This document shows, piece by piece, positions 1 to 33,833 of a stretch of DNA of 33,833 nt. The DNA comes from Bacteroidales bacterium. Lineage in GTDB: Bacteria > Bacteroidota > Bacteroidia > Bacteroidales > UBA12170. The translations under genes were made by a program, and so were the position numbers. The stretch covers positions 1 to 33,833 of the forward strand of contig JAFGHU010000063.1 of assembly GCA_016929955.1 (NCBI GenBank). Reading direction: 5' to 3'. The notes under the pieces were generated by a model, which was not told where the DNA came from, did no database searches, and saw only the letters and a list, made by a program, of their open reading frames with translations. Positions within the stretch are counted from its first letter, which is position 1; the number at the start of each line of letters is the position of its first letter.

Positions 1-285
1 GCTCTTATTATCATTAAAAAACAATTTTGTTCGGTTTAACCGCCCTTGATCGGAAAAAGTGGTCTCTATTTTCAAATGTCCATTTGGGTAATAATAGCGA
101 AATGTACCTACCGGAATATCATTTTCGAACCAACCCTCGTAAACCTTTTTATTGTTTTGATATTTAGTCCATTTGCCCTGTTTCAATCCATTTTCATCCA
201 CCTTATTCTGAGCGGATAAAGAAGAGCTAAAACAAAAATTCAAGAGCAAGAAGAATGTAATTAAAGTAAGGCTTGATGTCCGCAT
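1..285 (-). CDS. Secreted MORN-like repeat protein, N-terminal part
   Basis: The gene starts with an ATG at 285-283 and runs off the window at base 1 without a stop, so only 95 residues are visible. Residues 1-25 form a typical signal peptide (basic start, Leu/Phe-rich core, small residues ending in SLSA before QNK). The rest has the pattern G-x-W-x-x-Y ... EGWFENDIPVGTFRYYYPNG, typical of MORN-type or YwqK-like repeats in secreted Bacteroidota proteins. The molecular function of such proteins is mostly unknown. It is divergent from recR, only 38 bases away. The protein being exported is well supported; repeat number and role cannot be judged from this fragment. Confidence 0.75.
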   Translation of the reverse strand, partial: MRTSSLTLITFFLLLNFCFSSSLSAQNKVDENGLKQGKWTKYQNNKKVYEGWFENDIPVGTFRYYYPNGHLKIETTFSDQGRLNRTKLFFNDNKS

Positions 286-302
286 ATTTTTAGCTATTTT
301 TG
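273..302 (+). promoter_or_regulatory. Probable recR promoter
   Basis: TTG at 273-275, a 19-base spacer and TATTTTTG at 295-302 match the Bacteroidota housekeeping promoter (-33 TTG, -7 TAnnTTTG). Transcription would begin around 308, just before the ATG at 324. The -33 element lies inside the first codons of the divergent secreted protein gene. Spacing and both boxes are seen; activity is inferred. Confidence 0.6.
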
Positions 303-323
303 CTCAAAAATACAAAAGAATCT

Positions 324-941
324 ATGGTAAATCATTATTCTTCCAAATTGGTTGAAGAAGCCGTAAATGAACTTTCCAAACTACCCGGAATTGGAAAGCG
401 CACGGCTATGCGTCTTGCATTGCATTTATTAAAACAGGATGTTACTTATAGCGAACAACTAGGAAACAGCATTATAACGATGCGCACTAATATTCAGTTT
501 TGCAAACGCTGTTCTAATATCTCGGATCAGGAAATTTGCGAGATATGCAATAATCCCCGTCGCGACGAGAAATTGATTTGTATCGTAGAAGATATTCGTG
601 ATGTGATGGCGATTGAAAACACATCTCAATTTAAAGGATTATATCACGTTTTGGGCGGATTAATTTCGCCAATGGACGGAATAAGTCCTTCCGATTTAAC
701 CATAAGCAAACTAATAGAACGAGTTCATAATGAAGATATTGAAGAAATAATCTTGGCATTATCGGCCACTGTCGAAGGAGATACTACCAGTTTTTATATC
801 TATAAACAACTTAAAGATACAGCTATAAAAATAAGCACCATTGCAAGAGGCGTGGCTATTGGAGATGAAATTGAATACGCTGATGAGATTACATTGGGGC
901 GCTCTATTATTGGAAGATTGCCCTACGATAAAGGACTTTAA
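324..941 (+). CDS. recR: Recombination protein RecR
   Basis: RecR acts with RecO (and RecF) to load RecA on gapped DNA in recombinational repair. The 205-residue length is normal for the family. Seen in order: an N-terminal helix-hairpin-helix ([17 protein letters not shown]), a four-cysteine zinc finger (CKRC ... CEIC), a Toprim domain starting with [14 protein letters not shown] and containing GLYHVLGG, and the C-terminal [15 protein letters not shown] motif. The ATG at 324 is chosen over an in-frame TTG at 300, because family members begin a few residues before SKLVEEAV and the promoter -7 box covers 295-302, which would place the TTG upstream of the transcript. It appears monocistronic. 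Confidence 0.95.
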
Positions 942-1086
942 ATCGTTGAAATTCACCCCCAATTAAATGTGTTAAAATGGTGCGTAAGTAAATCACCTAA
1001 ATTGCTATTTATAAACAAACTAAATTATAGCTCAGTATTCTGATTTGCATAATTATATCTATTTTTATAGCTGGAAAATGGAAGCT

Positions 1087-1119
1087 CCCGATTTGAATAA
1101 ATTCGGGTTTATATTTTTT
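1087..1119 (+). terminator. Possible recR terminator
   Basis: An imperfect hairpin (CCCGA-TTT pairing with AAA-TCGGG, one bulged T, loop GAAT) spans 1087-1107 and is followed by a T-rich tract. It lies 145 bases past recR and about 30 bases before the aminotransferase, so it could instead be a leader structure of the next operon. Confidence 0.4.
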
Positions 1120-1138
1120 AATTAAAACCATAATTATT

Positions 1139-2356
1139 ATGAGTATAAGCATTATAGGAAGATCGATAAATGAATCTGCAACCTTAAAACTAAATGAAAC
1201 ATTTGCGATATTAAAGGCAAAAGGTGAACCTGTTATTCATTTAGGTGGTGGAGAGCCAAAAAGTAAGGCTCCAATAGATGCCATTACAGCATTAACATCA
1301 CATATCAATACAGGCGATATCAGATATGCTCCGGCCGACGGGAGCATCGATATGAAAAAAGCGGTTATCCGATATACTTTAGAGAATTACAATCGGCTTG
1401 TTGAACCAAAAAATATTATCGTTTCGAGTGGGGCAAAGCAATCGTTAATGGTTGCATTACAAGCCATTCTTGATCCTCAGGATGAGGTTATCTATCCAGC
1501 TCCTTACTGGGTTTCTTATCCTGAAATGATAAAACTTTGTGGAGCAGTTCCGGTTCCTGTTGTACCCGAAGACGGAACTTTTACGCCCACTATGAATGAT
1601 ATTGAACAAAATGTAACTTCCTATACCAAAGCAATAATCATTAATAGTCCAAATAACCCATCCGGCGCAGTTTATCCCGAATCCTTTATTTCTGCTATAG
1701 TACAATTCTGTGAGCAAAAAGGCATTTATTTAATTATGGATGATATTTACCATAAACTTGTTTACAATGGCGTTAAAGTTAGCAACCCCTTCGATTATGT
1801 AAAAGATTTTTCCGAAAACTCAAAACTTATCATCATAAATGGTGTTTCTAAAGCTTATGCTATGACGGGATTTCGAATTGGCTGGGGAATTGCTAACAAG
1901 AAATTGATCGAAGTAATGGCAAATATTCAAGGGCATCAAACTTCCGGACCATCCATATTATTGCAAAAAGCAGCTATAGGAGCCATTAATGGCGTACAAT
2001 CGAGTACGAATGCCTTACGCACAACGCTCGAAAACAACCGAAAAGTTTTAGTCGATCGTTTAAAAGCATTTACAGGCATACATTTACTTCCTCCTGATGG
2101 CACTTTTTACGCTTTCGCTGATTTTAGTGCCTATGAAAAAGATTCTACAAAGCTTTCTAAATTCCTACTCGACAAAGTAAAAGTACTTACCATGCCAGGA
2201 AAAGAATTTGGTATGGAAGGCTATTTGAGAATTTCATTTTGCGGTTCGATTAAAGATATCAATGAAGGTATAGATCGTATTAAATGGGCGGTCGATCCTG
2301 ATTCTGCAAACGAATTGTATATTGGTGAAAGAAAACTAGTTAGAGACTGGAATTAG
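1139..2356 (+). CDS. Class I PLP aminotransferase, aspartate type
   Basis: This 405-residue fold-type I aminotransferase probably interconverts aspartate and 2-oxoglutarate with oxaloacetate and glutamate in the cytoplasm. Seen: NSPNNPSG at 169-176 (substrate/PLP loop), MDDIYHKL around 200-207 with the Asp that pairs with the PLP ring nitrogen, and SKAYAMTGFRIGW with the Schiff-base Lys at 238. SKAYAMTG is typical of the type Ib aspartate/prephenate aminotransferase group. The start lacks a Shine-Dalgarno sequence, as is usual in Bacteroidota. pckA starts 29 bases after its stop, so the two are probably cotranscribed; oxaloacetate made here is the substrate of PEP carboxykinase. The exact amino acid preference cannot be read from sequence alone. 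Confidence 0.88.
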   Translation: MSISIIGRSINESATLKLNETFAILKAKGEPVIHLGGGEPKSKAPIDAITALTSHINTGDIRYAPADGSIDMKKAVIRYTLENYNRLVEPKNIIVSSGAKQSLMVALQAILDPQDEVIYPAPYWVSYPEMIKLCGAVPVPVVPEDGTFTPTMNDIEQNVTSYTKAIIINSPNNPSGAVYPESFISAIVQFCEQKGIYLIMDDIYHKLVYNGVKVSNPFDYVKDFSENSKLIIINGVSKAYAMTGFRIGWGIANKKLIEVMANIQGHQTSGPSILLQKAAIGAINGVQSSTNALRTTLENNRKVLVDRLKAFTGIHLLPPDGTFYAFADFSAYEKDSTKLSKFLLDKVKVLTMPGKEFGMEGYLRISFCGSIKDINEGIDRIKWAVDPDSANELYIGERKLVRDWN

Positions 2357-2385
2357 AAAATTATTAACAAGAAAAACCAACAGAA

Positions 2386-4047
2386 ATGAAATATTTGGAA
2401 TTTGATACCCCGGCTTCAAAACATGCCGACGAATTTAAGTCGAATTACAATTTGCAAAATCACGGTTTAGTTCATCTTGATCGCGTTTTCTGGAATCTAC
2501 CTACAGAAGCTTTAGTAGAAGAAGCCGTTTTTCGTGGCGAAGGACATATTGTAAAAGGAGGCGCTTTTCATGTGTACACCGGAAAGTGGACAGCAAGAGC
2601 AGCCAATGATAAATACTTTGTAAAAGAAGAAAGCACCGAAAAAAATATAGATTGGGGTGTTTATAATCGCCCAATGACACCCGAAAAATTCAATGGCCTT
2701 TTTGCACGATTGCAAGCCTATTGGCAAGGCGAAGAATTGTTTGTGCAAGATTTATACGCCGGCGCACATCCTGATTATCGTTTGCCTGTTCGTATAATCT
2801 CCGACAAAGCCTGGAGTGCTCACTTTGCTAGAAATATGCTCCTTGCCGAAACAGATTTGGCAAAATTGAAGCAGTTTATTCCGGATTTTACACTAATGGT
2901 TGCCCCAAAATTCAAACTAGATCCAAGAATTGACGGGACTTTAAGCGAAACAGCCATCGTTATCAATTTTGAGCAACGACTAGCCATTATTGCCAATAGT
3001 GAATATGCCGGTGAGATAAAGAAAACCGTTTTCACTATTATGAACTATCTGATGCCATTGCAAGATGTGATGGCTATGCATTGCTCGGCCAATGCCGGAA
3101 AAGATAAAGATGTAGCTCTGTTTTTTGGATTAAGCGGAACAGGAAAAACAACACTTTCGGCTGATCCAAAAAGAAGCTTGATTGGTGACGATGAACATGG
3201 ATGGAGCGATGATGCTGTATTTAACTTTGAGGCCGGTTGTTATGCCAAGGCCATTCGATTAAATGCTGAAGCTGAACCCGAAATCCATGCTTGTACCTAT
3301 AAATTTGGAACTATTCTCGAAAATGTAATTTACGATCCTGCGTCACGACAAATCGATTTGGATAATGAGCGTATTACCGAAAATACACGTCTCTCCTATC
3401 CTTTGGAGTTTATTCCCAACGCTGTTCCTGAGAAAATGGTATATTCGCAACCCAAAAATATTGTATTTTTAACTGCTGATGCTCAAGGCGTTATGCCACC
3501 AATTGCACGTTTGGATTTGAATCAGGCCATTTATCATTTTATTAGCGGCTATACCTCAAAAATTGCAGGAACAGAATTGGGTTTAGGCATTGAGCCTGAA
3601 ATTACTTTCTCCGCTTGTTTTGGAGCTCCGTTTATGGTTCATCATCCCTATTTTTACGCAAACTTACTCCGTCAGAAAGCACAAAAAGCCGGAGCAACAA
3701 TTTGGCTGGTAAATACCGGCTGGGTTGGTGGTAAATTTGGAATCGGTAAACGAATTTCTATTCGCCATACGCGAAATATGCTTAATGCTGCACTTGAGGG
3801 AAAATTAGACCAGGTTGAATTTAGAAAAGACAAATTGTTCGGATTCGAAATTCCTTTGCATTGCCCGGATGTTCCTGATGAAGTTTTTGAACCATCCAAT
3901 GCCTGGGGCGATAAAAAAGAGTACTGGAAAAAATACGATGCTTTGGCTTCGCGATACATCGAAAATTTCAGACTTTTTGCTGATTCTACTCCGGAAGAAA
4001 TTCATAAAGCCGGTCCGCGCAGATTAAGAGATGTAGGAAACGACTAA
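2386..4047 (+). CDS. pckA: Phosphoenolpyruvate carboxykinase (ATP)
   Basis: It converts oxaloacetate and ATP to PEP, CO2 and ADP, or runs in the carboxylating direction in succinate-forming anaerobes. The 553 residues are close to the usual 530-540. Seen: the kinase P-loop GLSGTGKTTLSAD (248-260), the metal-binding/kinase-2 segment LIGDDEHGW (265-273), and the PEPCK-specific stretch GYTSKIAGTE. The P-loop class identifies the ATP enzyme, not the GTP enzyme. It is the second gene of an operon with the aspartate-type aminotransferase and ends in a strong hairpin terminator. Cytoplasmic, gluconeogenesis or anaplerosis. Confidence 0.97.
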   Translation: MKYLEFDTPASKHADEFKSNYNLQNHGLVHLDRVFWNLPTEALVEEAVFRGEGHIVKGGAFHVYTGKWTARAANDKYFVKEESTEKNIDWGVYNRPMTPEKFNGLFARLQAYWQGEELFVQDLYAGAHPDYRLPVRIISDKAWSAHFARNMLLAETDLAKLKQFIPDFTLMVAPKFKLDPRIDGTLSETAIVINFEQRLAIIANSEYAGEIKKTVFTIMNYLMPLQDVMAMHCSANAGKDKDVALFFGLSGTGKTTLSADPKRSLIGDDEHGWSDDAVFNFEAGCYAKAIRLNAEAEPEIHACTYKFGTILENVIYDPASRQIDLDNERITENTRLSYPLEFIPNAVPEKMVYSQPKNIVFLTADAQGVMPPIARLDLNQAIYHFISGYTSKIAGTELGLGIEPEITFSACFGAPFMVHHPYFYANLLRQKAQKAGATIWLVNTGWVGGKFGIGKRISIRHTRNMLNAALEGKLDQVEFRKDKLFGFEIPLHCPDVPDEVFEPSNAWGDKKEYWKKYDALASRYIENFRLFADSTPEEIHKAGPRRLRDVGND

Positions 4048-4067
4048 GTATTTCTCCTAAACAATTT

Positions 4068-4099
4068 AAGGCTGTTGTCATATACTCAACAGCCTTTAC
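4068..4099 (+). terminator. Hairpin after pckA
   Basis: A perfect 10-base stem AAGGCTGTTG (4068-4077) pairs with CAACAGCCTT (4087-4096) around a 9-base loop and is followed by a short T-containing tail. It starts 21 bases past the pckA stop. The T run is short, so some read-through is possible. Confidence 0.75.
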
Positions 4100-4199
4100 A
4101 TTTCTGCTGTTTATAATCACATCAGAAACAAAAAAGAATGAATCGTGACCAGTCTTTTCCTGATTATTGGAAAGCTAGCGATCATAAAAAAAATTGAAT

Positions 4200-4207
4200 T
4201 ATCTTTG
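4200..4207 (+). promoter_or_regulatory. Promoter -7 element of the rubrerythrin-like gene
   Basis: TATCTTTG matches the TAnnTTTG -7 consensus and lies 24 bases before the ATG at 4232. No clear TTG is found at the expected 17-23 base distance upstream, so the -33 element is weak or absent. Confidence 0.5.
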
Positions 4208-4231
4208 TGAATAATAAAATACGCAATAATT

Positions 4232-4735
4232 ATGGCAAATACAGCAATAGATATATTAAAAGAGGCCATTCTTTTAGAAAGAAGAGGCAAAGCATTTTAT
4301 TCGAGTGTAGCTGAAAAAACAGATAGTGCATCAGCAAAAAAGATTTTTGAGATGATGGCTGAAGAGGAAGAAGAACATATTAAGTTTCTTTCAAAACAAT
4401 TTTCGAATTACGAAAAAACAAAGCAGTTTTTAAAAGCAGATGGCTATGTGGAAAATCCGGAAGAAGAAGTGGCTATGCGTGTATTAACTGATGCTATGAA
4501 AAAAGAAATCTCGGCCGCCAGCTTTGAAGCTGCCGCTATTTCAGCTGCTATGGATTTTGAAACACGTGCTGTAAAAGTTTATTCCGAACGCGCAGCAGAA
4601 GCTACCGATCCAAACGAAATTGCACTTTATCAAATGTTAGCCGATTGGGAAAAATCACATCAACATTTTTTACACGAAATCAACGAAGAGTTAAAAGCAG
4701 AAATTTGGAACGATAACAGCTTTTGGCCGTTTTAG
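4232..4735 (+). CDS. Rubrerythrin-like ferritin-fold protein without rubredoxin domain
   Basis: The 167 residues form a four-helix ferritin-like protein. All six expected di-iron ligands are visible: E16 (LLERRGKAFY), E46-x-x-H49 in the EEEEEH run, E110 (DFETRAVKVY) and E140-x-x-H143 (WEKSHQHF). Family members reduce hydrogen peroxide or handle iron in the cytoplasm of anaerobes. The C-terminal rubredoxin Fe(Cys)4 domain of classical rubrerythrin is missing (the protein has no Cys at all), so an external electron donor would be needed. The gene stands alone with its own promoter and terminator, fitting a stress-response role. A peroxidase function is inferred from family membership. Confidence 0.85.
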   Translation: MANTAIDILKEAILLERRGKAFYSSVAEKTDSASAKKIFEMMAEEEEEHIKFLSKQFSNYEKTKQFLKADGYVENPEEEVAMRVLTDAMKKEISAASFEAAAISAAMDFETRAVKVYSERAAEATDPNEIALYQMLADWEKSHQHFLHEINEELKAEIWNDNSFWPF

Positions 4736-4756
4736 AACGCTTTATCAATAGATTTT

Positions 4757-4785
4757 AAGGGATATTTAACAATATCCCTTTTTTT
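4757..4785 (+). terminator. Intrinsic terminator of the rubrerythrin-like gene
   Basis: A perfect 10-base stem AAGGGATATT (4757-4766), loop TAAC and AATATCCCTT (4771-4780) is followed directly by a run of T. It begins 21 bases after the stop codon. Confidence 0.85.
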
Positions 4786-4893
4786 ATATCTAAATATCTC
4801 GATATTTTCTGTTTTATATCTAGCTGTTATACTGTGTGTTAATTAATTTTTTAGACTTTTTATGAAAATTATTTATTAGCAAAACCTAAAAGT

Positions 4894-4915
4894 TAGTGAT
4901 TATTCACTATCTTTG
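4894..4915 (+). promoter_or_regulatory. TetR operon promoter with overlapping palindromic operator
   Basis: TATCTTTG at 4908-4915 is a consensus -7 element. Directly overlapping it is a perfect inverted repeat TAGTGA-TTAT-TCACTA at 4894-4909. The half-site AGTGATTA (4895-4902) recurs at 4939-4946, 44 bases downstream, in the untranslated leader. Bound repressor would cover the -7 box, which fits autoregulation by the TetR protein encoded at 4966. Promoter and repeat are seen; operator function is inferred. Confidence 0.6.
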
Positions 4916-4965
4916 TAGCCATCATAAGGCAAATGAAAAGTGATTAACCCCAAGTTTAAAATTAT

Positions 4966-5547
4966 ATGCAAACAGAGCGTCAAAAAGAAATTGTAAATGC
5001 TGCAATGGAAATTATAAACGCCAACGGCATTCAAGGACTAACGATAAAAAATATGGCTCAACGCATTGGGATTACCGAGCCAGCCATATATCGTCATTTC
5101 GAGAATAAAATCGACATCCTGATTGCTGTTCTCGATTTGTTTAAAGAAAATACGGAACGAATTTTTGAAGTTGAAATTGCCGCCAAAAAAAATGCAGTTG
5201 ACAAAATAGAACATCTTTTTAATTGTCATATTTCTGCATTCACAAAATCGCCTACTTTAGTTTCTATTGTTTTTTCTGAAGAAATATTCAGAAACGAAGC
5301 CATTCTGGTTGATAAAATTAAGGAAATCATCGAAAAAAACCATGGGATTTTAAGAGCCATCATAAGCAAAGGTCAGGTAGAGGACGAAATTCGTACAGAT
5401 TTAACAGCCAACCAATTGGCTATCATTATAATGGGTACTTTAAAACTCTTTGTAAAAAAATGGCAGCTTGCCAATTTTGAATACGACTTAAAAACGGAGG
5501 GCGATTCAATGATAGCTGCTCTATTGTTGTTGATTAAGAAAAAATAA
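4966..5547 (+). CDS. TetR/AcrR-family transcriptional regulator
   Basis: This 193-residue protein has the standard N-terminal TetR DNA-binding domain: helix 1 around EIVNAAMEIINANG, then the helix-turn-helix TIKNMAQRIGITEPAIYRHF with the recognition-helix signature AIYRHFENK. The all-helical C-terminal part would bind a ligand and form the dimer. It is the first gene of a cluster leading into an RND efflux system, the usual arrangement for a local repressor that is released by a pump substrate. A palindrome overlaps its own promoter. The ligand cannot be predicted. Confidence 0.92.
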   Translation: MQTERQKEIVNAAMEIINANGIQGLTIKNMAQRIGITEPAIYRHFENKIDILIAVLDLFKENTERIFEVEIAAKKNAVDKIEHLFNCHISAFTKSPTLVSIVFSEEIFRNEAILVDKIKEIIEKNHGILRAIISKGQVEDEIRTDLTANQLAIIIMGTLKLFVKKWQLANFEYDLKTEGDSMIAALLLLIKKK

Positions 5548-5559
5548 AAAACGATTATC

Positions 5560-5958
5560 ATGAAAAAATCTTTATCGATTACCTCTGCAATAGTACTGAC
5601 TGCTTTTGGACTACTAACCTTTTATTTAAGCACTTCGGTACTATTCGATTTATTTGATATGCGTGCAAAACAAGGTCATTATGTTCCATTTATTATTTGG
5701 GCTAACCTGTTAAGTAGCCTAATGTATTTTATTGCGGCCTACGGTTTTGCGGCTAAAAAAGCCTGGACTTTTCAAGTTTTAATGAGCACTTTTCTTCTTC
5801 TTATTTTTGCTTTTTTAGGATTAATTATCCACATCAATACCGACGGTATCTATGAAGCAAAAACTGTGGGGGCTTTAATTTTTAGGATCTCCTTTACACT
5901 TGTATTTACCTTATTGGCCTATTTTCTTCTTAAACGGACAAGAAAAAGGCTTTACTGA
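5560..5958 (+). CDS. Small four-helix membrane protein, function unknown
   Basis: I do not recognise a named family. The 132 residues contain four hydrophobic segments, roughly 6-30, 44-64, 70-92 and 103-124, with a basic C-terminus (KRTRKRLY) that should be cytoplasmic. It begins 12 bases after the TetR stop and is followed 48 bases later by a second TetR-like gene, so it belongs to the same transcript. Its position between two regulators and ahead of an efflux pump suggests a membrane partner or accessory of the pump, but nothing in the sequence shows this. Confidence 0.7.
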   Translation: MKKSLSITSAIVLTAFGLLTFYLSTSVLFDLFDMRAKQGHYVPFIIWANLLSSLMYFIAAYGFAAKKAWTFQVLMSTFLLLIFAFLGLIIHINTDGIYEAKTVGALIFRISFTLVFTLLAYFLLKRTRKRLY

Positions 5959-5971
5959 AATTCGAAATTGG

Positions 5972-5986
5972 TTTGAAATTTTCAAA
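5972..5986. promoter_or_regulatory. Inverted repeat before the second TetR-like gene
   Basis: TTTGAAA-T-TTTCAAA is a perfect 15-base inverted repeat lying 20 bases before the ATG at 6007. GAAATT occurs three times in 5957-5980. It could be an operator for one of the neighbouring TetR proteins, but such AT-rich repeats arise by chance. Confidence 0.3.
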
Positions 5987-6006
5987 GCGCTAATAAAACA
6001 ATTAAA

Positions 6007-6558
6007 ATGGAAATTAAAAAGTCAGCTATAATTGAGAAAGCAGCCAAAATAATAACAAGCTCTGGAATTGAATATCTGAGCATACCCAATTTAGCTCAGG
6101 ACTTAGGCGTTGATAAACGTAAACTTAAGAATCAATTTACGCACGACGATGATATTTTAGTGTTGCTATTGCTTAGTTTTGAATCTGAATTCAAAAAAAT
6201 AACCGACGATTTTTCGACACAAGAACTCGACCCTGAATTGGAACTGAAATTAGTATTTAAACAAATCTACGCCCTGTTTATGAAGAAACCCTATTATTTA
6301 TCCATCATTTTTGATAAAAATTTAATTAAGCGAGAGAATAACGTAAAATTAGCGATAATACGAATAAAAAATAGCGTAAGTAAGTATCTGTCAACACTAA
6401 TAAATGCCGGAAAAATTCAGCATACCTTTCAATCGAAAGTTCCAACGCGATTGATTGTTGGTAAACTTTTGGCCGATTTTAGGTTGTTAATGAAAGATGA
6501 GCAACGCGTGAATGAAATGATACTGGAGTTAAAAACAATAAAAACATTTAAAGATTGA
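6007..6558 (+). CDS. Diverged TetR-like regulator
   Basis: The 183 residues have the TetR layout: an N-terminal helical region (AIIEKAAKIITSSGIEYLSI) followed by a helix-turn-helix-like segment NLAQDLGVDKRKLKNQF, then a helical C-terminal domain. The recognition helix departs from the usual xxYxHFxxK pattern (KLKNQFTHDDD), so DNA recognition differs from that of the first TetR at 4966 or may be weakened. Its stop lies just before the TolC-like start, with 5 bases between TGA and ATG, so translation may be coupled. It could form a second input for the pump operon or a heteropartner of the first TetR; both are inference. Confidence 0.75.
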   Translation: MEIKKSAIIEKAAKIITSSGIEYLSIPNLAQDLGVDKRKLKNQFTHDDDILVLLLLSFESEFKKITDDFSTQELDPELELKLVFKQIYALFMKKPYYLSIIFDKNLIKRENNVKLAIIRIKNSVSKYLSTLINAGKIQHTFQSKVPTRLIVGKLLADFRLLMKDEQRVNEMILELKTIKTFKD

Positions 6559-6563
6559 TTAGG

Positions 6564-7922
6564 ATGATAAAGTTAAATTTAAATAGGCGTACCTATATTT
6601 TTAGCGCAAACAGGATGAAAATGCTTTTAATAGGTTTGATAATCCTGATAATACCCACTATTGGACAAAGCCAAACATGGTCCTTAGAGCAATGCATCGA
6701 TACGGCTCAGGCATACAATAAAACTTTGAAAATAAGTATAAACAATAAGGCAATAAGCGATCAAAAACACATGGAAGCAAAGGCGAATTTGATTCCAAAA
6801 GTGAATGTAAGCGCAGAATATAAATATTATAGTGATTTGCCAACTCAACTCATGCCTCAATCTGCTTTTGGAGGACCTGAAGGCGTTTATAAAGACACAC
6901 AGTTCGGTGTGCCGCATAATATTAATGCGAGCATTCAGATGAGTTTACCTTTGTATAATCCACAAATTTACGGTGCGATTAAAACCACAAAAATAGCTTC
7001 GGAGTTGAGTGAGTTACAAGTTCAGAAAACCGAAGAGCAAATTTATTACGACATATCGAATTTGTATTATAACGCACAAATTTTAATTCATCAAAAAACT
7101 TTTGCCGATAGCAATTTGGTAAATACAAATCGTCTTTTAAAAAATCTAAAATTGCTAAAAGAGCAAATGATGGTTAAAGGAACCGATGTTTCCAAAGTGC
7201 AATTACAAGCCGATCAATTGGTTATGCAACAGCAGCTTATTCAAAGCAATTATGAACAGGTGATAAATGCGCTTAAGTTTTCGATGGGACTTTCTCTGGA
7301 GCAAAACGTTGATATAGCGTCGGAAATAAAATACGAATCTTTATCCGACTATCAGAATCGTTCCACATTGGATATGCAAATCACATCCACCTATAACCGA
7401 ATCCTGAACAGTGATTTAAAAACGCTGAAAAACTCACGATTGCCATCTGTTTCTTTGTATGGGGTTTATGGAACAACGGGATTTGGTTATACCGAAAAAC
7501 CCAACGATTTTTTGGATTTTTACCCGCTCAGTTTTGCCGGCATCCAAATTGCCTATCCTTTGTTTAATGGAACCATTACATTAAAACGTATAAAGCAAAA
7601 GAATATCGAAATAAAAAACAACGAATTGCAACTCGATTTAGTGAAAGATCAGAATTCGATGCAGCTTAAAAATGCACGAAATCAAAAACTTATATCTGTT
7701 GCAACTATAGAAACCAGTTCTTCACAAATAAAATTGGCGCAATCCATTTACGATCAAAGTATCTTACAGCAAAAAGAAGGCATTGCCACTTTATCCGACG
7801 TATTATTAGCAGATAGTTCACTTCGAGAAGCACAGCAAGCCTACCTCACAGCAATAATTAATTATTTGAAGGCTGATTTAGAATTAAAAAAACTAACGGG
7901 TAATATTTCAATGAAAAACTGA
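6564..7922 (+). CDS. TolC-family outer-membrane efflux protein
   Basis: Outer-membrane channel of a tripartite efflux system. The mature part begins around QTWSLEQCIDTAQAYNKTLK, the classical first helix of the outer-membrane efflux protein family, and the C-terminal half contains the repeated helical pattern (SIYDQSILQQKEGIATLSDVL). Start choice is open: ATG 6564 follows the previous stop by 5 bases and gives 452 residues with a long N-terminal region. ATG 6615 starts directly at the signal peptide MKMLLIGLIILIIPTIGQSQ. The TTG at 6555 is unlikely. The adaptor gene follows 56 bases later. Confidence 0.9.
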   Translation: MIKLNLNRRTYIFSANRMKMLLIGLIILIIPTIGQSQTWSLEQCIDTAQAYNKTLKISINNKAISDQKHMEAKANLIPKVNVSAEYKYYSDLPTQLMPQSAFGGPEGVYKDTQFGVPHNINASIQMSLPLYNPQIYGAIKTTKIASELSELQVQKTEEQIYYDISNLYYNAQILIHQKTFADSNLVNTNRLLKNLKLLKEQMMVKGTDVSKVQLQADQLVMQQQLIQSNYEQVINALKFSMGLSLEQNVDIASEIKYESLSDYQNRSTLDMQITSTYNRILNSDLKTLKNSRLPSVSLYGVYGTTGFGYTEKPNDFLDFYPLSFAGIQIAYPLFNGTITLKRIKQKNIEIKNNELQLDLVKDQNSMQLKNARNQKLISVATIETSSSQIKLAQSIYDQSILQQKEGIATLSDVLLADSSLREAQQAYLTAIINYLKADLELKKLTGNISMKN

Positions 7923-7978
7923 GCGTAAAACCTAGCTCAAGAATTAATAATCAAAAAACAATTAATATTAATACGAAG

Positions 7979-9034
7979 ATGAAAAAAACATTAATTTATA
8001 TAGGAGTTACGGTAGCACTAATTGCTTTGGTCGTTTTTCAGCTAAAGAACAATAAAGAAGCTACTTTGGAAAGAGTTTATCACTACGATAAAGAGGAAGC
8101 TATTCATGTGCAAACGATGAAAGTGGTGCGCGAAGAAACAAAAAACACCTATTCGTATACCGGTGTTTTCGAACCCAATAAAGAAACAAAACTTAGTGCT
8201 GATATTCAAGGGAAAATCATTGAACTATTGGTTGATGTTGGATCTTCTGTTAAAAAAGATCAGCCTCTTATTCAATTGGATAACTCACTTTTAAAACTTC
8301 AATTGGAAAGCGTAGAAATTCAAATTGAAGGACTGGAAAAAGATGTAAAACGATATACCATCTTAGCAAAAGCTGATGCTATTCAAGGCGTACAACTGGA
8401 AAAAACAGAGTTGGCTTTAAAATCAGCCAAAGTACAGAAGGCAACGTTAATCGAGCAAATTGATAAATCAACGATTAAAGCTCCATTTAAGGGCATTGTA
8501 ACAGCCAAGTTTACCGAGGTTGGATCCTTTGCCGCACCGGGTATGCCCTTACTTCAAATCACTGATATTTCGGCCTTAAAGTTTAGTATTAATGTTCCTG
8601 AAGATGAGCTAAATATGTTTGGTCTAAAACATAATTATGAGCTCACAGCCGATGTTTATCCAGAAACAAAACTATCGGGCAGTGTATATATGACCGGAAG
8701 CAAGGCTAATATGGGCAATAGTTTTCCTGTTCAGTTTTTAGTCAAAAATACGGATGACCTAAAAATAAAATCGGGAATGTTTGGGAAAGTTTTGTTCGAC
8801 GATGAATTTGAAGGCAAGCAAATAAGTATTCCGGCATCTTCTATTATCGGAACAAATATCCAACCGCAGGTTTATGTTGTAAAAGAGGGGAAAGCATATC
8901 TACAAAATGTTATTATAGCTACCCGTTTTCAAAATAAGGTGGTTATTTCCAAAGGCTTATCCGAAGGCGATATAATTATAACCAACGGATTTATTAATCT
9001 GTTTGAAGGGGCAAATGTATTAATTAGTAAATAA
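7979..9034 (+). CDS. RND efflux periplasmic adaptor (membrane fusion protein)
   Basis: A 351-residue HlyD/AcrA-type adaptor that bridges the inner-membrane RND pump and the TolC-like channel. Residues 4-22 form an N-terminal membrane anchor with no lipobox Cys, so it is anchored by the helix. The two lipoyl half-motifs are visible: LSADIQGKIIELLVDVGSSV near residue 80 and STIKAPFKGIVTAKFTEVGS near residue 170, joined by a helical hairpin. A beta-barrel and membrane-proximal domain follow. The permease starts 5 bases after its stop. Confidence 0.93.
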   Translation: MKKTLIYIGVTVALIALVVFQLKNNKEATLERVYHYDKEEAIHVQTMKVVREETKNTYSYTGVFEPNKETKLSADIQGKIIELLVDVGSSVKKDQPLIQLDNSLLKLQLESVEIQIEGLEKDVKRYTILAKADAIQGVQLEKTELALKSAKVQKATLIEQIDKSTIKAPFKGIVTAKFTEVGSFAAPGMPLLQITDISALKFSINVPEDELNMFGLKHNYELTADVYPETKLSGSVYMTGSKANMGNSFPVQFLVKNTDDLKIKSGMFGKVLFDDEFEGKQISIPASSIIGTNIQPQVYVVKEGKAYLQNVIIATRFQNKVVISKGLSEGDIIITNGFINLFEGANVLISK

Positions 9035-9039
9035 GAATT

Positions 9040-12000
9040 ATGAATATAACAAAAATATCAATCAATCGCCCCTCGCTGATCATTGTACTTTTCAGCGTAT
9101 TTGCATTACTGGGGGTAATAGGCTTTATGAACTTAGGCTATGAATTATTGCCCGATTTTAATCAACCTGTCGTTGTAATAAAAACGATGTATCCGGGTGC
9201 AGAGCCTAACGAAGTTGAAACCTCTGTTTCAAGAAAAATAGAGGATGCACTGTCGAATCTCGAAGGGGTAGATTATCTGGAAACCTATTCCATGCCCAAT
9301 GCTTCTATTATTGTGGCCAACTTAAAATATGGTACGGATTTGAACATCGCTATGCAAGATGCGCAGCGCTATATCGACAATATCCGCAAAGACTTACCCG
9401 CTGAAATTGAAAGTCCGGTAATGAGTAAGGTTTCGCCCAATGATTTGCCCATTATATCGATTAGCGCAACAAGTAATTTGGAGGCCACTGCATTCTATCA
9501 AAAAATGAAAGATGATTATCTGCCCCAAATTCAACAATTAAAAGGAGTAGCAGAAATTACCTTATTGGGAGGTGCAGAACGCGAAATTCAAGTAAAAGTC
9601 CAACAGGACAAACTAAAATTGTATAAACTTTCGCTTTATCAGGTTGTTGAAGCCATTAACAGTTCAGGTCTTGATATTCCTGCCGGAAAAGCACAAACCG
9701 ACAAAGAGAGCAATTCGGTTCGACTAACCGGAAAATTTGCCAATGTAAATGATATTATGAACGTTCAGGTGGCCATGCCGGCGCCCGGAATGCCTGTTTA
9801 TGTTAAAGATGTTGCTGCCGTAATCGATGGCGTAAAAGAAATCAGCTCTGTAAGTCGTTATAACGGCGTAAACGGAATTGGCCTTTTGCTTAAAAAGCAA
9901 GGCGATGCCAATGCAGTTGAAGTTTCTAAGCTGGTTCATGAAAAACTCAAGCAAATTGAAGAGGCCAACACCAAATACGGAGTAAAATTCGATGTCGCTG
10001 ATGACTCTACAGACATGACTATTTCAGCTGTAAATTCGGTAGTTGACGACCTGATTTTAGCCGTTATCTTAGTTTCTCTGGTGATGTTCTTATTTTTAAG
10101 AAGTTACCGAAACTCACTGATCGTTTTAATTGCCATTCCAACTTCCTTAATTACCGCTTTTGCCGTGATGTGGCTAATGGGCTTTACCTTAAACCTGATG
10201 ACCTTGCTGGCTATGTCGCTAATTATAGGTATTTTGGTAGATGATGCCATTGTAATTCTGGAAAATATCCAGCGTCACCTCGATATGGGCAAAGACAAAG
10301 CTGTTGCTGCTTTAGAAGGACGAATGGAAATTGGTTTTTCTGCAATCTCTATTACCCTTGTTGATGTGGTCGTTTTCTTGCCCATCTTGTTCTTGCAAGT
10401 TTTTGTAGCCGACATGCTTAAACAATTTTCGATAGTGGTTATCACCTCTACCCTCACCAGTTTATTGGTAGGATTTACACTTGTACCCTGGCTGGCTTCA
10501 CGAATAGGTAAAAAAGATGAGCTAAAACCAACTAATCTTGTCAATCGCTTTTTGCTTTGGTTCGAAGAACAGTTAACCGCATTCATCAATTGGTACGGAC
10601 ATCAGCTGGAATGGGTATTGCGACATAAACTTCTCTTTACCGGTTTTGTTCTTCTACTCATGGTACTGACAGCAGTAATGATGAAACAAGGAATCATAGG
10701 CAAAGAAATGATGGCTACCGGTGATCAAGGAAAGTTTAGATTAAATCTGGAATACGATAAAACTACCACTGTTCAGGAAAATAATATAAGAACGAAGCAA
10801 ATAGAAAACTTTATCTTACAACAACCCGAAGTAGAAAGCCTGTTTAGTAATGTGGCCGGTCCAAGTTCGGGCATAGGAAGTTTAGGCGTTGGCTCGGCTT
10901 ATTTATCAGAATTTACCATTCAATTAAAACCGGAAAAGGAAAGAAGCATAAAAACAGAACCCTTTATGAAATCGCTTCGCAAAGAACTGAATAAAGAGTT
11001 TTCGGGCGTTAGTTTTTCAATGGCAGTTTTAGGCCTATTGCCAAAACAAGCACCCATCGAACTCACCTTGAGTGGTGGCGATTTGGATTTGATAATGAAA
11101 ACAGGAGAAGAGCTGAAAGCAGCCATTGAAAAAATTCCCGGTGCTGATAATGTCCAATTATCAGTTAAAGAAGGAAGTCCGGAATACAAGGTTATCCCCG
11201 ACAAAGATAGAATGCAGCGTTTGGGTTTATCTACGGCCTACGTGGGATTATATTTAAGGACTGCTTTTACAGGAAACGATGATGCCACATTAACAGAAGA
11301 TGGAACAGAATATCCGGTTAGAATTTGGCTGGATGATTTTGACAGAAAAAACTACGAAGATGTGCAGCGACTTACAATCGTAAACCCTATGAACACACCT
11401 ATTGATGTATCTCAATTTGCTGATGTCAGACAAGATAATTCTCCGTCGATGCTAGAGCGATTGGATAGACAACCGGCCGTTACCATTACTTCTGAATCGT
11501 TTGGAAGGCCTTCAGGAACATTAGCTGACGATGCAATAAGCTTTTTAAAAACAACACCTTTACCTGAAGGCGTAAAATTAACCTGGAAAGCAGATATAAA
11601 AACACAAAATGAGAGTTTTGGTGCTTTGGCTTCCGTTTTATTGATATCTTTCATACTTATCTACCTAATTATGATTGCTTTATACGACAGTTATATCTAT
11701 CCATTTGTAGCCTTATTTGCTATTCCAATGGCTATAGTCGGCGCCTTTTTAGCACTAAACTTATCGGCTAACGACTTAACTTTATTTGCACAATTAGGAT
11801 TGATTATGCTTATGGGACTCGTTACAAAAAATGCCATTTTGATTGTGGATTTTACCAATCAGTTAAAAGCCGCAGGAAAGTATTACAAAGAAGCCTTAAT
11901 TATCGCAAGTAAGGAACGTATGCGCCCAATTTTAATGACTACTCTGGCGATGTCTATCGGTATGTTGCCTATTGCCTTAGCTACAGGAACAGCTGCAGAA

Positions 12001-12138
12001 TGGAAAAATGGTTTAGCCTGGGTAATTATTGGCGGCTTGTTATCATCAATGATATTAACTGTATATATTGTGCCTATGGTTTATTATATTGTAGATAGTA
12101 TTAAAGAACGATTAGCAAAAAAAACTTCGATTGAATAA
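9040..12138 (+). CDS. RND-family efflux permease (AcrB-like)
   Basis: The 1032 residues match the usual length of HAE-type RND pumps. Seen: the N-terminal transmembrane segment after INRPSLIIV, the periplasmic domain beginning LLPDFNQPVVVI, a first TM bundle with the proton-relay Asp pair in GILVDDAIVILENI, a second periplasmic loop, and a second TM bundle with the relay Lys in GLVTKNAILIVDF. It exports hydrophobic or amphiphilic compounds by proton antiport from the inner membrane, with the adaptor and TolC-like proteins encoded just upstream. Substrate is not predictable. The TetR pair at the head of the cluster is its likely regulator. Confidence 0.95.
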   Translation: MNITKISINRPSLIIVLFSVFALLGVIGFMNLGYELLPDFNQPVVVIKTMYPGAEPNEVETSVSRKIEDALSNLEGVDYLETYSMPNASIIVANLKYGTDLNIAMQDAQRYIDNIRKDLPAEIESPVMSKVSPNDLPIISISATSNLEATAFYQKMKDDYLPQIQQLKGVAEITLLGGAEREIQVKVQQDKLKLYKLSLYQVVEAINSSGLDIPAGKAQTDKESNSVRLTGKFANVNDIMNVQVAMPAPGMPVYVKDVAAVIDGVKEISSVSRYNGVNGIGLLLKKQGDANAVEVSKLVHEKLKQIEEANTKYGVKFDVADDSTDMTISAVNSVVDDLILAVILVSLVMFLFLRSYRNSLIVLIAIPTSLITAFAVMWLMGFTLNLMTLLAMSLIIGILVDDAIVILENIQRHLDMGKDKAVAALEGRMEIGFSAISITLVDVVVFLPILFLQVFVADMLKQFSIVVITSTLTSLLVGFTLVPWLASRIGKKDELKPTNLVNRFLLWFEEQLTAFINWYGHQLEWVLRHKLLFTGFVLLLMVLTAVMMKQGIIGKEMMATGDQGKFRLNLEYDKTTTVQENNIRTKQIENFILQQPEVESLFSNVAGPSSGIGSLGVGSAYLSEFTIQLKPEKERSIKTEPFMKSLRKELNKEFSGVSFSMAVLGLLPKQAPIELTLSGGDLDLIMKTGEELKAAIEKIPGADNVQLSVKEGSPEYKVIPDKDRMQRLGLSTAYVGLYLRTAFTGNDDATLTEDGTEYPVRIWLDDFDRKNYEDVQRLTIVNPMNTPIDVSQFADVRQDNSPSMLERLDRQPAVTITSESFGRPSGTLADDAISFLKTTPLPEGVKLTWKADIKTQNESFGALASVLLISFILIYLIMIALYDSYIYPFVALFAIPMAIVGAFLALNLSANDLTLFAQLGLIMLMGLVTKNAILIVDFTNQLKAAGKYYKEALIIASKERMRPILMTTLAMSIGMLPIALATGTAAEWKNGLAWVIIGGLLSSMILTVYIVPMVYYIVDSIKERLAKKTSIE

Positions 12139-12207
12139 ATTTACAAAATAGATGCATTGCACTTATATAATGAACGTAAACTAGCGGGATATAAAAATTT
12201 ATATGGT

Positions 12208-13194
12208 ATGAAATGTAGTAAAATTGCAAAATATGCAATAGTCCTATTTTTGTTAGGGTCTGTGAATTTTACAATGGCTCAATCGATAAATCAGGATCAC
12301 TCGTTTCGTATTTATATAGATAATGATTTTTTAAATTTCCGTGCTTCAGGCACCGACAGATATTATACTAATGGTATAAGGTTAGATTACTTTTTTAGCA
12401 AAGAGAAGAAGGCGAAATTTCCTTCTTCTCTCTTGCTTAATATTTCAGACGAGAATAATATCTACGGTTGGGGGCTGGCTCAGTTTATGTTCACTCCTAA
12501 ACATATCGATGTAAAAGAAATCCAATACGATGACAGACCTTATGCGGGCGCTTTATATGCTATACATTCGCTGCAATCGATTGACAAAGTGGATAATATA
12601 AAAATTACCACAGAACTCTATATGGGTGTAATTGGACCGTTAAGCTTATCGGAGCAAAGTCAGACTTGGGTTCACGAATTAATCGATTATACTATTCCTC
12701 AAGGCTGGGATACGCAAATTCCAAACGATATCCTGTTGAATTACAATATCAATATTGAAAAGCAAATGCTAAATCCCTCAAAAAGAGTGTTATTAGTAGG
12801 TTTTGTGGAAACTTTTAGTGGCACTTTATACAATGCTGCAGGTTTCGGATTTATGCTTAAAGTGGGTAAATTCAATAATTATTTTGAAGATTATTCGCCA
12901 ATAACAGCTAAAAAAAACAAATTTCAGCTTTATGTATTTATGAAACCCAATGCAAGAGTAGTTTTAAGTAACTCCCTGTTGCAAGGTGGTTTAATCTATC
13001 AATTGAGCGGTAAAAATGATGCTTACACAATTGAAAAAGACCAAATTGAACGTTTAAACGTAATGTACGATGTGGGGGTTAACTTAGAATTTCCCGGATT
13101 TAGCCTTTTATTAAGCCAAAAATTAAGAAGTGCTGAATTTAAAGGGCAATATGTCCAAGAAGTGGGCAATATAACACTGACGTTTAAATTATAG
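12208..13194 (+). CDS. LpxR-like lipid A 3'-O-deacylase (DUF2219)
   Basis: LpxR removes the 3'-acyloxyacyl chain of lipid A in the outer membrane. The 328-residue protein starts with a clear signal peptide (MKCSKIAKYAIVLFLLGSVN ... MAQ). Family hallmarks are in order: YIDNDFLNF with the Asn-Asp pair at 39-40, TDRYYTNGIRLDY (49-61), DDRPYAGALYA (108-118), and GPLSLSEQSQTWVHELI with the likely catalytic His156, followed by PQGWDTQIPND. The C-terminal part has the alternating pattern of beta-strands and ends in LTFKL, typical of an outer-membrane barrel. The ATG at 12208 is preferred to an upstream TTG at 12157, which would put 17 non-signal residues in front. It follows the permease by 69 bases and is probably in the same transcript. 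Confidence 0.82.
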   Translation: MKCSKIAKYAIVLFLLGSVNFTMAQSINQDHSFRIYIDNDFLNFRASGTDRYYTNGIRLDYFFSKEKKAKFPSSLLLNISDENNIYGWGLAQFMFTPKHIDVKEIQYDDRPYAGALYAIHSLQSIDKVDNIKITTELYMGVIGPLSLSEQSQTWVHELIDYTIPQGWDTQIPNDILLNYNINIEKQMLNPSKRVLLVGFVETFSGTLYNAAGFGFMLKVGKFNNYFEDYSPITAKKNKFQLYVFMKPNARVVLSNSLLQGGLIYQLSGKNDAYTIEKDQIERLNVMYDVGVNLEFPGFSLLLSQKLRSAEFKGQYVQEVGNITLTFKL

Positions 13195-13339
13195 CTTCGT
13201 AAAAATATTTTTACTAATATTGAAAGGGTTCTGTATCCCCATAAAATTATCAATGCGAATACTAATATTAGGTTTTGATTTTATATGAATTAAATACTTT
13301 ATCAACGGTATACAATTGCTTTTTAATATTGTTTAGATT

Positions 13340-14236
13340 ATGAAAAGAATTATCACACTTCTCTGCATTACAGTTTTCCTAAATCTCTTGGCCTGGGGAC
13401 AAGCAAATGAGCACAGCAATGACCTTTCGCTCACTATTATATCGCAAGTGAATCAAGGCAATAGCTTTATTACTTTTCCTACGGATATAGGAAATATTGA
13501 ACCGCTATGGTTTGAAGGCAATATTATTCCTAATTTCTATTTAAGACAAAGCAAAAACTCCCGTTTGATGGGTGTTTTAACGCCTCAAATCATTATTCGA
13601 ATGTATCAGGAAGAATCTTTTCCGGTACGAACACCAAGCTATATGCCGCAGATTACTGTTTATTATCTGTTAAATGAGAAGGAAAGATCAAGAACAACGA
13701 GTTTGTTTGGAAGATTAGAGCATCATTCAAATGGCCAAGAAGGCGATTTTTATTTAGAAAACGGCGAAATTAATGTAAAATCAGGTAATTTTTCGACAAA
13801 CCTGATGGAATTTGGCATTATTAAAACAAATAAAAATGAACGCTTAAACGCCTATCAATTTTTTAAAACCTCTTTTGAATTTCAACCTGAATCGTGGTTA
13901 TTTGAAGAGCTCGTAGGTCAATACAGCCGTTTTCGTTGGCATAATGCTTTTTCCATTTTTAAACTGCCGGAGAAAAATATTAATCCTTTGGATAAAAGAG
14001 CTGCGCTTTCTGTAAAAGGCGAAGCCACCTTTATGTTTGGCAATACTCCTATTACAAATCCTTCCGCTTTTGATAGGATGAATCTCAGTCTTACCTTATT
14101 TTATCATCCTCATTTTCTGGAAGATTTAGGTTTATTTGTGCAGTTTTATCACGGAATGGATTATTACAATATTTATTTCAACCACCAATTGGATATTATC
14201 CGTTTTGGAATAATGACAGAGAAATTACGTTTTTAA
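13340..14236 (+). CDS. OMPLA-like outer-membrane phospholipase A1 candidate
   Basis: The 298 residues begin with a signal peptide (1-20, ending AWGQ) and continue as alternating beta-strand segments ending in an aromatic-rich terminus (EKLRF), as in outer-membrane barrels. Residues 125-132, RLEHHSNG, match the H-x-S-N-G active-site signature of outer-membrane phospholipase A (His128, Ser130). The second family motif (SRSWNR-like, with the catalytic Asn) is not intact; VKSGNF with Asn150 is the best candidate, farther from the Ser than in the E. coli enzyme. If active it would hydrolyse phospholipids in the outer leaflet. Its neighbour is the LpxR-like gene, also an outer-membrane lipid hydrolase. 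Function is an inference from one motif. Confidence 0.55.
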   Translation: MKRIITLLCITVFLNLLAWGQANEHSNDLSLTIISQVNQGNSFITFPTDIGNIEPLWFEGNIIPNFYLRQSKNSRLMGVLTPQIIIRMYQEESFPVRTPSYMPQITVYYLLNEKERSRTTSLFGRLEHHSNGQEGDFYLENGEINVKSGNFSTNLMEFGIIKTNKNERLNAYQFFKTSFEFQPESWLFEELVGQYSRFRWHNAFSIFKLPEKNINPLDKRAALSVKGEATFMFGNTPITNPSAFDRMNLSLTLFYHPHFLEDLGLFVQFYHGMDYYNIYFNHQLDIIRFGIMTEKLRF

Positions 14237-14285
14237 AACAGATCAAATTGTAACCGTAGTTAGCGGTAAAAAATATGCAGCCGTT

Positions 14286-15431
14286 TTATTTAATTTCTAA
14301 AGCTTTCAGCATACCTGTTTTTGGATCAGTCGACAAAATGGTCTTTGTAGTATACACCCACTGCAAAACGCCAAGTTGAGGAATCAGAAATGTGTTCTTG
14401 GCGAATTCCGAACCATTATAATCCACCCAAACACGGGCGGTTTCAGGCACCCGGTAAAATACGCCTAAGGACTGATCACCGGCTTCCTGATTCTTTAAAA
14501 CATCAGTAACACCATTGGTTTGAAGCATTAAATTAATTCGTGTTCCACCATTTGTGGCCAAATCAGTTAAACCATTTTCTTTAGAGAATTTACACAAAGG
14601 ATAAGTCTGGCGGGTTTTAACACCTTCGGGAATTACATAAAATGAATACTGCTCCTCACCTATATAGCGTTTCCCTTTAAAAAGAGCCAAATAAGCTTCT
14701 TCCATATTTTTAAGCTCATTATTCATTAAGGCTATGGTTTGAGCCGGATAATTCACTTCTTGAAATCCGGAAAGTAATTCCACTCTGTTTTTATGAATAT
14801 CCATATAATTCTTTGCCGCATCCTGAGCCCTTTCCAACATACTCTTTTCAACTAAAGTTCGGTTGTAAATCACATCTTCAATATTTGAAGTATCTACAGA
14901 AATGCGCCGAATAATGGTATCTATACGAACAACTTGATTCAAATTAGCCAAATAATCAAAATCCTGCTTAAAATAATCTGCTCTTAGCTCTACTTTGGCT
15001 TTGATATCTGCTTCATTACTCGAGGAAGTTTCGTTCATTCCTTTAAGTACACCATTGTTCTGAAGCTGTATAATAAAAGCCCGATCCGATTTCCCTGATC
15101 GTTCCCCAAAATTTAAAAAATATACCGCATCGGGATCTGCTTCAGTTAGCGTTTGAATATAAACTCCTTTTACAGCATAACTCACTTCCTCACGCTTTAT
15201 ATAATCGTTAACACCTAAGACTTGTGGGGCATAGGAAGCATAAGGACCGGGTAAATCTTTAATTTTAGCAACAACAATATCTACTTTTAAAACGGCTCGG
15301 GGCAAGGCATAAAAAACACCGTTTTGTCCAAAATTTTCTGAAGATGAACGAACACGTACAGAACTAATTTGAGCCTCCGATAAGCTATAGCTTAACAATA
15401 AGACAATAGCGATAAATATTTTTCTTGTCAT
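14286..15431 (-). CDS. DUF4831-like secreted protein
   Basis: A 381-residue exported protein with a signal peptide (MTRKIFIAIVLLLSYSLSEA). The start of the mature part (GVFYALPRAVLKVDIVV ... DLPGPYASYAPQVLGV) follows the pattern I know from DUF4831 proteins, which are widespread in Bacteroidota and have no established function. The gene starts 11 bases after the zinc-ribbon gene and is probably its operon partner. It converges on the OMPLA-like gene with a 49-base gap. Location is likely periplasmic or outer-membrane associated. Confidence 0.75.
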   Translation of the reverse strand: MTRKIFIAIVLLLSYSLSEAQISSVRVRSSSENFGQNGVFYALPRAVLKVDIVVAKIKDLPGPYASYAPQVLGVNDYIKREEVSYAVKGVYIQTLTEADPDAVYFLNFGERSGKSDRAFIIQLQNNGVLKGMNETSSSNEADIKAKVELRADYFKQDFDYLANLNQVVRIDTIIRRISVDTSNIEDVIYNRTLVEKSMLERAQDAAKNYMDIHKNRVELLSGFQEVNYPAQTIALMNNELKNMEEAYLALFKGKRYIGEEQYSFYVIPEGVKTRQTYPLCKFSKENGLTDLATNGGTRINLMLQTNGVTDVLKNQEAGDQSLGVFYRVPETARVWVDYNGSEFAKNTFLIPQLGVLQWVYTTKTILSTDPKTGMLKALEIK

Positions 15432-15442
15432 TGCGTCAGGAT

Positions 15443-15649
15443 TTAATTGGTGAAAAAATCAAATACATTGCCCAACGTACTTGTAGAACCTTTATACAAT
15501 TCCGTATAATGGCATTTTGTACATGTTACTGCAAAAAACTTTTTATTCTGCACATCAAATATTTTAGCAAAACGCCCACCGGTCGTCCTTATTTCATCTG
15601 TTTCATAGTTTGTATTTCCGCATTTTGGGCATACATATTTTTGTTTCAT
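15443..15649 (-). CDS. Small zinc-ribbon protein
   Basis: A 68-residue protein with two CxxC pairs, CPKCGN near the start and CTKCHY about 37 residues later, forming one zinc ribbon. It resembles the predicted nucleic-acid-binding zinc-ribbon family of COG3478; the central GGRFAKIFDVQNKKFFAVTC segment fits. The start is the ATG at 15649-15647 (MKQKYVCPKC). A longer in-frame extension reaches back into the glutamine synthetase gene and has no family support. A -7 element lies upstream at 15678-15685. Role unknown. Confidence 0.8.
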   Translation of the reverse strand: MKQKYVCPKCGNTNYETDEIRTTGGRFAKIFDVQNKKFFAVTCTKCHYTELYKGSTSTLGNVFDFFTN

Positions 15650-15677
15650 AAGATTGAATATTAAGGGATTTACCAAA

Positions 15678-15685
15678 CAAATATA
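15678..15685 (-). promoter_or_regulatory. Promoter -7 element of the zinc-ribbon/DUF4831 operon
   Basis: On the minus strand the sequence reads TATATTTG, matching TAnnTTTG, 28 bases before the zinc-ribbon ATG. No TTG is found at the proper upstream distance, so this is a weak or activated promoter if real. Confidence 0.4.
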
Positions 15686-15704
15686 ATCAAAAAATACACT
15701 AAAA

Positions 15705-17894
15705 CTAACGGATAAAAAGCAACTCTCTGTATTTGGGCAGAGGCCATAATTCATCATCAATTAATAGTTCCAATTTGTCGATATGTGTTCTGATACTTTC
15801 AGCAGTAACTCTAACTTTAGTGTCGTAAGCAACAGCCTTGGCGGCTTCGTCTACCAAATTGTTTGCTACTTTTCGCTCATTGATCATTTTATCAACCCCG
15901 CGTTTAATTTCAGAAATATGATGCGAAATATTTGTAATGATTTCCAACTCATTTTTCGACACTTTACCATAAGTTTGTAAATCGAGTATTTCTTTTAAAC
16001 CTTTCACATTCTCAATCAAAGTATTTTGATAACGAATAGCAATAGGAATAATATGATTATTAGCCATATCGCCCAAAACGCGCGATTCAATTTGTACTTT
16101 TTTAATGAATTTTTCAAGACGAATCAATCTTCGCGCTTCCAACTCGCGTGCAGTTAAAACATTCGTTTCTTCAAAGAGTTCGATAATGTTTTTCTTAACC
16201 AAAGTTTTTAATGTTTCGGGTGTAGTTTTAATATTGGATAAGCCTCTTTTCTGCGCTTCAATTTGCCATTCCTCGCTATAGTTATTGCCTTCAAAGCGGA
16301 TTCTTTTCGAACGCACAATATAATCCTTAATCACTTGATATACAGAATCTTCAAAATCCAATCCTTTGGCTAATAGCTGATCGACATCCCTTTTAAAATT
16401 GGTCAATTGTTTAGCCAATACAGTATTTAAAGAAATCATGGGTTTGGCACAATTGGCACTAGAACCCACGGCTCTAAATTCAAATTTATTTCCTGTAAAA
16501 GCAAAAGGCGATGTTCTATTTCTATCGGTATTGTCCATCAATATCTCGGGAATATTTGGAACATTGATATTTAAAGCTGCTTTCAACTCTTCATTTAAAC
16601 CTGATTTATCATTGCTGGCCTCTATCCTATCCAATAAACTGGTTAATTGACTTCCAATGAAAACAGAAATAATTGCCGGAGGTGCCTCGTGGCCACCCAA
16701 ACGATTATCGTTGCTTGCAGAGGAGATACTTGCGCGAATTAAATCTTCATACTCATTAACACCCATCAATACATTAACCAAAAAAGTAACAAAACGGAGG
16801 TTCTCTTTTTGTGTTTTGCCCGGAGCAAACAAATTATGTCCTTTATCTGTTGCTAATGACCAATTGTTGTGTTTTCCGGAGCCATTAATTTTTGCAAAAG
16901 GTTTTTCATGAAAAAGTACTTCAAAATTATGATTACGAGCAGCCTTTTCCATCAAATACATAATCAATTGATTATGATCAACTGCAATATTCACTTCTTC
17001 ATAAACAGGAGCGCATTCGAATTGGTTTGGAGCCACTTCGTTATGACGTGTTTTAACAGGAATCCCGAGTTTATGTGCCTCTGTTTCAAACTCTTTCATA
17101 AATTCTTTAACACGCTCAGGAATGGTTCCGAAATAATGATCAGAAAGCTGTTGATCTTTTGCTGAAGCATGACCAAAAAGCGTTCTACCGGTTAAAACCA
17201 AATCCGGACGAGCAATAAATAAAGAACGATCTACAAGAAAATACTCTTGCTCCCAACCCAAGGAGGCATAAACTCTTCCGATATCTCCATTGAACATTTT
17301 ACACACTGCGCGCGCGGCTTTATCCAGCGCAAAGGAAGATTTCAATAAGGGCGTTTTATAATCGAGTGCTTCGCCGGTATAAGAAACAAAAATGGTAGGT
17401 ATACAAAGCGTATTTCCTAAAATAAATGCAGGAGAAGTCGGGTCCCAAGCGGTATAACCACGTGCTTCAAAAGTATTTCGAATTCCGCCATGTGGAAAAC
17501 TGGAAGCATCAGGTTCTTGTTGGATAAGCTCATTACCCCGGAAGTTTTCTATCGCTTTGCCTCCCCCATCAGGATTAACAAAAGAATCGTGCTTTTCTGC
17601 AGTAGAGCCTGTTAAAGGATGAAACCAATGCGTATAATGGGTCGCTCCTTTACTAATCGACCAGGCTTTCATGGATGCCGCAATCTGTGCTGCAGATTCA
17701 CGGTCGATTTTAGTCCCTTCGTTAATGGCACTCATCACTTTTTTAAAAGATTCGTCGGTTAAATATTCTTTCATCGCTGAAAGATTAAAAGTCATTTCCC
17801 CGAAATATTCCGACGGTTTTTTATCGGGCATGGTATACGAGACCTTTTTTCTGTCGAAAGTGCTGGCTAATGCTCTGAATCTAAAGTTTTCCAT
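15705..17894 (-). CDS. glnN: Glutamine synthetase type III
   Basis: ATP-dependent synthesis of glutamine from glutamate and ammonium, cytoplasmic, nitrogen assimilation. The 729 residues are the length of type III enzymes (much longer than the ~470 of type I). Seen: THWFHPLTG (88-96), GWEQEYFLVD (213-222) with metal-binding Glu, RHNEVAPNQFE (283-293), and the type III signature KINGSGKHNNWSL (335-347). The C-terminal several hundred residues are the helical region special to this type. It appears monocistronic with a -7 element close upstream. Type III enzymes are common in Bacteroidota and usually respond to nitrogen supply. Confidence 0.96.
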   Translation of the reverse strand: MENFRFRALASTFDRKKVSYTMPDKKPSEYFGEMTFNLSAMKEYLTDESFKKVMSAINEGTKIDRESAAQIAASMKAWSISKGATHYTHWFHPLTGSTAEKHDSFVNPDGGGKAIENFRGNELIQQEPDASSFPHGGIRNTFEARGYTAWDPTSPAFILGNTLCIPTIFVSYTGEALDYKTPLLKSSFALDKAARAVCKMFNGDIGRVYASLGWEQEYFLVDRSLFIARPDLVLTGRTLFGHASAKDQQLSDHYFGTIPERVKEFMKEFETEAHKLGIPVKTRHNEVAPNQFECAPVYEEVNIAVDHNQLIMYLMEKAARNHNFEVLFHEKPFAKINGSGKHNNWSLATDKGHNLFAPGKTQKENLRFVTFLVNVLMGVNEYEDLIRASISSASNDNRLGGHEAPPAIISVFIGSQLTSLLDRIEASNDKSGLNEELKAALNINVPNIPEILMDNTDRNRTSPFAFTGNKFEFRAVGSSANCAKPMISLNTVLAKQLTNFKRDVDQLLAKGLDFEDSVYQVIKDYIVRSKRIRFEGNNYSEEWQIEAQKRGLSNIKTTPETLKTLVKKNIIELFEETNVLTARELEARRLIRLEKFIKKVQIESRVLGDMANNHIIPIAIRYQNTLIENVKGLKEILDLQTYGKVSKNELEIITNISHHISEIKRGVDKMINERKVANNLVDEAAKAVAYDTKVRVTAESIRTHIDKLELLIDDELWPLPKYRELLFIR

Positions 17895-17932
17895 TACTAA
17901 ATTTTTGGTATAAAAAGGATTAATAATATGAG

Positions 17933-17940
17933 CAAAGATA
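17933..17940 (-). promoter_or_regulatory. Promoter -7 element of glutamine synthetase III
   Basis: The minus strand reads TATCTTTG, an exact TAnnTTTG match, 38 bases before the ATG. No convincing -33 TTG is seen. The rest of the 195-base gap up to 18089 shows no further clear signal. Confidence 0.5.
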
Positions 17941-18089
17941 GACGAAAAGTGAAATAAATTTCTTAGCGACCCAAAGAGTTTTCCAAAAATATTAACATTC
18001 TTAGATATGAAGACTTTGCTAAAATGAAAATAAGTGTATTTTGCTGATCGCTTAAATCCAAAATAATTTGAGGTGAAAGCGCATAAATA

Positions 18090-18740
18090 TTAACGATTTG
18101 CCTTATAAAAGCACATAAAATCCGACAAAGTATCAAATACTAAATCGTGCTGAGCCAAAAGCCGTTCTTTTGAAAAATGGCCATTTGCAATTAATACACA
18201 AGAACAGCTTATCGAATTTGCCACTTGCAAATCGTGAAGAGTATCGCCTAGAAGCAAAGTTTCAGAAGCGGAAAAGCCGGACCGATTTAACAAAGCTTCG
18301 CCTAGTTCTTCTTTGCCATTGGCCAAATGATTATCAATGCCTTGCACAATCGAAAAATAAGGACGAATGCCCTTTTCGTGTAAACTATTTTCAAGAGCCT
18401 GATGCTCCATGGCCGACAAAACAACTTGATTTAGACCAAGACGATCGAATTCAGCCAGCAGTTTGTGAACATCAGAAAAAAGTGCACTTTTTGGAAGCTC
18501 TTTAAAATAAGCAGCCATAAACTCGTGTCCAACCTTTTCAAATGAAAGCGTATCAAAATCAAATCCCAATTTTAAATAATAATCATGAACCGGAAAATCG
18601 AACAATTGTTTGTATCGTTCGGGGCTCAAAAGAGGAAGCTTGTATTTGCTTAATAAACCATTCATTACACGTACACACATTTCCACATCGTCTAATAGCG
18701 TACCGTTCCAATCCCAAATCAGTTGTTTTATTTGCTCCAT
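18090..18740 (-). CDS. HAD-superfamily phosphatase
   Basis: A 216-residue HAD hydrolase with a helical cap, similar in layout to phosphoglycolate phosphatases. Motif I is DWNGTLLDD (nucleophile Asp10), motif II includes VVLSAME, a conserved Lys lies in NGKEELG, and motif IV is LLLGDTLHDLQVA. The second residue of motif I is Asn12 where most family phosphatases have the general acid Asp; DWNGT variants form a recurring subgroup, so this is likely natural and not damage. Its first codons overlap the end of the class IV aminotransferase gene by 13 bases, so the two are cotranscribed. Substrate unknown. Confidence 0.85.
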   Translation of the reverse strand: MEQIKQLIWDWNGTLLDDVEMCVRVMNGLLSKYKLPLLSPERYKQLFDFPVHDYYLKLGFDFDTLSFEKVGHEFMAAYFKELPKSALFSDVHKLLAEFDRLGLNQVVLSAMEHQALENSLHEKGIRPYFSIVQGIDNHLANGKEELGEALLNRSGFSASETLLLGDTLHDLQVANSISCSCVLIANGHFSKERLLAQHDLVFDTLSDFMCFYKANR

Positions 18741-19552
18741 TTGTTCTTGTTTCTTAGATATTCATTCTTAAAATGCAAATTGAATTCGCGTTGTAATTTT
18801 TTCAAAACAGGATGATTTACATCCAAACGGGCATCGTTAATTTCCCTAATCGGAAGTATATTGTATGATGTTCCGCATAAAAAAGCGGCTTTATACTTTT
18901 TATAATTATGCTCAAATACCTGATTATAAATAACATGAATTTTATTTTCTGAAGCAAGTTTCAAAATCTCACTTCGTGTTATTCCCGACAATATGCTTGA
19001 CTCATCAGCAGAAAAGAGCGATTGCTCCTGAATAAAAAAGACATTAGAATGACTGCCTTCTGTTATTAATCCCGCTGTATTCACAAGCAAAGTTTCATAA
19101 ACGCCAGCTTTTTCTATTTCTGCTTGTCGCTTTTCGCGCCACTCGCTTCTGTAAAACTTTATGGTAGGATTTATTCGCTCTGTATGTGTAAGATTTACTT
19201 TAACGCCCGCCGTATAAGCCTCATTATCGGGATAATACGATACGATTGGATAAACAAATAAATTATTTTCTACGGCATCAATGCGGACATTACAGTTGAT
19301 CAACTGATTGATTTGTATCAAATCAAACAAGGCTTTTTCAAGCTTCTTTTTATCGAATTTCGATTTTAATCCAATGGCATTCAAGCCGTATTGAAAACGA
19401 ATCCAATGTGCATCCCAAAACATAGGTACACCTTGATGAACTCTTAAAACTTCGTAGATTGTTGTTTTGGCATTATCTAGTTGTTCGCTTACAAGAGCCG
19501 CTTCAATATTTTGGTAGTTTAGGTTGTAGTAAAGGCCGGTTCTGATATGCAT
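18728..19552 (-). CDS. Class IV aminotransferase (PabC/IlvE-like)
   Basis: The 274-residue protein belongs to fold-type IV PLP enzymes, which include 4-amino-4-deoxychorismate lyase (PabC), branched-chain aminotransferase and D-amino acid transaminase. Seen: TTIYEVLRVHQGVPMFWDAH near the start, a Lys in TIKFYRSEWRE as the probable PLP lysine, and the hallmark GLITEGSHSNVFFI with the conserved Glu that contacts the PLP ring nitrogen. The short length and the VLRVHQGVPMFWDAHWIR type of N-terminus favour a PabC-like lyase for p-aminobenzoate/folate, but no pabA/pabB lies nearby. It overlaps the HAD gene. Confidence 0.8.
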   Translation of the reverse strand: MHIRTGLYYNLNYQNIEAALVSEQLDNAKTTIYEVLRVHQGVPMFWDAHWIRFQYGLNAIGLKSKFDKKKLEKALFDLIQINQLINCNVRIDAVENNLFVYPIVSYYPDNEAYTAGVKVNLTHTERINPTIKFYRSEWREKRQAEIEKAGVYETLLVNTAGLITEGSHSNVFFIQEQSLFSADESSILSGITRSEILKLASENKIHVIYNQVFEHNYKKYKAAFLCGTSYNILPIREINDARLDVNHPVLKKLQREFNLHFKNEYLRNKNKWSK

Positions 19553-19568
19553 AGTGCCAAATTTGACG

Positions 19569-19576
19569 CAAACATA
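19569..19576 (-). promoter_or_regulatory. Promoter -7 element of the class IV aminotransferase/HAD operon
   Basis: The minus strand reads TATGTTTG, matching TAnnTTTG, 16 bases before the ATG, giving a very short leader. It separates this pair from the sigma factor operon upstream, which ends at 19589. Confidence 0.45.
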
Positions 19577-19588
19577 TCAATAATTCAA

Positions 19589-20050
19589 TTAATTTTGTCG
19601 GCGATTTGCATTTCTACCTCTAAATTCTTGCAATAAATGTCGACGAAAACCATTTTCGGCATCATTTAAAAGCAATATCTTTTTTGCCGAAATCACTTTC
19701 AATAATTTTTTCTGATAGTCTTGATTAAGCTTAAACATAGCGGCTGTATGCTTATTGAAAAAGCCAAGTAATTCCATGGCTTGTTCTTCGGATAACTCAT
19801 TTTCATCAGAAGGAAATTTAGCTCTGTAACTACGCATCTCATTTGCCAAATTATCTTTATCAGCTTCGAATTGTGTATAAATCGGCCAAAATACTTTTGA
19901 TTCATCAGGGGTTAATTGCATTTTATCGGTTATAAAAGCAATCTTTTGTGCCCGATATCTTTTTTCAATTTCCATTCTATTGCCCGGACCTTGAGCAAAA
20001 ACGCCAATAGAAATAAAAATGCCTATTAGAACAATGCTAATTTGTTTCAT
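19589..20050 (-). CDS. Spy/CpxP-like periplasmic protein
   Basis: A 153-residue exported helical protein: signal peptide MKQISIVLIGIFISIGVFAQ, then MEIEKRYRAQKIAFITDKMQ, LTPDESKVFWPIYTQFE and a C-terminal basic tail. The LTPDESxxFWPIYxxFE block is typical of the proteins found downstream of ECF sigma factors in Bacteroidota, sometimes annotated as sensor of ECF-type sigma factor. It lies 6 bases after the one-TM protein and is the last gene of the sigma operon. A role in sensing envelope state or as chaperone is inferred from fold and context. Confidence 0.75.
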   Translation of the reverse strand: MKQISIVLIGIFISIGVFAQGPGNRMEIEKRYRAQKIAFITDKMQLTPDESKVFWPIYTQFEADKDNLANEMRSYRAKFPSDENELSEEQAMELLGFFNKHTAAMFKLNQDYQKKLLKVISAKKILLLNDAENGFRRHLLQEFRGRNANRRQN

Positions 20051-20056
20051 AATCTT

Positions 20057-20527
20057 TTATTTTAAATCTTCTGTTGAATAAAGTTCTATAATTTCATCTG
20101 TCGAAATATTACTATAATCGAGCAATGCATCTACATCCGGATCGTTATATAAACTATTTACATCTGTAACTGAAGCCAATTCGCTATAGATTATATCTTC
20201 GTCATAATTCTGAAAATCATTTATTGCCATCAATTCTTCGATGGTAAAATCAATTCTAGCATCCTTATTTATATCTGCATCAAAAACGAATATCCAAAGT
20301 GCCAATAAAAGTAGGGCGGCTACCGCCAGCGAAATTAGTCTAATCCAATTGTTTTGAGCCAACTTAAACGAAATAGTTTTCGTTTTTTTCTTTTCTTCGA
20401 TCGGTAAATTGGCAGTAAAATTATCGAAATAACCAGCCGGAGGGCTAGTAAAACCGGCATTTTTCGATCGATTAACATGAGCGCTAATCTTTGCTTCTAT
20501 TTTATTATCTTTATTCATACCATTCAT
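20057..20527 (-). CDS. One-TM protein, candidate anti-sigma factor
   Basis: The 156 residues have a cytoplasmic N-terminus of about 60 residues including PPAGYFDNF, one membrane helix around 62-82 (LISLAVAALLLLALWIFVF), and an acidic extracytoplasmic C-terminus rich in Asp/Glu. The N-terminal part shows no zinc anti-sigma HxxxCxxC motif. The layout, and the place between an ECF sigma factor gene (24 bases upstream) and a Spy-like gene (6 bases downstream), suggest a membrane anchor that holds the sigma factor and reads a periplasmic signal. This is inference; no anti-sigma family is recognised. Confidence 0.65.
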   Translation of the reverse strand: MNGMNKDNKIEAKISAHVNRSKNAGFTSPPAGYFDNFTANLPIEEKKKTKTISFKLAQNNWIRLISLAVAALLLLALWIFVFDADINKDARIDFTIEELMAINDFQNYDEDIIYSELASVTDVNSLYNDPDVDALLDYSNISTDEIIELYSTEDLK

Positions 20528-20551
20528 TTGACTAAGGTAAGGTTAATTAGT

Positions 20552-21100
20552 TTAATCTACTTCTAAGTTTTTTTCAATTTTTTTAACCGCATGGTGATAG
20601 GAAGCTTTTAATGCGCCTACCGATGTTTTCAAAATCGACGACATTTCTTCGTATTTCATTTCATCATAATATTTCATATTGAAAACAATGCGCTGTTTAT
20701 CGGGCAAGGTCAGCAAGGCCATTTGTAATTTTTTCTCTATCTCCGTACCATCAAAAATATTATCGTCTTCCAGGTTTTGCTTTAATTCATCACGATAATC
20801 TCCCTTGGCTGAAAAAACATAACGCTTTCTTTTTTTCAAAAAATCAAACGTTTCGTTAGTTGCTATGCGATAAATCCAAGTATACAGATTAGAATCAGAG
20901 CGAAAAGCAGCTATATTTTGCCAAATTTTAATAAACGTATTTTGTGCAATATCGTTTGCATCTTCGTGCGAGTAAACCATACGACGTATATGCCAATAGA
21001 TACGCTCTTGATAGTGTTGTACCAAGAGATTAAATCCTCTATTGCTTGTATGCTTTTCGCTAATAAGTCGGATTATGTCTTTGTCGCTATAATTTTCCAA
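20552..21100 (-). CDS. ECF-type RNA polymerase sigma factor
   Basis: The 182-residue protein has sigma region 2 at about 22-92 (DANDIAQNTFIKIWQNI, TWIYRIATNETFDFLKKRKR) and region 4 at about 120-174 (LLTLPDKQRIVFNMKYYDEM, KYEEMSSILKTSVGALKASY, HHAVKKIEK). It would direct RNA polymerase to a small regulon, probably envelope stress given its partners. The start codon is TTG (21100-21098): an in-frame stop lies only three codons upstream, and the first downstream ATG would delete most of region 2. A TTG start may keep its level low. First gene of a three-gene operon. Confidence 0.9.
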   Translation of the reverse strand: MENYSDKDIIRLISEKHTSNRGFNLLVQHYQERIYWHIRRMVYSHEDANDIAQNTFIKIWQNIAAFRSDSNLYTWIYRIATNETFDFLKKRKRYVFSAKGDYRDELKQNLEDDNIFDGTEIEKKLQMALLTLPDKQRIVFNMKYYDEMKYEEMSSILKTSVGALKASYHHAVKKIEKNLEVD

Positions 21101-21145
21101 GAGTTTAAGTTAAGTTCAATTTTGACCCCTCAAAACAAATAAGGT

Positions 21146-21697
21146 TTAATCAAGAAAATATTTTTTTGCAAAATGATTTTGCATCTCTTTTTTTAATGTT
21201 GAAATTGCGGATTTAATAAGCGGTTTATCTAATGATTGTTCGTATTTTATGATCAACTCACCAAGTTTTGCCGAGGAATCATCGGATTTTAAATTGCTAG
21301 CCGCTGTATTGATGATTCTGACGAGTTCTTCTTTTGTATTTGTTACTTGTTCCCAGGCTTTTGTACTAACATAAAGTTGTTGCGAAAAATTATGCTCAAT
21401 CTCCTCTCTAACTGATTGTATAAGAAGCGTTTGAAACTGAAAAGCACTCAGGTTTTGCACTTTTTGGCGCAGAATAAGATTAGCCGGAGAAATTCTTTCA
21501 ATAAATAAAACCAAGCGCTCGTAAGCTTGTATACTTAAGGGATTTAGAATTTTTGCATTTGCTTTTAAACGTTCATTTTCCAATTCGGCCTGAAAGCGTT
21601 CATTTTGTTTATCAAACACTTGTTTAAGCAAGAAATATGCGGTTAAAAACACCACTAGCGAAGGCAGTGTATATTTTAATATTTCCAATAAGATCAT
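21146..21697 (-). CDS. Conserved one-TM protein, function unknown
   Basis: The 183-residue protein has an N-terminal membrane helix at about 6-24 (LKYTLPSLVVFLTAYFLL) followed by a charged, mostly helical cytoplasmic part with a coiled-coil-like stretch (KQNERFQAELENERLKANAK) and the block SIQAYERLVLFIERISPANL. I know similar proteins as conserved but uncharacterised Bacteroidota proteins (possibly DUF7935). It has its own -7 element and lies between the sigma operon and the J-domain/RHH pair. No function is assigned. Confidence 0.7.
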   Translation of the reverse strand: MILLEILKYTLPSLVVFLTAYFLLKQVFDKQNERFQAELENERLKANAKILNPLSIQAYERLVLFIERISPANLILRQKVQNLSAFQFQTLLIQSVREEIEHNFSQQLYVSTKAWEQVTNTKEELVRIINTAASNLKSDDSSAKLGELIIKYEQSLDKPLIKSAISTLKKEMQNHFAKKYFLD

Positions 21698-21719
21698 AGT
21701 CCTTCTATTTAATGAATAT

Positions 21720-21727
21720 CAAAAGTA
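21720..21727 (-). promoter_or_regulatory. Promoter -7 element of the one-TM protein gene
   Basis: The minus strand reads TACTTTTG, matching TAnnTTTG, 22 bases before the ATG of the gene ending at 21146. No good -33 match. Confidence 0.4.
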
Positions 21728-21751
21728 TAAATTCTACAGAAACAGAAGTAT

Positions 21752-21934
21752 TTAGCCAATTGCTTTTTTCAATAAGGAAAGCATCATTTTTTTATCTTTT
21801 CCGGAAATAGTTAAGATAAGTTCGAGCACTCCGGTTCTGTTTAACCCCAATTGCTTTTCGTAAAATTTAAGTAAATCGTGATTTTCTTTACTTATCCTAA
21901 ATCCGGTTTGTATTTTCTTTTCTTTTTGCATCAT
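21752..21934 (-). CDS. Small ribbon-helix-helix-like protein
   Basis: Sixty residues with the ribbon-helix-helix pattern: a beta-strand KIQTGFRISKE, then helix NHDLLKFYEKQLG, the turn LNRTG, and a second helix VLELILTISG. Such proteins bind DNA as dimers through the strand, often regulating their own operon. Its ATG overlaps the stop of the J-domain gene (ATGA, 21931-21934), so translation is coupled. It could control the shared promoter at 22317-22347, where a 14-base palindrome lies further upstream. Target is inferred only. Confidence 0.65.
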   Translation of the reverse strand: MMQKEKKIQTGFRISKENHDLLKFYEKQLGLNRTGVLELILTISGKDKKMMLSLLKKAIG

Positions 21935-22299
21935 TTCTTGTTTTGAGAATTAAAATACGTTTTAAGCGTAGTGGCTCTGTATTTCGAATTACTTAATCCG
22001 TAGCCGTCTTTTTTATTAAAAACGGCATGCTTTGTTCGCCCCTTGGCGCGTGCAATAAAAACCTCTGTTCCAACCCAGGTTACTTCGCATTCCGTACCGT
22101 TTACCCACACCGTATCGCCGGCTTGTACATCGCTAAGCATTTTTTTTAAAGTACCTAGTTTGGATTTACAAATTTCAAACTCTTCGGTCAATGAAGAAAA
22201 GATAGCAGCATCGCCTCCCAAATCCGGGTGATATTTCCTGGCTAGCCTTCGGTATTCTGCTTTTAGCTCCTCTTTTGATTTAATATGCTCGAAAAACAT
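21931..22299 (-). CDS. J-domain protein with a C-terminal beta-rich domain
   Basis: The 122 residues start with a compact J domain: ELKAEYRRLARKYHPDLGGD with the HPD tripeptide at 24-26, which stimulates Hsp70/DnaK ATPase. There is no Gly/Phe region or zinc domain. Residues about 58-115 (AGDTVWVNGTECEVTWVGTE, VFIARAKGRTKHAVFNKKDG) look like a small beta-barrel and I do not recognise the domain. Its 3' end overlaps the RHH gene by 4 bases. The J-like N-terminus resembles short J proteins common on phages and plasmids, but nothing mobile is visible nearby. Confidence 0.75.
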   Translation of the reverse strand: MFFEHIKSKEELKAEYRRLARKYHPDLGGDAAIFSSLTEEFEICKSKLGTLKKMLSDVQAGDTVWVNGTECEVTWVGTEVFIARAKGRTKHAVFNKKDGYGLSNSKYRATTLKTYFNSQNKK

Positions 22300-22316
22300 C
22301 CTTATTTATCTTTTTA

Positions 22317-22347
22317 CAAATGTATAACATTGTCAAACGTTTTGCAA
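22317..22347 (-). promoter_or_regulatory. Promoter of the J-domain/RHH operon
   Basis: On the minus strand TTG (22347-22345), a 20-base spacer and TACATTTG (22324-22317) fit the Bacteroidota promoter. The ATG follows 17 bases after the -7 box. Confidence 0.55.
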
Positions 22348-22362
22348 GTTTTTTTTATACTT

Positions 22363-22376
22363 TTATTCGCGAATAA
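22363..22376. promoter_or_regulatory. 14-base perfect palindrome upstream of the J-domain/RHH operon
   Basis: TTATTCG-CGAATAA is self-complementary over 14 bases with a GC core in very AT-rich surroundings. It lies 15 bases upstream of the -33 element, a possible operator for the RHH protein or another regulator. The remainder of the gap to 22540 shows no clear signal apart from being the leader of the che operon. Confidence 0.4.
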
Positions 22377-22540
22377 CAAGAAAGCTTATGGCATTAGTAA
22401 AAAAGAGGCATCTCCCTAAATATCATATTTCTATAAAATTATCGACGACAATATTTTGCAACACTAAAAATAATTCTAAAAAAATAGTTAAGTTTACAGC
22501 AAATTAGGAGCGAACAAATAAACTCACTAAAAAATTTAAG

Positions 22541-22858
22541 ATGGACAATTATTCAATTTCTATAATCCCTGACCAGGATGCTGCAAAAAATTCGGCACGG
22601 ATAGAATTGAGCGGAGAGCTATCTATTCAGTATATCCACGAAATTAGAGTTCAGCTCGACAAAGCCATCGCTAATTTCAAAAATATCGAACTGTTTATAA
22701 GCGATGTGTATATTATTGATTTAACTATACTTCAATACTTTATATCTTTAAAAAAATCGGAAAATGTGCTAAATAAATCTATTAAATTTTCATTTGAATT
22801 AAGTGAAGGTTTAAAGGAACTTATTGAACATGCGGGGTTTAACCATATTGAAAATTAA
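22541..22858 (+). CDS. STAS-domain protein
   Basis: A 105-residue single STAS domain of the SpoIIAA/MlaB type: beta-strands ARIELSGELS and NIELFISDVYIIDLT, then a helix ILQYFISLKK. The usual phosphorylated Ser/Thr after an Asp corresponds to Thr62 in IDLTILQYF. Such domains act as phospho-switches or binding modules. It is the first gene of the che operon and ends 5 bases before the CheY-like gene, so its role is probably tied to this system. No matching serine kinase or PP2C phosphatase is encoded in the window. Confidence 0.78.
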   Translation: MDNYSISIIPDQDAAKNSARIELSGELSIQYIHEIRVQLDKAIANFKNIELFISDVYIIDLTILQYFISLKKSENVLNKSIKFSFELSEGLKELIEHAGFNHIEN

Positions 22859-22863
22859 AACGA

Positions 22864-23229
22864 ATGAAAAAAACAATCTTAATTGTAGATGATTCTGAAA
22901 GCATTAGAAAACTGGTTCAGTTTAATCTAAATAATGCTGGCTTTAGAGTGTTGGTAGCCAATAATGGAATGGATGCATTGAACTATTTTAAGGAAGAAAG
23001 CATACATTTACTTTTAACAGATTTACATATGCCGGTTATGAATGGCATGGAACTGATCAAGGAAGTCAGGAAAATAGATCAGTATAAACATATTCCCATC
23101 TTGTTTTTGACAACGGAAACCCAAATTGCGCTAAAAAAAGAGGCGAAAAATGCGGGAGCAACCGGTTGGATTGTGAAACCATTTGTATTTGATAAACTTT
23201 TAGCAACTATTCATAAAGTATTACGATAG
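22864..23229 (+). CDS. cheY: CheY-like response regulator
   Basis: A stand-alone 121-residue receiver domain. Acidic pair in ILIVDDSES (D9-D10), phospho-acceptor Asp53 in LLTDLHMP, conserved Thr near 83-84 in LFLTTET, and Lys105 in VKPF are all present, so it should accept phosphate from CheA. It sits between the STAS gene and cheA. Its downstream target is unknown, since no flagellar switch genes are in the window. Confidence 0.9.
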   Translation: MKKTILIVDDSESIRKLVQFNLNNAGFRVLVANNGMDALNYFKEESIHLLLTDLHMPVMNGMELIKEVRKIDQYKHIPILFLTTETQIALKKEAKNAGATGWIVKPFVFDKLLATIHKVLR

Positions 23230-23242
23230 ACTCTATTAAAAC

Positions 23243-25393
23243 ATGCAAGACTTAATAAATAGTTTTTTAGATGAAGCAGCTGATCTTTTAGGGGATTTAG
23301 AAGATTCTCTTTTAACTTTGGAGGAAAATCCGACAGATAAAGATGCTGTTCATCGTGTATTTAGAGTTATGCACACACTAAAAGGTAGTGGCGGCATGTT
23401 TGGTTTTAGTGCTGTTTCTAATTTTACACACCATTTAGAAAGTATTTATTTTAAAATCCGAAACGAAGAACTCGAGCTAAGCAATCAAATCTTTTCGCTA
23501 ACACTTAAATCTGTAGATTTAATTAAAGAACTTTTAAAATCGACCGGAAAATTAGCACCTTCTGTGCAAGCCAATTACGATGCGCTGGTAAAAGAAATAA
23601 AAGCGGTTTCGGATGTCAAAGAACCTCTGCCCGATTTATCACAAGAAAATTCAGAACTACAGGAAATTAATAAAAAAGCAAATTTCAATACCTATTATAT
23701 TCATTTCGAGCCCAATACAGAAATACTTCAAAACGGTACAAATCCTCTGTATTTAGTCGATGAATTGGTTGCTCTTGGCGACTCGAAAGTTATATTGTAT
23801 ACCGATAATATACCTCAAACAAAGGATATCCAATTGGAAAACTGTTACGTTTCGTGGGCTATTATTTTGGCTACTAAAGCAGAAATTGGCGACATTATGG
23901 ATGTCTTTATTTTTGTTGAAGACGATAGTCAAATCGATATTATCAACCTAAGTCCTTATAATCTATTACAATTTCCTGAATTCATAAAAGCCATACAAAG
24001 CTTTGAAAATCAGAGTATATCGCCAAATATTAATGAATTACAAGCACTGGGCGAACAACTGGTAGCTAAAAGTCAATGGGCCGAAAATGAAACTAAAAAT
24101 GAGGACTCCGCAAAGCTTGCCACCGAGAAAGCGAACAAAGAAGCGAAAAACAGTTTAAACGAATCAAAAATAAATGGCGATAAACCCGATATTCCGGACA
24201 TCGTAAAAAAAACAAAAACAGCCATATCCACTTTTTCTACCATTAGAGTCTCAAGTAAAAAAATTGAAACATTAATGAATCTGGTAAGCGAAATGGTTAC
24301 CTCGCAAGCCCAACTTAACTTAATTGCCGAAAATGAACAAATTCCTGAACTTTCCGAAGCTGTTGAAAACCTGGAAAAATTAACACGTGAATTGCGTGAT
24401 AATGCATTTGAGATTTCGCTAATCCCAATTGAAACTATGTTAACGCGATTTAAACGACTTATTCGCGATTTATCAACTGAATTAAAGAAAGATATTAATT
24501 TTACCGCTGTCGGAGCGGATACCGAATTAGATAAAACAATTATTGAGAATTTAAGCGATCCGCTTTTGCATTTGTTCAGAAATGCCATAGATCATGGGAT
24601 TGAAGATAAAGCAACTCGCCTTAAGAAAGGAAAGCCTGAAGTTGGAACAATTACACTAAGTGCTTTTTATTCGGGAACCAATGTATTGATTCAAATCAGT
24701 GATGATGGTGCAGGGATAGATCCGGATATTATCCGAAAAAAAGCGATCGAAAAAGGAATTATCAACGCAAATGATCTATTAAGTCGGAGCGAAATCATTA
24801 ACCTGATAACAAAACCCGGGTTTAGCACTTCAGAATCGGTAACTGATATTAGTGGTAGAGGAGTTGGTATGGATGTGGTAAAGAAAAACATCCAAAAAAT
24901 TCAAGGCGAACTGCAAATTGAAAGTACGCTCGGAGCGGGCACAACTTTTACCCTAAAACTTCCGCTTACGCTTTCTATTATTGATGGATTAATCGTTTAT
25001 ATTGAAGAAACACCCTATATCATTCCTATTCCATTAATCGATAAAATAAGACCGATAACACATTCGGCAATTGAAAAGGCTTTTAATAACACATTAATTG
25101 TAGATAACGAACAACTGCCTTTTATTTATCTCCGACAACATTTCGGTATTACAAGTGTGGCGCCCGAAAACGAACTGCTAATTGTTGTAAATTATGGAAT
25201 TAAAAATATGGCCATTGTTATTGATCGTATGGAAAAACAAACGCAGGTTGTAGTAAAATCGATGGGGAAACACTTTCAACATCAAGACATCATTTCAGGG
25301 GTGTCAATTATGGGCGATGGAAAAATTGCCCTGGTATTAGATACGAATAAAATCATAAATTCAATTGACAAATCAGCACATATTGTAAAATAA
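23243..25393 (+). CDS. cheA: Chemotaxis histidine kinase CheA
   Basis: The 716 residues carry the full CheA layout. P1/Hpt domain at about 1-105 with phospho-acceptor His44 ([12 protein letters not shown]). A P2-like region at about 147-245 ([30 protein letters not shown]) resembles the CheY/CheB-binding domain. An acidic and lysine-rich linker (about 275-325), P3 dimerisation helices at 335-395 ([19 protein letters not shown]), the ATPase P4 with N-box Asn447 ([11 protein letters not shown]), DDGAGID and GRGVGMDVV, and the CheW-like P5 from about 578. Cytoplasmic, in arrays with MCP and CheW. It passes phosphate to the CheY-like protein and CheB. Confidence 0.96.
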
Positions 25394-25401
25394 ATAGTTT
25401 T

Positions 25402-27060
25402 ATGAAAAACTTTATCAATAATCTAAAAATTTCTCACGCTTTAATTGCTGGTGCACTTATTATTGTTGCATTTACTGTAGTGCAAAACCTAAATAGCATT
25501 AAAAACATTGATAAATTCAATAACTATATCAATATTATTAATAATAAACGTGTTAAGCCCATGAAAAACCTTAATGTTATTCTGGATGCTTATACGGTTA
25601 AGATTGTTGATGCCGCAAATAAAGTTGCCATCCAATCGATTAGTTGGGAAGAAGGATACAGCATTGTTGCAGCGGCACAAAAAAGTATTAAAACAAATTG
25701 GGCGCTTTATATTTCGACGCTGAATAAGGAAGAATCAAAAAACCAGATTCTCGCCTTTGAAAAAATAGAGGATAAAACCAAACGTCAAATAAACCGACTT
25801 AGTCAGATATTAGCAGGCAAGAATGAAGCAGAATTGGAATCTTTTATTAAAAAAGATTTGTATCCCGCAATTGAGCCTCTGGCAAATCAGGTTGTACGCA
25901 TGACTGAAGATTTACAAAAATCGATTGATCAAATATCGAGCGATACAGACAAACTTTATCAATCCATTTTTTCTAAAACCAGAATGCTGGGAATTATAAC
26001 CATGTTGATTATAATTTCTATGATGATCTTTCTGATTACCAGTATTCGAGCAACCTTAAAAAAAGCAAACACCACCATAAAAAAAATTGCCGATGGCGAT
26101 TTAACGGTAAAAATTGTTGGTTTTGGAAAAGACGAAATTGGCGAGTTAATGTTTGGAGTTAAAGGACTGGTTAGAAACTTGAGATCGACAATGGAAACCA
26201 TAAACAACGCCGCAAATAGCATATTAATTACAAGTAATGAACTTAGCTCCAGCAGTCAACAAATTTCATCGGGCGCTACAGAACAAGCAGCATCAGTTGA
26301 AGAAATTGCCGCTTCGATGGAAGAAATTTCGGCCAATATTATGCAAAATGCCAAGAATTCTCAGATAACCGAAAAAATATCAACCCAGGCCGGCGAGGAA
26401 TTCGAAAGCGGAAGAGAAAATATTGATACTACCGTAAAATCTATTCAAACCATTGCATCGAAAATATCAATTATTGGCGATATTGCCTTTCAAACCAATA
26501 TTCTGGCATTAAATGCGGCTGTGGAGGCTGCTCGTGCCGGTGAACATGGCAAAGGATTTGGAGTGGTAGCAGCAGAAGTTGGTAAACTTGCTGAACGAAG
26601 TAAAATAGCTGCCGCCGAAATAAACAACTTATCAAAAACGGGTGTTGAGCAAAGCTTAAAATCGAAGGATTTGCTAAAGATTGCGCTTCCTTCCATAAAT
26701 AAAACGATTAAATTAATAAAAGAAATTAGTCTGGCAAGCAACGAACAAAGTTCAGGTGTCGATCAAATTAACTCCGGTATTCAAACACTGAATCATGTTA
26801 CACAACAAAATGCTGCAGCAAGCGAACAAATGGCTACTGTTGCAGAAGAATTGGCGGCACAGGCAGAACAATTAAGTAATAGTATACGCTTTTTTAATAT
26901 CGGAAGCACTACAAAGAATAAGATCGAAAAGAAATCCACAGCGCCAAAATATATTGCGGAGAAAGCTAAAAGTCGTCCGGTAATCAAAGAGAATCCAAAG
27001 GGTATTGATTTGGATTTAGATTCGAAGGATGATTTGGATAATGAATTTGAAACTTTTTAA
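25402..27060 (+). CDS. Methyl-accepting chemotaxis protein
   Basis: A transmembrane receptor of 552 residues: TM1 at about 12-28, a periplasmic four-helix-bundle-like sensor at 29-194, TM2 at about 195-214, a HAMP domain (213-265, [20 protein letters not shown]), and the signalling domain with the conserved tip [20 protein letters not shown] (361-380) and EVGKLAERS. Gln/Glu-rich methylation helices flank the tip ([20 protein letters not shown]). A flexible acidic tail (510-547) ends in EFETF, similar to the NWETF pentapeptide that tethers CheR/CheB in enterobacterial receptors. The ligand is unknown. It is the only receptor in the window and lies within the che operon. Confidence 0.95.
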
Positions 27061-27186
27061 TTGTCTTAGGCTTAATTAAATAGCAATACAATGTGTGTAG
27101 AATTAGGAAAAAAGTCTAAAATAAATCAATATAAAGTATCTTTATTTAGCATGACTTTATCTTACGCTTAAAAAAAATAGTGACCG

Positions 27187-27645
27187 ATGAAAAAACTAGA
27201 TTCATATTTGACATTCAAGCTAGGAAATGAAACATTTGCTGCCAATGTAGCACATGTATTACATATTCTAGGGATACCCGAAATAACTAAAATGCCCAAT
27301 TCGCCGGATTATCTGCTCGGCGTTATGAATTTACGCGGACAAGTTATTCCGGTAATCGATCCGCATCCACGCTTTAAAATTGAGCCCCAAGAAACAAGCA
27401 AAGACAGTTGTGTATTGGTATTGGAAGTGAGCGATGAGGATGAGGAAGAATTTTTAATTGGCAGCTTAGTCGATGCCGTTTTAGAAGTTATCCAGATTAA
27501 TCCTGAAGAAATATTGCCGCCACCGGAGCTGGGCGTTCAGTTTAATGCGCAATATATCGAAGGCGTTATTCAGCAGGGCGAAAAGTTTATTTTAATCCTC
27601 AATATTGTAAACGTTTTTTCTGAGCTAAGTTCTAGTTTAAAATAA
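27187..27645 (+). CDS. cheW: Coupling protein CheW
   Basis: The 152 residues form one CheW domain: YLTFKLGNETFAANVAHVLH near the start and the diagnostic LLGVMNLRGQVIPVIDP block. It links the receptor tip to CheA in the signalling array. A 126-base gap separates it from the MCP gene, the largest inside the operon, containing TATCTTTA (27139-27146), one base off a -7 element; a weak internal promoter is possible. cheR begins 2 bases after the stop. Confidence 0.93.
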   Translation: MKKLDSYLTFKLGNETFAANVAHVLHILGIPEITKMPNSPDYLLGVMNLRGQVIPVIDPHPRFKIEPQETSKDSCVLVLEVSDEDEEEFLIGSLVDAVLEVIQINPEEILPPPELGVQFNAQYIEGVIQQGEKFILILNIVNVFSELSSSLK

Positions 27646-27647
27646 TT

Positions 27648-28499
27648 ATGGTTAATAATCCTATATCGCTATATAAAGAGGAACTTAAACAAGCCGAATT
27701 TGAGTTAATCAGTAAATACGTAAATAAAAATTTTGGAATAAAACTACCTGATCATAAACGTATTATGCTGCAAGGCCGACTGATAAACAGGCTCATAAAA
27801 TTAAACTTGCCCAATTTTAAAGCGTATACTGATTATGCTTTTTCGGAGCAGGGTCGCATATCGGAATTACCCCTTATGATCGATTATATCTCGACAAATA
27901 AAACTGATTTTTTTCGTGAATCCGTTCATTTTGATATTCTGAAAGAAAAGTGTATTCCCTGTTTTCTGGAAAATTCAAATACAAAACAGATGCAAATCTG
28001 GAGTGCGGGTTGTTCAAGTGGCGAAGAAGCATATACCATTGCTATGACTTGTGCCGATGAAGAAAAATCGAAATTGAATTTTGATTATACGATTTTGGCT
28101 ACAGACGTTTCTTTGCGTATGCTGGAAAAAGGAAAAAATGCGATATACCCATTAAAAGATATAGAATCGTTTTCTGAAGAAACCAAAAAAAAATATTTAT
28201 TAAAAAGTAAGGATAAAGAAAAGAGCGAAGTGCGCATAAAAAAGGCTTTACGAGACAAAGTGCGGTTTCAGTGGCATAATCTTATGGATCAAGAATATAA
28301 AATTCATCAAGAATTCGATATCATTTTTTGCCGTAATGTCCTTATTTATTTTTCAAAGGAAGATCAACTACACGTGCTTACCAATCTCTATAAAAATTTA
28401 AAAACAGGAGGCTTTTTGTTTTTAGGCCACTCTGAGTCGATTAATCATTTTAATTTGCCTCTTATAAATATAGGTCAAACCGTTTTTCAAAAACTATAA
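27648..28499 (+). CDS. cheR: Chemotaxis methyltransferase CheR
   Basis: It methylates receptor glutamates using S-adenosylmethionine. The 283 residues have the N-terminal helical CheR domain with STNKTDFFRE (82-91), the SAM-binding IWSAGCSSGEEAY (117-129), ILATDVSLRML (149-159) and FDIIFCRNVLIYF (223-235). The next gene starts 4 bases later. The receptor tail EFETF could dock on the CheR beta-subdomain. Confidence 0.95.
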   Translation: MVNNPISLYKEELKQAEFELISKYVNKNFGIKLPDHKRIMLQGRLINRLIKLNLPNFKAYTDYAFSEQGRISELPLMIDYISTNKTDFFRESVHFDILKEKCIPCFLENSNTKQMQIWSAGCSSGEEAYTIAMTCADEEKSKLNFDYTILATDVSLRMLEKGKNAIYPLKDIESFSEETKKKYLLKSKDKEKSEVRIKKALRDKVRFQWHNLMDQEYKIHQEFDIIFCRNVLIYFSKEDQLHVLTNLYKNLKTGGFLFLGHSESINHFNLPLINIGQTVFQKL

Positions 28500-28503
28500 C
28501 ACT

Positions 28504-29370
28504 ATGGTCAACACCAATCTGAATTCAATTGAAGCTGAGAATAATGGACTTAAAAATGAGAATAAGCTCTTAATAGATCAGCTTAAAATTGTAAATAAAA
28601 AACTCGAGGAATCGGAATCTTTTAAAAGTCATTTCCTGTCGAATATATCCAATGAAATAGTAAACCCTTTTACTTCAATTTTGGGTATTTCAAAAAATAT
28701 TGCCAATTTAAAAGAAGCAGATATAGAGCAAATTAAAACCATGGCTAATTTAATTCACAGCGAAGCTTTCGATTTGGATTTTCAGCTCAGAAATATCTTT
28801 GCGGCAGCCAAAATTGAATCGGGCGAAAATTTCCTGGAATTGGTTACGCTGGATATACAGGATTTTATAGAAGAAATAACAAATGGCCTTAAAATTAAAG
28901 CGGAACGACGAGCTATTACTTGCAATATTAATTACGAAATAAACCAAAAATATTTTGTTACCGATGCGGATAAATTTAGAATGATATTGACAAACCTAAT
29001 CATGAATGCGATCAATTTTTCGATGGAAAAGCATAGCATTAAATTATATATAGAATACAATAAAGAAGGGTTCTTGTTTAAAATCAATAATCAGGGAAAC
29101 CTGATTTCCAGCGAAGACACAAAAATTATATTTGATCGGTTTGTTAAACTCGACGACAATATTAATTCGCTCAATCAGGGTCATGGATTGGGCTTATCCA
29201 TTATTAAAGATTACGTAGAACTATTGGGTGGTAGCATAAATTTTGAAAGCAATGAAAACGAAGGAACTACTTTTTTCCTCAAACTCCATTCGCTCGAAAT
29301 GAACGAAAAGAATTTATTTATGGAAGATGAAGATTTATTTGTTGCCGACGACAATTCAGAACTTTTTTAA
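28504..29370 (+). CDS. Histidine-kinase-like protein lacking the phospho-acceptor His (pseudo-kinase)
   Basis: The 288 residues contain an N-terminal coiled-coil (1-45), a HisKA-like helix pair and a HATPase domain, with no membrane segment and no sensor domain. In the H-box, FLSNISNEIVNPF (44-56), the expected His of S-H-E is Asn50. The N-box NLIMNAINFS (164-173) and G2-box GHGLGLS (226-232) are present, but the G1-box reads NNQGNL (195-200) where DxGxG is expected, removing the Asp that contacts adenine. Autophosphorylation therefore looks impossible and ATP binding doubtful. It sits in the middle of the che operon between cheR and cheD, so a scaffold or regulatory role is likely. The residue changes are seen directly; the role is inferred. 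Confidence 0.82.
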   Translation: MVNTNLNSIEAENNGLKNENKLLIDQLKIVNKKLEESESFKSHFLSNISNEIVNPFTSILGISKNIANLKEADIEQIKTMANLIHSEAFDLDFQLRNIFAAAKIESGENFLELVTLDIQDFIEEITNGLKIKAERRAITCNINYEINQKYFVTDADKFRMILTNLIMNAINFSMEKHSIKLYIEYNKEGFLFKINNQGNLISSEDTKIIFDRFVKLDDNINSLNQGHGLGLSIIKDYVELLGGSINFESNENEGTTFFLKLHSLEMNEKNLFMEDEDLFVADDNSELF

Positions 29371-29376
29371 AACGCT

Positions 29377-29847
29377 ATGATTAATCTCTCAAAAATATTT
29401 ATCTATCCCGGAAGTCTGGAAGTTACCGTTCAGCCAAAAACGCTAACTACGATTTTAGGCTCTTGTGTTGCCGTATGCATTTGGGATAAGAAACTAAAAT
29501 TTGGAGGGATGAATCATTTTATGTTACCTTTATGGAATGGCGAAGGACTTGCTTCACCAAAATACGGGAATATTGCTATCGACAAATTGATTCGAAAAAT
29601 GATTAATAACGGGTCGAGTTCGGAAGACTTAGAAGCTAAAATTTTTGGAGGGGGAAATGTCATCGAATCAACGAATAATGTTTATCGAATAGGCGAACGA
29701 AATATAGAAATTGCCTATTCCAAATTAGCCGAATATGGCATTCAGGTTACAGGTTCAAGTACAGGTGGTAAATTAGGACGAAAGATTTTAATGAATACCT
29801 CTAATTTTCAGATCTTACATAAATTTATTGCCAAACAAAACTTTTGA
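29377..29847 (+). CDS. cheD: Chemoreceptor glutamine deamidase CheD
   Basis: CheD deamidates receptor glutamines and in some systems binds the CheC phosphatase; no cheC is seen here. The 156 residues have the family motifs LGSCVAVCIWD with the catalytic Cys30 and GGMNHFMLP with His47; Thr24 keeps the spacing of the known Thr-Cys-His triad. KYGNIAIDKL and KIFGGGNV follow. Its stop codon overlaps the cheB start (TGATG), so translation of the two is coupled. Confidence 0.94.
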   Translation: MINLSKIFIYPGSLEVTVQPKTLTTILGSCVAVCIWDKKLKFGGMNHFMLPLWNGEGLASPKYGNIAIDKLIRKMINNGSSSEDLEAKIFGGGNVIESTNNVYRIGERNIEIAYSKLAEYGIQVTGSSTGGKLGRKILMNTSNFQILHKFIAKQNF

Positions 29848-30917
29848 TGATGCGCGAAAAAGAAATAAAAGTATTGATTGTTGACGATTCTGTTAGTATT
29901 CGCAACATGTTGGCGAATTTCTTGCATAACGACCCGTATATTAAAGTGATTGGGAAAGCTGAAGATCCTTATCAGGCTGCTGCTTTTTTAAAAACACAGG
30001 TGCCTGATGTAATTACGCTCGATATTGAAATGCCAAAAATGGATGGCCTTACTTTTTTACGAAAAATTATGGCGCAACATCCCATTCCTGTTGTTATTAT
30101 ATCGAGTTTAACGAAAAAAGGAGCAAATGAAACCATCAAAGCTTTGGAATACGGAGCTGTTGAAATTATTCAAAAACCTTTTGTTGAAGAAGGAAAAACA
30201 AAAGAAGGAATTCAATTAATTATAGAAAAGGTAAGGGCTGCAAGTTTAGCAAAAGTATCGGCCAGAACACAAAATATTCTTAAAATACCACCTAAATTTT
30301 CTGCTGATGCTGTTCTTAAAAAAAGGCCTTCAATAGCCGGCACTTCGTTCGCAGATCAAAAAATTATTGCTCTTGGCGCATCAACCGGAGGCACAATAGC
30401 CATTCAACAAATTATTCAGAATTTACCTATTTCGGCGCCTCCCCTTTTAATTGTACAACATATGCCTGTGCATTTTACCAAAGCTTTTGCCGATAGATTA
30501 AATCAATTGTGCTCCATTTTTGTAAAAGAAGCCGAAGATGGCGATATCATTAAAAAAGGACATGCTTATATTGCAAGAGGCGATCGTCACCTAACCATAA
30601 AAAAACAAGGAAACGAACTTGTGGCTCATCTACTGGATGGACCGCTGGTAAACCGACATAAGCCTTCGGTTGATGTTTTGTTTAGAAGTATGGCCAACCA
30701 TGTGGGTGCTAAGGGAATAGGTATTTTACTTACCGGAATGGGCGATGATGGAGCCAGAGGATTACTTGAAATGAAAGAGGCTAAAGCAAATACTATTGTT
30801 CAAGATGAAAAATCGTGCACCGTTTTTGGTATGCCTCGCGAAGCAATTAAAATAGATGCACATAAAATGGTTTTAGGCTTAGCTGAAATTTCCGAATTGA
30901 TATCAAAAATTAATTAA
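29847..30917 (+). CDS. cheB: Chemotaxis methylesterase CheB
   Basis: The response regulator-esterase removes receptor methyl groups. The N-terminal receiver has phospho-acceptor Asp59 (ITLDIEMPKMDG), and the C-terminal esterase shows the catalytic triad Ser179 (GASTGG), His205 (VQHMP) and Asp301 (GMGDDGA) with the spacing known from Salmonella CheB. The chosen start is the ATG at 29847, overlapping the cheD stop by one base; the next codon is also ATG (29850) and equally possible. With CheR and CheD it completes the adaptation enzymes. Confidence 0.96.
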   Translation: MMREKEIKVLIVDDSVSIRNMLANFLHNDPYIKVIGKAEDPYQAAAFLKTQVPDVITLDIEMPKMDGLTFLRKIMAQHPIPVVIISSLTKKGANETIKALEYGAVEIIQKPFVEEGKTKEGIQLIIEKVRAASLAKVSARTQNILKIPPKFSADAVLKKRPSIAGTSFADQKIIALGASTGGTIAIQQIIQNLPISAPPLLIVQHMPVHFTKAFADRLNQLCSIFVKEAEDGDIIKKGHAYIARGDRHLTIKKQGNELVAHLLDGPLVNRHKPSVDVLFRSMANHVGAKGIGILLTGMGDDGARGLLEMKEAKANTIVQDEKSCTVFGMPREAIKIDAHKMVLGLAEISELISKIN

Positions 30918-30932
30918 GAGACTAAAGTAACT

Positions 30933-32465
30933 ATGATAAAAAGTGCTAAAATATTAATTGTAGATGATGATAGTTTAGGCCTTCGTTTGATGAGAAAAGC
31001 CTTGGAAGGCAAAGGACATAAACTTGCTACTGCAAATAATGGAAAAACGGCTTTAACAAAAGCCTGGGCCAACAGTTTTGATATTATCATTTTGGATGTT
31101 AAACTACCTGATATTGATGGCTTTCAAATCTGCGAAAAACTAAAGCAACACCCTGCAACTGTAAATGTTCCGGTTGTTTTTCTTACCGGATTAAACAATC
31201 ATCAGGATGTTGTTAAAGGATTTGAGGCCGGAGCTGTCGATTATATTTCCAAACCTTTTAATTCTGATGAATTTAATATCCGCATCGACAATCATCTTAA
31301 ACTGAGAGATTATTCGAAAACTTTAGAAGAATCAGCACGAATATCGCAGGAAGCGAAAATAAATATCAGCACTTTTATTTCGTCTTTAGCGCACGAACTT
31401 AAAAACCCGCTCAATTCCATTGTTGGGTTTTCTGAAATATTACAGGGCAAAAACATTCCTGAAGACGAGAGAATAAATTATTTAAAACATATTAATAGTA
31501 GTGGACTCGACTTACTAAATCTGCTTAACGATTTGATTGACTTATCTAAAATTGAAGCCGATTTATTAGATATCCATTTTTCCTCCGTTTTTTTAAATAC
31601 AGAGCTAAGCGATATTAAAAAAAGTTTTACTGATAAATTATTTAAGCTTAGAGGTGATGATGTAAAATTAAAACTAGAGCTCGGTAACGACGATCCTAAA
31701 TTTGTTTTGTTTACCGATATATTGCGCTTTACACAAGTATTTAATAACCTGATAGACAACGCTATAAAATTCACTACAAAAGGAACAATCACCTTTGGAT
31801 ATCAAATAAAACCAAGCGATCGAATTGAGTTTTTTGTTCGAGATACCGGCATCGGAATGAAAGAAGAAGAGCTGGAAAATATTTTCGAAGAATATGATAT
31901 AGCGCATCAAAGAATGCAGGTTACGCCTGGAGGAAAAGGCATCGGACTGGCCATTTCAAAAAAAATTGTGCGTATATTAAAAGGTGAAATTGGAGCAAAT
32001 TCAGTGTTCGGAAAAGGATCTGAGTTTTATTTTAATTTGCCCCGTTTAAAAGCAGATTCCGATGAGGTTAAAAACATTGGAAGCAAACAAGAGCTTTACA
32101 ATTGGGAAGGAAAAAAAATACTCGTGGCAGAAGATGTAATGGTAAACTTTCTCTTTTTTGTTGCCTTGTTTAAGCAAACAAACGTGGAACTTTATCATGC
32201 TGAAAATGGATATCAGGTTTTGGATATCTTGAAAGAGAAAGAGGTAGATTTAATTTTAATGGATATGGTGATGCCTGAATTAGATGGCCTCGCAACAACT
32301 AAAGAAGTCAGAAAAACACATTTACATCTGCCCATAATTGCTCAAACCAGTCTGACCGACCGAACGGATAAAGACGATATTTTTAAAGCCGGCTGCAACG
32401 ATATTATATCAAAACCTATAAAACCCAGAATTTTATTAAACAAAATCAATCGTTTTTTCGAATAA
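30933..32465 (+). CDS. Hybrid sensor kinase, REC-HisKA-HATPase-REC
   Basis: A 510-residue soluble protein. Receiver 1 at 5-122 (Asp55 in ILDVKLP, Lys107 in SKPF), a short helical linker, HisKA with His154 in SSLAHELKNPL, HATPase with N-box Asn276 (NNLIDNAIKF), RDTGIGM (303-309) and GKGIGLAIS, then receiver 2 at about 394-510 (Asp444 in LMDMVMP, Lys494). All catalytic residues are intact, in contrast to the kinase-like gene at 28504. It has no input domain apart from receiver 1, so it probably receives phosphate from CheA or another kinase. It starts 15 bases after cheB. Confidence 0.92.
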   Translation: MIKSAKILIVDDDSLGLRLMRKALEGKGHKLATANNGKTALTKAWANSFDIIILDVKLPDIDGFQICEKLKQHPATVNVPVVFLTGLNNHQDVVKGFEAGAVDYISKPFNSDEFNIRIDNHLKLRDYSKTLEESARISQEAKINISTFISSLAHELKNPLNSIVGFSEILQGKNIPEDERINYLKHINSSGLDLLNLLNDLIDLSKIEADLLDIHFSSVFLNTELSDIKKSFTDKLFKLRGDDVKLKLELGNDDPKFVLFTDILRFTQVFNNLIDNAIKFTTKGTITFGYQIKPSDRIEFFVRDTGIGMKEEELENIFEEYDIAHQRMQVTPGGKGIGLAISKKIVRILKGEIGANSVFGKGSEFYFNLPRLKADSDEVKNIGSKQELYNWEGKKILVAEDVMVNFLFFVALFKQTNVELYHAENGYQVLDILKEKEVDLILMDMVMPELDGLATTKEVRKTHLHLPIIAQTSLTDRTDKDDIFKAGCNDIISKPIKPRILLNKINRFFE

Positions 32466-32477
32466 TTGCAAGCAACA

Positions 32478-33089
32478 ATGTCAAAAAAGAATAGCATTTT
32501 AATTGTAGACGATCTAGAATCTAATCGTATTTTATTGGAAAAGATACTGTCGAAAGAAGGTTATAAACTTATTACTTGTGCCGAAGGAAACGAAGCAGTA
32601 AAAATGGCACTCGAAGAAGATATTGATCTTGTCCTTTTAGATATTATGATGCCAAAAAAGGACGGATTTATGGTTTTTGAAGAATTGAAAGCCAACTCAA
32701 AATCAGCAGAAATACCGGTTATTTTTATTACCGTGCTAACCAACGATCAAGACTTATTAAAAGCCTTTAAAATGGGTGCCGTCGATTATATCACTAAACC
32801 ATTTACACCAACCGAAGTGCGTATCAAAATAAAAACACAAATCGAATTGCACAATAGTCGAAAATTAATTGCAGGCAAATCAAATGGAACTTATGACTTT
32901 GTTTCAGATTCGCATCAAAATACAATATCAGCTATAAACGAGCAACTTATAGCTATAAAAAAACAAATCAAAAATCTAAACGAAACCGCTTTAAATCAAG
33001 AAGATAAAAATCAACTCAGAGATTCCCTCGCATTTTCTATTGAAGTTGAAGAAATGCTACAACAATTAGTTGGCAAAACTTCAAATTAA
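32478..33089 (+). CDS. Response regulator with helical C-terminal extension
   Basis: The 203 residues comprise a receiver domain (1-125; Asp55 in LLDIMMP, Thr in FITVLT, Lys107 in TKPF) and a 75-residue tail that is charged and mostly helical (INEQLIAIKKQIKNLNE, SIEVEEMLQQLVG), with no DNA-binding or enzymatic motif. The tail may be a dimerisation or partner-binding helix pair. The ATG at 32478 is preferred over the TTG at 32466, giving a start 12 bases after the hybrid kinase stop. It is the last gene of the operon and a candidate phosphorelay end point for the hybrid kinase. Confidence 0.88.
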   Translation: MSKKNSILIVDDLESNRILLEKILSKEGYKLITCAEGNEAVKMALEEDIDLVLLDIMMPKKDGFMVFEELKANSKSAEIPVIFITVLTNDQDLLKAFKMGAVDYITKPFTPTEVRIKIKTQIELHNSRKLIAGKSNGTYDFVSDSHQNTISAINEQLIAIKKQIKNLNETALNQEDKNQLRDSLAFSIEVEEMLQQLVGKTSN

Positions 33090-33243
33090 CCATCCCTTAA
33101 ATCGCAGCTGATAAGTGGCGGTTTAGCCTAGAAAAAAGTGCAATTGCAGTTAAACGATTTTTTCAATTAATGGAGAAGCCTAATAACGAAAGGAAAATAA
33201 AAATAGCCTTGAACATTAAGAAGAAGTGTTCCGATATATTTTC

Positions 33244-33251
33244 TATTTTTG
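33244..33251 (+). promoter_or_regulatory. Promoter -7 element of the heptose kinase gene
   Basis: TATTTTTG matches TAnnTTTG, 16 bases before the ATG at 33268. The upstream TTG is 32 bases away, too far for a normal -33 element. Together with the 178-base gap it marks the end of the che operon. Confidence 0.45.
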
Positions 33252-33267
33252 TGACTCAATTTTTAGC

Positions 33268-33833
33268 ATGACAAAATCACAAGAATATATACAACTTTTC
33301 GAACAATTTTCTTCGCTTAAAGCATTGATAATAGGAGATGTAATGTTAGATGCTTACTTATGGGGAAATGTAGAACGTATATCACCCGAAGCACCCGTTC
33401 CTATCGTACAAGTATTCAAAAGAGCCAACCGCTTAGGTGGAGCAGCTAATGTAGCATTAAATATCAAAGCACTTGGTGCAGAACCCATTATATGCTCCGT
33501 TATTGGCGACGATATTCAATCGCATTCCTTTTTTACACTCTTGGATGAAGCAAATATCAGTAGCGAAGGCATCGTAAAAAGTAAAAATAGAATAACGACA
33601 ACCAAGTTTAGAGTTATCGGAAATAACGCTCAGATGCTCAGGGTCGACGAAGAAACTTTAACTAATTTATCTGCAGAAGAAGAAACGCTTTTTATCGATC
33701 GAATCAAAAAGATTATTCAGCGCACAAAGATTGATGTTGTTATATTTCAAGATTACGATAAAGGGGTTATTTCTAAGTCAGTTATCAATAAAATAATGAA
33801 ATTGATAAAGGGTGAGGTTCCGGTTGCTGTTGA
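33268..33833 (+). CDS. rfaE1: RfaE/HldE-type D-glycero-D-manno-heptose-7-phosphate kinase, N-terminal part
   Basis: A PfkB/ribokinase-fold sugar kinase, cut by the window end after 188 residues. Visible motifs: IIGDVMLDAYLWGNVERISP (21-40), EAPVPIVQV and RLGGAANVALNIKALG, the standard start of the heptose kinase domain of HldE/RfaE, and LRVDEET and FQDYDKGV further on. It phosphorylates heptose-7-phosphate at C1 in the pathway to ADP-heptose for the lipopolysaccharide core. The ATP-binding C-terminal half and any fused adenylyltransferase domain lie outside the window. Confidence 0.9.
   Translation, partial: MTKSQEYIQLFEQFSSLKALIIGDVMLDAYLWGNVERISPEAPVPIVQVFKRANRLGGAANVALNIKALGAEPIICSVIGDDIQSHSFFTLLDEANISSEGIVKSKNRITTTKFRVIGNNAQMLRVDEETLTNLSAEEETLFIDRIKKIIQRTKIDVVIFQDYDKGVISKSVINKIMKLIKGEVPVAV

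Follow-up and report, generated by a model that had tools for sequence, protein, structure and literature searches.

What does a protein built like a histidine kinase do in a chemotaxis operon when its phospho-accepting histidine is missing? The question is raised by one gene in the window, by which we mean the whole stretch of 33,833 nucleotides analysed here, a single contig of a Bacteroidales draft genome (241 contigs, 82.5% complete), the named relatives of which belong to Bacteroidales and Marinilabiliales. The gene, which we call pHK for pseudo-histidine kinase (28504–29370, plus strand, as are the cheY-like, chemoreceptor, cheR, cheD, cheB and hybrid kinase genes), is an intact open reading frame running from ATG to TAA and encoding 288 amino acids: an N-terminal coiled coil, a DHp domain, a CA domain and a flexible acidic tail. 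The H-box reads SNISNEIVNPF (residues 46–56; 28639–28671). Alignment to HK853, SrrB and GacS placed Asn50 (codon AAT, 28651–28653) at the position of their phosphorylated histidine, with Glu51 and Asn54 forming an E-x-x-N motif; the nearest possible alternative acceptor, His43 (28630–28632), lies seven residues N-terminal of Asn50. The N-box (residues 154–168; 28963–29007; Asp154, Asn164 and Asn168) and the G2 box (GHGLGLSI, residues 226–233; 29179–29202) are intact, and in the degenerate G1 box (NNQGNL, residues 195–200; 29086–29103) the aspartate is replaced by Asn196. Compared with an active HisKA kinase, the window protein thus lacks the acceptor histidine and has an incomplete ATP site. 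The reading frame is tightly packed between cheR, which ends at 28499, and cheD, which starts at 29377, with gaps of 4 and 6 nt. On all these points, the preliminary description of the gene, made from the window alone, was borne out.

Pfam matched the protein to HATPase_c (71.5 bits), GHKL and, below the cut-off of 26.9 bits, HisKA (21.6 bits) alone; the scan returned no CheC, CheX or CheZ family match. Neither Pfam nor the AlphaFold2 model, in which a helix starting at residue 4 runs into the DHp domain, revealed a PAS or other sensor domain. The model, built from a 40-sequence alignment (mean pLDDT 78.9), consists of helices 4–67 and 74–106, the CA domain and, from residue 270 on, a tail of low confidence (29311–29367; pLDDT below 50) that ends in S-E-L-F. 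The second DHp helix (residues 74–106; 28723–28821) bears the signature EAFxLDFQLxNIFxAAKIExGE. Searching solved structures with Foldseek gave DivL (4q20) as the top match, followed by HK853–RR468 complexes, including HK853 H260A, with RetS also among the matches. VIA-align put HK853 (Z 24.1, rmsd 3.2, 230 residues aligned) and DivL (Z 23.7, rmsd 3.8, 231 aligned) in a tie. The predicted fold is that of an ordinary DHp–CA kinase core, and by itself says nothing on function.

The surrounding che operon (22541–33089) encodes, in order, a 105 amino acid protein, a CheY-like receiver, CheA, a chemoreceptor, CheW, CheR, pHK, CheD, CheB, a hybrid kinase and a receiver-domain protein. Two of these are candidate partners of pHK: the CheY-like receiver (22864–23229; PF00072, 96.7 bits), whose gene precedes cheA in most loci, and, through its receiver domain, CheB (29844–30917), identified from its reading frame and encoded after cheD in most loci. 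The genes that directly flank pHK are cheR (27648–28499), whose position is conserved, and cheD (29377–29847; PF03975). The chemoreceptor (25402–27060; MCPsignal and HAMP) ends in NEFETF, a pentapeptide-type tail. The 105 amino acid protein at the head of the operon (22541–22858) has no Pfam match, but many related clusters show weak matches to it at this position. At the other end, the gene that follows the hybrid kinase (32466–33089) encodes a receiver domain and a C-terminal helix-rich part, and similar matches are also found upstream of cheY in many of the related clusters. Upstream of the operon on the minus strand (20057–21100), a sigma-factor-like frame is followed by a small one-transmembrane protein, a pair whose sequences look like an ECF sigma factor and its anti-sigma factor.

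Several genome sets supplied orthologues of pHK: 60 relatives, 295 genomes of the order (searched with a protein query and then with a profile, which recovered five genomes that the single-protein query had missed), 395 genomes each of the class and the phylum, and the best 80 of 359 relatives in the GTDB contig collection. In the order, the profile search found 70 loci in 68 genomes scoring at least 213 bits; the next kinases, with longer frames, scored at most 185. Residue counts refer to 136 distinct orthologue sequences, and counts for the tail to the 133 with a complete C-terminus. Residue 50 is asparagine in all 136, a conservation far above what chance would give, and is encoded by AAT in 77 and AAC in 59, each one base from a histidine codon. 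These sequences span many genera and include cultured strains of Marinilabilia, Anaerophaga, Thermophagus and Alkaliflexus. Asn54 and Pro55 of the H-box are likewise invariant, and Glu51 is present in 135. The same invariance holds for Asn97, Phe99, Ala102, Glu105 and Gly107 in the region of the second DHp helix, for Asp154, Asn164 and Asn168 of the N-box and for Arg212, and the three glycines of the G2 box are present in all orthologues with letters at those positions. One further copy (L213; G190:C136) is broken by a stop just past its H-box (RNEIINP), which may reflect decay or an assembly error in a draft (G190) that is 73% complete, and was excluded from the counts.

Ordinary decay, a recent mutation or a sequencing error might be suspected given the draft state of the source genome, but the same asparagine in 136 distinct sequences from many genera, cultured strains among them, refutes a recent mutant and leaves this family of explanations a negligible chance. 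Close orthologues with an intact histidine, which would mark the window copy as such a mutant, were sought in the whole set and none was found. In a tree of 30 pHK members and 16 histidine-bearing kinases, the family fell on one side of a single branch with support of 100/100, although the outgroup comprised the nearest matches and che-cluster kinases only, and a histidine-bearing sister may lie beyond this sample.

The G1 box behaves differently. Its aspartate, Asp196 in the alignment, is kept in 123 of the 136 orthologues and replaced by asparagine in 13, namely nine from the window's genus plus L018, L197, L209 and L210, of which L018 clusters with the window's genus in the tree (support 98/95). 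Family-wide loss of the ATP site was therefore rejected. Because the aspartate is so widely retained while Asn50 is invariant, loss of the histidine and damage to the ATP site are separate events: judged from the aligned sequences, the former is old and general, the latter later, local and secondary in the window's clade. The preliminary description had taken both changes together as a selected loss of catalysis rather than decay, and had proposed that an orthologue alignment show whether both are conserved. For the histidine this reading holds, with the asparagine conserved throughout, the frame kept and the position in the operon fixed; for the G1 box it does not, its degeneracy being confined to a minority. 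Since the essential histidine is asparagine in all 136 relatives, pHK has been retained for a function other than that of a kinase.

Could the acceptor simply have moved seven residues upstream to His43? A similar shift has been suggested for a hybrid kinase of Caulobacter that lacks the usual histidine (PMC11481889), His43 is present in 127 of the 136 orthologues, and most members keep all ATP-site boxes. Nine members from several genera (L016, L041, L055, L193–L195, L205, L206 and L208) nevertheless carry asparagine (eight) or glutamine (one) in its place, whereas Asn50 never varies, and the ATP-site aspartate is lost in 13. We consider a relocated acceptor very unlikely; the conservation of His43 may come from docking or helix packing.

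The position and occurrence of pHK tie it to chemotaxis. Among 80 named loci, cheR lies directly upstream of pHK in 76 of the 78 with sequence there, and cheD is the next gene downstream in 78 of 78. Loci L064 and L065 have an extra histidine kinase gene between cheR and pHK, whose product scores about 284 bits against the window's hybrid kinase. Across the order, 68 of the 81 genomes that encode a CheA dimerisation domain carry pHK, against 0 of the 214 that do not (Fisher p ~5e-54, a value that overstates independence, as the genomes are related). In several of the 13 CheA-bearing genomes without pHK, cheD is missing from the che cluster as well; in two others (L151 and L156) cheD is present without pHK, and in L156 it comes directly after cheR. 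Searching beyond the order at E 1e-60 gave two more matches in the 395 class genomes and none in the 395 phylum genomes, in draws that contained genomes of the order and with six candidates scored per genome, so the family may be spread more widely. pHK is thus a member of a conserved family without the phospho-acceptor histidine and, in the arrangement cheR-pHK-cheD, a fixed component of the che operon in many Bacteroidales-type bacteria. It combines a DHp–CA fold with an acceptor position that is non-histidine throughout its orthologues, as in pseudo-histidine kinases of the DivL kind, and adds to this known class a new family in a new setting. A literature search for asparagine-type pseudo-histidine kinases or Bacteroidales che pathways, with most subscription journals outside its coverage, returned nothing relevant.

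Which protein might pHK act on? The preliminary description had suggested that it serves as a brake on, or a dimer partner for, the hybrid kinase three genes downstream (30933–32465). That kinase is there and intact, with the Pfam architecture REC-HisKA-HATPase-REC, but it is not a conserved partner: just 6 of 67 informative clusters, mostly from the window's near relatives, have a hybrid-kinase match after cheB, and outside the genus such a kinase is rarely a neighbour. A general partnership between the two was rejected on these counts. A related hybrid kinase is also present in L150, a che cluster without pHK. More broadly, pHK could be the heterodimer partner or brake of some histidine kinase, the downstream hybrid or another, to which it would donate an inert DHp domain. 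The family has no acceptor of its own, RetS is among the fold matches, and RetS–GacS provides a precedent for control of one kinase by another. Against this stand the rarity of the hybrid kinase, the fact that CheA is the sole kinase that is a constant neighbour, and the long branch (100/100) that parts the family from che-cluster kinases, and we regard such a role as unlikely.

By analogy with characterized proteins, the most likely role of pHK would be to switch off or read a chemotaxis response regulator. We tentatively favour, at somewhat under an even chance, the first: that pHK is a dedicated pseudo-histidine kinase phosphatase for a che response regulator and ends the CheA signal. The DHp dimer would dock the regulator of the pathway, either the CheY encoded next to cheA or the CheB receiver, both being candidate targets, as an ordinary kinase does, and would catalyse only the reverse reaction, with E-x-x-N on helix 1 orienting a water that hydrolyses the aspartyl phosphate. 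The CheY and CheB receivers of the window retain the acidic, Asp, Thr/Ser and Lys residues, as read from their translated frames. HisKA-type phosphatases carry Thr or Asn at H+4, the position of the invariant Asn54. In the HisKA kinase CrdS, phosphatase activity depends on the asparagine at H+4 (N375) whereas kinase activity does not, and the reverse holds for the adjacent glutamate (PMC3510030). The acceptor mutant H371A of CrdS still dephosphorylates its regulator, whose phosphorylated form had a half-life of 2.6 min with H371A, compared with 0.7 with wild type, 47.6 with N375A and 53.5 alone; E-x-x-N is also the motif of CheX (PMC3510030). pHK shares with the bifunctional kinases CrdS, HK853 and EnvZ both the fold and the E-x-x-N/T followed by proline after the acceptor position. 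It differs in lacking the acceptor, so that the forward reaction is not expected, and in having Ile or Val at H+3, where they usually have Arg or Lys.

A phosphatase of this kind might stand in for CheC, CheX or CheZ, which have this role elsewhere. In the 40 pHK-bearing genomes scanned, CheC and CheZ were absent (0/40 each) and CheX was found in one. In other lineages CheD is usually partnered by CheC, and pHK adjoins cheD much as CheC does there. The resemblance to CheC, CheX and CheZ extends to the helix-borne E-x-x-N and the proposed role, but pHK, unrelated to them in fold and sequence, derives from a kinase. Retention of Glu51 and Asn54, the absence of CheC and CheZ, the near-absence of CheX and the position beside cheD together lead us to favour a phosphatase that acts on CheY~P or CheB~P. 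The lack of known phosphatases is, however, not specific to pHK-bearing genomes, because 11 of the 13 CheA-bearing genomes of the order without pHK also lack CheX. Nucleotide on the CA domain may tune the activity in most members, a control that was probably lost with the damaged G1 box in the window's clade.

Some observations count against a phosphatase. The phosphatase activity of PleC requires its histidine (PMC3510030), and Glu51 is retained even though the equivalent glutamate of CrdS serves kinase activity. DivL, similarly altered, binds DivK~P and stabilises it against hydrolysis rather than dephosphorylating it (PMC4211667). A real, if less probable, possibility is accordingly that the core of pHK senses phosphorylated CheY or CheB as DivL does DivK~P, and relays this state to CheR, CheD, CheA or the receptor array through the CA domain or the tail, with no catalysis. 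DivL is the top Foldseek match, tying with HK853 in the second alignment; it has neither kinase nor phosphatase activity and binds an ATP analogue weakly (PMC4211667). Both proteins keep the DHp–CA fold, have the acceptor replaced across orthologues (Tyr550 in DivL) and are candidate readers of a single-domain response regulator. The damaged G1 box shows that strong nucleotide binding is dispensable in the window's clade, and the conserved tail suggests a binding partner. A reader, though, need not preserve Asn54, which is invariant, and pHK lacks the PAS domains that give DivL its phospho-specific binding. DivL also acts on CckA in Caulobacter cell-cycle control, whereas pHK has asparagine instead of tyrosine, no sensor domain and a place in a che operon.

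The tail of pHK resembles those of the receptors encoded in the same clusters. The last residue is phenylalanine in 129 of the 133 complete members, with glutamate at −3 in 109. Of 54 receptors from these clusters, 43 end in E/D/Q-x-F, mostly [YF]-E-x-F (as in NEFETF in the window and in the receptors of L056–L134), and such endings are rare in the other cluster proteins. Receptors bind CheR and CheB through a pentapeptide of the NWETF type, in which the aromatic residues at positions 2 and 5 are both important, that at position 2 (−4 from the end) being central for CheR binding (PMC7390727). The tails of pHK are likewise acidic and flexible, but the −4 aromatic is missing in 130 of 133, including the window protein (NSELF), so for nearly all members we rejected a true pentapeptide and speak of resemblance only. 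The three with an aromatic at −4 carry full pentapeptide-like endings (DFEKF in L015; DFDKF in L123 and L131). In the relevant subdomain the window's CheR, unlike Pseudomonas CheR1, can be aligned to Salmonella CheR without gaps. By mimicking receptor tails, the conserved ending E-x-F may keep the putative phosphatase near the receptor and adaptation complex; that it tethers pHK to CheR, CheB or CheD is a reasonable guess, no more.

Among the 40 genomes with pHK, 39 encode GldL and three gave a FliG_C match, so that the output of the che pathway is probably gliding or some other non-flagellar process, although GldL, which also serves type IX secretion, is no proof of gliding. The fuller picture, in which a mostly non-flagellar lineage ends its chemotaxis signal by a pHK phosphatase for CheY or CheB whose receptor-like C-terminal tail tethers it to the adaptation machinery, we hold to be somewhat unlikely as a whole. 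If true, it would give che signalling a terminator of a kind distinct from CheC, CheX, CheZ and FliY. Well-documented pseudo-histidine kinases are few, with DivL the main worked example; the pHK family offers a case in which loss of the acceptor is fixed in all 136 sequences and which its genomic position and distribution link to a single well-understood pathway. Because the protein is small and soluble, with obvious candidate partners, it would be a convenient test of a kinase core reduced to a phosphatase or reader, and it bears on signal termination in the che pathways of these Bacteroidota, where flagellar FliG and the known CheY phosphatases are mostly absent.
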